Assembly (NCBI RefSeq): GCF_026151205.1
Contig: NC_087072.1
Span: 15,228,169-15,292,168 of the forward strand
From: Bolinopsis microptera
Lineage: Eukaryota > Ctenophora > Tentaculata > Lobata > Bolinopsidae
Length of the DNA stretch: 64,000 nucleotides
Direction: 5' to 3'
Below are positions 1 to 64,000 of this stretch, one piece after another. The first letter of the stretch is position 1. The number at the start of each line of letters is the position of its first letter. A model generated the notes under the pieces. It made no database searches, was not told the origin of the DNA, and saw only the letters and a program-made list of their open reading frames with translations. The translations under genes and the position numbers were made by a program.

Positions 1-1
1 G

Positions 2-187
2 ACACGAGAGCAGAAGGACAGTATAATAAGTATTAAAATGAAAGTTTTCCAGCTTAATAATAAGCTCATAAAGGAAGTGACACACTCAAAACAGAGTAAA
101 GATGTCGCGTGGAAATACTTGGAGAGGATCCTTTTCGTTTTGTGCCTGATCATAGCTTTCCTTTTATTTTGGTATATGCGAAAATAA
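2..187 (+). CDS. C-terminal end of a tail-anchored membrane protein (partial)
   Basis: An open frame enters from the left edge and stops at 185-187. It encodes about 61 residues: a basic and polar helix-like stretch followed by one strongly hydrophobic segment (about 19 residues, containing ILFVLCLIIAFLLFWY) and a short basic end, MRK. A single hydrophobic segment at the very C-terminus is the layout of tail-anchored proteins such as SNAREs. No family signature survives in so short a piece, so I do not name it. The in-frame ATG at 38 could make a 49-residue protein, but the open frame continues upstream, so a last exon is more likely. Gene start and upstream exons lie outside the window. Confidence 0.45.
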   Translation, partial: TREQKDSIISIKMKVFQLNNKLIKEVTHSKQSKDVAWKYLERILFVLCLIIAFLLFWYMRK

Positions 188-641
188 CTCGAACACTCTT
201 AAACTTACAACTCACAACCGTTCAGTGTTGATTGTTGCATTCAGGCGACAGAAAAATGTTTAATTAAGCGATTTATTTATTTGCAAGTTACAATAATTTT
301 TGAAAGATTTGCTGTGAAAATCGTTTCAAGATTATGCCTTGATTTATAGATGAATAATTTATGTTTGAATTTCTATATTTAAACGTGGCCCGATATACCC
401 GTACCCCCATGATGCATATATTTTACTGTTTCTTAATTGAAGTTATTTTGTTTTGAGAAGCTTGCTTGTCATTGTATGAAAAATAAAAGAGGTTGTCAAA
501 AACGAAACAAGAAGTTTATAAATTACATCAATCACCATATGATAGTTATTTATAGCTCACTTTAATGTTATAAATAGATTTAAATAGATAAAAGACTCAT
601 TAATTTTATTTAAATTGCTAGGTCGGGTAGAACTTCTCTCC

Positions 642-1276
642 ATGGCCCGGGGAAACCAGCGGGATTTAGCAAGAGAAAAAGCTGCAAAGAAAAACAAGGG
701 TAAAAACAAAGGTAAAAACAGTCTGCATAGAATGCTTCCATTTTTCGGTTGTATCATATATCCAAATCAATCAAAATCAAATTTTAATTTGAAAATTTCA
801 TCAAAAGAACAAAGAATTCAGGAATTTTCCTTAAAACTTTCTTCTTCAGAAACTAAAGATCAAGATGGTAACAAAGGTCTAACTCACACTCAACGGCAAG
901 AGAGGGACGCTGAGGTTTACTTAATTAACAAACTTACTTGATTAACAAACTTACTTTATTAACAAACTTACTTAATTAACAAACTTACTTAATTAACAAA
1001 CTTACTTAATTAACAAACTTACTTAATTATCAATCTTTATGTGGATGAAGGAATGGCAAGTTTACTCTACGAAAATCAAACAAAGTAGGTTTTGTACAGA
1101 GAAATAGTTGGTAAACTTTATATTAGCGGTCGAGGGGCCAAAGCTAAGGGGACGGCACTATATTCATGATAATCCTGCTATTTAAAATAAATAAATACTT
1201 TCTCGTTCAGGTAATGAGAAAGAAACAAGAGGCAGCAGCGGCGAAGAAAGCGGAACAAGGCCAGAGTTCCAAATAG
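642..1276 (+). CDS. SERF-family small protein, three exons
   Basis: The N-terminus MARGNQRDLAREKAAKK matches the 4F5/SERF family opening (M-R-GNQR-LAR-K), a tiny, highly charged, mainly nuclear/cytosolic family that modulates protein aggregation. Exons by phase: 642-711 (or 642-699; both end in phase 1 before GTAAAA), 850-914 (acceptor cttcttcag) and 1211-1276 (acceptor tcgttcag, stop TAG). Exon 2 encodes the conserved QRQERDAE block and exon 3 the basic tail (MRKKQEAAAAKKAEQ). The product is about 66 residues; vertebrate SERF2 is about 59. Odd point: the second donor reads GAG|GTTTAC and runs straight into an 18-bp tandem array. The protein family is clear from sequence. Which of the two exon-1 donors is used cannot be told. 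Confidence 0.82.
919..1030 (+). repeat. 18-bp tandem array inside SERF intron 2
   Basis: About six near-identical copies of TTAATTAACAAACTTACT, starting a few bases after the exon-2 donor of the SERF-like gene. The copies differ only at one or two positions (TTGATTAAC, TTTATTAAC). On the opposite strand each unit contains GTAAGT. Confidence 0.85.
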
Positions 1277-1779
1277 GTACCAGCTGGTAAAAGATCTCCA
1301 GTTTTCGGTCGATCAAGTATCTTTAATACCTTACTGTTGATAATATATTTAATATGGATTGATCGTATTCATAAGATTTTCTTTTTACGAATATTATTAT
1401 GTTTGATTGAAAAACTGAGTTTATAAAGTAGTTTTACCAAATCTTCTGAATTGAAATAAATTAGTTTTTTTTAGACAATCATAAACTGTGGCTAATAAGA
1501 CATTTTTATTTGCGTTGATATATAATATAATTATCATTTTGAAAACTGATATTATGCTACATAGTTTTATTGATTCTCCTACTAATTTACAATTTCCATT
1601 TAAAAGTAAATCAAATTTCAGTTCAGTTTTATAATCGCTACGGAGTCTTTAAATACTAACTTTAAACTAGTGAATTTATCTTAAGGCTAAATAATTGAAA
1701 CTTCAAATTCTAATTGATATCTTAACATGTAACAATTAATCTCACCAGAATATGTTGAAGTAACAACCCCCGCTGTAAA
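1277..1779. other. AT-rich spacer between SERF-like and URB1-like genes
   Basis: About 500 bases, strongly AT-rich, holding the 3' region of the SERF-like gene and the 5' flank of the URB1-like gene. I see no coding frame or repeat. Both neighbouring genes run on the + strand. Confidence 0.5.
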
Positions 1780-4700
1780 ATGTCAGAAGTGAGCGCAGCA
1801 CTGCAAGGTATCAGGAAGGGAGATGGCACGGACACCCAACCTGTTCTCCACCTGGTGGAACTGCTAAAGTCACGTGACACCTCCCACCTCCCCCAGCTCC
1901 TCACCCTCTCCCCCAGCTGTAGTGAGGTGTTCTCTTGGTGGGACAGGGGTCCCGGTCAGCACACCCAGTCAGCAGCCTGTTTTACACTGTTCGCCCTTCT
2001 TAACAAGTCCGTCCTCAAGGAACACCTTCAGTTCCAGGCACAAGCTGTGGCACTGTGTAGGAAGCTAATAAAGGAGCGGTTACACAGTGTGTATAGTTGT
2101 CTCAGTAAGTATAGCTCTGTCCCGGCTAGGAAGAGATGTTTGGAGTTCCTTATCTTGCTTAATTGTTTCGGGGGCTCCGTCACTAAAACCCTCCTGGACG
2201 ATTTCAACTTTGGTAATGCCTCCCTGAAGCAAATGTTAGCAAACCATGGGCCAGCTCACGAAGACGCAGTTAGATTTATGCTCTCATTTCTCTGTATCCC
2301 TTCTCTTGACTTGAAGGTTAAGTTTATGCAAATGAAGAATGTTCTGAAGATCATGACCACACGGATTGGAAAAGATAGTGTGGAGCTAAAACTGGAGCTA
2401 CTCAATGTTTTGTTGGAACACGTTTTAAACGTCGCTAAGATACAGAAGAGGGTAATGTGCCAGTTTTTTGCTGTCCCTGTCCTTGTTAAGATCTCCTATT
2501 TCTGGGAGGACTCTGTTAAGGAGCTGCAGGAGCAGACAAGTGTGTTTTTCAGGGCTCTGTTTCATCGTAAGACTGGGATATTGTTCGATTCAACCGCAAA
2601 AGATGTACTGACAGACTGTACGAGAAATCCTGTGCTGTTGAACTTTGTAAAGCATGCTTCCTCAAACAGTCAATACTACAGTGAGTTCGTTGTGGACATG
2701 GTCAAGATTTGTCCCGAAGTTTCATCTTCAATGATAAGCAGTATCATCACCAAGAAATCTTCCGACTTGTCCTTTGCTTCAGTTCTCTGTTCTGTTTTAC
2801 GAGCTAGGGATGTAGAGGCCTTGCTATCCACTGTTACTCCGGACATTACTGATAAACAAATCATAGACTATTTAGTCCCAAAACCTGTTTCAGACTTGCT
2901 AGAAAAACAGTTAAAGACAACAGTTGATATCGGTGTGTATCCACTGTTACTGGCCCTGATAGGATCTGCTTCCAAGGCTGTTGCTATGCTTCAAGATCGA
3001 GAGCAACTCAAAGATATTGCTCTATACAACTTAGTAGATATCTCTGTTATCAACTCAGCTGGACTTCTCACTTCTGCATTTGCTGGACATTACTCCATCA
3101 TAGACATGTTCAGTCTTTATCAGTATAAGATAGAGAAGTTGATAGATTTATCTGAGAGTGGTGAGCTGTCTGAAGATGATGTGAACTTACTTGTCCTGAC
3201 TTACCCCGCTGCACTTAGAAGATTCGTCAAGTCTAACCACGCAGCTGTCGTTAAGAAAGTAACGGAGAAAACAGGGCAATCCAAGAAGCTATTCCACAAG
3301 ATAATGTTAGCTATAAATAGTGATGTTGAATACTCACAAGCTATCAACATTATAGAATCGATCATCTTTGATGATCATTCTGATATGATTGTCACAATTA
3401 AAGGAGAGAAACGTGACTTCATATTGGACGAAGAAATTCTTATTTTGGTCAATAAGGTATGCGACTTCTCTACCTCCTTTGGACTTGATTACCTTACCAC
3501 TATACTGGACGGAGTAAAATCCAAGGAATGTGATATGGAACTCCGGGTAAGGTGGAATGTGACTTAATTCCACGATTGATCGCCTACATTTGTAATCCTC
3601 TGTTTGATATCCCGGATGCGAATTTTTCTAAATGGATGGAGTTCGATTTACGAGAAAAGTTGCTGAGCCATGACTCTCCAGTATTCTTTCTAGGATCACA
3701 CTTTGTTTTAGGAGATCATTTGTGGGGTGAAATGCAAACTCATTACTACGACGAAATCAGAACAGATCCCATTTTGGTTGCCAACATGGTCAAAATGTTC
3801 CAACAGTTTTCATTCGTCCTCTTCAAAAATGGAACCAGTAACAGAGATGTATTCCACCATTTTCTGCAATTATTTGACGACAACTTGATGACGGAAATGC
3901 ACAACAATCCAAAAGTATACGCGAAAACTATCGCCTACCTTCAGAAGACTGTTGATCAGCTGATCGAACGGAATCACGAAGCATTTTACGAGGTTGATGT
4001 TTTGAAGTGTGTCATCATGAAAGAATGGCTGACAGAGAAGCGCGTAGAAGCAGTTATACAGAATGTTTTGATGAGTGAATGTTCCGATGACCGGAAAGAT
4101 GACGAGCTAATACCAATCATCAGAGACCATCTGGACAAGTTTGCTGAATTTTGCGGACCCCGAAGTTACCTTGCGACCAAATTATTCTATTTTGGTATGT
4201 ACCACTTCTTCGACCTCTTCCAGTCGTCACCAGAGAAGATAGACGAGTACCATATTGTTTGGTTTTTGCATTTCCTTGGTAAGAATGGTGCATTGTGTTC
4301 TGACATATTTTCACACATTCCTCAAGAAATCGCCGAAAAAATGTATTCAGAAATATGTTCGGATGCTTGTTTAGTTTACATAACGAAGAACTTTGATGAC
4401 GCCTCTAATGCCTATTCGTTAAACCTAACCAACTACTCAAGATTCCAATGTATCTTGTTGTTAGAAAATTACCTGCGTACTGAATACTCCAGAGAGTGTG
4501 ACTATGTTTTTGATGTATCACAGTATAAAGAACACAAACAAGATTACCAGGAATACTGCAAAGAATTTGCTCATGCTACAGACATTTCAGAGGAATGTCC
4601 ACGGACAGTGGACGATAAACGAGTATGTCTCCTCTCGGAAATAATCTGCAAAACTGAACCTAAGAATGAGTTAGAAGCCCTTTACCTGGTCTCTGAAGCT

Positions 4701-6158
4701 ATCAATCTGGAGTGTACCACATTCTTCACTTCAAGACACCTTGATAAAACAGCTGAACTCTCGAACTGCTTGAAAAGTAAGAAAATCCTGAAACAAATAT
4801 TCGAATTATTTATGAGTAAGTCTGATATTGGCAGCCTCAAAGCATTCTTGTCACAACACGTGTCAGTTTACGAAGAACACCTTCCAGCTTTTACCAGGAA
4901 ACAGATCGATAAGTCTGTGTGTTCAACTGCAGAGTTGTTGGATCAAACAATTGTTCCAGAAACCAGTCAAAACGGGCTCAAAATGAATATCGAAATCTTA
5001 ACACAGCTCATAATCACGTTCCAAGAAATAGTTCCCGGGGAACGTCTGTCTCCTATCTTCGATACCTTGATCGCTCATCCAGCAGTACAGAAGTGTTTGG
5101 TTTCCGAGCTAAGTAGTGAGAAAACATTGCTGACTAAACTATTTGTTTTGCTGTTGGAAACTGGAAAAGTACCCTCCGAGACCCTGAACAAAGCCCACTA
5201 TCTTATCTTCCAAACCTCTTATTCAGCAACCACCTCTGTTGCTGACAAAAACGTTTTAAAGATCCTGAAACATTTTGAAGAGCAGGGTGTGGTGTCCAAA
5301 TACCCATTCGCATATGGATCTGACGTGGCCGATCTGAAAAGCATCAAAAACATCGCCCACTACAACGAATACTGCATCAAGATCCTGGAAAACATCGACA
5401 GTGACATGATGAACAATCTGATAGATAACTTTCCCTTACACTCTGAGGAAAGCATGAAGATGGTGACGGACAGTGTGGAATCTCTGGTAACAGCTGACAC
5501 CGAGTACATTCTATCCCTGCTTCACCACGTGCTGAGAAATGGGGAGGTAGATGTGCGCATGATCCTGTCCCATCCTATCAGTAAGGTTATGTTACTTGCT
5601 CTAAGCAGCTACGATGAAGCTACCAGACGTGTCGCATTCGTCTGTCTGGAGAGGACATCCCTCCTTATAGAGGAGGAAAAGTTCAAGGAGAAAGCTATGT
5701 GTTTGTATTTGTTTAAGATGATTGAAAACTCTATAACCTCGGTTGAAGAGAGATTACCTCATTTGTCTGTATATTTTCTTGGTAGAATGCTTCACGCTTT
5801 ATTTACACCACACAAGCATATCTACCAGAATATTTGCCACTTTTTACTGCAGAGGCCCGTGTTTGATTTCCATGATGTTCCCATGTTTTACGGCATGTTT
5901 TGTAGCTCTAACCTTTACTTTAAACAGGATCAGAACTGGTTGTTAGAAATTCTTTGTGTTGCTGTGCGAGATGAGATTGATTATAAGATTCTTACCAGGA
6001 GACATGTTTTACCTCACTGCTTTTCACAGATTTCTTGCCATAATTTAGATAAGCATACCTTAAAATTGATACATAAGTTGCTGAGAAAGGTGTTTAGTAT
6101 TAAGAGTGTAAAGGTTCAAAATGATTTAGCTGATTTAGGAATCACTGCAATTGATTAG
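1780..6158 (+). CDS. URB1: URB1/Npa1-like nucleolar ribosome-biogenesis protein, with one frame break
   Basis: Two long abutting frames, 1780-3568 and 3534-6158, together encode about 1,450 residues of leucine-rich helical-repeat protein. URB1 (yeast Npa1) is a nucleolar scaffold for early 60S pre-ribosome assembly. The N-terminal part resembles the Npa1 domain, with alternating helices typical of the family (e.g. FLSFLCIPSLDLKV-like segments). The C-terminal 150 residues (RPVFDFHDVPMFYGMFCSS...) resemble the family's C-terminal NUC173/NopRA1 region. Human URB1 is longer (about 2,270 residues). The start is the first ATG, after multiple upstream stops. The frames cannot be joined by a canonical GT-AG intron. 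The break lies between two copies of GGAATGTGA (3525 and 3554) spaced 29 bp apart, and ignoring that 29-bp interval restores one frame. Otherwise apparently single-exon. Family call good; whether the break is real is open. Confidence 0.78.
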
Positions 6159-6660
6159 ATATTTTTCCATGACCGTGCACCCATAAATAACTTGTTTATT
6201 GAGTATTGACTATGGTAGTGTTTTTATCACTAATTTATTATTTTTATTTATCCTACACTGGGCAATATAATGGACTGTTTACTTGTCAACAATACTTAGA
6301 AGCCTGAATTTTCTGGCCAACTTGTAAGTTCGAACGGTGACTTTTTTGCATCTATACATATAGCTATATATAATTTATAAATATTCTTATTGATCTCATC
6401 AAAATTCAGGCTTCACAGTATCGAATATTGATTCTCAGTAATTCAATTGAATCGACATAGTAGTAAAGATCGCATAAAATATTTCACGAAAACCTATGTT
6501 TCGAAAAACCAACACTTTAGGCATCCTACCATAAACACGTGTTCGCCGAATGCGCGGGTTTTGTCACAGAATACTAATACGGAATACGCGGTGACGACAT
6601 GATGTTAAAACTTATTGCGCACGACATATTCTTAAGCAGCAGTGCTAAGCTAGATCAGAT
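6159..6660. other. URB1-like 3' flank
   Basis: AT-rich, with several ataaat/aataaa-like strings soon after the stop that could serve as poly(A) signals. No gene is visible before the repeat field begins near 6.67 kb. Confidence 0.45.
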
Positions 6661-6684
6661 CGGATAATATATATACGGTCGACC

Positions 6685-7905
6685 CCTTGGTCCAAATTAG
6701 GCCCAATTGAGCCAAATACCCTAAACATGCACAAAATCCAGATTTTAGGTGCTCTACTTGTAGCTAGTGGTCCCCTGAACTCGTATATGAATTTTCATCA
6801 AGATTGGACAAAAAATGACTGAGTTATGAGCCAAAAACCATATGACCATATTTGGGCATACGCACCAAATTTGATCGAATTTGGCCCATAAATTGGTCAA
6901 ATATCAATATTTTTGAATGAAAAAATGAACAAAATTGCCCATATCTCAGTTCGCAATATTTGCAAAACTGATTTCGCTCCACGCTCAAAACAATAGAACT
7001 CAATAGGGTTTCAATATTTTAACATGAAATTTTCAGAATCAACGTAGAATCGCATTTCGACCTTAAGTTTTGTATTGGAATTTTGAGTTAGGCCTTTAAA
7101 AAAATTTGGCGGCCAAATTCCAAAATTTGCAATGCGAAATTCAGAATTTGGCCGCCAAATTTTTTTAAAGGCCTAACTCAAAATTCCAATACAAAACTTA
7201 AGGTCGAAATGCGGTTCACCCTGATTTTTTTGTGAAACTTGGTTTCGAGATAGTAGCTGACCAACTAACTAGGAACAGTGACCGAACTTTTGAGGGGGTC
7301 CCGGACCCCAACCGCCAAACGGTGCCCGCGGGGCAGCCACGCCCATATTTGGTCCAAATTAGGCCCAATTGAGCCAAATACCATAAACATGCACAAAATC
7401 CAGATTTTAGGTGCTCTACTTGTAGCTAGTGCTCCCCTGAACTCGTATATGAATTTTCATCAAGATTGGACAAAAAATGACTGAGTTATGAGCCAAAAAC
7501 CATATGACCATACTTGGGCATACGCACCAAATTTGATCGAATTTGGCCCATAAATTGGTCAAATATCAATATTTTTGAATGAAAAAATGAACAAAATTGC
7601 CCATATCTCAGTTCGCAATATTTGCAAAACTGATTTCGCTCAAAACAATAGAACTCAATAGGGTTTCAATATTTTAACATGAAATTTTCAGAATCAACGT
7701 AGAATCGCATTTCGACCTTAAGTTTTGTATTGGAATTTTGAGTTAGGCCTTTAAAAAAATTTGGCGGCCAAATTCCAAATTTGCAATGCGAAATTCAGTT
7801 AATTTGGCCGCCAAATTTTTTTAAAGGCCTAACTCAAAATTCCAATACAAAACTTAAGGTCGAAATGCGATTCTACGTTTTTAGATTTAAATATTGAGCC
7901 CTTTG
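6685..7905 (+). repeat. Repeat C, two tandem copies with internal hairpins
   Basis: Two head-to-tail copies of a roughly 0.65-kb repeat, starting near 6685 and 7345 (marker: GGTCCAAATTAGGCCCAATT). Each ends in a near-perfect inverted repeat with about 68-bp arms (7051-7213 and 7706-7869) built around AATTTGGCGGCCAAATT-type sequence. Between the copies lies a GC-richer stretch, 7213-7344 (marker CCGCGGGGCAGCCACGCCC), which recurs before the copy at 56.4 kb and so belongs to the element. No protein-coding capacity. Other copies: 13690-14050 (reversed), 34220-34400 (diverged) and 56404-57070. Confidence 0.85.
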
Positions 7906-8058
7906 GCTAGAGAATACTTTCTTGAATATTTTCGATAGTTTTTAATATTGGTAATATTAATGAATTGTAATTGATTGATATTTAATATTTAGGCCCGTGG
8001 CCAGTTTTCACATTCTACGTTGATTCTGAAAATTTCATGTAAAAATATTGAAACCCTA

Positions 8059-8478
8059 TCACAATGCTGGCAAGCATTACCGTCGCCCTTATATTCACAA
8101 CACTATTTACCCCCTATACTAGTATATCCCCTTTATTGTTTTCCAGGCATTAAGAGTCATCGAAAGTAGTTCAGCAGGTATATTTAAGTTCAAAACATTC
8201 TAATTCAATGTTAAAGATGACAGGAATAAGAAATAGTTATGTGGAGGTTTTTAAGAAATTTGCGCAAAATACGCGCCAGCATGTTATACGAAATTAGGTA
8301 AAAAACCCAAAATCGCCATATTCAGGTGCCTTAAAAACGATGTTAAAATTGAGTTAGAGATCTGAAACTTTGCAGGGCGTCTAGACCTTGTCCAAATCGA
8401 CTGTAAAAAAATTTCATGTTTCAGGAGTATCGGGAAGTGGGTTTTCTGGAACCTCTGTTTTACAACAGATTGTCGTGA
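8059..8478 (+). repeat. Repeat B, copy 1
   Basis: A 420-bp non-coding unit beginning TCACAATGCTGGCAAGCA and ending ACAGATTGTCGTGA. The ends form a short imperfect inverted repeat (TCACAAT / ATTGTcgTGA), as in a MITE. Repeated almost exactly at 8487, at 10260 and, inverted, at 53780. Confidence 0.85.
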
Positions 8479-8486
8479 AGTATATA

Positions 8487-8907
8487 TCACAATGCTGGCA
8501 AGCATAACCGTTGCCCTTATATTCACAACACTATTTACCCCCTATACTATTATATCCCCTTTATTGTTTTCCAGGCATTAAGACTCATCGAAAGTAGTTC
8601 AGCAGGTATATTTAAGTTCAAAACATTCTAATTCAATGTTAAAGATGACAGGAATAAGAAATAGTTATGTGGAGGTTTTTAAGAAATTTGCGCAAAATAC
8701 GCGCCAGCATGTTATACGAAATTAGGTAAAAAACCCAAAATCGCCATATTCAGGTGCCTTAAAAACCATGTTAAAATTGAGTTAGAGATCTGAAACTTTG
8801 CAGGGCGTCTAGACCTTGTCCAAATCGACTGTAAAAAAATGTTCATGTTTCAGGAGTATCGGGAAGTGGGTTTTCTGGAACCCCTGTTTTACAACAGATT
8901 GTCGTGA
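8487..8907 (+). repeat. Repeat B, copy 2
   Basis: Tandem second copy, separated from copy 1 by 8 bp of TA repeat. It differs from copy 1 by only a handful of substitutions, so the duplication is young. An AT linker joins it directly to unit A. Confidence 0.85.
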
Positions 8908-8924
8908 AGGATATATATATATGT

Positions 8925-9930
8925 ATGTATAGACGCTTTGGCAGTCAATTGTAGCCTACGTTTAAGTGTCCGTAGATTCAAAAGTATAAAAGATACAGTC
9001 ATTTGGAACCACAGGTTTTAAAGATAATCGTTTATACTTTAGTTTACATTATATCGAAAAATAATTTATCGTCATCATCATCACTTGATGACGTCATCAA
9101 TTTAAGTGTTTTTAAAACTTGATTTTTGACAAAATAACAACTTTTCAAATCGATTTTAAACCATTAAGAAGTAATTTTATTCAAAATCTGAGGACATTTT
9201 CATCTAAGATAATTGTTCAAGCATTCTGAAAATCTACCGGAAAAGTTTCCTACCTTACTCCTTCATAAAGATATTTGCTATTGAAGTTAGTGCGTTTTTG
9301 AAGAATAATTTTATAAAAACACAAAAGTTGTGAATTAGTATTCTCTGATGTTGGACCATCCCTTGGGTTGTGGAGCTCAATTTTGCTTCTTAAAGGTCTA
9401 AATTGTGTTATAGGCTAGTTTTAAAGTTGAAAATCGAAAATTTGCACACGTGGGGACACGCCCAAATTGATTTAAAATAGCTTATATCACTGAAAATTGT
9501 TATTTTCACGATTTTTATCAACTTTGGAGTCCCGTTGTGATCCAAGTTCTTTTTGAAATCTTCTGAAACTTTGTATGCTTATCAAACTATATATTAAATA
9601 CCACTATACAAAAATTTACGATGATTCAATATTGTATGCGCACGCAACGTCCGCTCAAAGTTTGCACGTGCGAAAGGTGAGAATTTTGCTCATTTGTGAT
9701 TTCGAATATATTCTGCTTTCCCACGATATTTAAATGGCATTATATATGAATTAAATGCCAACTTGAATGAGTAAGAAGTGCCATATTCAGTCTGTTATCG
9801 ACAGATATACCTACCTAAACACAAGGAAATGTTTTCAAAGGTAAAATTTCGAAATCGTTGAAATTACCTCCTTATTAATGAAGTTTCGACTGTGTAAATT
9901 ATCCTGACATTATAATCAAAAAGAGATGAT
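8925..9930 (+). repeat. Repeat A, copy 1
   Basis: A 1-kb non-coding unit starting GTATAGACGCTTTGGCAGTC and ending at an FB element after ATAATCAAAAAGAGATGATA. It contains a perfect 14-bp palindrome TGATGACGTCATCA (a CRE-type bZIP site) near 9090. Other copies: 10824-11846, 12370-13360, and a reversed copy split by a LINE (44864-45639 plus 52887-53119). Confidence 0.85.
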
Positions 9931-10259
9931 ATTTGACCAAAACCCATAATCATGGGTAGAGTGAACCGCTGCCAGTGTCTCTCTTTTCCAAACAAAAGGA
10001 AATGATATTAATTTGAGGAACCGTCCGCAAATGCAAATTGATACCGAGAATGAAATCGGTCGCTCGCTTTTCCCATTCATTCACGGCTTACGAATTGTAA
10101 TAAAGCTTATTGAGTGGGAAAAGCGAGCGACCCATTTCATTCTCGGTATCAATTTGCATTTGCGGACGGTTCCTCAAATTAATATCATTTCCTTTTGTTT
10201 GGAAAAGAGAGACACTGGCAGCGGTTCACTCTACCCATGATTATGGGTTTTGGTCAAAT
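9931..10259 (+). mobile_element. FB foldback element, copy 1 (short loop)
   Basis: A giant hairpin: 5' ATTTGACCAAAACCCATAAT and its exact complement at the 3' end, with arms of about 145 bp that differ at a single visible base and a short loop with TTACGAATTGTAATAAAGC. ORFs here on both strands are just readings of the inverted repeat and code for nothing recognisable. A non-autonomous DNA element is likely. No transposase is present. Confidence 0.88.
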
Positions 10260-10797
10260 CACAGTGCTGGCAAGCACGACCGTTGCATTTATTGTGGGTA
10301 TACTATGTTCCCCATTTACTATTATACCCCCTTTACTATTATACCCCCTTTACTATTATACCCCCTTTGGTACACGTTACAAGCCTCTTTTGTGCACGCG
10401 AAGCGTGCACTCCGGCCGGGGGCGGCGGCCGAAGGCCGCCGCCTCCGGCAGGAGTTTTCCAGGCATTAAGACTCATCGGAAGTCGTTAAGCAGAATTATT
10501 TTTAGTTCAAAACATTCTAATTTGATGTCAAAGATGACAGGAATAAAAAATAGTTATGTTGAGATTTTTAAGAAATTTGCATAAAATACTCGCCAGCACT
10601 GTTATACGAAATTCGGTAAAAAACCCAAAATCGCCATATTCAGGTGCCTTAAAAACCATGTTAAAATTGAGTTAGAGATCTGAAATTTTTCAGGGCGTCT
10701 AGACGTTGATCAAATCGACTGCAAAAAAAGTTTCAGGTTTCAGGAGTATCGGGAAATGGGTTTTCTAGAACCCCTGTTTTACGACAGATTGTCGTGA
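10260..10797 (+). repeat. Repeat B, copy 3, with a GC-rich insertion
   Basis: Matches copies 1 and 2 except for an expansion: (CCCCCTTTACTATTATA) repeats and then an 85-bp GC-rich insertion at about 10370-10454, after which the B sequence resumes at TTTTCCAGGCATTAAGAC. Confidence 0.82.
10370..10454. repeat. GC-rich double-hairpin insertion
   Basis: About 85 bp and far more GC-rich than anything nearby. It has two stems: GTGCACGCGAAGCGTGCAC, and a larger one on GGCGGCGGCC/GGCCGCCGCC around a short AAG loop. It is absent from the other three copies of repeat B. It codes for nothing. Confidence 0.75.
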
Positions 10798-10823
10798 TAT
10801 ATATATATATACATATTCTATTC

Positions 10824-11846
10824 AGGGATAGACGCTTTGCCAGTCAATTGTAGCCTGTATTTAATTGTCCATAGATTCAAAAGTATAAAAGATAAAGCCA
10901 TTTCCGACCACAGGTCTTGCAAATAATTGTTTACACTTTAGTTTACATTGTATAAAAAAATTATTTGACGTCATAAACACCCCTTGATGACGTCATCAAG
11001 TTAACCGTTTTTAAAACTTGATTTTTGACAAAGTAATAACTTTTAAAATTGATTTTAAACCATTAAGGAGTAATTTTATTCAAAATCTGAGGAGATTTTC
11101 ATCTTAGATAATTGTTCAAGCATTCTGAAAATCTACCGGAAAGTTTTTCTAGCTTGCTCCTTCATAAAGATATTCGTCATTGAAGTTTGTGCTTTTTTGA
11201 AGAATTATTTTATAAAAACGTCAATTTTGCGATTTAGTATTCTCTGGTGTTGGGCCATGCCTTGAGTTGAGGAGCTCAGTTCTGCTTCCTATAGGTATAA
11301 ATTGTGCATTAGGCTAGTTTTGAAGTTGAAAATCGAAAAGTTGCACACGTGGGGACACGCCCAAATTGATAGAAAATTGCTAAAATCACTGAAAATTGCT
11401 GTTTTCGTCATTTTCTGTCAACTTTAGAGTGCCGTTGTGATTACAGTTCTTCTTGAAATACTTTGAAACTTTGCATGCTTATCAAGCTATATATAAAACA
11501 ATTACATGAAAAAATTTACGGCGATTCAATATTGGATGCGCACGCAACGTCCGCTCAAAGTTTGCACGTGCGAAAGGTGAGAATTTTGCTCATTCGTGAT
11601 TTCCAACAAATTCTGCTTTGCCACGACAGTTTAATGTCATTATATATGAATTTAATGCCAACTTGAATGAGTATTAGGTGGCATATTCAGTCAGTGATCG
11701 ACCGATATGCTTACCTAAACACAAGGAAATGTTTTTAAAGGAAAATTTCGAAATCGTTGAAACTTCCTCCTTATTAATTAATGAAGATATCAGTTTATAT
11801 TTCGACTTTATAAAGTACCCTGACATTATAATCAAAAAGAGATGAT
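10824..11846 (+). repeat. Repeat A, copy 2
   Basis: Second 1-kb A unit, more diverged from copy 1 but collinear, again followed immediately by an FB element. It retains the TGATGACGTCATCA palindrome near 10986. Confidence 0.82.
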
Positions 11847-12352
11847 ATTTTACCAAAACCCATATTCATGGGTAGAGTGGACCGCTGCCAGTGTCTCTCT
11901 TTCCCAAACAAAAGGAAATGATATTAATTTGATTGACCGTTCTCAAATGCAAAATGATACCGAGAATGAAATCGGTCGCTCGCTTTTCCCATTCATTTAC
12001 AATTGTAATAGATTAAGAAGATCTACCCAAAGGCAGCTGTACTCGGCAATAAAGATTCAATAAACTTCAGCTAATTCAATAAGCAATAACTACTACCCTT
12101 ACCCCGAAATACTAGGTATCGATCCGAACGCAACCCAAAGAGATTTTTACAGCATCTGACTGATGTAATCAATCGAAATTTATTACAATTCGTAAGCCGT
12201 GAATGAATGGAAAAAGCGAGCGACCGATTTCATTCTCGGTATCATTTTGCATTTGAGAACGGTCAATCAAATTAATATCATTTCCTTTTGTTTGGGAAAG
12301 AGAGACACTGGCAGCGGTCCACTCTACCCATGAATATGGGTTTTGGTAAAAT
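11847..12352 (+). mobile_element. FB foldback element, copy 2 (long loop with J-domain-like fragment)
   Basis: Same arms as copy 1 but with a loop of about 170 bp. Both arms carry the same private changes relative to copy 1 (TTACC for TTGACC, CATATTCATG, ACCGTTCTC, GCAAAATG). The loop contains a short open stretch (12091-12159) resembling the start of a DnaJ J domain. Confidence 0.86.
12091..12159 (+). pseudogene. J-domain-like fragment captured in FB loop
   Basis: Twenty-two codons then TGA. They read Y-x-x-x-PEILGIDPNATQRDFY, which matches the opening of J domains (Y-x-ILG(V/I)-x-x-xA(T/S)-x-x-(D/E)I). J domains recruit Hsp70. The piece is far too short to work and is present again at 60915-60986, so it moves with the element rather than being a local gene remnant. 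A chance resemblance is possible but the match over 15 residues is good. Confidence 0.5.
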
Positions 12353-12369
12353 ATATAATTATAATTATA

Positions 12370-13360
12370 TGTATGTATAGACGCTTTTGCAGTCAATTAT
12401 AGCCTACATTTAAGTGTCCGTAGATTCAAAAGTATAGAAGATACAGTCATTTCGAACCACAGGTTTTAAAGATAATTGTTTATACTTTAGTTTACATTAT
12501 ATCAAAAAATAATTTATCTTCATCATCATCACTTGATGACGTCATAAAATTAAGTGTTTTTAAAACTTGATTTTTGACAAAGTAATAACTTTTCAAATCG
12601 ATTTTAAACCATTAAGGAGTAATTTTATTCAAAATCTGAGGACATTTTCACCTTAGACAATTGTTCAAGCATTCTGAAAATCTACCGGAAAAGTTTCTTA
12701 CTTTGCTCCTTCATAAAGATATTCGCTATTGAAGTAAGTGCTTTTTTGAAGAATAATTTTATAAAAACACAAAAGTTGTGAATTAGTATTCTCTGGTGTT
12801 GGGCCATCTCTTGGGTTGTGGAGCTCAATTGTGCTTCCTAAAGGTCTAAATTGTGTTATAGGCTAGTTTTAAAGTTGAAAATCGAAAAGTTGCACACGTG
12901 GGGACACGCCCAAATTGATAGAAAATTGCTAAAATTACTGAAAATTGCTGTTGTCGCCATTTTTATCAAATTTGGAGTCCCGTTGTGATCGAAGTTCTGT
13001 ATGAAATCTTCTGAAACTTTGCATGCTTATTAAACTATATATAAAATACTGCTATGCAAAAATTTGCGGTGATTCAATATTGTATGCGCACGCAACGTCC
13101 GCTCAAAATTTGCACGTGCGAAAGGTGAGAATTTTGCTCATTCGTGATTTTGAATAAATTCTGCTTTCCCACGATATTTAAATGGCATTATATATGAATT
13201 TAATGCCAACTTGAATGAGTAAAAAGTGCCATATTCAGTCAGGTAAAATTTCGAAATCGATGAAATTACCTCCTAATTATTAATATAAATATTAATGAAG
13301 TTATGAGTTTACATTTCGGCTTTGTAAATTATCCTGACATTATAATCAAAAAGAGATGAT
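12370..13360 (+). repeat. Repeat A, copy 3
   Basis: Third A unit, directly after FB copy 2 and directly before FB copy 3. It has no B unit before it. The CRE-like palindrome has one change (TGATGACGTCATAA). Confidence 0.82.
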
Positions 13361-13689
13361 ATTTGACCAAAACCCATAATCATGGGTAGAGTGTACCGCT
13401 GCCAGTGTCTCTCTTTTCCAAACAAAAGGAAATGATATTAATTTGAATAACCGTCCGCAAATGCAAATTGATACCGAGAATGAAATCGGTCGCTCGCTTT
13501 TTCCAATCAATAAGCTTTATTACAATTCGTAAGCCGTGATCGAATGGAAAAAGCGAGCGACCGATTTCATTCTCGGTATCAATTTGCATTTGCGGACGGT
13601 TATTCAAATTAATATCATTTCCTTTTGTTTGGAAAAGAGAGACACTGGCAGCGGTACACTCTACCCATGATTATGGGTTTTGGTCAAAT
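13361..13689 (+). mobile_element. FB foldback element, copy 3 (short loop)
   Basis: About 145-bp arms identical by eye. Private changes relative to copy 1 (GTGTACC for GTGAACC, GAATAACC for GAGGAACC) occur in both arms. Confidence 0.87.
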
Positions 13690-14050
13690 TGAATTCTATT
13701 GTTTTGAGCGAAATCAGTTTTGCAAATATCGCGAACTAAGATATGGGCAATTTTGTTCATTTTTTGCGATTATTTGAACACAGAATCCATAGTTAGGTAG
13801 ATACTGAGCTGATAATCATAGATAATGTGTAGTATAGGCTTACCTTTCATGTAAAGTTGGTTTCATTCAAAAATATTGATATTTGACCAATTTATGGGCC
13901 AAATTCGATCAAATTTGGTGCGTATGCCCAAATATGGTCATATAGTTTTTGGCTCATAACTCAGTCCTTTTTTGTCCAATCTTGATGAAAATTCATATAC
14001 GAGTTCAGGGGACCACTAGCTACAAGTAGAGCATCTAAAATCTGGATTTT
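13690..14050 (-). repeat. Repeat C, partial reversed copy
   Basis: Reverse-complement of repeat C, recognisable from GGCCAAATTCGATCAAATTTG and TCATAACTCAGTC. It includes the extra segment (ATACTGAGCTGATAATCATAGA) that is also present in the 56.4-kb copy but missing from the two copies at 6.7-7.9 kb. Confidence 0.8.
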
Positions 14051-14990
14051 TAGCGCGTTCAAGACATATGCTCGGGTTTATCAATTCCAACGGCCAACGC
14101 CGATTGGACTCCACCAGGATCATATACGGCATACCGCCGCTGAAATCCTGTCAATTCCGAGCTATAACGCTATATCAATATGGTTTGCTCTCGGACCCGA
14201 TAGGAAATCAAAATCCTGTAGGATCCGGGAGCAAATCCTAGCGGGGATAGGGGATAGGATTTAACAATTCCGAGTGGCGATAGGATTTGATCTTAGACCC
14301 GATAGGATACTCAAATCCTATGGGATCCGAGAGTCAATAGGATTTGAAATATCGTGAACGATATTATTGGAAGATGATGCATAGCTTACTTCAGGTCAAC
14401 TTCATGCTTTCTTTAAGTTTTAAGTTTACCTCAGGATCAGATCAGCTGTATTTTAAGTTGTTTCAAGGTTGCGGTTGCTTATTATCAATATTTAAGCAGT
14501 TTATACCTTGCTTATAGAAACTTCTAAGTTCTACTATGACACTGACAGTATGACATTGACATAAAATAAAAAAACATTTTTTGATATTGATAGTCGAACT
14601 CTGCAATGCCAATAAAAGATGACAATCACAGTACTCAAAATCATTTATGTTTACAGTAAGTTAACTTCTGTTCTAAATAGTTATTAGTTATTCGTCGGGT
14701 ATTTTTATTATTTCAAATAGCCTCAACGTATTGTGAAAAAAAAATTTTAAAGCACCAAATACGATTAAAAAATTTGCGGACTCAGCAGCAATTTAACAAT
14801 ACTTGTCCAAATATAAATTTGGTTCAATTCTTTCCTTTTTCATGCTCATCCATAACGGGTAAACTCGAACCATCTAAATAAAATCCAACAAGATCAAACT
14901 ATCTACAAACTGATTTGATCAGACACAATTTTACAGTCTCTGACAGTCTGTATATCAGTTTAAAGAGTCCGAGTTTGTGGAATGGTAACA
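14051..14990. other. Non-coding spacer with CCGATAGGAT-type degenerate repeats
   Basis: 14150-14340 holds several degenerate copies of a motif like ACCCGATAGGAT...ATCCTATGGGATCC in both orientations, perhaps a decayed palindromic element. The remainder is AT-rich sequence with no gene seen, up to the Kelch gene stop at 14993. Confidence 0.5.
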
Positions 14991-14992
14991 CT

Positions 14993-17900
14993 TCACGTCA
15001 CAGCCACAGCCATCCACTCCCTTGGTCGTTTCATGGGGGTAACCAGTTCACTCTTATTCTTGACGGGGTTAAACTTCTCCACAACATTCACACTTCCTTT
15101 ACCGTCGTTACCTCCGATTATGAAGAGTTGACCGGACACCACAGCGACCGCCAGCGCGAACCTTCCACTCTGAGGGACAGATAAATTATCCGTCCACACT
15201 ATCTATACTATAATTTAAACTTGACGAAATTTCCCCGGCAACGGGGACATAGAAGAAAAAACACCGAAAATCGACCTTAAAATGACCCTCTGGTGATGCC
15301 AAACCCAGCTCGCAAATGGAGTTGAAACCTCGCCATTTTTAGCAGGGTTGTAGAAAAAGGATAGGAATAGGCTATAGCATTCTTAGAATTTTGATTTAGG
15401 CTTAAGATTTTTTATAATTAACGTCGGAAGTGAGGTAAAATAACCGTTAGAATAATGTCGTTATTTTAGCAAATGTTTACTGCGCTGTTGCGTAGCAACG
15501 TTAAAATGCACGTGCGCGAGCAAATTAAAAACATCTTAACTACGCGCGTTGTTATGCTGTATGCTACGTCATAATTTCAAAACTAGCTCACATTTACGCT
15601 CACGCTATGACTTATATTCATAACTTTGGTTGTGATTGGTATTTTTTGATGCGGTAAAAAGTATCGTTTTGGGAATCCGAATACTAACAACGCTGTCGCC
15701 ATTGTTAAATAAATTCCATTATGTCTACTGTATAACAGAGCTGTATGATGAAGAGAAATTAAAACATAACTGATTTTTAAAATTTCCTCGAACAAAACTT
15801 TCGACTAGCGGGTTTCTAGTACAGTATATACGAGTGTAGCCTATATAACTATAAGTGTAGCCGAGTTAAGGTCATGCTTTAGAAAATTCCAGTAGGACAA
15901 TTTTAGTTTTGTTGTAAGCCTATAATAGATTAAGCTGCAGGTTAAAACCGAAAGAAATAAACTGGACGAACCTGCATGAGACCAACACTACTCCACTGGT
16001 CAGTTTCGGTGTTATACCGCTCTATACTGTACAGTACTGTACCATCACTCCTGCATCCACCAACAGCGAATATGTGTGACTCAACCTGAGATTTAAAATG
16101 GAATACGTTTAAATCTGAATTCGAACCTTGTATTAAACAGATTTGAGCTAGAATTTGAGGAATAAGACATTATTGAAACGATAAATCACGAACTAATACG
16201 CGGAATTATTTTGAAAATAACTGTTCACTTACTGCTCCAACAGCACATCCGTTCCTGCCGTATCTCATGGGTTTGAGGTCTGTCCAAGAGTCAGTTTCAG
16301 GAGAATACCTGTGCCAAACTAGCAGGGTAACGTTCAGTACAAAGTTATAAGATTTATAATTGGGTTGTAGAAAAGTTCCAATTTAAAATTGAGTGAAGTT
16401 ACGTTCCAATTTCCATCGATAGTAAATAAGTAGTGTTAGCAAGAAATTTGACGATAAGGACCGACAGTGACTATAATTAGTTAAGTAAGCATATTGATTC
16501 GAATGAACAGCAACTTTACCTGGAGATACTATCAAGATCTCTGATGCCATCATGCCCGCCGACTACATACATATGTCCGTCTACAGTAGCACAACCGCAC
16601 CTTGACCGAGGCTGTGTCAGTGCCGCCATCCTGTTCCAGATGTCGTTCTCAATGTTGTAGAACTCCGCTGACATTAGAACTGTTCTGTCGAATGCTCCTC
16701 CAGCCACGTAGATATTTCCCTCAATAATTGTGGCAGCCCCATACACTCGTTGTTCGTACATTGAGGACAAGGATTTCCAGTTCTTCATTCTGATATCGTA
16801 AACGTCGACGGAGTTCAGAGGTCTTTTCCTCTTATCCTGTCCACCTATGATAAATATGAGTTTCCCTGAGTGAGCCACAGCCATGGCACCTGATCTCCCA
16901 ACCAACATGTCAACTTTTCCTCGTTCCCACCTGAAATATTTACCAAATAAAGTTATAATTGAATCTCATTGATAACTTCATGGTTTACACTATTAAGGCG
17001 GATGGTATTAGTTTATGACTTTCCAGACGCTGCAAAAAGCACTAAAGGCAGGCTAAGATGTCTAGTCAATAGTCGAGGTGTATTGCCAATTAAAAAGCAA
17101 GCACTAACAAAATAACAGGAAGCTGATTAATAATAACCTGTTGACGTTGCTATGATACACCTCCACCCTGCTCTCAGCTCCCTCTCCTCCCAGACAGAAC
17201 AAATGCCCGGCTTTGGCTCCTATTCTGCTTGCTTTTCTGGTGCTCGGGTTCTTCAAACTCTGGTGGTACTCCTCCATCGCTTTGTTTAACATGTCTCGAC
17301 ATCTAAGGTTTTATTGTCACTTAGACTTTTCATCATACTAACTTATATAATATGTTATAGGTAAATAATATACTTAATCAATAATACCCAATTATGAATT
17401 AGTAGTGTGGCCGGCCGTAAAACTTTACGAAACTGAAGCTATTTCATGCTCAAACATTCAATATAATGAGTCGAATTGGAAACATGAAAAAGGTTTATCA
17501 TCTAAATTGAACGAACTTGGAGTTAGTGTTGATAACATCTTCGTTGCTCACACGCTCGATAAGATCTGCTACGGGTATAATTGAGAGTCGTATCAAACCG
17601 AACAATTCCTCTATATATTGTTGTCTTGGTCCCTGACACAGATATTGTTAAATTCCAATTAATAAAAACGCAAGAATGAGACAAGTTATGGTGGTTTAAT
17701 TCCTTGAAATTGTTGCAACGCTACAGAACACGAAGATGTGTGCCCACGGGACATCTTCTGTTGAATTTTATTGTACATAATACATTAAATAAAATTAACC
17801 ATGATATGCAATTTCTATCTAGATAACATAACAGATCTGTAAAATCTTTAGGTGGTTACCTTATCATGCTTGATCCATCTGAGAACACCATCAAACACGG

Positions 17901-20900
17901 TTAGCTCTGACTTCACGTTCAGTTCGTCACTCGACAATAGCGCTTTGACCTGGCGGTAACTTACAGTTATATTGGTTTAATCAAGTGTAAAAGTCTTAAG
18001 TTATTACAGGAGAAAAGGTGCAGGAGACCACCTACTCCACGATGGCATCTGATACAAATTACAATACCATATTAGCATATTATGTATGTGATTCGTTAGA
18101 ACCCACATTATCGAGTAGTTGATAACTTTATGATAAATGTTAGATTGTTATATTTTATGCCAACAAGCAACTTCTTATGGACACGTAATAATCCACCCTA
18201 ATGTCAACCCTCAGTTTGCTGCAAATTATTTAATTTCCTATTAATTAGCAATCTAGTTGACCAAGCAGTGGGGTAACGTTGCATGTTTGATGTTTGCACA
18301 ATGTACATTGTACATTTCCAGGGTCATAAGATTTGTCGACGAGTCGTGATATGTACCGTGTACGCAATTCTATACCAATTGTACCAATTGTATACGTTTA
18401 TAATTATAGCTTCACATTCTCAGAAAAATAGTGTCACAGGAAACTAATTGCGCCTCCATTTTTTATCCGTTCGTCCCCACTAAGTTTTGTAACTGGTAAT
18501 GGTGAACGAGTATGTCAACAAATATAGGCAGTATCGAGATAGCCCGACCACTGGTCCGCGGACCACTGTCCGCGGACCACTGTCTACCAGATCATATAAC
18601 TGTATAATAACAGTATCCCCTGAATCAAGCAGGGTTCACATCATCCCCTGAATCAAGCAGGGTTCACATCATCGCACGCTCTTTAGGAGGTTTTTATGGA
18701 ATAGGAAGTCTCAAGCATTCTCTAGGGAGGCGGTGGGTCCATTAATTTCGTCCATTAGACAGAAGAGTACCATGTCAGGAATTGGAATAGTTGTTGTTGT
18801 TGATGATGGCAACTGATAATACTTCACCAAAAACGAACGACTTATATACCACATTTTAATCGTAATCATTTATTTCATTGAGCAATCAATATTATTCGTA
18901 ACTAATTATATCCGAGAGACCACATTTGAATCGTAATCAATAATTTGATCCAGTAATTTACTACCCTACAATTAATTATGCTAGTCGTAACTAATTGCAT
19001 CCAAGATACCATACATACCATTCATATGATCTGGTAACCAATCAACTATTCACAAACACCTGTTGCTTGATTCAGGGGATACTGTTATTATACAGTAATA
19101 TGATCTGGTAGACAGTGGTCCGCGGACAGTGGTCCGCAGACAGTGGTCCGCAGACAGTGGTCCGCGGACAGTGGTCCGCGGACCAGTGGTCGGGCTATCT
19201 CGATACTGCCCAAATATTATGTAGTTGTATATTGCTGCACTAGTATAACCCTTTACCATACCATGTTTACAAAATATTTTGCAAATTAGACGTCTCGGAT
19301 ACAGGCCTTTCTTCATGTTCTACAGTACTACTAAGCTACAGTACTAACTAATCTACTAGTACTCTACTAGTTATAGTACCTAGCTATGACAGTGCCTCAT
19401 GAGCCACGTGGTCGAAAGGTATGTCATTAAATACGTGCATGGGAGTAAACGTTTTTCTTGCTCGTTTTGCGCTTCGTTCATGTTATAATAACAAAATCTT
19501 TCAGTTTATTTGCGTTACAGACTTTCGAGTATTGTATATTGTCGGTCCTGGTTATGTTTTGTTTCAGTTTTGCAGGCTTTCAGCATTATCATTACTAGCA
19601 GGAACCCGTCGAACCTTTAAGACTGGTGTCAAGGCTCTTTGGTGGCCGGATCAGTTTCCTACCCTAAAGTCTCCCAGTGAAAATAATTATTACCTATTTA
19701 ATTCGCGTTTTTGACATCACTTGGGGGTCCAAATTTTGGGTACTAAAATTCTTATTCCTTGGCCAATTTTCGATTTTTTCATGCTGATTTGAAGGCCATT
19801 AAAGCATTTGAATCAGTTAAAAAAGTTTCAGTTTTATATCTTGTACGGTTTTTGCGGAAACCCGTGTTAAAGTTGATGCCGTGGTGTCAGTAAAATGGTG
19901 CGGATAAATAAATATATATATATATATATATCGTCTCGCTTTATATATAGTAAGATTATTATTTATTATGCGAACTAAAACTACAAGATTCTGTATAAAT
20001 TTTATTATGCGAAGTAAAACTACAAAATTCTGTATAAGTTTGATATATTTATATTTATATGATGTATGTTTATATTGTATATTTATATCCTGTCTGATAA
20101 GGATTGTTATCTGACATCGATCTCAGAGTAGGTAAAATTAGCTTGGTTCACTTTGTAACAAATCATATTATTGTTTATTAATGTTACTTTGTTCTGGTTT
20201 CTCGAATTGTGTTCAATTGGCAAGCAGGTTTCCAAGAATTTGGCAGGATATTCAACCGCAAATTTCTTTTTAAAATGATCCTGAAAGCATATTTTTGTCT
20301 CAATTCTTGCTAAGTGAACAATGAATTCATGGTAGCTTTTATCTGTCAGCGAATGTTAAAGACCGGCTCATGTGAGATTTTCTTTTCCAAAGAAAGGAGT
20401 CAAAGCACATTCCCAAACCAACAACATAACAACACTTTGCTCATGAGAATTGCAAGCAGAGGGTTACTGCTTCGTTGTGGTTAGCAAACCCGTTGCTAAC
20501 TCCTCTTATACCAAGGATTAAAACAAAAGGCCATTATGCCATTTACAAACTGTGGAATTATCCTCAGTTCTATCGACGCTACGAACTTGTGAGACCTGGA
20601 TTTTGGGCTTTACTTCTAGAATTTCTACATTTGTACCACGCAAAACGCAGTGAATTCTTGAAATGTTCATTTTTATTTTATTCCAACTCGTTTCTAGCTT
20701 TGCTCATATCAATGACCTCTACACTGCTCGAACAACATATCAACCGGTGATTGCTGCTCGCAGAGCAGAAAATTTGTTGAAATTTGAGATAGGGTATGAA
20801 CACAGTTAGTCGAACTGTAAGGACTGTCTTATTGTGTCCACGTGGCTTTTAATATTATAATTGATAAAAACCCACTATCAGTATCAAGGATTAATTTCAA

Positions 20901-23900
20901 TTTTCCGACAGCCTCAAATTTCCTCCTCTTATTACCCGGTTCCGGTCCGGCAAAATCCGGCAAACCGGAAAATATATTGATATCCGGTCGTTTCCGGTTT
21001 GGTAACCAAAACCCCAAACCGGTCGGTTCCTATACTGAAACCACTATTTCTAAAATGTAATACCAAATCTCAGCTCAGCTACGAAACATGTATGTTTACT
21101 GGAAGCTAATATTTGGAGAGGACGCTTATCTATTCGGTGGTGATTACAGCTATGAAGACTACAACACAACAGACTATCCAGACTATCCAGACTATCCAGA
21201 ATATCCTGGCTATGATTACACGCTCACTGACTCAGAAAAAGCTCTAAACTACATTACAGCAATTCTGTTCGTAGCATTCTTCCTTCTCTCCACTCTACTT
21301 AACCCCCTCCTGTTCTACTATTACGACCTCTCCGAGAGCAAGGCTAACAGATTGTTTAAGCTGCTTGCTGCTTCAGATTTTATAACAAATCTGTTTGCAC
21401 CAGTTTATGCTGTCTTGATGTTCAGGTGAGAAAGTTTTCATATTAATTCTAATATGTTAGCTTTGAATTTGAGAATCATACAAGTAAAAAACGTTCAATT
21501 AACTGATATTGGTACATCGATACTCTTAGCATAACTTAATAAAAGGTTAAAATTGAATAACTGAAATCCCAGAAATGCATGAAATCTTGAATTGGAACAT
21601 ATCTCTATCCTTTAAAGTTCTACATGTCCAGAACTAGGGGTGCCATCTTCTTGGATAGGTTCGTACTCTTCGTCAGGATCGAACTCTAATTCGTATATTT
21701 CATCGTACTTGTGCTCCCTAGGGTTGAAATTATTGTGGTGCTGAGCTTCCGTGTTCATGCCACCAAATCGTTCGTTCATCATTTTCTCTATCTTTTCTTT
21801 GTGTTTAGTTAGCTCCGGGTCTTCTTTAACATCAACAGATTCGTTATCTTGTTTGGTATCTTCAGATGGTGTTTGCACATCAGGATCCTCTTCAGATGTT
21901 GCATCTTCTTGCACTGTGTCATCTTGACTTTCTTTATGGTCTTTCTTATCTACACTCGTTTGGTCTTTTCTCTCAAGAATATTATCTTTTCCATGTTGGG
22001 TAACGATATTGTCGACGTCATCTACCCCTTGTAGAGTAAGAGAAGGTGACAGAACACAAAGGATAAGAGCGAAAGTTATCATCATCCTGTGATATAACTC
22101 ATATATTTAAACATGTTATGATAATTTTTGTCTTTTCTAAATTTGAGAGCCGTACAAGTGGAAACCATGTAATTACTTAATTATTAAACTAACGGTGGTA
22201 TATTTATAGTGATCTTTTCGGCATTGAATTAGGAAATGACTGATCATCGGTACTGGTGTTATTAAGTTGCATGATCGTCACAAAATAATTTAGAGTAGGA
22301 ACATAAGTTTAAAACTATTTTCACAACTGCAAATAAATGTATACAGCTGATTCGCAGATAGTTGTTTCGTGTATTCATGAGAAATAAATAACAGTGGTCT
22401 ATTGGATCTTTCAACATAACTTAGTCAAACAAATCTGAAATAAAAATATTAACAAAGGTTAAAATTGAACTTGAAGTCCTAAATATGCACAAAATTTCAA
22501 ATTTAAAGTAATAGTACATCTTCACTTTTCTAAAGTTCATCATGTCCATAATTAGAACTGCTGTCTTCATCGATAGCCTCATGCTCTTCGTCAGGATCGA
22601 ACTCTAATTCGTATTTCTCATCATATTTGTGTTCTCTAGGGTTGAAATTATTGTGGTGCTGAGAATCCGTGTTCATGCCACCAAATCGTTCGTTCATCAT
22701 TTTCTCTATCTTTTCTTTGTGTTTAGTTAGTTCCAGGTCTTCTTCACCACTACCAGACCCTTTCTCATATGGCATTTCTTCTGTAACGGTAGCATGAATA
22801 GATTGATACGCGTCTGGATCTTCTTCAGCGGTTGCATCTTCTTGCACTGAGATACCTTGCTTTCCTTTATGTTCCTTCTTATCTGTAAAATTTTGGTCTT
22901 TCTTATCCAAGATATTGTGTTTTCCGTGCCCAGTAACAAACTTCTTTAAATTATCTTCAGAAATTTCGTTAAAGAAGTAAGCAAGATTCTCAAAAGGGCC
23001 ACTTCTTCCAGCAGGCAGAAGTACCATATGAGGAGGAGAAGACTTCATCATGAGTTTCCTCGGCAACTGGTTTGTTTCTACGTTTATCATTCCAACAGTC
23101 AGCGTTTCGGGGTTTTCAAATTTCTCTCCGAACTGTAAGAGTGCATTTTCATAGCGGACGCAAGATCTACATTGGTTTGATGAAGTCATTAGCAGTAAAA
23201 TGTCTTTGTCAGTTCTACCAAGTATCCGATCAACTGAGACGCCCACAACGTCCAGAACTCCATCCATAACACCATGATCCGTGTCAGATTTTATAGTTGG
23301 AGCAACTTTTCCTTCCAGATACTGATTGATGTAATTTTCCAAATAGGTAAAGTACAGCTCTTCGGGTTTATTTTTGAATTCTTGGAGAGTTTTAAAGTTT
23401 GGAGTATATTTCCTGTAATTCTTATCTCTGATCATAAAAAGAAATGGTACACCGGCGTTAATGGTGTCAACCTCTTCAAAATCAACCGAAACATCTGCAA
23501 CGTTTCCAATGAAGAAGGGGATCCCTTTATCCTGGAATTTCTTTGAAATGCCAGCTATGGCTTCTTTTAGATTCTTCATTCCTTCATCCCACGTGGGGTT
23601 CTCAACGAAGATCCCAGCATAGTGATCTAAATCACGCAATTGTGTAGAAATCCTTCCGCTGTCGATAACATTTACCAAACTAAATTGGCTTTTCTTAAAT
23701 TGTTCAGCAAACCAACTTTGGCCAGCTTCTGTAACAACGTTTACTTCAACATGAGGAGGATCGGTAGATGTAAGAGTTTTAGCAGAGTGCTTGATAACAA
23801 ATCTGGGAAATATAATCTCCATCCCCTGTAACATCGCTCTGTTAGTAACGAGGTAATGGCTGCAGAAATCTCGGGTGCTTTCTGCCCAAGATAGATAGTG

Positions 23901-26900
23901 GTTTTGGGTCTCGGTGTTATCATCTTGGTTGGGCAACAGAAGTGCAACAGCACAGGTTTTCGTTCCGGAAAGGAATTCAGAAGCATATTGTGACATGGTA
24001 TTAAGGTCTTTGAGTGGAGATTTTAATCTTGCTTCAATGAACTTCACTGCAATTGCCCAGTCTTCACTGCCGTGATAGTGGTACATTTTTTCGTTGATGA
24101 ACACTTTGTTCACAGACGCACCTCTAAGTTCAATCCCATACTTTTCCCCTATTTTTGGATATTTTGCCAGATCCACTTGGGCAACTCGGACCCCCTCACC
24201 ATGCAGCTGTTTATTGACATGGTTAGCTAACTCATGTATCTGGCTGCCTTTACCAAGACACTGCTGTGACATACACCTGCTATCGGTGAATTTGACCCAA
24301 CATATCCTCTCCTCGACACAGTCTGAGAAACTTGCCTCGTCCAGGATCCACAATGCTGACAAAGGGGGAACGTAGCTAGGTGACCCGAACTCTTTGATCC
24401 ATTTGACAAGATCTTCGGGTGATGTTGGTGATCCTTTGTAGACTTGCTGATATGGGAAATCACTACCATCGATCACCATAGTAGGATAATTCCACACGTC
24501 ATACCTGTCACCACTTGCTGCATGCTCGGATACATCTATCTGAGATAACTTTATATCCACGGTACTATCTTCTTCTATCTGCTGTGAAACTCTCCTGAAA
24601 ACGGGCAGCGCAGCTTGACAAGTGCCACAACTCGGGCTGTAGAACATGATGCAGAACTTTCCAGGCTTGGTGATGAAACTTGCAAATGTGTCATCTGTTA
24701 ACTCTTGCAGGGCAAGAGAAGACGGCAGGAGACACAAGATAACAACGAACGTTATCATAATCCTGTGACATTTTTATAAGTATATCATAACGGAATCGAG
24801 TTTCAGAGCATTGAATAGGTTGAAATAAAATAAAAGATATCACAAATACGAACAATACGACCCGTGAAACCGAAATAAAAGGTAAAACTGTAAACGAACA
24901 AAGCTTTTGTGAGAACGGCTACTTCAGGAAACAGGGCCTCAAGATTTAATACAAGAACAGTCAAATGATCAATACACAGTACAGTGTAGACGTGTCTAAA
25001 AAAAACAGCTGATAGAAGGTCAATGACTGGTTGAACTTGCTACACGCTGTTTGTGTAGCTACTTGTTAGTTATGTGGCAAGGTTGAACAAACGATACCAT
25101 ATTCCCCAATTTTAGAGGAATTTGTTTCCCTTTGAATCAATCAAACTAGATGAATTGTTGTAAATACTGAGATCAAACTATCAATCTACAGGCTATCGTC
25201 AAACATGTTGCAAGGCGTCATCTTCAGTGACATAAGCCCTAGAAATTGTAAAAAGTTAGTAAAACCCAAAATTCCTTTAAAAATCTGAACACTCTTAAAA
25301 CGGTTATAAAGTTAAAATTAAGATGTTAGGAGTAATGGAAGGCTAAAAGGATTTATAGTGTTAATTCCCAAAGGTTTTAAAGTCTTGAGTAGTTGAATAT
25401 ATTTATGTTCCCGGACATCCAAAGTTTTAGGACTAGAATTATCAATAATTGACACATTAAAAATTTTGTTAAAATCTTCCCTTTGTCTAAAACCATGATC
25501 CAACAAATGTAAACCCAAACTATATTCATCACTTGTTTCATCTACCTTATCACCATTTAAAAGTTTATAATATTTGACCCTATGTTCTCCAGTCCTAACC
25601 CGTAGAGATCGAGTTGTGCGACCGACGTAAGCCTTTCCACAGGCACTACATTGGAACAGATAAATGATGTTGTAGCTCTGGCAGTTTCCAGGGGAAGCTT
25701 TAACCTTCTTGCCGTTCACTTTGAATTCACGGGTGCCTTTGACAAGTTCACAACATTTGCATCTTGGCACATTGCATTTGCTGGTTGGGCCATGTTGAGC
25801 TCCTAAAGCAAGTTCTTTCAATTTGACGAGGCGAGATTTTAGGCTTGGCCCTGTTTTCTTTGTGTAACTGAAAATTGTCTTCCTAGGCGTGGCAGATGTT
25901 GTGGAGGTCTCTTGGGATGTTTCAGCAGTGTCACTTTCACTGAAACTCCTCGTTCTTGAGAGGTGTTCTTCATACTTCTTAGTCACATTCCCCAATTTTA
26001 TCTAAGAGAAGGCGTTCTGATAGAACGCACTCGAGAATATCATGAATAAAACAACTTAAACACCGTCTCTTTTTCAGCCCGAAGCTCTACTCTGGTTCCT
26101 CAACAATCCTGCTCCATGTTCGCCCCATCGTGTGTGTGTTTGGCTGCTTCTCACAAATCTTCACCGCAGTTCTGGCAATAACCAGACTCCTTAGCATAAT
26201 CATGCCATTCCTTCACTTGAGACAAAAGTACATCTTTGGGTACATCATGATCCATATCCTTTACATGATTGTGGCGAATATGACCTACTACGGGATAGAC
26301 GCGTTCTACGCGAAAGAGGACCTTACCGAACTCCTGGTATCTGTAATGAACATAATGGAAGATGTGTGTTTCTGGTCTTATTTCCTACACTGTATGGTGG
26401 GAGTGGTAGCGTCCATAGTAACGTTCCTGTTCCTGCTGGTGGAGCGAGGTAGGAATCCAGCTACAGCTGAGAAGTATCTGAGAAGTAGCATCACACTCCT
26501 CCTCATGAACCTGCCTTACATTATCACCATGGTCCTCATTGGTGGGATTCAATGGTCGGCAGCGTGGGGACTGAACAGCAGGGAGATAGTGTTCGCGTGG
26601 GTTCCTATTTTTACATCTGCACTAGATCCGGTGATCGTGATTGCTAGGAAGAAAGAAGTAATGGAGAAGGTTGCAGCTGCTGTAAGGAGCAAAGAGGGAC
26701 ACTCCGTCTCGGGAACCAGATCAACAATGCTATCTCAACAAGTTTAAATCATACTACTGCCTCTACAATCAAGCTAATATGTACTACAATCAAGTTAAGT
26801 TGTACTGTATCAAAACCAACACTATGACTAAACAAATGAACAGAATCTTGTGATTTATTTACATTATTAATTTACATGATTTTACAGTTATAATTGATTT

Positions 26901-29900
26901 GTATTTTTTAGTAGTAATAAAATTCGGGGCCGAGGTATACACTATACATGTAACTGTCCAGTTGGACGATACTGGATATTCAAAAAGGCGTCAATGACAA
27001 TATTCAACCTTATCATACTGTTCTACCCAACTTTTTGACTTGTGCCAATGTAATACTAATATAATCATGATACCATATGTATGTACTATGAAAGCTTCTT
27101 ATAAAAATTAAATCAGCATCTTAATTAAATATAAAGTTAAAATAGTGGCGAGGATAATAGGGAACTTTCCGCCTTGATTTGCGGAGAAAAGGGGAAGTAA
27201 TAGTACCTACATATCTGAGTACATGATATGAGAATGGTATGTACCTGCGAGTGCATAGTTTGGGAATTGGGAGTGGTACGTACCTGTGCGATGGAAGATT
27301 TTAGGAACTCCTGGGACTGCAGGACTGTCTCCACGTTCTCATGGGCATATTTCAGAGCTGCTTTAGTGAGGGCTGCTAGATTGTGAGCAGAGGCTAAGTT
27401 AGCCATGTCTGAAAATAGTATCATGGTAACGTACCTAGTGCCGACAAGCACGACAATTATATAAAATATTTTCTTTGTCGCTGCGTCTAGCTTGTTGAAA
27501 TTTTAGAATTGTAATGCCTTTTTGTTCGCCGATCGGCAGCGATCAAAAACGCAGTGGTCTGTCTTAATGCTGCATCGATCAATATTAAAGACACAAATTT
27601 AAAATGTGAGAATCACTATCTTGAAGTTTATATCAGCATTGATTGAAAGCAAATATGCATATTGCATAATATGTGGAATGTAGTGATAAAAACTGGAAAG
27701 TCTGCAATCAGTGGACATGTCTGACTTACTGATGCAGTTGTCAGGACACAAGTTCCTGATGAGGGTATCAGTACAGGCATCTCTGACCTCCTGGATATCA
27801 AACATATCAGCTACTTTGAGCAGGTCCTCCACCCCGTCTGTTACTATCTGTATCTTGCCTGTATACATGAAGTTCACCACCTGCAGAGGGAAGGGTTTTA
27901 TGTGGGGGTCACGTTTTTGTCAAGGAGATGGCTAGGAAAACTAGTATAAGATGGTGCATTTCATTGAAAATTGCGATATATTTGAAGTTGATGCGGTCAG
28001 GAACATTTGTGTTTTAAACTTACAAATCGTTGGAGCAGTACTTAGATGTTACTTATCAGGCTACATGTGAAAAAGCATGCATTTGTCATTTGGCATGCCG
28101 ATGACTGAACTTTAAACTTTATAGCAGCTTTACAATTACTTATTAGTTATTACATCTCGAACTTACGTAGATGCCGAACATTATAACTATCAAATATTTG
28201 GTCAAAATATACGCTAAAGTTGAAAAATGCGTAGTTCATTAATTTATTACAATCATAGTCTAGGACTGTAGAAATCGACAACATTAAACACGTGACATGC
28301 AACCATACAAACTGAAATATTTGATTTTCCTGAATAGAAATTTTCTACTGGTCAAGTTAGATTGATGTTGCCATTGATGTGGCCACATGTACCAAACTAC
28401 TAATAATAGTTCCGTCCCAGTAATCTATAATAATAACGCACCTTATTGACTGAGTCCTCCTTCATGTTCTTCAGCTCCACCACATCTGTCTGGCCTTCTT
28501 TTAGATCCGTCGTAAACATGGCTCTAAAATACTTAGAACATGCTGAGAGAATGCACCTGCCGAATAAAGTGGTTAAGTTTGGGGGTATGGGGCAAGCACA
28601 GAGGTAATTTAAATTTATATATTTATAAATAGGTTTCAGACGAATTATCGTATGAGTTTTTGTAATGAACCTCAAACTGCCGGTCAAATTACCATCTCAA
28701 GGTGCAGTCCTGACGCAAGCCGCTGCACATTTGCCCTTTTAAAGCAATGAAATGAGGCGAAATATCAGCCGGTATATTTAGAATAGGGGTTTATTGAACG
28801 TAACACCTCATGCGCTAAACACAAAGTGGCATTGCAGTTGACGATTACAACGTTAAAGTGACGCTGCTGATCTCACCAGCTGTTCAGCAATAGTTAGATA
28901 TAATGAACATTTAGAGGAATCATTGTCAGTTTATCCTGGTATACTTTTTAACGTGGCACAAAGATTTGGTTTAGTAAGCATGGCAACCCTGCGCTTAGAG
29001 CATCTGATAAGTTTCTCAATCTGTATCTCCGGGATTCTCTCCAACACAATTTCTTTGGTATATTTCGTGAAGCGGGAGAGTGTGGGCCTCATCAACCGAC
29101 TGTTCATCCTACTTAACACTTTCGATCTTGTTATGTGTCTGTCAGGTACACTAACCATGACCACTGCTACCTGGGGACTTCACGGCAACCCACCATACCT
29201 GCTCTTCAAAACCCTTCTCTCAGGTTCAACTCAGGCTACTGGACTTGCTACTGTTCTGATAAGCGTGTGTAGAGCTATTAAGATATGTCGACCCTTTGAT
29301 CACAGGATTAGAGGGACCAGGGTCACAGTTTTTATTGTTGTGATGTGTGTGGCTGGGTTTGGAGTTGAGATAGCTGACGCGGCGGTTAGTGAGATTTGTA
29401 CGGTTGAAACACATGACCGGTTCAGGGACTACAAGAGGGTTTACTATACTGTTATGCTAGTGGTATCAGTCCCGACTATTCTATCTGCAAATATCCTGAC
29501 TATTACAGTGCTTAGGGAAGCGAGGAGCGAGTCTGATGAAGATGATTTTATGGATATCCGACCGACAGTAACTATTATTGTTCTGTCAACAATATTCAGC
29601 TTTATAAGTTTCCTGGTGTTGGTTCACCTTGTGCTACTCCTTGCTAATGTAAAAGATGACCCAGTTACAATCTACTTTTTCTTCTTCGGTGTACCCCTCA
29701 ACTCTGCCTTAAATCCGTTTGTGTACATTATCAGAAATGAACAAATGCAGGTGTTTGTTCGATCTATGTTTTGCAGTTGTAGACCGAATGAAAGACACCG
29801 CTCCCAAACAAGATAGATATCTTCAACAAATCTGCATGCCAATGGAGTTACTAGAGACTATCTTCAGCTTAACGGCATATAGTTCACGACCACTGACCAC

Positions 29901-31389
29901 TCAAGCCAAACAAATTGGCTTCAAGCCAGTTACGAAAGGTTAAAATTTGCGCTAAAACGATCGAACCGTGCATAATTTATCAATTTTAAACATACATAAT
30001 TCGAACAGAGTGCAAAATCTGATAAGTTATCCTTACGACCTTACTTGTGTGCCTTGATTTCAGTTTCTCCAATCTTCACAACAACATCAGTGAACTGTCT
30101 CGCCAGAAACACATCACCAATCCCATCCAGAAGAAGTCTGCCGTGTCTTTCGGAGTTGTACTCTCTTAGCAGCCCATCAGCTGTGACAACCGACCTCAAC
30201 CTGGAAGTGGAGATTTAAGAAAAACTCGTGATGTGGGGCCCTTAATTACTTATAGTTACTCATAACTAAGATAGAGGATGATTTGAACTTATAGATAGGA
30301 CTCTAGCTTAAAGATTAATATACATGTGTGTATTTGCATATGGTATACGCATGGCTATCAGTACGTTTAAGTACGGGTTGACTTAATCAGCGTGTTAGTA
30401 ACAACTACCTTATCGGACAAAATTGTCACGGACAAGTTTTTCACGGATAAGTTTTTCACGGACAAGTTTTTCACGGACCAAATTTTTCACGGATATAATA
30501 TTATTCACGCTCATAACCGCCCAAAATGTTTTACTCTTTAACTTTTTCTAAACTCTAGAATATGACTGAGGAGTGATTATATTTGTCCTAGTTTACTAAT
30601 AAACTAATATGGTAATCGGCTACACACATATCTACGCATATGTAGGGACACACATACAAAAATTAATTGAAATAATTACCGGACTTTTATATTATTCACG
30701 GACCTTAATGAATCTTAATGCCATAAACATTATTTTCACGGACTTAATTATTCACGCTAAGACCTTCAGCGTGAAAGTAATGTCCGTGATAATCATGACC
30801 GATAAGGTATATAAGTTGTTTGTTAGTTTGTTCTAATATGTTTATTCGGTATGTGTGTCAGACGCTATCATTGATAGCGTCTGACACACACAATACACAT
30901 GGTGTATCATATAGTATCATAGTGTATTGATAGTATCAATATCTTTTTCCAAATTCTGGTAAATCTGTCGTTTGTATGTATGATTGTGAAGTTATGCCAC
31001 GTTCCATGTTATAAACACAAAATTTGTTTTGTTACAAAACAAAATTTGGTCTGTCGTGTATCCATCTGACCTGCAAAAACCAAAATTCGCCTGAATAATT
31101 AAACAATTTCAATGTGTTTACTCAGATGGTTAACCCAAATTCCTGCAAGTGCAACAAATAAACCAATGAACCATGCATACTGCAACCCGATTGAAAACTT
31201 CCAGCACACATAACACACATACATAACGTATCTAGCGGTCACACAATTTAAAAATCTCTAGGCCTGGTTTCCGCTTCGAGACCTCAGCCTGTCTGACCTG
31301 TTTATTACGCCTAACCACCGACTCCTTGATGAATAACTCTTATCTCGTTTAACTTTACTCTCGGGAGACATCTTGATATTTGTTGCCAT
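14993..31389 (-). CDS. BTB-BACK-Kelch (KLHL-type) Cullin-3 adaptor, 12 exons
   Basis: KLHL proteins bind Cullin-3 through BTB-BACK and present substrates held by a Kelch propeller. Exons (- strand order): 31298-31389, 30045-30200, 28442-28556, 27730-27880, 27284-27408, 17860-17949, 17517-17632, 17138-17302, 16520-16930, 16233-16308, 15972-16085, 14993-15202. All junctions have GT/AG and matching phases; the total is 606 residues, the family's usual length. BTB occupies about residues 58-170 (ARQFTDVVVKIG, CSKYFRAMF, VVNFMYTGKI); BACK about 171-283 (LLSSDELNVKSE, VLRWIKHDK, then CRDML); six Kelch blades follow with GG motifs (LFCLGGEG, IFIIGGQD, IYVAGGAF, MYVVGGHD, IFAVGGCR, LFIIGGND). Introns 2 and 5 contain other genes. 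Three donors are unusual (GTTCGT twice, GTTATT). Exon 1 (MATNIKMSPESK...) is the least certain. Confidence 0.88.
18527..19210. mobile_element. 684-bp MITE with long terminal inverted repeats
   Basis: Termini GGCAGTATCGAGATAGCCCG... and its complement, extending inwards about 110-150 bp on each side through ACCACTGGTCCGCGG to TGATTCAGGGGATACTG. Flanks are CAAATATA (18519) and CAAATATT (19211), an 8-bp target duplication with one mismatch. Inside the arms the motif ACAGTGGTCCGCGG is iterated about five times on the right and two or three times on the left. The left arm also has a duplicated ATCCCCTGAATCAAGCAGGG block. No transposase. It lies in Kelch intron 5. Confidence 0.85.
19716..19935 (+). 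repeat. Repeat D, copy 1
   Basis: About 190 bp of non-coding sequence (markers TTCTTATTCCTTGGCCAATTT, TTGATGCCGTGGTGTCAG) followed by a TA microsatellite and ATCGTCTC. It matches 44318-44510 closely. There the microsatellite is interrupted by a 9.7-kb insertion and ATCGTCTC resumes at about 54226. Confidence 0.8.
19936..21087. other. Kelch intron 5 / 5' flank of the two-exon GPCR
   Basis: No supported gene. 20935-21030 contains many CCGG/CCGGTT motifs with partial dyad symmetry (TTCCGGTTTGGTAACCAAAACC) just upstream of the GPCR start. It could be a small palindromic element or a regulatory cluster; nothing decides. Confidence 0.4.
21088..26747 (+). CDS. Class A-like GPCR, two exons, nested in Kelch intron 5
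   Basis: Exon 1 is 21088-21425 (donor TTCAG|GTGAGA, phase 2) and exon 2 is 26078-26747 (acceptor tctttttcag, phase matches); total 335 residues. The N-terminus (residues 12-45) is acidic and rich in tyrosine, with DYP repeats (DYSYEDYNTTDYPDYPDYP), and has one NxT glycosylation site. Seven hydrophobic segments follow. The TM3 end reads AITRLLSIIMPF (TR in place of DRY) and TM7 reads TSALDPVIVIARKK (DPVIV in place of NPxxY), followed by a Ser/Thr-rich tail. The receptor class is clear in outline, the ligand is not; tyrosine-rich N-termini occur in peptide and chemokine-type receptors and may be sulphated. The 4.65-kb intron holds three - strand ORFs (21612-25995). Confidence 0.8.
21612..22085 (-). 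CDS. Tail-only paralogue of the adjacent PDI-like protein (ER-retained)
   Basis: 157 residues: a signal peptide (MMITFALILCVLSPSLTL) joined directly to an acidic, lysine-rich segment that aligns with the last 135 residues of the PDI-like neighbour. Shared blocks include LTKHKEKIEKMMNERFGG, HHNNFNPREHKYDE and YELEFDPDEE. It ends GHVEL, a KDEL-type retrieval signal. All thioredoxin domains are absent, including both CxxC motifs. The frame is open, has its own start and lies 0.44 kb downstream of the full-length gene on the same strand. It probably arose by tandem duplication followed by an internal deletion. It may work as a secretory-pathway calcium/chaperone-tail protein or be a remnant; the conserved tail and intact signals favour a real product. 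Confidence 0.62.
   Translation of the reverse strand: MMITFALILCVLSPSLTLQGVDDVDNIVTQHGKDNILERKDQTSVDKKDHKESQDDTVQEDATSEEDPDVQTPSEDTKQDNESVDVKEDPELTKHKEKIEKMMNERFGGMNTEAQHHNNFNPREHKYDEIYELEFDPDEEYEPIQEDGTPSSGHVEL
22530..24758 (-). CDS. PDI-like thioredoxin-domain ER protein with HDEL, single exon
   Basis: 742 residues. Signal peptide 1-17. The first thioredoxin domain (about 19-125) has the active site SPSCGTC (C44, C47) and the cis-proline region NYPTMVI. Two less recognisable thioredoxin-like segments span about 130-250 and 255-490. The last thioredoxin-like domain (about 495-605) has NQCRSC (C530, C533). An acidic tail (610-735) ends GHDEL, an ER-retrieval signal. This a-b-b'-a' layout with a C-terminal tail is that of protein disulphide isomerases, which form and rearrange disulphides in the ER. 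CGTC and CRSC differ from the usual CGHC, so redox behaviour may differ. Uninterrupted frame, no introns. It sits antisense inside the intron of the two-exon GPCR, itself inside a Kelch intron. Confidence 0.82.
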   Translation of the reverse strand: MITFVVILCLLPSSLALQELTDDTFASFITKPGKFCIMFYSPSCGTCQAALPVFRRVSQQIEEDSTVDIKLSQIDVSEHAASGDRYDVWNYPTMVIDGSDFPYQQVYKGSPTSPEDLVKWIKEFGSPSYVPPLSALWILDEASFSDCVEERICWVKFTDSRCMSQQCLGKGSQIHELANHVNKQLHGEGVRVAQVDLAKYPKIGEKYGIELRGASVNKVFINEKMYHYHGSEDWAIAVKFIEARLKSPLKDLNTMSQYASEFLSGTKTCAVALLLPNQDDNTETQNHYLSWAESTRDFCSHYLVTNRAMLQGMEIIFPRFVIKHSAKTLTSTDPPHVEVNVVTEAGQSWFAEQFKKSQFSLVNVIDSGRISTQLRDLDHYAGIFVENPTWDEGMKNLKEAIAGISKKFQDKGIPFFIGNVADVSVDFEEVDTINAGVPFLFMIRDKNYRKYTPNFKTLQEFKNKPEELYFTYLENYINQYLEGKVAPTIKSDTDHGVMDGVLDVVGVSVDRILGRTDKDILLLMTSSNQCRSCVRYENALLQFGEKFENPETLTVGMINVETNQLPRKLMMKSSPPHMVLLPAGRSGPFENLAYFFNEISEDNLKKFVTGHGKHNILDKKDQNFTDKKEHKGKQGISVQEDATAEEDPDAYQSIHATVTEEMPYEKGSGSGEEDLELTKHKEKIEKMMNERFGGMNTDSQHHNNFNPREHKYDEKYELEFDPDEEHEAIDEDSSSNYGHDEL
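25318..25995 (-). mobile_element. Penelope-type GIY-YIG endonuclease ORF (5'-truncated retroelement)
   Basis: 225-residue open frame. Residues 74-82 form the cysteine motif CNVPRCKCC, and 110-138 the GIY-YIG core (IIYLFQC...YVG with R127 and a downstream GEH). The Cys motif just ahead of GIY-YIG, with NCQSYNIIYL between, is typical of the C-terminal endonuclease of Penelope-like retroelements, which nicks the target DNA. No reverse transcriptase lies upstream: the frame begins about 80 bp from the GPCR exon-2 acceptor. The similar strings ATTCCCCAATTTTA at 25102 and 25987 flank the segment and could be target-site or element-end repeats. The open frame suggests recent insertion or retained coding use. 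Confidence 0.75.
26748..27283. other. GPCR 3' region within Kelch intron 5
   Basis: AT-rich, with aataaa at about 26917 as a possible poly(A) signal for the GPCR. Near 27230-27290 a short stretch is duplicated (GGTATGTACCTGCGAGTGCA / GGTACGTACCTGTGCGATGG), so the Kelch exon-5 donor region has a nearby decoy copy. Confidence 0.4.
28980..29816 (+). CDS. Class A-like GPCR, single exon, nested in Kelch intron 2
   Basis: 278 residues from the ATG at 28980; the frame opens a little earlier but without an ATG. Seven hydrophobic segments. The TM3 end reads VLISVCRAIKICRPF (CR in place of DRY) and TM7 reads FFGVPLNSALNPFVYIIR with a canonical NPxxY. The C-terminal cysteines (MFCSCRP) could be palmitoylated. 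Short N-terminus without an obvious signal peptide. It lies antisense in the intron between Kelch exons 2 and 3, with no intron of its own. It is not an obvious paralogue of the GPCR at 21-27 kb. Ligand unknown. Confidence 0.82.
   Translation: MATLRLEHLISFSICISGILSNTISLVYFVKRESVGLINRLFILLNTFDLVMCLSGTLTMTTATWGLHGNPPYLLFKTLLSGSTQATGLATVLISVCRAIKICRPFDHRIRGTRVTVFIVVMCVAGFGVEIADAAVSEICTVETHDRFRDYKRVYYTVMLVVSVPTILSANILTITVLREARSESDEDDFMDIRPTVTIIVLSTIFSFISFLVLVHLVLLLANVKDDPVTIYFFFFGVPLNSALNPFVYIIRNEQMQVFVRSMFCSCRPNERHRSQTR
30408..30807. mobile_element. 400-bp MITE with TA target duplication and iterated CACGGAC motif
   Basis: Bounded by TA|CCTTATCGG...CCGATAAGG|TA, with TIRs of about 28 bp (CCTTATCGGaCAaaATTgTCACGGACA). 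A TA duplication is characteristic of the Tc1/mariner superfamily. Inside, TTTTTCACGGACAAG and TTATTCACGG(A)C are iterated about ten times on both strands. No transposase. Located in Kelch intron 1. A weaker relative with a CCTTATC start lies near 61790. Confidence 0.8.
30852..30890. repeat. Perfect 39-bp palindrome
   Basis: Two 19-bp arms (TGTGTGTCAGACGCTATCA and its complement) around a single T, 45 bp outside the 30408-30807 element. Confidence 0.9.
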
Positions 31390-31712
31390 GAATCGTTCAA
31401 TTTGTCTTCATCTTGAAGAACACGAGCCTTATAATACAAAACAACATACAAACTAGTGAAAAAAAGTAAAATCTACTAATGAAGCATAGGACACAAGACG
31501 TTCGTGGGAGAAACGGCGTTACATGCGAAGTAAGACAGCTAAAATGTTTACGTTGTTTTTTGACCACTTGAAACAAACCTCGATAATCCACCGACTTAAC
31601 CACACGTGATGATGTTAAAGTCATCTGTATTGGAGGATCTCTGAATATTTAAGGATTTACGGGTTCACCGTATGAAAGTAAACTGTGAACCTATGAGAGC
31701 CCCGGTAACTGT

Positions 31713-31724
31713 CACGTGCACGTG
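31713..31724. promoter_or_regulatory. Paired E-box upstream of the Kelch gene
   Basis: CACGTGCACGTG: two adjoining CACGTG palindromes, about 325 bp upstream of the Kelch start codon in the 0.83-kb gap between the CH gene stop and the Kelch start. bHLH factors bind CACGTG. Function is inferred from position only. Confidence 0.3.
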
Positions 31725-32220
31725 TCCATTATTTTGTCTCCGGAATCATAAATATTATGCTATAGCGAGTGTCATGCATTGGCTCCGTCCTTTATCAAAT
31801 ATTAGGTCGACCGGAAGTCTGCTAGACCCTAGCACCATGTTACATAGGGTTACAACTTTTTTCAATTTAATGACGTGGATCGAGTAATTACCGATTAAAT
31901 CCCACTTGATGAAAATATTGGCAGGACAGGATGGGGAGGATTTTAAACTCCCGAGTCACGAACGTCAATGAAGTTTCAAGGCAGCCACAGTAAAATACAC
32001 AGCAGTATAGCGACAACATGCATCAGGATCTATAAACATATTTTCATCTCATAATCAAATAATAAACAATCAAATATTTTATTGTGAGGGCGTGAAACTC
32101 TCGAATGTTCTGTGAGAAAGTTTTTAATGTCAAATAAATTGGTAAATACAATAAAAACGGGATAGAAGCAAAGCATGTCAAGTATGTAATATCACTGATC
32201 CGTCTCAACTACAATTGTTA

Positions 32221-35200
32221 TCAAACATACTCAAAGAGGAGCTTGCCAGCTTCATCGTAAGCTCCTGTCTCAGGATCCCTTTTCTGAACAGCTGGCGGAC
32301 AGCTCTTAGTTTCTTTATCTTCTGTCACCTTCTCCTTATCACTTTCAGTTTGTTCATCTGTCATCTCCTCCTGGCTACTAATAAGTTCACTCATTACCTG
32401 TCACCTGGTGTTACAATGGCTAGATTGGGAAGAAAATAAACAGGTCCATACCTCGACTCAGATGACATCGATAAGAGTTTGTAGATAACTGATTTTCAAA
32501 AGAATTATAAAATTTATCGTTCCATGTAATCAAAATATTGAACGAAAAACGTGAACCATCCAGAAAGGTTGGAATGACTTACAATGAAATAATTCAATGA
32601 AATGAAAAATACAAAGCATGATAAATATCATGCAGTGCTGTAAAAACTGCAAATAAACCAGCGGCCAGTAATATTTAAACTGGCGCTTTCATGTTCCATT
32701 CCGGCAATATAAAATACCACGAAATTTTTGAATGCACGTGTCAAAATAGAACTAAACAAGAAGAGGCCTATTAGTGAACAATATAGCGTAAAGCTGAATT
32801 TCGTAGTAATTATAACAGGCATGCAGTGGACAAGCTCGTGCTGATCTATCTAAAAATAAGTGGTCGAGAAGAACAGAGTTCCAGTGCTGTTTTGTCAAAA
32901 TATGGCATTATTATTAAGATATTGTCAAAAAATAAAGCGAGGTAGCCACCCGGCTGGCATATTTGGAAGCATCGAGTGAATCTTAAAACGCTGAAGTCGC
33001 ACTATATTAAGTTCATTGTGGCCAATAGAGTTTGTGAAAAAGGAAAAAGATGTCATGTGCATTTATATTTCAATGGAAGATTCCAAATTATGCGGAATCA
33101 TGCGCTTGAAAATTAGCTGTCTCTAACATGCAGTATATGCACGGTAATATAAATATGGTGAAGATTCAAATAATTCCGACTGATTGTCGCAAAAACAAAA
33201 CAGAACACGAAGACGCTTCCTCCGAAGTTCTGTAAAATGTAACATGTAACGATTCTTGGGAATGCTTTGATAACAAATTATAAAATATTCCCGAACTTTG
33301 TTTATAGGTCGCCAACATTGATAAACTACAACTACAAGCATGATTCGGTTAAACCCGGCCATGACTTAAGACTTTGACCACCATTGTGTTTGATGTTTTC
33401 TCGGGATGCCGGATGTATAAAAGTTCAATGGGATTATGATCGAGAAAGGGTTAGCGTAAGTATGAGTTTAATAGTTTAGTATGACTTTGACCACCATTGT
33501 GTTTGATGCTTTCTCGGGATGCCGGATGTATAAAATTTCAATGGAATTATGATCGAGAAAGGGTTAGCGTGCGTATGAGTTTAGTAGTTTACGATTCTCA
33601 AGTTTACGATTATAGCGTAATGCCTAATATAAGGTTATGATAATTTAAGGCCTAAAATAAAGGGTTACGAACGTAATCAACGTAATCAACCCTATGTTAT
33701 AACTTTATAACTTAAACATAACTCATGTGAATGGCTGCAACGGTAGAAATGTACGCAAATCCAAGTTCCTCATATGAGAGAGCATGATTTACTACACTCG
33801 AGGCGAAACCTAAAGCAAAAATTACAAACTCTTCCCCACAGCCCTAAATGTAATTAGACTAAAAATGTTATTTTGTGACCGCTAAGACTAAATGCATATA
33901 CAATATACATTTTACATGGACATAAATATGATGGATATTTCACAGATATGACCCGGATATAACTTTATGTTTAACAAGCAATTTTCGGTTGTAAGCTTGC
34001 CGAACTAAGGTAAAGTGTTTTATTGCTCGAAAGGTCGAAGTTGGTGGTCAGTAGTTCTATCAAGGAATCTTTCTAATTTCAAATGAAACATCCGTTAATA
34101 TATTGCTGAGCACTTATTTGATGACTCTTAATTATAATGACAATTATTAATAGAGTTGATTGGTAATAAGTGAAATAAGAATGCACCACGCCACCACGAG
34201 AATTATGGGGAGTAACGAAACTCGTGTGTCCATCGGCGCCCGCGGTGCAGCCACGCCAATTCTAGACCCAAAAATACTTAACATGCCCAGAGCAACGTTT
34301 GTGGGTGCTTTACTTTAAGTTTAAGCTACTGGTCTTCTGAACATTATCAAAATTTGACAAACAACGGCTGATCTATGAGCCATACCAAAACGACATGTTC
34401 ATATATGAGACCAAACATAATAACATTCAAAAATGCATGCCCTGTTTGACTTTAAAGTTTAAATATCCTAAACATTTCATGGGACCGGGGCGAAGTTAAG
34501 CATCGGATTCAGAGGTGTCACTAGTAATTTAAATGACATCACTTGATCATCAATAGTGTCATCCAGTCCTAGGATCTGAACAACTTTAAGTAACCAACAG
34601 AATCGCAAATGACGGAATATTTCGACCCAGATGGATCATATTGTTGCCTATTATTAATCATGCAAGTAGTTCGCGGTGTAATATTGTATGTAGTGTAATA
34701 TTGTGGTGTAAGTCATTTTTGTGTCGTCTGGGTGTGGGAGAATAATGAACACTTGTTTCAAGATGACAAATCATAATTTTTCTTTCATAACGTCTTTAAA
34801 TAACTTTCAGCATCTATCAAATTTAGTTCTAGGAAGTGAAAACCAACCTCTTGGATTAGGCGAGAAAAATAAATCGTGGCCTGAAATCTTGAAAACAAAT
34901 TCTGTCGGCAGACCTTCTTTGTCAAGTTGGTTTCTGAGAATTAATGTTTACTGCAGTTAAGTCACTGCAGACCAAGATGGTATACCTATCAAAGGAAATT
35001 CTAGTTTTAAAAACTATAACTTTAAAACTCAGGATCATGTACGAATAACAACAACCATATAATTATATGTATATGCAATACGCATAAGATGATTAAATAG
35101 TCTTTGGCTAGCAACGGGAGTTGATAATAACAATCCAAATATTCATCTTCATAATTCTAAGGAATCGAAGCTGTTCAAGTTCCTTCATAGCACCAGGGTG

Positions 35201-38200
35201 GTCAGTGGTGATATCCAACATGTCCACTGTCAGGTGTCTACAACAAGCAGAGTGCGCCGGTTCTTGTTAAGCACTTCTTGACAATACCGCAGTTAGGTGC
35301 CAAATAAGAAGTTTGTCATGCATGTGATGGTAAAATTGGCAGGGTCAACAACAACCACACAACCATCAAAGTTACTGATAATTTCCTTTACTGATTTCTT
35401 ACCAATAATAATCTATTGAATATTGTAGTGGTTTTGCAGTGCCAGTGGTATATTCAGCACCTACTTGAATGATGGTTTATTTGATGATCTGTACAATGGA
35501 ATGTGGTTGGTTGTCTCGGCTCAGCCAGGTATCCATGCGAATAGTGTGTAGTGATGATGGTCAGTCTTAGGAGATGCGCTTCCAACCACTTGTTTCCATC
35601 ACAAGCATGGCAGTAAAAAATACCATCTGGTATTCTTTTATCATAGGACATAGATGCAAGATGCACTTCAAGTGCGGATAGATCACTGTTACATGTTACC
35701 GAAAATTTTACAGCCACGCCGATACCTCATGTTGCCTACTTGAGCAATTCGTCTCCAAATTTCAAACAAACCGCGAATAGGGGTTTTGAAACTCAATTTG
35801 GTATTTTCATGGTGAAATTGTTGATATATTGGTAGGTTTAACAAATGAATTTTAGTCTATGATAAGTGTTGAAAAATCAAAAATGAAATAAGAATTACGA
35901 TGTGTAAATGATAATGATCGTTACATATTATTAAAAATCAATCTTTTAGCTTTTTCTCTTTCGGAAATTAGAAAATTAGAACGATTACCGGTCATGTCTT
36001 CAGTATTCAAATCGAGTAGCAGTAGGATAAATGTACAGAATTTTGCAAATACGCAATGTAAGTACTAGGGGGAGGGTTTGCTTACAGAGGAAGATAGGGG
36101 TTAAAATTGGTCAACAATAACATGGTGTACTGACTCTGAAAATTTAAATTCAAAATTTTGGCGACAGAATCATCAATGTCTACTGCAGAAAGCCATGAAC
36201 GTATGTGAACTGATTTAAAAAATATTTACAAGAAACTTACTCTGTTCAAACATTTAATAAGAACATAATTAAGGAAGCATGATATTATAAATTTTAATTA
36301 TAATTAAAGTGAATCCCGGTTGTTAGAACAATAATCAAGTGCTCGCCACTTGTTTCTTGTTGTTTTTATCAGGCGCTTTTTCTTCATCCAAAATGCATTG
36401 CTCCTAGCCGTAGCCAAAGTCGCCGCTAGTTAAACTCAGTGGATCGGTGCTTACGTGAATTTTATTGTGCATGCTACATATTATAATTGATCGCAATTCT
36501 TTAAAATGGATAATTTTTCAATTTTAAATTTAAAATTCTTCCTCCTCCCACATAAGAATCCGTACCGACTTTCTTTTAGTTTCGTTGTTAAAAATACATT
36601 AATATCAATTAATATTTGACATTGTTACCAAATTACCAATTATCACCGAGTTTTCATTTCAGTTTAAGGACCTAAAAGGTTAACTATGAGTACACAGTTA
36701 ACTTTTAAGCAGATGAAGTTGTTACTACTGCTTTTTGCAGAATAGCGTTGCTCCAAGCAAGAGTAGCTTACACAACAATCACGCTGCAAGCGCCATTAAG
36801 CTCACCTTTTTCGGTACCCGGGTCCAAATGATTCCCAAATGGAGGAAGCCATAAACATCATCAGATTTTCAAAATTAGCCGCACAAATTCACGATACAAC
36901 TAGTTATAACTCAAAATGTCTCGAACAATGATGAAACACAAGATTCAGCATTATTCGCTATATATATATGCACATAGTAGATAGTCTGGTCGAACAATCG
37001 TATGCTTACTGGCAAAAAACCACAAGCCTAGTAAGACCGGTTCTAAAATCCAATAAGACTATAAGGCTGCAGTTACAGACTCACACTAAAAATAACTTAC
37101 AGGGACAGTGCCAAGGAACCCCTTCGCCGGTATCCGATTCCAAATGTTGTCCAATTTGAAGTCATTGCGTCAATTTTCAATATCGGCTCAAAACGAACTC
37201 AAAATACAATGAGCATCTTCGCAAGGACCCTCATCGATGATAAAATACACAATTCAATAATGTGAGACGGTATTCGGTGTCACATACAATTATGCTTACT
37301 GGCAAAAACCACAGAGGTGGATAGTGACTGGCTGATAGGGCGGTTAAACTGTCGTTAAAAACAGGTTAGTGGGGGAGGTATACATGACCTGTGTGGTAAC
37401 CGAACCATAATAAGTGTTAAAAATGTGTGCTTGCCATGTCAGGCTTGTCATACACAGCAGTCAGTCATCATGTGATGTTTTTCTAGACTGCAAGCAGTAA
37501 TTTCGTCAATGTTCTGACCACCAGAACATTTTATTGTAGATTACAAACAAACGGGTCTCCCGAGAAATATGCGTGTTTACTAGCTAATTTAGGAACAGGA
37601 GTCCACATTACTGTTATTATTATTAACGTTAATATAATAATATAATGAACAAATAAAAGGTTCAGTGAAGCTAAAACACCTTCTTCTATTTTTACTGTTC
37701 ATTTTAAAGAAGCATGCTTATAAATATAATGGTTAAGATTTAAGAAGGGTACAGTTGGGACAAGTCCCAGAAAACAACCTTACTCTTACCTGCTGGTACT
37801 TTTATTATTATCGTTTCTGACTCGATTCACGATATTTGCAAACCGTCCCGCCATCATATATCTTTATTGTATGCGATTTACATCGACGGAAAGTTAAAAA
37901 AATAAACAATTAACCACGGACAGGATCATATAACAAAACCGAACTCAGATGTAGTCGAAACAACGCCCACAAGTCGATATATTGCGGGAAACGAATTTTA
38001 CAACTGCAATGCAAATGAAGAAGTCACGTGAGCGCCAGATGATGATTTGACACAGTGCTAAGTGCTGGTAGCATCTGTCCTTGATGAGTCCGTAGTGAAT
38101 CGCTTGTCTGTTAGCCAATGGCGGACGACCTAGCCGTTAATTTAGCAAGACATGTGATCTAATGCGTATGCTTGTGCACTAGATTTATCGGAATGATCGT

Positions 38201-41200
38201 TTTTTAAATGTGTCTGCCTGCTGCTGTTAACGTTATTGAATAGAATGGCGAATCCGGTAGTCGGTTTGTTGCTCTGAAAGACTAAGAAATCAAGAAGTAT
38301 AGAGACTGCATCGTTTCACTATTGATAATTTTTAAAATATCACATACGTTTTCCTAATATTTTACCCTACATGGATTGGCTTACATATAGTGAGCCAGGA
38401 CTATTTAATCAGGTGCCCTTGAAAGATAAGGACAACACATAACATCCCCAATGTAAAGGAGGCGGACAAATGCTGTAAAGTTAAACAAAACCAGTTAAAA
38501 CATTTGACAAACATCCAATTTAAAGAAAAATATCACATGTGAAATTGACCGCGAGGTTTTAAAGTGACCGCAGGTCTCAGTTCGAAGAGTCGACAAAATC
38601 GGCGTTTGCCATTCGAACACAGCCCTCGCCATAGAGACGAAATTACGAAATAGTGATGGCTATATGTATTATGCATCAACGTGAATAGACATCGTCATGG
38701 TACATCAGAATTTCGACCTGTAAACCTGTAAATCTTCATCAGATGTTGATCAGAATCGGAAAATGTAACTCTTAAAAAGCTTTCGTCAGATTGGTCGTCA
38801 CGCATGCTCAAGAAACAGAGCTGTATATACTACTCACAACAGTGGTCAGTATGGTCAGTGTGGTCAGTTACATTACTGTCTGGTAAGTTGTTTGCTGGTT
38901 GTGGCACCCTCTCCACTACATACACTCTTTAAACTTGTAATAATCTCGAAAACCTCAGTCAGAGACAGCTCTTCAGTTGTTATCTTCTTCCGAAGCAGAG
39001 TCTGCACGGACAGACTATGATGAGGAGGATCTGGCCGAGAGACAAGCCGCCAGCTGAGTGTGAAGCTTGTCTGCTGTATGACCGCTGCCGGCTGGTGGTT
39101 CTGTTTAATGAGCCGCTTCTAACCGGAAGGGCGTCTACTTTGTCGCTGTTCTTGATGGCCTGTTCTTGCTTTGCTATGTCGTGAGGGTCGGGTGTCTTGA
39201 TATGACCTGATTTCTTCGTCCTGTCTTTTCGTCTTATCCCACTGGATGGGAGGGATTAACAATTACTTGCAATAATGTAGCTCATGTTTATGGTAATTGT
39301 TATGCGAATAATAATAATCAATTGGTTACAGTTTCATGTAAATAATGTGGTAAGTAGTTAAGTAAGGTTACATATGGTTTAAAGATAATATTGTATCCCT
39401 AAAGATGTATTGTATCCCCCAAATTATTCTGAGTTTATCGATAATTATAGTTTACTAACGTTATGTCTGAATCCGTAACATCATCAAAATCTATCTTCGG
39501 GTTGAGGCTGATGCTTTGACTTCTACTTTCCTCTTCGTCCTCGTTCAATCTGTAAAATTGAATTGAATAATTATCATACAAGCATATTATGTACTTTATA
39601 AAAAGCTTTGTTAAGAAATATTTCTTGACATGTTGCTTCACAGATTTACGATTACAGCTCATGAATAGCCTTACAACTTTATTAAAAGCATACGAAGTTG
39701 GAAAATTAAAACAACGTACTGAATTATCACCTGTAAGACGACACGAAAATATCGTACATAATTAATCAATAATGAAGCTGCACTGCTGAAGAAAAAAATA
39801 ATGCATCGAATCATTTTACATTACTGTAATTTTATAAATGGTGATCATCTCCGTGCAACATTTCAAACAATAAACAACTCACCTAACAGGAAGCCCGGTA
39901 ATCTTCGCAACCTCCTCATCCGCCTCCACATCATCGTAATGGCCAGGGGAACTCATCGCTACAGCATCAGGCGTTCCTCGTCTGGAAAGTTGTTTGTCTG
40001 GAGACCTGGGTGGTTTGCTAGGTGATCCCCTCGAACCATGAGGTGATCCCCCTCTGCCTATTCTTCCAGTACCAAGCTTGACATCATCGTCAGCGAATGC
40101 TCCATCACTGCTACTATCATGCTCTGGGACGGACTGAGAAGTGAAACAGTAACAATCGATCTGTAGGAGTACAGTTACCAAGTGTGGAATGTTACTTCTA
40201 CGTTCTAGAAGGTTGTTCTCAAGACAAGGGGCATGGTGGAAGCAAGATGGTGATGAAATGTGTACATTAATGTACACATATAATCCAGTTTGAAGATCTG
40301 CAGCAACATACTGTGGCCAGTGGCAGTAACTACATTTAACTAACTAGATAATTTTCACCTGGAATACTTGGCGGTGTGCAGGTGATCTTAGTGGGTCTGC
40401 TGAAGCGTCCATACCAAATGTGTTTTGGTAGAATTCTGGGGTCAGGTTGATAGGTCCCGGAGAGGTTCTACAGGATGAGGAGAATACTTCATTATTACGG
40501 TTAATAAAGCGAAATAAACACTGAAATCGGTTTAAAATCCAACGCAAGGATGAGCTTATCGTGGTTTATGGAGTTTAAGAAAGACAAGATGAGTAAAGTT
40601 ATTCTACCTATTAAGAGAGTTCATTGAGTAAGCCCTGCTCTTGATAGTTCCAAACTCTTCAGTGGGAAGGGATGTTGGAAGGACCGCATGTAGGTCAGAC
40701 TGCCATTCTTCCAGAGCAGCGTTCACGAAACCCTTCGGCTTTGCTCGCTGGAATCCCTGTAAAAATTGCATTGTAGGTGAAATCAAAAAAATTCATCATG
40801 ATGGTTTTGATATCACAAAATATACCTTAATCCCAATGATCGTTAAACCCAAAAGCAAGAGATGTTGAAGTCAGAGGATGAATTGATGAAATAAGAGCAT
40901 CATGTAGAATGCGGACCTTGTGGTAAACGAGTGTCATGATCTGCATGTATATCTGTTGAATATCACTGTCAGGGGTTATTAGTTCCGTTTCGTCAGGCAC
41001 GGCAACACTCGACTCTTTCTTCTTCTTCTTTTTCTCCTGCTAGAGTGATAAAGTTGGTTTTTAATGGGTTACGTTTTTACATCCATTCTCTGATTTATAA
41101 TTTAAGAAAGATTCAAAGGATAAAGAAATATAACAGGTTTTCAATGAACAGTTATGAGAATTGAGAAACTCTGTACGCCCCAATTGATTTAGGAGGAACA

Positions 41201-43708
41201 AATCGGAAAACGACCGCTGTTTCCATAGCTTAAAGGGTTTATGACTGCCTACCTTCTTGTTTGTACCGTTGATGATAGACTTCTTCCTGTCCTCAGTGAT
41301 TGAGTTAAGGTTGCTGCTAGCAGCGCTGGCGTTGCTATTCATGCTTGTTCTACTTGATCTGCGTCCAAAGAACGATGTAACGGACATTCTGCTTCCTCTC
41401 TGAAATATGTGGGTGAGTATGGACCATAAAGTGGGTAAGTGTGGATAAGTGTCTGATAATTGAGAAGTTTAGTAAAAATAGTGCAGAGAATGGCAGTGGT
41501 TAAAACTTGATTTCTTATTTTGTTGGCGATACACATTAGAAACACATACCTTCTCCTTCGAAACCTCTTCTTCCTCCTTAAATAAAACTTGTGCAGGGAG
41601 GGGTTGTTCAGCTATGAGTCTGGCCATGAATGTGTAGTATCTCATGCCGTACTTCTCCTCGATCTTTACGACTTGTGGGGCTGGAACTCCCCGCTTGTGA
41701 GCTAGTCTACCCACCTGTGGTGTGATTGGTAAACGTGGTCACATCTCGTCGTGCACTCGACCCCTAAAATAAGCATTTTCATTTCCACACTAAGTGATTT
41801 TTTACCCCTAAAACATACCCAGAGAAGGCAAATGAGCACACGACGACCGTTGAGTCTATCTGCCAGGTCGCTAACCGAAAACAAATAGTCCCGTTCCAGA
41901 CCGTACGTTTTGCACCACTGGAGGAAAGAGGCTATGTTGTGTCGGCCGTTGTGATGCGTCTCTCCTGCAGTTTAATATATGCATAACTATTATATGTACT
42001 CTTAGCACATAATAATAACAATATGTATAGAATTTATAGAATATTGCATGTTTAATGAGAAAACCATGTCTTCAGGGTCCAATGGTAAGTTTACCTTCAT
42101 CTTCTGAGTCTGGGTACATGATGTTGCTAATCTGTCGTCTTGCTCCGAAGCCCGTCATAGCATTGATAGTGTTGCCAAAGTTGCACAGTGCGATACCGTC
42201 AGAGATCTTGTCCAGAAACATATCGTATGGTAGAGTGCTCCTAAAAGTAAACGCTGTAACCGTCAAACTCTAATAATCTAAAGTCTTAAAGTAAATTGCA
42301 ACAGCTGCAAACAAATTGCAAGACCGATATTGCACTAAAATGAGCTCAGGTTACCGGGTTACGCTATGAGAAATTGTGCTGAAACTACGTTCATGGTTGT
42401 GCTCAAATTGCGCTCCCGGCCCCCGGGTTTGAGTGCAACAAGGACAATTTGAGCCTAATTGTGCTGATATTGCTGTATAATACCTGATACGCATCAGGCC
42501 AATATATATTCAAAATTGATACTACAATCATTGATAAAATCTTTAAAACTACAAAACAGAAGATAAGTTTTAGAAATACCAGATGATAAGTTTCCCAAAT
42601 ATAGATCCCAGACGAACCTGGTGATACACCCCACCCAGTGACTCATGTCCACCAGCAGGGGGATGTCCTCACATTCAATCTTGTCCTCCCAGTTTCTCAT
42701 GCTGGAGCTCTCGTCCTCCGAGTCGAACATGAGTTTGTGACGATTGTAGTCGTAATACTGAGTGCTCTGTTCCACACTTGCTCCATTCATATATAATAAG
42801 GAGGTGAATAGTCACGTGACTAGGAGTGCTACTGTAAATTATGTGAAATTTGTTGTATTGATAATCGCACAGGGTTTTGTAGAATGTACATTAACCAGCC
42901 ATGATGAGAAGGTGGTATTGATTTCACTCTAGTTTTGAAAAATAAAAAATATAATTAACAAAGATAGTTAAAAATACTGATGAACCATACGTTACTACAG
43001 TAAACAAAATGTTATAGCCATGCACACAATAGCTAAGCAATACAAATCAGGGAACCCGGAAATGATAATTTGTTGAATCGAGATCTTATATATTTATAAT
43101 TATATAGTGCTGTGCTTTTATTTTTCTCTAAACATATCTCGAACATAGGCAAACAATTTAGTAGAATTATAATTACATGATACAGGAATAACTGTATAAC
43201 TATTATACTTTCTCATTTCAGACAGCAACAGTACTCACTACTTTAGGTCAGTACGTCACAATCGTGTGAATAGCTTAACGGGCTTGAAATTTGTGGTATC
43301 AAAAAATAATCGGTAATACCACCACCTTGAAGAAGTTGAAAAGTGCAAGCAAACTAAACAATTCAACAATCATTTAATCATTTTTTAGCAAAAAGTTATA
43401 TTTTAAAAGCTTATTTTCAGGATGATGACGCACAATCTCACTATACATGATGCACCTTGAATGTGTTGACTGTTGGTACAGGTCAACTTCATCATGATTA
43501 AATTATCTGCTTTTAAAGTATGATAAATCAGTATTAAGAGTAATGTCTACATTATTTTTCAAGTTTGATCATTAGTAACGAGAACACTTTATCTTTAAAG
43601 CAATGATATAAAAACAAATTCTTCGACTTACTCTTGTTTTAGGATGAAGACTGCCTCGAGGATCATCTTCCAGTGAACCACTACGTCGGCGGATTCAAAG
43701 TTAGCCAT
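32221..43708 (-). CDS. Calponin-homology (GAS2-like CH) protein with disordered tail, 13 exons
   Basis: Exons (- strand order): 43632-43708, 42618-42776, 42095-42240, 41819-41964, 41550-41714, 41253-41399, 40917-41036, 40608-40756, 40359-40467, 39883-40133, 39460-39549, 38924-39241, 32221-32397; about 684 residues. Residues about 60-200 form a CH domain of the GAS2 type: FLDKISDGIALCNFGNTIN, NGRHNIASFLQWCKTYGL, LFSVSDLADRLNGRRV. CH domains bind actin or link actin to microtubules. The rest is low-complexity: a K-rich patch, Ser/Arg/Pro tracts and an acidic C-terminus. No GAR domain is seen. All phases agree except exon 12, where the frame changes by one base near 39045 (LSLGQ to PPHHSLSVQ), either a real frameshift or a base error. 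The link to the last exon spans a 6.5-kb intron and rests on phase and acceptor alone. Confidence 0.75.
33371..33590. repeat. 113-bp tandem duplication
   Basis: Two head-to-tail copies beginning ACTTTGACCACCATTGTGTT at 33371 and 33484, about 95% alike. They lie in the long last intron of the CH gene and have no coding sense. Confidence 0.85.
34220..34400 (+). repeat. Diverged copy of repeat C
   Basis: GCCCGCGGTGCAGCCACGCC followed by ...AACATGCCCAGAG..., GGTGCTTTACTT and TGATCTATGAGCCA parallels the head of repeat C at 7320-7500, with many changes. An old insertion. Confidence 0.55.
35160..35717 (-). pseudogene. Decayed coding sequence, unidentified
   Basis: On the - strand a protein-like frame (35454-35717; contains DKRIPDGIFYCHACDGNKW) is followed after a stop by other frames that also look coding (KEIISNFDGCVVVVDPANF; NKNRRTLLVVDT; TTDHPGAMKELEQLR). 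Codon-like composition with stops and shifts suggests a pseudogene or a dead transposon gene inside the CH-gene intron. The CxxC before W recalls a zinc-binding element, but I cannot assign a family. Confidence 0.4.
35718..38920. other. Long last intron of the CH gene, no gene seen
   Basis: AT-rich, non-coding by eye. Short repeats of TTACTGGCAAAAACCACA (37006 and 37292) mark a diverged direct duplication of about 285 bp. Nothing else is supported. Confidence 0.4.
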
Positions 43709-43825
43709 AGTACCCGTGAACTATAAAAAGAAGATACAACATATAACTGTATTGGGTGCATAATCGCACTATCATTGTATCAACGTTATATTTACAGCAT
43801 ATTTTTTGCTACACGTTGTATACCT

Positions 43826-43975
43826 CTTGGCCGGCGCGATCAAAAGGGGTTACGGCGTGTGTCAAGCATATTTCTGCACCATCCGCAGATATTTATTCGG
43901 AGGAAGGTCACAGCAGAAAGCTTAACAAAACGAAAATTCATTGACACACGCTGCAACCCCTTTTCGCGCGCGAAG
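43826..43975. repeat. Small GC-rich inverted repeat
   Basis: GCGATCAAAAGGGGTTACGGCGTGTGTCAA (43836 on, given here only as a landmark) faces its imperfect complement at about 43941-43972 (TTGACACACGCTGCAACCCC then CGCGCG). Arms are about 30 bp and the spacer about 75 bp. Probably a small decayed MITE just upstream of the CH gene. Confidence 0.6.
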
Positions 43976-44317
43976 GCGCCCAGCCATAAATCACTCGCTC
44001 CGGCCACTAGCTCCGATCACTCTCTCCAACCGGCTTCGCATGAGAGAGGTAAACAACATGTACTTGTAGCAAACATTTCATATTTTCCAATTTCTGTCCC
44101 ATTTTCCAAAATGAAATTTTCTGAACACAAATTTGACAGATTAGATGAACTGTTTGCCCAGGAACCAATAAGTTTGTAGGTTTACAACCTACCACTACCA
44201 GGACGCGCGCCGAGTTGGACTCGTCGACGGTCCTGTTCCAATATATGGAACAGATATTTTACGAGTATCACCCGTTAACAATAAGTCAGTTAATTGATGA
44301 TAGTATGAAACCAAATT

Positions 44318-44534
44318 GAAGTACTGGGAGTCAAAATTTTGGGCTCTAAAACTCTTATTCCTTGGCCAATTTTTTATTTTTTCATGCTGATTTAGAGGCC
44401 ATTAAAGCATTTGACCCAGTCAAAAAAGTTTCAGTTGTATATCTTTTACGGTTTTTGCGGAAAGTCGCGTTAAAGTTGATGCCGTGGTGTCAGTAAAATT
44501 GCACGGATCCATCCATCCATATATATATATATGG
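44318..44534 (+). repeat. Repeat D, copy 2 (left part)
   Basis: Matches 19716-19935 closely. It ends in an ATCC/TA microsatellite that is broken by the reversed B-A-FB composite. The microsatellite (GGATGGATATAT) and then ATCGTCTC resume at 54202-54233. Confidence 0.8.
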
Positions 44535-44863
44535 ATTTGACCAAAACCCATAATCATGGGTAGAGTGTACCGCTGCCAGTGTCTCTCTTTTCCAAACAAA
44601 AGGAAATGATATTAATTTGAGGAACAGTCCGCTAATGCAAATTGATACCGAGAATGAAATCGGTCGCTCGCTTTTTCAAATCAATAAGCTTTATTACAAT
44701 TCGTGAGCCGTGATCGAATGGAAAAAGCGAGCGACCGATTTCATTCTCGGTATCAATTTGCATTAGCGGACTGTTCCTCAAATTAATATCATTTCCTTTT
44801 GTTTGGAAAAGAGAGACACTGGCAGCGGTACACTCTACCCATGATTATGGGTTTTGGTCAAAT
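44535..44863 (-). mobile_element. FB foldback element, copy 4
   Basis: Arms of about 145 bp identical by eye. They carry private changes in both arms (ACAGTCCGCTAATGC and GCATTAGCGGACTGT) that no other copy has. It sits at the FB end of a reversed B-A-FB composite. Confidence 0.88.
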
Positions 44864-45639
44864 ATCATCTCTTTTTGATTATAATGTCAGGATAATTTAC
44901 ACAGCTAGTCGAAACTTCATTAACAAGGAGGTAATTTCGACGATTTCGAAATTCTGCCTTTGAAAACGTTTCCTTGTGTTTAGTTAGGTATATCTGTCGA
45001 TAACCGACTGAATATGGCACTTTTTACTCATTCAAGTTGGCATTAAATTCATATATAATGCCATTTAAATATCGTGGAAAGCAGAATATATTCGAAATCA
45101 CGAATGAGCAAAATTCTCACCTTTCGCACGTGCAAACTTTGAGCGGACGTTGCGTGCGCATACAATATTGAATCACCGTAAATTTTTGCATAGTGGTATT
45201 TAATATATAGTTTGATAAGCATGCAAAGTTTCAGAAGATTTCAAAAAGAACTTGGATCATAACGGGACTCCAAAGTTGATAAAAATCGTGAAAATCAAAA
45301 TTTTTAGTGATTTTAGCTATTTTAAATCAATTTGGGCGTGTCCCCACGTGTGCAACTTTTCGATTTTTAACTTTAAAACTAGCCTATAACACAATTTACA
45401 CCTTTAAGAAGCAAAATTGAGCTCCACAACCCAAGGGATAGCCCAACACCAGAGAATACTAATTCACAACTTTTGTGTTTTTATAAAATTATTCTTCAAA
45501 AAAGCACTAACTTCAATAGCAAATATCTTTATGAAGGAGTAAGGTAGGAAACTTTTCCGGTAGATTTTTAGAATGCTTGAACAATTATCTAAGATGAAAA
45601 TTTCCTCAGATTTTGAATAAAATTACTTTTTAATGGTTT
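44864..45639 (-). repeat. Repeat A, copy 4, proximal part (split by LINE)
   Basis: Reverse complement of repeat A up to TTAATGGTTT. The other half begins AAAATCGATTTG at 52887. Joined, these two halves reproduce the intact sequence seen in copies 1-3. Confidence 0.88.
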
Positions 45640-46339
45640 TATTTTGTTTTAAAGACCCGAGGGCCACCCTTAAGGGCTTTGAAACCGGTTTATTGACAAT
45701 ATAATATATAATAAATAAACTGAAATCGTAACATTCATGTCAATACTAACTGAAATAATATAAGCTGTAGTTAAAATAATAATACTTACTGTCACTTAAT
45801 TAAGATATATGATGTAATAAAATGAATCTCTTTATTTCCACACTAATTCTCACACCAAGCTTTAATTCACGCACCAAAACTTTAAATTTTATCAGATTAC
45901 AAATGTCCGAATATATACGTCTCTTATCTTTTAGTTAAAAAGTCAGGGGTGCAGCCGTTTAACTTCAATTAAGATTAAAACAATTCATCACGCTGGATCA
46001 CGATGTTATTCTATCAAAATCAGCTAGGCGATATTTGAATTGATTGCTGGGCTCTGTGTGGTACTGTGTAGTGGTAAGTGGGTGTGTGTGCGCGCGTGGT
46101 TGTTATTATGATGCGTTGAGATCAGCTACGTTGATGATATGTGATTGTGCGTGTTGTGCTGATAAGGCTTTAATTGAGCAATGGCCAGGAGTACTATCAG
46201 TAAAATAGTAGCAGGTCTGGCAGTGAAAATTTTCCGATTTCAAAAGTGGTCGGTAATTATTAGTTTTGAAGTGCTTTTGTAACTAAGAAGTTTATTGAGT
46301 GAGTGCCTCATGTTGTTTACATAGTTTACTAATACTAAG
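45640..46339 (-). other. LINE 3' untranslated region
   Basis: Runs from the RT stop to the junction with repeat A. No ORF. The terminal 60 bases can form a GC-rich stem-loop before a short A-rich end, a likely recognition site for the element's reverse transcriptase. Confidence 0.65.
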
Positions 46340-48382
46340 TTATGTTGTGGGGTGTGTGATTTTGTGATTTTGTGACCGTTGAGATTTCCTTAAACCTGGA
46401 ATATTATTCAGTAAAAAGGTTTGCCAGCTTTCCTCGTTGTTGCCTCTTGATTGGTGTTCCAATAGCACACTTTTTGCATTAGACTTGTAAATGTTTATTG
46501 AAAATAAGCTGGGAAGACAAGTTATATTTAAGTTTGTTTCAGTGATGGCAAGCAGTGGACCTTTAAAAAATACTGATTGTCTAAAAGTGTTACTACCGTA
46601 TGTAAGAAGCCAGTCAGAGCTAGTCTCATGGCTGGAGTTAACTGTCGGGATATTACTTGGAAAAAGGCCTTTGATTGATTTTGGCACTGTTTCAGGGAAG
46701 TATTTCATCCTGTGCATTAATATAAGTGCGTTCTTCACGATTATTCCATGAATAGTGAGAATTCCATACTCTTTAAAGCTATCCCTCGTGTGTGCAGGCA
46801 ATTGGCCGTCCTTGTAGAAATAGTTGACGTAACCTGGCATAACCATTCTCACACCTTGTTTCTGTTTTGTGAATAGTGACTCAATGTGTGATTTGGCTGC
46901 GAAACCCCAGACGAGGGAGCAGAAATTGAGGTGGGATTGAACAAAGCTGTGATAAATTTGAAGCCTGACTTTTAACGGTAAGTGCCGTTTAATTTTGTAC
47001 ATGATACCCATGTATCTATTCATCCTGGCCCTAACGGCATGTATGTGTTTGCTCCACGTTAATTTATCATCGATTATTACTCCGAGGAAACGTGCCTCAG
47101 TCACTTGATCTATCACTACTCCAGCTATGGAAACATTAATGTTAGAAAGGGTTGTCGTTCTATGATTGCTAAATACCATAAAGTGAGTTTTTTTGAGATT
47201 GAGAGCAAGTCCGTTGCTATCAACCCATTTGATCAGGAGCGAGGTTATTTGATTTAGTTTGAACTGAACCTCTTGCTCGGTGTAACCAGTAACTATGATA
47301 TTCGCATCGTCTGCGTACAGTATAAACTTAGCTAAATTTGTGATGTTTGGAAGGTCGTTGATATAGATCACAAAGAGTAATGGTCCCAAAATCGACCCCT
47401 GGGGTACTCCAAACTGGATTTCTTTGGGCCTCGAGTCTTCTCCACCGACAGTCACGAATTGGTGACGGCCGCTCAGATAGGACTCGAACCATTTAAGTGC
47501 TGAACCTATAATGCCGTAATGTTCCAGTTTTTTTAGTAGTATAGGATGTTCAATAACGTCAAAAGCTTTAGAGTAGTCAAGAAGAAGCAGCACAGCAATT
47601 TGCTTACTGTTGAGAGAGTGTAGAATACTATTTTGAGCATTAAGTAAAGCGTGTTCACATGACATGCCAGGCCTAAAACCGTACTGGCTTTCAAAAAGTG
47701 ATCCATTGAAGTCTAAAAATTCAAGAACTCGACTATGCATGAGTTTTTCGTATATTTTCGAGAAAGAGCTTAGCAAAGAGATTGGTCTGTAATTAGTAAC
47801 TTCTGTTTTAGAGCCACCTTTGTGTATCGGAACAACTCGTGCCGATTTTAGAGCATTTGGAAATATTCCCTCAGTAAAGGAAGAATTTATGATTACGGCC
47901 AACGTTTTTGTGAATTTCGTATCTAAGCTTGCAAGCTTCATTGGTTCAATTTTTGTGTCAAGTGTCGCTTTGTTCTTGAATTTTTTTACTACTTTACTGA
48001 TTTCAGAGGGCGTAACAGGTCTTAACTCAATACTGCTAGTACCTATATCCGTCCTACGTCCGTCCTGTAAGAATTCTTCAAAACCTCCTGGATCGAAAGT
48101 TTGCCTAGCACTTATCTGGGACTTTATGTTGCTTGCAATGTTGGAAAAATACTCATTAAATTTAGCCGATACATCGGAATGGCTGCTGAGTATGTTTCCA
48201 CATTCATCCTTTATTTTAATAGGCCCAGAGTGCCTGACATTTCTACCCAGGAGACTATTAATAAGTTGCCACTGCTTTTTGGAGTTGTCGCGGTACTCCT
48301 CAAAAAAGTTTTTGTAGTACTTGGTTTTGGCCAAATTTATATGTTTGTTACAAAATTTATTAATTTTTTTTGTACGCAGCAA
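46340..48382 (-). CDS. LINE ORF2, reverse-transcriptase part
   Basis: 680 residues in one frame. RT motifs are in order: palm aspartate in LLDYSKAFD (about 269), FGVPQGSILGPLLF (about 324), YADD (356-359), then NLKKTHFMVF and the FLGVIIDDKLTW thumb-type block. The C-terminal part contains the cysteine-poor tail common to CR1/L2/Jockey groups. It is in a different frame from the upstream endonuclease; the two meet in an A8 run at 48364-48371, and one A fewer would join them. It catalyses target-primed reverse transcription. Confidence 0.9.
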   Translation of the reverse strand: MLRTKKINKFCNKHINLAKTKYYKNFFEEYRDNSKKQWQLINSLLGRNVRHSGPIKIKDECGNILSSHSDVSAKFNEYFSNIASNIKSQISARQTFDPGGFEEFLQDGRRTDIGTSSIELRPVTPSEISKVVKKFKNKATLDTKIEPMKLASLDTKFTKTLAVIINSSFTEGIFPNALKSARVVPIHKGGSKTEVTNYRPISLLSSFSKIYEKLMHSRVLEFLDFNGSLFESQYGFRPGMSCEHALLNAQNSILHSLNSKQIAVLLLLDYSKAFDVIEHPILLKKLEHYGIIGSALKWFESYLSGRHQFVTVGGEDSRPKEIQFGVPQGSILGPLLFVIYINDLPNITNLAKFILYADDANIIVTGYTEQEVQFKLNQITSLLIKWVDSNGLALNLKKTHFMVFSNHRTTTLSNINVSIAGVVIDQVTEARFLGVIIDDKLTWSKHIHAVRARMNRYMGIMYKIKRHLPLKVRLQIYHSFVQSHLNFCSLVWGFAAKSHIESLFTKQKQGVRMVMPGYVNYFYKDGQLPAHTRDSFKEYGILTIHGIIVKNALILMHRMKYFPETVPKSIKGLFPSNIPTVNSSHETSSDWLLTYGSNTFRQSVFFKGPLLAITETNLNITCLPSLFSINIYKSNAKSVLLEHQSRGNNEESWQTFLLNNIPGLRKSQRSQNHKITHPTT

Positions 48383-49922
48383 TATTTGTCACGCTGGGAA
48401 CTTTTATCTTATCGTGGTAGAGACGTTGTCTACGGGCACATGCATCTTCTAGCCACGGTAAGATCCAGGGTTTTGAGTCGTGCCGTTCATTTTTACGTCT
48501 AGGTCCAGGTTTCTTTTCAGGATATGCTTGATCGTAATGTTTGGAATAGATTTCACTGAATTTGTCATACTGGTCATTCGCATTAGTTTCTCTGTGCACC
48601 TCACTCCACGTTTCGCTCTCAATAATTCTTTTGAAATCAGCATGTGCAGCCGCATTGAACCTGCGGAAGTTCGGCACCTTCTCACGACCCTCACTCGATA
48701 TAACGCGCCTCCCTGCACTCCTGCCCAGTGAGAGTGTCGTCAGTGTTGCTAAGTGGTCCGACACATTGACCGTCAGTACATGACAACTCAAGGTATTTAA
48801 TAGGTCGTTGGTATAGACGTGGTCAATTAAGGTTGCGCTATGATCAGTTACACGAGTGGGCCTTGACACCAGTTGTACAAATCCATATTTTTCATAAACT
48901 GCGATAAGATTTTTCCCTGCTACATCTTTTTCGTGTTTTACTAAATCAACATTATAGTCACCGGTAAAAACGATGTGTTTGCGAGAGTGCCTATCAAGAC
49001 TTCGAAGTAGGTTATCTAGAATTTCGGTAAATTTGTCAATACTCCTGGAAGGAGAGCGATAAACATTAACTAACAGTTTAGTTTTGTTGAAGCCTTTGCA
49101 GTTGTGAATCTTTACAAATTGGAACTCACCGTTCAAGTCACCATCCCCCTCAAAATGTGGCCTAAAAGATTCAATTTGTTCCGGATTACAGACCCGTTTG
49201 TTAATATATATCGTTAAACCCCCTCCCCTGCCTGTTTTCCTTACAGGGTCTTGCTGGATAGGCTCGTAGAAATTTTCCAAAATAAGGTCAGTAATCCCGT
49301 TCGGTAATTTATTCAGAGTACAGTTGGTTTCATTAAAACTTAAGATATCGAAATTGCTATATGTGTCGATCTCTTCCCGGAAGTAGCTGATGTTATTATG
49401 TAGTGATCTCACATTTAGGGAAAAAATCTTGAGCTCGTTGCGATTCGCAGATTTTACGTGCGTCGGCTGCTTATATTCACAGCGTTGTAAGAATTGAGAT
49501 AGCTCGTTCCAATAATCAGAGCAACCCTCGTGATCATCTAGCTTATCTCCTATATCATTTATTAAACAATCTCTGTGGTACGGATTAAATGAGATTTTGT
49601 CCGACTCTGTGCAGTAGTTCTCGTTCAAATCGATGCAGTTTATATTGAAACCTGCAATATTCTCCTCGCAACACTTCACACATCCTAACACACCTCTGTA
49701 GCATTTCACGTGAACTTTCCTGTCGCACCAATCACATTCTCTCACATTATTTATAGAATAAGACCATCCTAAACAAGCGTAACACTGTGCCTTAAATTTA
49801 ACTTTCGCCTGCTGAGAGCCACTATCGTTTACAGTTTCATCAATATTCGAGTGTAGATCGTTACTAGTATTACTGTTTTTACAGCTCTTGCATGACCAGG
49901 TAGGATTCGCTTTCAGCGAATC
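48360..49922 (-). CDS. LINE ORF2, second PHD-like finger and APE-type endonuclease
   Basis: About 520 codons in one frame. N-terminal cysteine cluster: TWSCKSC (end of a first PHD-like finger), then CYAC...CDWCDRKVHVKC...CVKC, a second PHD-like finger. The endonuclease follows: LNVRSLHNN (Asn), SFNETNC (Glu), RGGGLTIYI, FTGDYNVDL (Asp, Asn), LIDHVYTN and VSDHLATL (Ser-Asp-His), the full catalytic set of the exonuclease-endonuclease-phosphatase fold. It nicks target DNA for reverse transcription. The frame opens inside a 43-bp hairpin at 49892-49934 and ends at TAA 48360-48362 in an A8 run. Confidence 0.88.
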   Translation of the reverse strand, partial: DSLKANPTWSCKSCKNSNTSNDLHSNIDETVNDSGSQQAKVKFKAQCYACLGWSYSINNVRECDWCDRKVHVKCYRGVLGCVKCCEENIAGFNINCIDLNENYCTESDKISFNPYHRDCLINDIGDKLDDHEGCSDYWNELSQFLQRCEYKQPTHVKSANRNELKIFSLNVRSLHNNISYFREEIDTYSNFDILSFNETNCTLNKLPNGITDLILENFYEPIQQDPVRKTGRGGGLTIYINKRVCNPEQIESFRPHFEGDGDLNGEFQFVKIHNCKGFNKTKLLVNVYRSPSRSIDKFTEILDNLLRSLDRHSRKHIVFTGDYNVDLVKHEKDVAGKNLIAVYEKYGFVQLVSRPTRVTDHSATLIDHVYTNDLLNTLSCHVLTVNVSDHLATLTTLSLGRSAGRRVISSEGREKVPNFRRFNAAAHADFKRIIESETWSEVHRETNANDQYDKFSEIYSKHYDQAYPEKKPGPRRKNERHDSKPWILPWLEDACARRQRLYHDKIKVPSVTNIAAYKKN

Positions 49923-50106
49923 CTACCTGGTCATTAGATAACGATTCGCATTTATGATGTTTAGTTGCTTTACATGTTGCACAAAAGAGTAATGGATGAT
50001 TCTTTGTTAAACGTGTTTTACAAGTGCCACATTGTTTAGAATTGGTCGGTGGATCTACTTGATTAGTTATACTGATAATATTTATATAAAACTTGTAATA
50101 TAGTTT
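49879..50106 (-). CDS. LINE ORF2, N-terminal PHD-like finger part
   Basis: Open frame with CGTC...CATCKATKHHKC, i.e. C-x2-C-x12-C-x2-C-x4-H-x2-C, the first half of a PHD finger. The missing W-x-C-x2-C half (TWSCKSC) is in the neighbouring frame just downstream, so the finger spans a frame break inside the hairpin. No ATG starts this frame after the TAG at 50107-50109, so the true start is unclear. PHD fingers of CR1-type elements may target chromatin. Confidence 0.6.
   Translation of the reverse strand, partial: KLYYKFYINIISITNQVDPPTNSKQCGTCKTRLTKNHPLLFCATCKATKHHKCESLSNDQVGFAESESYLVMQEL
49892..49934. repeat. Perfect 20-bp hairpin at the LINE ORF2 frame break
   Basis: Arms ATGACCAGGTAGGATTCGCT and its exact complement around a 3-nt loop (TTC). 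On the coding strand the downstream frame is closed by a TAG in the first arm, and the upstream frame closes soon after the second arm. Any passage from one frame to the other must therefore happen in or next to this hairpin. Confidence 0.9.
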
Positions 50107-50985
50107 CTATAGAACTAGGAAAACGTAACCTGTCAGAACTGTTCAGCAAGGACTATTCAGCCCTGAGTGTGAATCAGCTCGTGACTTTCTGACTAAACTA
50201 AGAGTAACCTGTACAGATTTACCTGTACAGAGTACAAATCAAAACCTGCCTGCCTGTTTATTATACCTGCCTGTTTAAAATGAAATTAAAAAAAATACAA
50301 GATCTGTGTGAGAGTGTATACAAATTGTAGTGCTGTATCTGTGTGACCTCATTCCTGAAAAAAATTGTGTCACGTATGTCATCGTAAGATTGTACGTCGT
50401 ATGTTCTATTATGTTATAAATGTCTGTCATACTGACATAATAATTATAGTAATGAATATTTTGGGTTATTGATATGAAAGATCGTGACCGTTTAAGTGTG
50501 ATTGTATTGTTATTATCAGCCTTGATTTAGTGAGATAGTGATGGTTGATTTCAGAAATAGTTGACTGAGTTAATGTAAAGGTTAATAGGCCGATTTGAAT
50601 ATTAGACTAGAATAAATTGTAAATATGAGATTACAGGATGAGATTAGATAGTGTTTGAAAGAGCCAATCAGATCATTTCTAGCCTCGATGCTGAACTGTG
50701 AGCAGCTGATTTTGAAAAAATAAAGTCATGGGATCGCTAAGACATGAAAATATAGCAAATAATTGATGATAGCCACTAGCCAGTTTGAAATTATAGTGCG
50801 ATTATTTATTTGTAATCCTCTTTTCATTGTACGATAGGCTGCACCCTCTGATGCAGGTATTTGTCGATACGTTTAATCACAGCAGATTTGTTGACATTTT
50901 GGGTAATTTAATAGACTTCTTTTAACATAACTTAAACTTAACTTTATCAGTCAGCTCAACTTCATGGCTTAAACACAAAACTAGT
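50107..50985. other. LINE inter-ORF spacer
   Basis: About 0.88 kb between ORF1 and ORF2 without a long ORF on the - strand. A spacer this long is unusual where ORF2 is expected to be translated from the same RNA by reinitiation. It could hide decayed coding sequence or an internal initiation signal; nothing in the bases decides. Confidence 0.5.
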
Positions 50986-52800
50986 TCACCTATAAGTGGA
51001 CCGAGAAAATCGTTCTACTATGTTAGCATAAAGGACGCGTAAGGGTAGCGGCCCTTTACGCAGCCCCAGAGTCAAGAGGATACAGTGAACCCAGCATCTG
51101 GTGAGCACTGATTTACCTAGCTTGTTGAAGTGAATGCCGTCGCGTGCCAGGTGCGGTAGGCCGAATAGAACATTATCAAAGAGTTTGAAATTTCTACTGC
51201 GTAAGGAGAGTTGGAGCATCAGTTCGTTCGTCAGATCTATTGTCCGGTTCATTTTGTTGAAACGATCTGCATTTATGGACAATGGGCTGATGGAGTCAAA
51301 TAAAAACTGAACGTTCAAGTGTCTGTACTTGTCAATGAAAAGTTTAACGTGGTTGTGGAGAGTCTGGGGATCTGCACCGTTTTTCCTCAGGTCGTTTATC
51401 CCTGCTGAGATTAGGACTACGTCAGCCTGCCGAATGGACTCATCGTGTTGGTCGAGATCGCGCAGCAGAAAGAGATCATTTCTGAAAGCTACGGCAGGCT
51501 CTTGCAGTTCACTGCAATCAAAAGAAGCGTTTTTGGAATCAGAGAGGATCAGTACGCGTTTAGGCCCTGGCTGGCTGGTGGTGGAGGGATGAGAGACAGG
51601 GCTCTGCTTAGGACGGGATGATGGACTGATCAAAGTTCTGCAAGTAATGCTGATCCGGGTGCCTGTGCACTGCTCTTGATGGACCCGCGGTACACTGTGA
51701 TCGAAGAGGTTCTGGCTAGACCGAGTCATGGAGTACAAAGACCCGTGCTCGGGGGTAATGGAAAATCGCTCGTACTTTCCTGGCAGCTTCCTCCTGAAAA
51801 CAACTGGGCGTGCAGCTCCGAGAGTGATGGTCAGGATGGAACTATCGGGGTCAAGCGACGGCTCGTTGTCGCTGTGGGGAGGAATGTGAGCTGTGTGTGA
51901 GTCGTATTTAGTCACCAAGAAACTATTTGAGGATTCATGGACATCGGGGGACAAAGATACGAGTTTATCAATAATAAGTTTCAGATATGGGTTTGAGTCA
52001 AAATCCCTAGCCTTGTGGTGGCTCCCCCCGTACTTATAAGGCAATGATCCGTAATAAGCCGTTTTCCTGCTCCCAAAATCACGGTCATATTCTGTCCCTG
52101 AGTCCAAGACTCCTGCATCAAAATCTGCGAACGGATTACCTTCGTAAAGTTCGTAAGGTTCCAGATTACCTGGTGAGTGCTGACTAACTGGAGCATCTGA
52201 CGGTGCTGGAGCTGGAGGTGGAGAGAAGCAGATGTCAGCGTTCTCTGGAACTGCAGGCGGAGCACACGTAGCTGGTGTTTGGAGGTCTGCTACCAGTGTC
52301 TGGGCGGAGTCGATGTTCTTCTTCAGCTCCTCCAACTGGGAGTTCGCTTCACAGACGTGCCTCGAAAAATGGGAGGTTAGATCGTTCAGTCTGTGTGTCA
52401 GTGCGTCGCCGTCAGTCATTAGAACACGAGTAAAGTGTTGTTTGAGGGAGAACTCCTTTTTCCTAGGAGTGTCACGTAATTCGACGTAGCTCTTGTCGTC
52501 GTAAATTCTCGTGAGCTCATCAAAAATTTGTTGGTCCGACAATTTGTCGACTAAATCAATGCAGAGTTGTGGGCTATAGCATCTGATGTTTGTCTGTGTC
52601 GAACAATCAATTTTCAAGACTGTACCTGCACTTTGTAGATTTGCCAGGTAGCCCTCTTTAAGACTGTAGGTAGCGGTGGGCGTGCCGCTACCTGGCGGCC
52701 CGGTGGAGTGTTGAGAAGACGCTGGACTGATCATGTCTGTCAGGTGATGGTGGTGGTGGTGGTCCGGTCTGTTGAGTCGGTACAAGAATGACGTCAACAC
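50986..52800 (-). CDS. LINE ORF1: AlkB-like 2OG-Fe(II) dioxygenase fused to SGNH esterase
   Basis: 604 residues, one uninterrupted frame. Residues 1-60 are low-complexity with a His run (14-19). About 75-175 are helical with a coiled coil (QLEELKKNIDSAQTLVADL). About 240-390 form an AlkB-like domain: YYGSLPYKYGGSHH, then H309-S-D311 in PPHSDNEP, the TITLGAARPVVF strand, H368 in LFDHSVP, and R382/R388 in GTRISITCR. That is the full Fe(II) triad plus the R-x5-R that binds 2-oxoglutarate. About 413-575 form an SGNH esterase: LILSDSK (S422), SAGINDL (G467, N469, D470) and DGIHFNKLG (D554, H557). AlkB enzymes strip methyl groups from RNA or DNA bases. The esterase is known from CR1/L2 ORF1 proteins; an added AlkB is not standard. 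The ORF lies within the LINE boundaries, so it belongs to the element. Confidence 0.88.
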   Translation of the reverse strand: MLTSFLYRLNRPDHHHHHHLTDMISPASSQHSTGPPGSGTPTATYSLKEGYLANLQSAGTVLKIDCSTQTNIRCYSPQLCIDLVDKLSDQQIFDELTRIYDDKSYVELRDTPRKKEFSLKQHFTRVLMTDGDALTHRLNDLTSHFSRHVCEANSQLEELKKNIDSAQTLVADLQTPATCAPPAVPENADICFSPPPAPAPSDAPVSQHSPGNLEPYELYEGNPFADFDAGVLDSGTEYDRDFGSRKTAYYGSLPYKYGGSHHKARDFDSNPYLKLIIDKLVSLSPDVHESSNSFLVTKYDSHTAHIPPHSDNEPSLDPDSSILTITLGAARPVVFRRKLPGKYERFSITPEHGSLYSMTRSSQNLFDHSVPRVHQEQCTGTRISITCRTLISPSSRPKQSPVSHPSTTSQPGPKRVLILSDSKNASFDCSELQEPAVAFRNDLFLLRDLDQHDESIRQADVVLISAGINDLRKNGADPQTLHNHVKLFIDKYRHLNVQFLFDSISPLSINADRFNKMNRTIDLTNELMLQLSLRSRNFKLFDNVLFGLPHLARDGIHFNKLGKSVLTRCWVHCILLTLGLRKGPLPLRVLYANIVERFSRSTYR

Positions 52801-52886
52801 AGTACAACACGTACTATCTTATCAGCAATCCATTAGCGAGTGAAATTGCTAACGAATTGAAAAGTAAATGTGATCGAATGTGGTGT

Positions 52887-53119
52887 AAAATCGATTTGAA
52901 AAGTTGTTGTTTTGTCAAAAATCAAGTTTAAAAAACACTTAAATTGATGACGTCATCAAGTGATGATGATGATGATAAATTATTTTTCAATATAAAGTAA
53001 ACTAAAGTAGAAACGATTATCTTTAAAACCTGTGGTTCAAAATGACTGTATCTTTTATACTTTTGAATCTACGGACACTTAAATGTAGGCTACAATTGAC
53101 TGCAAAAAGCGTCTATACA
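52887..53119 (-). repeat. Repeat A, copy 4, distal part
   Basis: Continuation of the reversed A unit after the LINE, from AAAATCGATTTG to the unit's start (AGCGTCTATAC on the + strand). It keeps the TGATGACGTCATCA palindrome. Confidence 0.88.
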
Positions 53120-53129
53120 TATTATTATA

Positions 53130-53760
53130 TACTAGTGTAACCCGGCCTACGGCCGGGATTTCACTGCCGCAGTTAAAAAGGGTAGGAGTAATTACCCGCT
53201 GAGTCAAAACCCGGATTAGGCGAGCAATTCTATTCGGAGTGCCCTCACGTATCCAATAGTATGCTTAAAAGATAGTAATTCTTAATCAATAATCAATAGA
53301 AATTAACCCTTAACACCATGCACCACACCAGCCTATCATATTTGTGAACATGCATTACATTGTCGTATGAAAGTATGAACTCTCTCTACAGTCCAAACAG
53401 ACCGTTTGAGCACTCCCTCCCCTAATAAGTTTATAGTATTATATGACCATGTAATATATACGCCATGTAATATATACGCTACATATGCAGAGAGAGAGAG
53501 AGAGCTAGCCCCGTAACTCTTGCCGTTCTTCTCAAGCCATTTTATGTAACATATTTTGTGGTACAAAACCATCAATTAAACCACTTACCACCGGCCGATT
53601 TTTATAAAATTTGCTTATTGGCTTCGTCAGAGTTTTGTCGGCACTATACCGAAAAAACCAGTCCCGTAACTATTACCGTTTTTTTTGTATAACCGTTCGG
53701 AAATTACACACAGACACACACACAGACACACACACAGACACACACACATTCTGGTGTTAT
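53130..53760. mobile_element. Short element with GC hairpin head and CACACAGA tail
   Basis: Inserted in the TA linker between reversed units A and B. It starts ACTAGTGTAACCCGGCCTACGGCCGGG (hairpin CCCGGCC-TAC-GGCCGGG), is AT-rich in the middle and ends in about five ACACACACAG repeats before ATTCTGGTGTTATTAAG. A hairpin head with a microsatellite tail fits a SINE-like or other non-autonomous element. It has no coding capacity. A short direct repeat, CCATGTAATATATACG, lies at 53449 and 53464. Confidence 0.6.
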
Positions 53761-53779
53761 TAAGTTGATATATATATCT

Positions 53780-54201
53780 TCACGACAATCTGTTGTAAAA
53801 CAGGGGTTCCAGAAAACCCACTTCCCGATACTCCTGAAACATGAAATTTTTTTTACTGTCGACTTGGACAAGGTCTAGACGCCCTGCAAAGTTTCAGATC
53901 TCTAACTCAATTTTAACATGGTTTTTAAGGCACCTGAATATGGCGATTTTGGGTTTTTTACCTAATTTCGTATAACATGCTGGCGCGTATTTTGCGCAAA
54001 TTTCTTAAAAACCTCCATATAACTATTTCTTATTCCTGTCATCTTTAACATTGAATCAGAATGTTTTGAACTTAAATGTACCTGCTGAACTACTTTCGAA
54101 AAAGTCTTAATGCCTGGAAAACAATAAAGGGGATATAATAGTATAGGGGGTAAATAGTATTGTGAATATAAGGGCGACGGTAATGCTTGCCAGCATTGTG
54201 A
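53780..54201 (-). repeat. Repeat B, copy 4 (reversed)
   Basis: Reverse complement of repeat B, nearly identical to copies 1 and 2, closing the reversed B-A-FB composite. Confidence 0.86.
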
Positions 54202-54233
54202 TGGATGGATATATGGATGGATATATCGTCTCC

Positions 54234-54960
54234 CGAGCTCTCAGACGTACCTTTTAAGAAATATCTGAGTGCATTGGTATGTGGTAGGAGCTTTAGGGGA
54301 AAGGAATCGCCGAGGGTAGTGATCTAGGGATGATTAAAAGTTAGTGTTACTGGGGGTGCTAAGGTTGATAATTGATGGAATACAATATTTTATATCAGTA
54401 ATGGCCGGTTGGATTTAATGACAAGGGGAATAACATGGGGACTAACCATCTAAGTGTTGGTAAAGGTAGGGGTAGCTCTGGTCTAAGGAAGTGTGAGGCT
54501 GGGAGCATGTCCAGAGAGCTACGGAAATCCACCTGTAGTGCTATGACAGGCCTTCTTACAGTGTGCAGCTGTTGAATGTTGGCGTCCTCCAGTCTGTGAT
54601 CTCTGTTCTTAGGAACTGCCCATTTAGTGTTATCTCAGCTAGGTGGCAGCGTATCAGGTCTCAAAGGTAAAAAGGTTATAGGGTCGCATGTTATCGGTAT
54701 CTGTTAGAGGTATGGGTGCAGCCACAAGGCGGTCTTGCGACGTCTGATGGCTTTGATACGGTATAGTAAGAGTCAGATTCAAATACATATACTTTAATAA
54801 CGATAATGAAGATAACATCTGTCGATATGAAGATAAAATCAACCAAGAAATAGAAAATGGAATACCTGGAGAAATTACTGAGTTTTTAGAATATTGGGTT
54901 TTAGGACTAGATTTAATACCTATGCTGACTAAATTAGGCAGGACATAACATTAACAGTAA
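54234..54960. other. Spacer, no gene seen
   Basis: No credible frame or repeat was found. Moderately AT-rich sequence after the end of repeat D. Confidence 0.4.
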
Positions 54961-56290
54961 CACTGACGAGTAATATCGCCAACATTTTGCGCTTAACGCT
55001 GGCGCTGGCCAGCGCTAGTCAGCGCTAGCCAGCGCTAGCTTGGGCTAGTTATCGAACTGTTTGCGAAAGTTTGAGGCGCTGGCCATCGCAAACTATCGGG
55101 TTCAACCAGCGCTGGGTGGCGACAACTAGCGCTGGATAGCGACAACTAGCGCTAGTTGTCGTCATCCAGGGGTAGTTGTCGTGTTTTCACTATCGCAAAA
55201 GAACCGACTAGAATGCATATTCAGGAGTGCCTGCTTTAGTATACTCGTACGCGATGCAAGCCCTCGGTCCCCACAAAAGATAATTTCTAGAATTGTACAT
55301 ACTATGAGCTGGTCCCAAGTCCAGACGCAATTTTATTCTTTGTAATTTTCAATAACCCTGTCTAGTCATTGACTACTGATAGTTAATACTAGTTGTACAA
55401 TTTGTGAAAAGCAGTATGTGAACACATGAAAAGCAGTGTGCTCCTCAGTCCTTACCGGTACCCTTTATATTCAATATTAGCCACTAGCTTCGTTATTAAA
55501 ACACTTGATTCGATCACGTGATGTTATTTCATTGTAAACAGGGTTTATTTTTTATTACGTGTAGTCTAGTATGGTAAAGTATTAACACAAGTTAACTAAT
55601 GATATTATGTATATGAGTACAGATTCGAAGTGAAACATCGAGTTCCGTTCTGGCGAGGTCTTATCTGGTTGTTAATGTTTGTATCACGCGGTGACCCCCA
55701 CTGCCGCTTCGACGCTACAACGTATGACAAGTTAATGTTATACGTTGTATGACCCGCCGTGCACGAGTGCGCGGCCCTTTATCGTAGAAACTCTACAGCT
55801 AGGGGATAGTGAAACGACGATTGGGCCTGGGGTCACGACGTGATACAAAGGTTTGGCGAGCTGGGAGAAACCTTCGAGATCGTCTGGAAGGGCTGATCTA
55901 GACGCAAGCTTTGCTCAGTATTTATAATTATAGCTATATGCATAGCTAATCTAACTAGACTAACGACTTTGAGCTAGTTAACGAATATATGACATATAAC
56001 TTTGCTGATGCTCTGCAGCGCAAATACATGAAACAAATATTTTACGAGTATCACCTGTTTAGCTGACAAGTAATATCGCAAATACATTATACGCTGGCCA
56101 GCGCTAGCTGACGATTAATATAGCAAATATTTGATATTGATATATTGCGCCGCACTGGCGCGCTTGCCAGCGCTAGCTGACAAGTAATATCGCAACTATA
56201 TTGCACTGCCACGTGGCCACTGGCCAGCGCTGGCTGACGAGTAATATCGCAACTATATGATTTCGATATATTGCGCTGGCTGTTATGACC
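54961..56290. repeat. AGCGCTAG-rich repeat region
   Basis: 54990-55180 and 56040-56285 are dense in CAGCGCTAGC / GCGCTGGCCAGCGC motifs. The second block has three or four degenerate units of about 75 bp carrying GCTGACRAGTAATATCGCAA. A further short cluster lies at 59955-60030. Between the blocks is a small inverted-repeat element (55678-55858). No genes. Confidence 0.7.
55678..55858. mobile_element. 180-bp inverted-repeat element
   Basis: TTTGTATCACGCGGTGACCC at the left faces GGGGTCACGACGTGATACAA at the right (imperfect TIR of about 20 bp). It has an inner dyad, ACAACGTATGAC / TATACGTTGTATGAC. Too small to code; MITE-like. Confidence 0.6.
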
Positions 56291-56381
56291 GGGTTTATTT
56301 TAATTATGCGCATATGTATAGTTATATTATATGGATATGGAGTTATATTAGGATGTGGAGTTACTGTGCCTTTTTACTTAA

Positions 56382-56403
56382 GGGGGGGGGGGGGGGGGGG
56401 GGG
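56382..56403 (+). repeat. G22 homopolymer tract
   Basis: Twenty-two consecutive G, directly abutting the start of a repeat C copy (TTCACCCTGATTTTTTTGTG). Confidence 0.95.
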
Positions 56404-57070
56404 TTCACCCTGATTTTTTTGTGAAACTTGGTTTCGAGATAGCAGTTGACCAACAAACTAGGACCGGTGACCGAACTTTTGAGGGGGTTCCGGACCCCAA
56501 CCGCCAAACGGTGCCCGCGGGGCAGCCACGCCCATATTTGGTCCAAATTAGGCCCAATTTAGCCAAATACCCTCAACATGCCCAAAACCCAGATTTTAGG
56601 TGATTTACTTGTAGCTAGTGGTCCCTTGAACTCGTATATGAATTTTCATCAGGATTGGACAAAAAATGACTGAGTTATTAGCCAAAAACCATATGCCCAT
56701 ATTTGGGTATACGCACCAAATTTTGTCGATTTTGGCCCATAAATTGGTCAGGTATCAATATTTTTGAATGAAACCAACTTTATATGGAAGGTAAGCCTAT
56801 ACTACACATTCTCTATGATTATCAGCTCAGTATCTACCTAACTGTGGATTCTGTGTTCAATTAATCGCAAAAAATGAACAAAATCACCCATATCTCAGTT
56901 CGCGATATTTGCGAAACTGATTTCGTTCAAAACAATAGAACTCAATAGGGTTTCAATATTTTTACATGAAATTTTCAGAATCAACGTAGAATCGCATTTC
57001 GACCTTAAGTTTTAATATGGAATTTTGAGTTAGGCCTTTAAAAAAATTTGGCGGCCAAATCCTGAAATTT
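56404..57070 (+). repeat. Repeat C, copy at 56.4 kb
   Basis: Starts at the same TTCACCCTGATTTTTTTGTG as the segment at 7215 and runs collinear with repeat C up to GGCCTTTAAAAAAATTTGGC, where the hairpin's second arm is missing. It includes the AAGGTAAGCCTATACTACAC segment lacking from the 6.7-7.9 kb copies. Confidence 0.85.
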
Positions 57071-57335
57071 GCCGGGCATTTTTCATTTGCCCTGTTTTCA
57101 CTTAGATTTGCCTTTTTTTCTTATGTGAGACTGAGAGTAAATTGCAATTGTATAATTGATAAATTTGATAAATTTGAATTTTCTTGGGTGGGTGCGACCC
57201 TTGGTCCTTGGATGTTGTTCCAAGTTGGGTTTCAGGTGCTATTTAGTTATTCATATCTTCTTCTTCGTAGGGGGCTGTGGTCATTATCACTAATAGAAAG
57301 ATCGTGACCACTGTAAGATGTTATTTATATCATAG

Positions 57336-57768
57336 CAGAGTTGAAAAATACGTATTTTACGAATTTTATAAAATATCAAAAATACGTTAAATACGGCGTA
57401 TTTTATTTTCGTTGAATAAAATACGTAATAAGTGTTATTGTACCATTGATACTGATAGCTCCAATAAAGTAATAAGTACTATTGCTTTATATAAATTTAC
57501 GATTTTATCAAAACTCGCGTAGCTCTGTCGTTTTTCACCTCGCATATGACTTCAGAGTACTGGGCACGTGCTATACCAAAGCATTAAAGCGTTGAAGTTA
57601 AATAGAAATGTGTCTGAAAAAAATGCAAACGAATGACATAACTTTAATCTTTGAATGAAATTTCAAGAAAAACGTATTTTAACGTATTTTTGACGTATTT
57701 TATTTCTAAGCAAAAATACGCAAAATACGGCGTATTTAAAAAATTATCTCACGTATTTTTCAACTCTG
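57336..57768. mobile_element. hAT-type MITE with perfect 8-bp target duplication
   Basis: Ends CAGAGTTGAAAAATACGT / ACGTATTTTTCAACTCTG. Flanked on both sides by TATCATAG (57328-57335 and 57769-57776), an exact 8-bp duplication, the hallmark of hAT transposition. The interior is rich in AAATACG/CGTATTT repeats. 433 bp, no transposase. Confidence 0.92.
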
Positions 57769-57776
57769 TATCATAG

Positions 57777-58960
57777 TCTCCATAAATACGAGCAGTTTAG
57801 TGAGACTTCTGAAAGCTTATTTTTGTAAATTCTACAAATATAAATATTGTAACGTACGTGTGGCGGGAAAAATGCATACAAAATCGCATACACAATTCAA
57901 GGAAACGTCTTCTTTCATGGATCATCACGTAAGGTGATCTGAGCTATAAGGTACCTATGTTAGTTAGCACAATGTTATACTATTAGTATTACTAAGTAGA
58001 CAAATAATAGGCTATCGTCGCGTGGTGTCCCAGGTAACTCGTACTCCGTTTCATAGATCTAGATTGTAGAATGTTACCTGGGGACCCCAGGCCATCCTGT
58101 TCATTAACATTGACTAGAGATTCGGCGGAATGACAGGCTGAGCGCCGCCCAGTAAATTTTTAACAGTAAATGAAAATTGAATTTAAACTCGGAAAATTGG
58201 TTAAGATAAGGACTAGGAGCAAATTATTATATAAAATTGTTCATGAACTAATTTGTGCTGCACTATTGCACGGTGTAAAATTAAAAGAAAGGACTTTTAT
58301 CAAATTTAATTAAGCGTACTCCATTTTACCGATTTATAAAAATTTCACATGAAATAAACGAACTTAAATCACGATTCTAAATTGCGTGTGCAATTACAGC
58401 AATACACATATTACGCGCTGACCTGAATTCACAGACCCACAATTTTGGGCATGATCAATATTTTGAAGTAAAGACTAAAGTCAAAGAGCTAGAGCATCTA
58501 ATGGAAAAATTTAGGATCATGTCATGAGTTATGTCATATTTTGTGTCAAATCATAAATCATCATGGGACATGAGCCGATCAAATTGTTAGATGAAAATTT
58601 TGGGCCTTCATGACCTTCACAGTGCTAATATAAACATGTGTATTGCGGTCATTTTAAGCCCAAGTTTAAGTCTCTAAGTCTAAGACCTTAACAGAAGCTG
58701 AAATACAAATTTCCCATGTACGTGCCTAATATGAAATTTGGGCGTGGCCCCAGTTGGGACTAGCGACACAACATGCGCCGTTCGGTGATTTGAGTTATCA
58801 ATATCAATGACATATTAAACCCGATTCAGCAGGAAAAAAAACTTTAGAAATTGAAGTGCACACTCAACTCTTCCCTCATCCCTGCTACTGAAGTATTTGG
58901 GCTATTTCTAAAATTAATGACTGATGACTTTAATAAATTGTTTGACCTTATACAACTGTT
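57777..58960. other. Spacer, no gene seen
   Basis: AT-rich. No frame or repeat stands out. Confidence 0.4.
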
Positions 58961-58970
58961 TCTTTTTTAG

Positions 58971-59100
58971 CGTGTTTAATCTGAATCAGACTACTACTCT
59001 GTTCACTCGCGAATGTCGGGATTTTTCTAAACCATGGTGCTTACCTGACGAATTATCAGCGATAAATTATTTTTATCACATGAAATGGCCATATAAGAAA
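58971..59100 (+). CDS. Candidate orphan exon
   Basis: Open stretch preceded by a good acceptor (tgtttcttttttag) and followed by a donor (AAGAAA|GTAGGC). It encodes about 43 residues with CRDFSKPWCLPDELSAINYF. Entry phase 2, exit phase 0. It does not join in phase to the candidate exon at 59818. No family recognised. Confidence 0.3.
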
Positions 59101-59120
59101 GTAGGCAAGTGATTCGGTTA

Positions 59121-59265
59121 ACGAGTGACCGGTTTCATTCTCGGTATCATTTTGCATTTGCGGACGGTTATTCAAATTAATATCATTCCCTTTTGTTTGG
59201 GAAAGAGAGGCATTGGCAGCAGCGCCCCACTCTACCCATGATTATGGGTTTTGCTTTGGTCAAAT
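59121..59265. mobile_element. Single-arm FB remnant (copy 6)
   Basis: Matches only the right arm of FB elements, from ACCGGTTTCATTCTCGGTAT to the terminus GGTTTTGCTTTGGTCAAAT. The left arm and loop are missing. It carries several private changes and so is old. Confidence 0.78.
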
Positions 59266-59817
59266 TTACATATATTAAGATTAACGATTCGACATTTGTG
59301 CATTTTTTTACAGTGAGCAAGAAAAGCAGTCGTTAAGCAGTAAAAATGTTTATTTAATCAAGTCCTATGAGTATGAGTATTGCTGAAAGCACAGTGTAAG
59401 GCCTACACGGACCGCCTCTAACCAGCCAATCCCTAGGTTTACATGCCGTGTAGCAGGGGACTAGATAGAGCTAAACTATGATAGAAATCGAAATTGGACA
59501 TTAAAAATACTAATAATCCTAGGAATCGGTGTTCCAGGTAATGGAAATATTTACCTCCAGGAATATGGAGCAAGAGCGCTGGTAAATATTTGAGCGGCTA
59601 CAGCGCAGGAACCGCCAAATACGACAGTCTTCTGAACTCTGAAGGCTCAGAGCGAATGTCTCAAACGATCCGGTCAGTTCAAACTTGCAGTTAATTTGAT
59701 GATAAATTAGAAAATTAATTGGTTATCTTGCGAAATTTAATTCACAAAAAATATACAGAATCTCTGGTAAAATATATCAATTCACCCTAAATAGTAAATA
59801 CCACTTTCTTCCACTAG

Positions 59818-59942
59818 ACTGTGGAGGTATCACATACGAGACCATATCATATCCGAAAAGATCACTCTGCGAAGAGGAGTCAACCTCACGGACAGTCCCT
59901 TGGGTGAAATCTCCTGGATGCCTATCTCAAGCGATGATGAAG
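59818..59942 (+). CDS. Candidate orphan exon
   Basis: Between an acceptor (cttccactag) and a donor (GATGAAG|GTAACA), one frame reads about 41 residues with charged, protein-like composition (SEKITLRRGVNLTDSPLGEI). Entry phase 2, exit phase 1. Partner exons not found. Family unknown. Confidence 0.3.
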
Positions 59943-60212
59943 GTAACAAACTATTTTTAGCGCTAGATAGCGCTAGCTATAGATAGGAAACGCTAGTGAG
60001 CGCTAGTTCAAGTTAGCCGGTAAGCGCTAACCATCACGTTTAAACTATATGAAATGTATAAGTTGGTTTACTTTCTTACCATCGTTTGCGTTCTGAGCAT
60101 GAGTCTGAATCATACAAAATATGTTGATTTTCATTGATAGAGCTGACCATACTGTTGTATTCTTGTTCTGTAATTAGTGGCTTCTCGTAAGTGAATTTAA
60201 AATTGTCAATTT

Positions 60213-60460
60213 CTAACGTTTCAAATTATTTGGTGGATGGCTTGCGAGACCAAGCGGATCAAGTTTGTCATCGTGAACATTGGCGGGCACGTGCGAATTT
60301 AAAATATCTTCGGTAATATTTATACTTATCATTGAATCAAGAGTCGCCTCATCAATTTGTTCACATTTTTTCATGTTCAATTTTATAACGTCGTATTTTG
60401 CAACAAACGACTCCTCAACTGTAGTATTATTCCTCAATATTTGTGCGTATTTTCTGCTAC
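60213..60460 (-). CDS. Hypothetical C-terminal exon or small ORF
   Basis: About 80 codons to a stop at 60213, with ordinary amino-acid composition (KYAQILRNNTTVEESFVAKY...). A possible acceptor (gcgtagcag) sits at its start. Could be the last exon of a - strand gene or part of a transposon ORF; nothing recognisable. Confidence 0.35.
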
Positions 60461-60711
60461 GCAAGGGTGAAGGGAGTCAGGGACCGGCCATGCTCACTTC
60501 ACTTGGCGTATTTTTGACCGTACAATGAATTGAAAGTATTTATGAGATGTTTAAACTGAATTTACCCGGGTAAAATTTTTAACTACGTTATCGAAATTTG
60601 GTTTGATCAAGCTAAAGCCAAAAATTGATGAATAAGTGAATGCAGGCAAAGTGAGGAATTTTTAGAGGTTAAAATGCAAATGTGAACACGATTATCTAAT
60701 GTAATAAGCTA

Positions 60712-61183
60712 ATTTGACCAAAACCCATAATATGGGTAGTATAGAGTCTAGAGTGGACCGCTGCCAGTGTCTCTCTCTCCCAAACAAAAAGAAATGCGGT
60801 ATTAATTTGAATGACCGTCTGCAAATGCAAAATGATACCGAGAATGAAATCGGTCGCTCGCTTTCTCATTCATTTACAATTGCAATTGTAATAGATTAAG
60901 CTAGAAGAACAACTAACTACCACCCTTACCCCGAAATACTAGGTATCGACCCGAACGCAACCCAAAAAGATTTTTACAGCATGTGATTGATGTAATTAAT
61001 CGAAACTTTTTTTACAATTTGTAAACCGTGAATGAATGGGAAAAGCGACCGACCGATTTCATTCTTGGTATCATTTTGCATTTGCAGACGGTCAATCAAA
61101 TTGAAATCATTTCCTTTTGTTTGGGAAAGAGAGACCCTGACAGCGGTCCACTCTATATACATGATTATGGGTTTTGGTCAAAT
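60712..61183 (+). mobile_element. FB foldback element, copy 5 (long loop, diverged arms)
   Basis: Same family as copy 2: it shares the GTGGACC and GCAAAATG variants and the loop with the J-domain-like fragment (60915-60986). Here the two arms differ at many sites, including a short insertion in the left arm (GGGTAGTATAGAGTCTAG), so this copy is older. The duplicated arms still share the diagnostic GTCTGC/GCAGAC variant. Confidence 0.85.
60915..60986 (+). pseudogene. J-domain-like fragment in FB loop, second copy
   Basis: Twenty-three codons then TGA, PEILGIDPNATQKDFY in the middle, nearly identical to 12091-12159. It confirms that the fragment is part of the long-loop FB subfamily. Confidence 0.5.
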
Positions 61184-61790
61184 ACCCAATCGATTTCTCA
61201 GGACAAACAATTAAAATCAAATGTCGTAACGCGATTTATTTGATTTCATTTTAAATTGTTGGCATAGAGTTTACTGTTTTATTAGAAATTTCTTTGAAAG
61301 AATCATCAGCAGTTGAAATTGCAGTACGTTGTTTTTTATAAAGTAGAGAGCAGTTAGAATTTGTGTTACCTGGACATTTGGACAATTAGATTACCAGTCT
61401 GTAGGACTGAACTCTGCAGTAATACTTATATACAGATATACTGATATATTCCTACTCCTGCACTCCTGCAGACTGGTGGCTTTTAATTGAATTCCACAAT
61501 CAAAAGGTCGGATGAGATCCAATTGTCTCGTAATTTTGCTTCTGCGGAACACTCCTGGCTTCTCAATACTCCTTCCCCGGAAAAATTAGTGGAACGAAAA
61601 GTCTAACTGATAGTGCTGATTACTGATTAGTGCACCGGTCCTGCTAGGTTCAAGCAGGAACTGTTACTTTCCTCCTTGAACTCATAGTTGAGGCAATGAG
61701 GCATCCTGACGTGAACTCTTCGGTTATCTCCGATCAATACTATAATTCAAAGAATTATTTCTGTATAATTTAGAATGTATGTACCTTATC
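61184..61790. other. Spacer, no gene seen
   Basis: No supported feature. Confidence 0.35.
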
Positions 61791-61975
61791 AGACCTTATT
61801 TGGACGGACATTAAATGAACGGGCATTATTATGAACGGACATTAATATGAACGCTAGAAGGCATTGAAATTTGAAAACCATCAAAAATCCGAATCATTAC
61901 ATGATCGGACATAATTATAAACGGACATTAATATGAACGCTAGAAGGCATTCAAAACCATCAAAAATCCGAATTT
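61791..61975. repeat. Direct repeats with ACGGACATTAATATGAACGC
   Basis: Two direct copies of about 65 bp (61825 and 61911), each holding CGGACATTAATATGAACGCT, AGAAGGCATT and CATCAAAAATCCGAA. The left edge, CCTTATCAGACC, recalls the end of the TA-flanked MITE at 30408. A partial, decayed relative is likely. Confidence 0.6.
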
Positions 61976-62102
61976 TTTTCATTTTTTGACGTTTTTTATT
62001 TCAGCAAATGATTTTAAAATCCATTTTTTATACAGTAAGTAAGAATAGCAGTCGTTAAGCAGTAAAAATGTTAAAATATGTGTACATGATCAGTGTCTAA
62101 TA

Positions 62103-62559
62103 TCACATATCATCTTCATCAAATGGGTTTTCGTGCTTGAAATAGTCCATGCTTAAAGCATCAGTGATTTCTAGCTTTATGGAAATCTTTTTTTTATCAA
62201 ACTACCCCGGTCCTGCATTTCAGTGTTAACTTTTACAAGCCATTCGGCGTGAAGTGGTTTTATCTTAGACAACTTAAGGTGAACCTTAATCACTTGGAGT
62301 TTTCCTAGCACTGTTTCATTACCTCCCCTGAGTAATATGAACTATAACAAAGTCGGACAATGTCCTTGGCAACACGATTTACCGTAATATCTAGAGGCTG
62401 GAAAAAGTTTGTCATGTTGGCGGGGACTAACTCATGAACTATGTTGTTGAGTGCCATAATTCCGTTGACTTTTTCCGCCAAGTGACCCTTGAAAACCTCA
62501 TGTACTAGTAGAGTTTTCTGTGCCTCTGAAAGACCAAGGAGAACCTTTCCTTCGTTAAC
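62103..62559 (-). pseudogene. Decayed DDE-superfamily transposase fragment
   Basis: On the - strand, three frames in succession read like the end of a DDE (pogo/Jerky-like) transposase: HEVFKGHLAEKVNGIM, HELVPANMTNFFQPLDITVN and VAKDIVRLCYSSYYSGEV; then LSKIKPLHAEWLVKVN; then EITDALSMDYFKHENPFDED. The VPxNxTxxxQPLDxxVNxxxK block is characteristic. At least one stop and one or two frame shifts interrupt it, and the N-terminal and catalytic regions are missing. An inactive remnant. Confidence 0.72.
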
Positions 62560-62584
62560 TTAAGGCACAATAAAGTTCTCATAG

Positions 62585-63238
62585 TTGAGCCTACATAAAA
62601 TGCTCTCTGTTCTGTACGCCTACTGTCAGGAGTGGGGCCTAGTGGTCAACATGTCTAAAACCGCTATCATGGTGTTCAACCGCGCTGGTCGTATACTCAA
62701 AGACAGCAAGACCTTCGCTTTTGGTTTAACACCGATCGACTCAGTTCGTGAGTACACGTACCTAGGAATGACTTTCACTCTGACAGGATCCCTGAAGGTC
62801 GCACAGTCCAAACTTAGGCAGAAAGGACTTCGGAGTTATTTTTCGCTTAAAAGCATGATAGACTTACGACACATAAGGAAAGAGATAATCTTTAAACTCT
62901 TCGATGCACTTATTGTCCCAGTAGTCTCTTATGGATGCCAGATTTGGCTCCCTCAGACATACTTCATGGGTGCCTTCTCATCGGGTAACTTTCCCAACTT
63001 AAAACAGATCCGGCAAGATCCACTAGAAAAACTTCACATCTCGTTTCTCAAGTGGACTCTCAACGTCAATAAACAAACATCAAATGCGGCAATTTGGGGT
63101 GACACAGGACGCTACCCTTTGGCGATAGAGCTATCATCCCAAGTGTATAACTACTGGGAAAGATTAGATAAAATGGAGAAATCTGGATCTAACAGTCTTT
63201 TCCCCCTTTTGTCTGGTTCCGGGCAAAAGACCAGGTAG
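62585..63238 (+). mobile_element. 5'-truncated LINE reverse transcriptase (C-terminal part)
   Basis: 217-codon open frame with the region that follows the YADD motif in LINE RTs: YCQEWGLVVNMSKTAIMVF, FAFGLTPIDSVREYTYLGM, then LFDALIVPVVSYGCQIWLP. It belongs to a different family from the LINE at 45.6-52.9 kb (sequence and downstream structure differ). 5' truncation is typical of LINE insertion. The frame is still open to the stop at 63238. Confidence 0.8.
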
Positions 63239-64000
63239 CTTCGATGAGGCCTGGCATGTGGGTCTGGATGTGCTGGTTGGTGGTTCCCAGTGTGGTGTGT
63301 GCTGAGACTGGGGTGGATGGCTGAAGCCAGGGGACCGCTGTGCTGAGTGGCGAAGCTGGTGGTCGTAACGGAGGCAGTCCACATTGAGCACCCAAGCGAC
63401 GAAAGTCGCTAGGTAGCTCGTGGGGATAGCATCCGGGTCGATAGCTGGCGGCGTTGTCTTAGCATGGCGTGACACTGGGTGTAGGCACTCTGTTCTGGGC
63501 TCGCATGCATCGCGTCAGGGGGCTTGTCGGCTGGGGCGTCTGTCACACGTGTAGGTACTTATTGATTTAAAGTACAGCGGCAGAGTCAATCCTGAGCACT
63601 AGAGCACCACTTATGACTCTGCCCATTTGCTCTGGAGTTACTGCCCAGGACCCAATCCTATCCTGTTTCTCTCACCTATAGTGATTGGTAATGGTGCTTT
63701 ATCCAAAGCAAATGACCTTGCCGTGGTAAGGGGGCTTAATCGGCATCACAAGACCAGCCGAGACTAAGCTGTACTGTTCAGCTGAGCAAAACTGAACGTA
63801 GGTCGCACGTGCCAACCGTCTTCCTTTACCTCATTTGATCCCTTTTTCTTTTGGAGCTCTCACAGCCTTCACTCACACCTGAGCATATAGGGTTTTAGAA
63901 GTTCAGGGTGTGTACTTCAAGGTCGGGCCCTTAATACCGATCATTAGCACCCGTTTTACCTTTACCTTATTAGCGGCATATCATTACTGTCGCGGTAGTA
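63239..64000. other. GC-richer tail, probably LINE 3' sequence
   Basis: Clearly richer in GC than the rest of the window and continuous with the truncated RT, so most likely its 3' region. Overlapping short ORFs on both strands reflect composition only. Whether the element ends before the window edge cannot be seen. Confidence 0.45.

Follow-up and report, generated by a model that had tools for sequence, protein, structure and literature searches.

What is a frame that joins an AlkB-type dealkylase to an SGNH esterase doing inside a LINE of the ctenophore Bolinopsis microptera? The sequence-only reading of a 64,000-nucleotide stretch of this genome (NC_087072.1; hereafter the window) had claimed such a fusion, and it is confirmed by a significant AlkB sequence match, a predicted ALKBH2/3 fold and a fold match of the SGNH part to 5b5l; a chance open reading frame was rejected as a reading of ORF1. 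The element comprises the following features.

45638-52880, minus strand: whole LINE insertion, 7.24 kb (99.2% alignment to copy L069, with the same ends; interrupted repeat junctions at 52881 and about 45653)
50986-52734, minus strand: ORF1 from its first ATG (52734), the most likely start, 582 aa; frame open from a GTG at 52800, 604 codons
52279-52467, minus strand: long helix, residues 90-152 of 582, a probable coiled coil (predicted secondary structure; helix 110-152 in model 1, 90-152 in model 2)
51625-52179, minus strand: AlkB-type Fe(II)/2OG dioxygenase domain, residues 186-370 of 582 (sequence similarity and predicted fold)
51868-51876, minus strand: HSD, the iron-binding HxD motif, 309-311 in the numbering of the 604-codon frame (from the sequence; H and D kept in 30/30 readable rows of 31)
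51055-51567, minus strand: SGNH/GDSL esterase domain, residues 390-560 of 582 (PF13472 and PF00657, both under cut-offs; fold match to 5b5l)
49882-50106, minus strand: first part of ORF2, PHD/C1-like zinc finger (PF00130, 7.7e-6, and PF00628, 1.1e-4, both a little under cut-offs)
48360-49745, minus strand: second weak PHD-like finger and APE endonuclease of ORF2 (PF03372, 5.1e-12; PHD, 0.045 on 49602-49922)
46340-48382, minus strand: reverse transcriptase (RT) of ORF2, in the window copy in a frame other than that of the endonuclease (PF00078, 2.5e-37; LINE-1 ORF2p, 9e-21)
45638-46339, minus strand: LINE 3' untranslated region, from the end of the RT frame to the end of the L069 alignment

The insertion represents one copy of an APE-type LINE with two ORFs, a non-LTR retrotransposon by virtue of the APE endonuclease and RT in ORF2 and of ends common to copies. 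Its ends had been placed from the two halves of an interrupted repeat, and this was borne out: the repeat is intact at 8937-9721 and 12385-13169 and split by the LINE, whilst L069, on contig C12, has the same span, is 99.2% identical over 7.24 kb and has the same terminal bases. The stretch read of a third such copy, L070, is 98.9-99.3% identical and carries an insertion near 50870. A target-site duplication was looked for at the junctions of the window LINE, which overlap by 6 bases only. The window copy's ORF2 is interrupted by two frame changes and lies ~0.9 kb from ORF1. The PHD-like finger and the esterase point towards the CR1/L2 clades (Jockey superfamily). The window also holds a URB1-like gene in two overlapping long frames (1780-6158, plus strand; PF11707, 1.4e-23, and PF16201, 1.5e-39), a 225-aa frame at 25318-25995 on the minus strand with a weak GIY-YIG match (0.0031, under cut-off), perhaps a Penelope-like element, and near-perfect, MITE-like inverted repeats with arms of ~150 bases (9931-10259, 11845-12354, 13361-13689 and 44535-44863).

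ORF1 matches were searched in the 264.65-Mb genome (assembly G000, 232 contigs): 73 of 849 candidates were scored, which gave at least 77 stretches matched at E<=0.001 (two rows for some elements), 69 of them stop-free. Twenty places, taken from the longer matches within each identity class rather than at random, were read as 10-kb loci (L069-L088). All 20 carry an ORF1 open across both domains (537-660 codons) followed on the same strand by an endonuclease (EN) or RT match, so the refuting condition set by the sequence-only reading, other copies of the LINE lacking this ORF, does not hold for them. The ORF2 match is partial in L070 (cut off by the end of the fetched locus), L071, L078 and L083, and in 14 of the 20 ORF2 runs as an unbroken frame of 1161-1253 codons. 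A further place, chosen by its ORF2 (L089), also encodes AlkB and SGNH in one frame, of which the piece read covers 424 codons, upstream of a 65%-identical RT. Of the 67 RT matches listed, at least 20 have an ORF1 match within 9 kb upstream, and some of the 47 RT matches with no listed upstream ORF1 may lack an AlkB-SGNH ORF1. At a second place chosen by its ORF2, a relative (47%) of that of L072, the 2.3 kb read upstream (L090, G000:C11:10235700-10238000) hold only a short frame, SGNH-like by eye, and nothing that matches ORF1 at E<=0.01. In an RT group at 72-75% (G000:C1:7923305, C9:6228930 and related places) each of the 12 listed RT rows has one in-frame TGA.

Outside this assembly, short exact ORF1 patterns found no relatives in the genome_contigs collection and none in viral_contigs apart from one phage contig (L001), whose match to ORF1 residues 64-143 was rejected as a chance match to a phage protein; RT patterns, and typed RT and AlkB patterns, likewise short and exact, found none in viral_contigs. 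Ten contigs of genome_contigs with LINE RTs gave no ORF1 match over their 3.2-5.5 kb, a length that may not reach an ORF1. The LINE RT sequences L002-L011 sit in contigs filed under bacterial genomes, MAGs and symbionts, and are probably misbinned host DNA.

The ORF1 dioxygenase domain matched ALKBH3 (1.4e-10) and phrog_21963 (5.8e-18), the significant family matches that the sequence-only reading had named as its check. The phrog_21963 match occurs in 10/10 members of set A3; PF13532 is matched in 8/10 of these but is absent from the window ORF1's own match table. Comparison of AF2 models assigned the domain the ALKBH2/3 fold, and human ALKBH2 and ALKBH3, which act on m1A/m3C lesions, are its nearest solved relatives both by sequence and by fold, whilst the m6A eraser ALKBH5 is absent among the sequence matches and ranks lower by fold. 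Many plant-virus proteins match AF2 model 1 in BFVD. The alignment behind model 1 took in 21 viral-contig AlkBs (of 29 pattern loci), so model 2 is counted as the independent one.

Sites were counted over 31 distinct places in nine groups (>85% identical within a group), one row having gaps at the sites of both domains; rows lacking a long open frame were left out, as was L052, a close copy interrupted by two stops. The AlkB family is defined by an HxD...H iron triad and two arginines binding 2OG, and these are present in all 30 readable LINE rows, where H309, D311, E313, H368, R382, R388 and Y299 (604-numbering) are all kept. At one site, however, the same 30 rows have Thr where relatives have Asn: ALKBH3 by alignment, 8/8 phage and plasmid relatives found by tblastn and 21/21 relatives of a pattern-found set. 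The Asn of the NxY motif contacts 2OG in E. coli AlkB, and cofactor binding may differ in the LINE proteins. Since fold, similarity and triad all agree, the LINE domain is an AlkB domain with a changed site, the Asn being one conserved site that does not define the family alone. A Trp precedes the iron His in 8/8 tblastn-found relatives (its 21/21 in the pattern-found set was built into the search patterns), whilst LINE rows have Pro, Phe or Met.

In the SGNH domain S422, G467 and N469 are kept in 30/30 readable rows and H557 in 31/31, whilst D554 is Asp in 23/31 and Asn in 8/31. The sequence-only reading had proposed dN/dS across copies as a check; within groups, pN/pS was 0.49 for the N-terminus, 0.18 for AlkB (28 synonymous and 18 nonsynonymous changes) and 0.16 for SGNH (49 and 27), each copy being compared with the first of its group, so that comparisons share ancestry, shared changes are counted more than once and binomial p values on these counts are a guide only. 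Both enzyme-type domains are thus under purifying selection by computation. That selection has retained the two in many copies suggests that the elements use them to remove methylation or damage from nucleic acid, most probably their own.

ORF1 and ORF2 do not share one history. L072 and the window element are 57.8% identical in ORF1 but only 24.6% in ORF2, whilst the ORF2 of L088 is 56.4% identical to the window's and 62.7% to that of L074 and its ORF1 only 28.3% and 25.4%, respectively. Grouping L088 according to its ORF2 is rejected by the ORF1 tree (log-likelihood 217.9 lower, p 1.6e-6). The RT tree with outside LINEs rejects two pairings, that of L088 with L081/L087 (206.7 lower, p 1.3e-60) and that of the window element with L072 (104.6 lower, p 7.2e-6), and places L072 with LINE contigs filed under Poribacteria MAGs (98/99); these groupings were named only after the identities were seen. 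A whole-ORF2 tree without outside LINEs rejected neither L088 with the L081/L084 groups (p 0.097) nor window with L072 (p 0.156), for which we take the very long L072 branch to be the reason. From the conflict between the ORF1 and RT trees we conclude that the AlkB-SGNH ORF1 moved between LINE lineages at least twice, and L090 would fit L072 having gained it. Reticulate ORF1 evolution has been described for other ORF1 types (PMC4120745; here and below a PMC number stands for the relevant passages of that paper).

The closest described architecture is the esterase-type (type IV) ORF1 of CR1/L2 LINEs such as zebrafish ZfL2-1, likewise from a two-ORF APE LINE and likewise with an N-terminal self-association helix and a C-terminal SGNH esterase (PMC3905857, PMC4120745). 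In the window ORF1 the SGNH domain also follows a coiled coil, predicted as a long helix only and judged probable by analogy with the ZfL2-1 ORF1p (PMC3905857), but AlkB stands between helix and esterase; we file it as a form of the esterase-type ORF1 with AlkB added. That type is described as found only in vertebrate groups, and the ORF1 domains named are RRM, CCHC, CTD, PHD, coiled coil, zinc finger/leucine zipper, esterase and transposase 22 (PMC4120745). Neither 'AlkB' nor 'oxygenase' is mentioned anywhere in the main text of that paper, nor is 'oxygenase' in PMC3905857, and searches of the open-licence PMC literature listed no published LINE with an AlkB domain, although one may be in print elsewhere (subscription papers, Repbase). 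The nearest known case is an orchid Ty3/gypsy retrotransposon with an AlkB demethylase domain, an LTR element with a separate, ALKBH5-like and recently acquired ORF (PMC9289625), in contrast to the ALKBH2/3-like domain fused within the ORF1 of a LINE in nine diverged groups. Plant RNA viruses are likewise cellular parasites with AlkB (PMC9289625; BFVD matches), carried in the replicase or polyprotein. Retrotransposons have also captured nucleic-acid-modifying DNA methyltransferases, which write DNA marks, unlike the AlkB erasers (PMC5890265). Human ALKBH2 and ALKBH3 are cellular enzymes, not LINE-encoded ones, and are not known to have a coiled coil or an esterase.

What, then, would the fusion do? 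We favour, at a probability of roughly 0.55, an ORF1 scaffold bearing an ALKBH2/3-type dioxygenase and an SGNH hydrolase, in which AlkB removes m1A/m3C from the element's RNA or cDNA and so aids target-primed reverse transcription. Methyl groups of the m1A/m3C type block reverse transcriptases, so a LINE would profit directly from having an eraser in its particle. The protein would probably self-associate through its long N-terminal helix, by analogy with ZfL2-1, and we infer that it binds RNA and sits in the element's RNA-protein particle, where the AlkB domain would oxidatively remove these Watson-Crick-face methyl groups from the RNA template or the new single-stranded cDNA; the role of the SGNH domain would be to take the particles to membranes, a function that has been put forward for ZfL2-1. 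Such an enzyme need not be essential, since the ZfL2-1 ORF1 is dispensable in HeLa cells (PMC3905857). Counting against this explanation are the Thr for Asn, the Asn at D554 in 8/31 rows, the one gapped row of 31 and L090, with no such ORF1.

The sequence-only reading had proposed self-demethylation as RNA protection or epitranscriptome evasion, which is partly supported: the AlkB-SGNH fusion is real, element-encoded, multi-copy and under purifying selection. Erasure of m6A from element RNA, evading host epitranscriptomic control as proposed for the orchid gypsy element and plant viruses, is not favoured. That idea gains from the in vitro demethylase activity of the ALKBH5-like orchid domain (PMC9289625) and from the plant-virus matches to AF2 model 1, but ALKBH2/3 are the nearest relatives, the fold match to ALKBH5 is the weaker one and human L1 is helped by m6A, ALKBH5 lowering its retrotransposition (PMC7873242), which together make it unlikely. 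Action on DNA, either repair of alkylated single-stranded cDNA or target DNA at integration or stripping of methyl marks from element DNA, we hold doubtful: ALKBH2/3 have been solved on DNA lesions (3bty, 8jnr) and loss of mouse Alkbh1 raises N6-mA at the 5' ends of young L1s (PMC4982230), yet the anatomy gives no preference for DNA over RNA, and m1A in mRNA is also an ALKBH3 substrate (PMC8917145).

It is rather improbable that the AlkB fold persists without catalysis, in a nucleic-acid-binding or structural role, since a dead scaffold would not need iron and 2OG ligands that are invariant in 30/30 readable rows from groups down to 24% identical, although the Asn-to-Thr change runs through the same rows and known RNA-binding domains are reported as absent from esterase-type ORF1 proteins (PMC3905857). 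The ~0.9-kb gap between ORF1 and ORF2 and their different GC (0.49 vs 0.39-0.41) might suggest a host gene or fragment lying beside or inside the LINE by accident, which a single copy would have allowed, but the same 7.24-kb span and ends, at 99.2%, of L069 on another contig and the pairing of ORF1 with EN or RT in 20/20 loci refute it.

AlkB is not confined to this family in the genome. A scan for PF13532, with 150 of 587 candidates scored, gave at least 151 matches. Many sit in open frames whose lengths recur (551, 593, 611, 646, 676 and 707 codons, and others), which suggests that AlkB is carried by further repeat families beyond those fetched, and at least six of the matches are in frames 2225-3388 codons long (G000:C10:16875843-16876241, C3:14441692, C12:8338315, C9:15868177, C12:2469580 and C9:11092850). 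Downstream of the first of these (L091), 1000 codons are open and match nothing in Pfam; the basic repeats and the CxxC motif in them are reminiscent of Helitron proteins. The best three PF13532 matches listed (G000:C5:18690430-18690912, C2:9636400-9636948 and C5:22266892-22267329) are candidate host ALKBH genes. It is a tentative possibility that the AlkB-SGNH ORF1 is a roaming anti-methylation module passing between LINE lineages, with AlkB also present in other mobile elements, perhaps Helitron-like giants, and stripping methyl marks or damage against a modification-based host defence.

LINE ORF1 proteins are thought to be packaging chaperones, and the esterase type has been called unique amongst them for having an enzyme (PMC3905857). 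A second conserved enzyme-type domain, a demethylase by family, means that base methylation or alkylation may matter enough to some LINEs for them to keep an eraser, and the conflict between ORF1 and RT trees shows this module being exchanged. The AlkB-SGNH ORF1 is a new natural fusion for enzymology, and with it one can ask directly whether target-primed reverse transcription is limited by modification of the RNA or cDNA.
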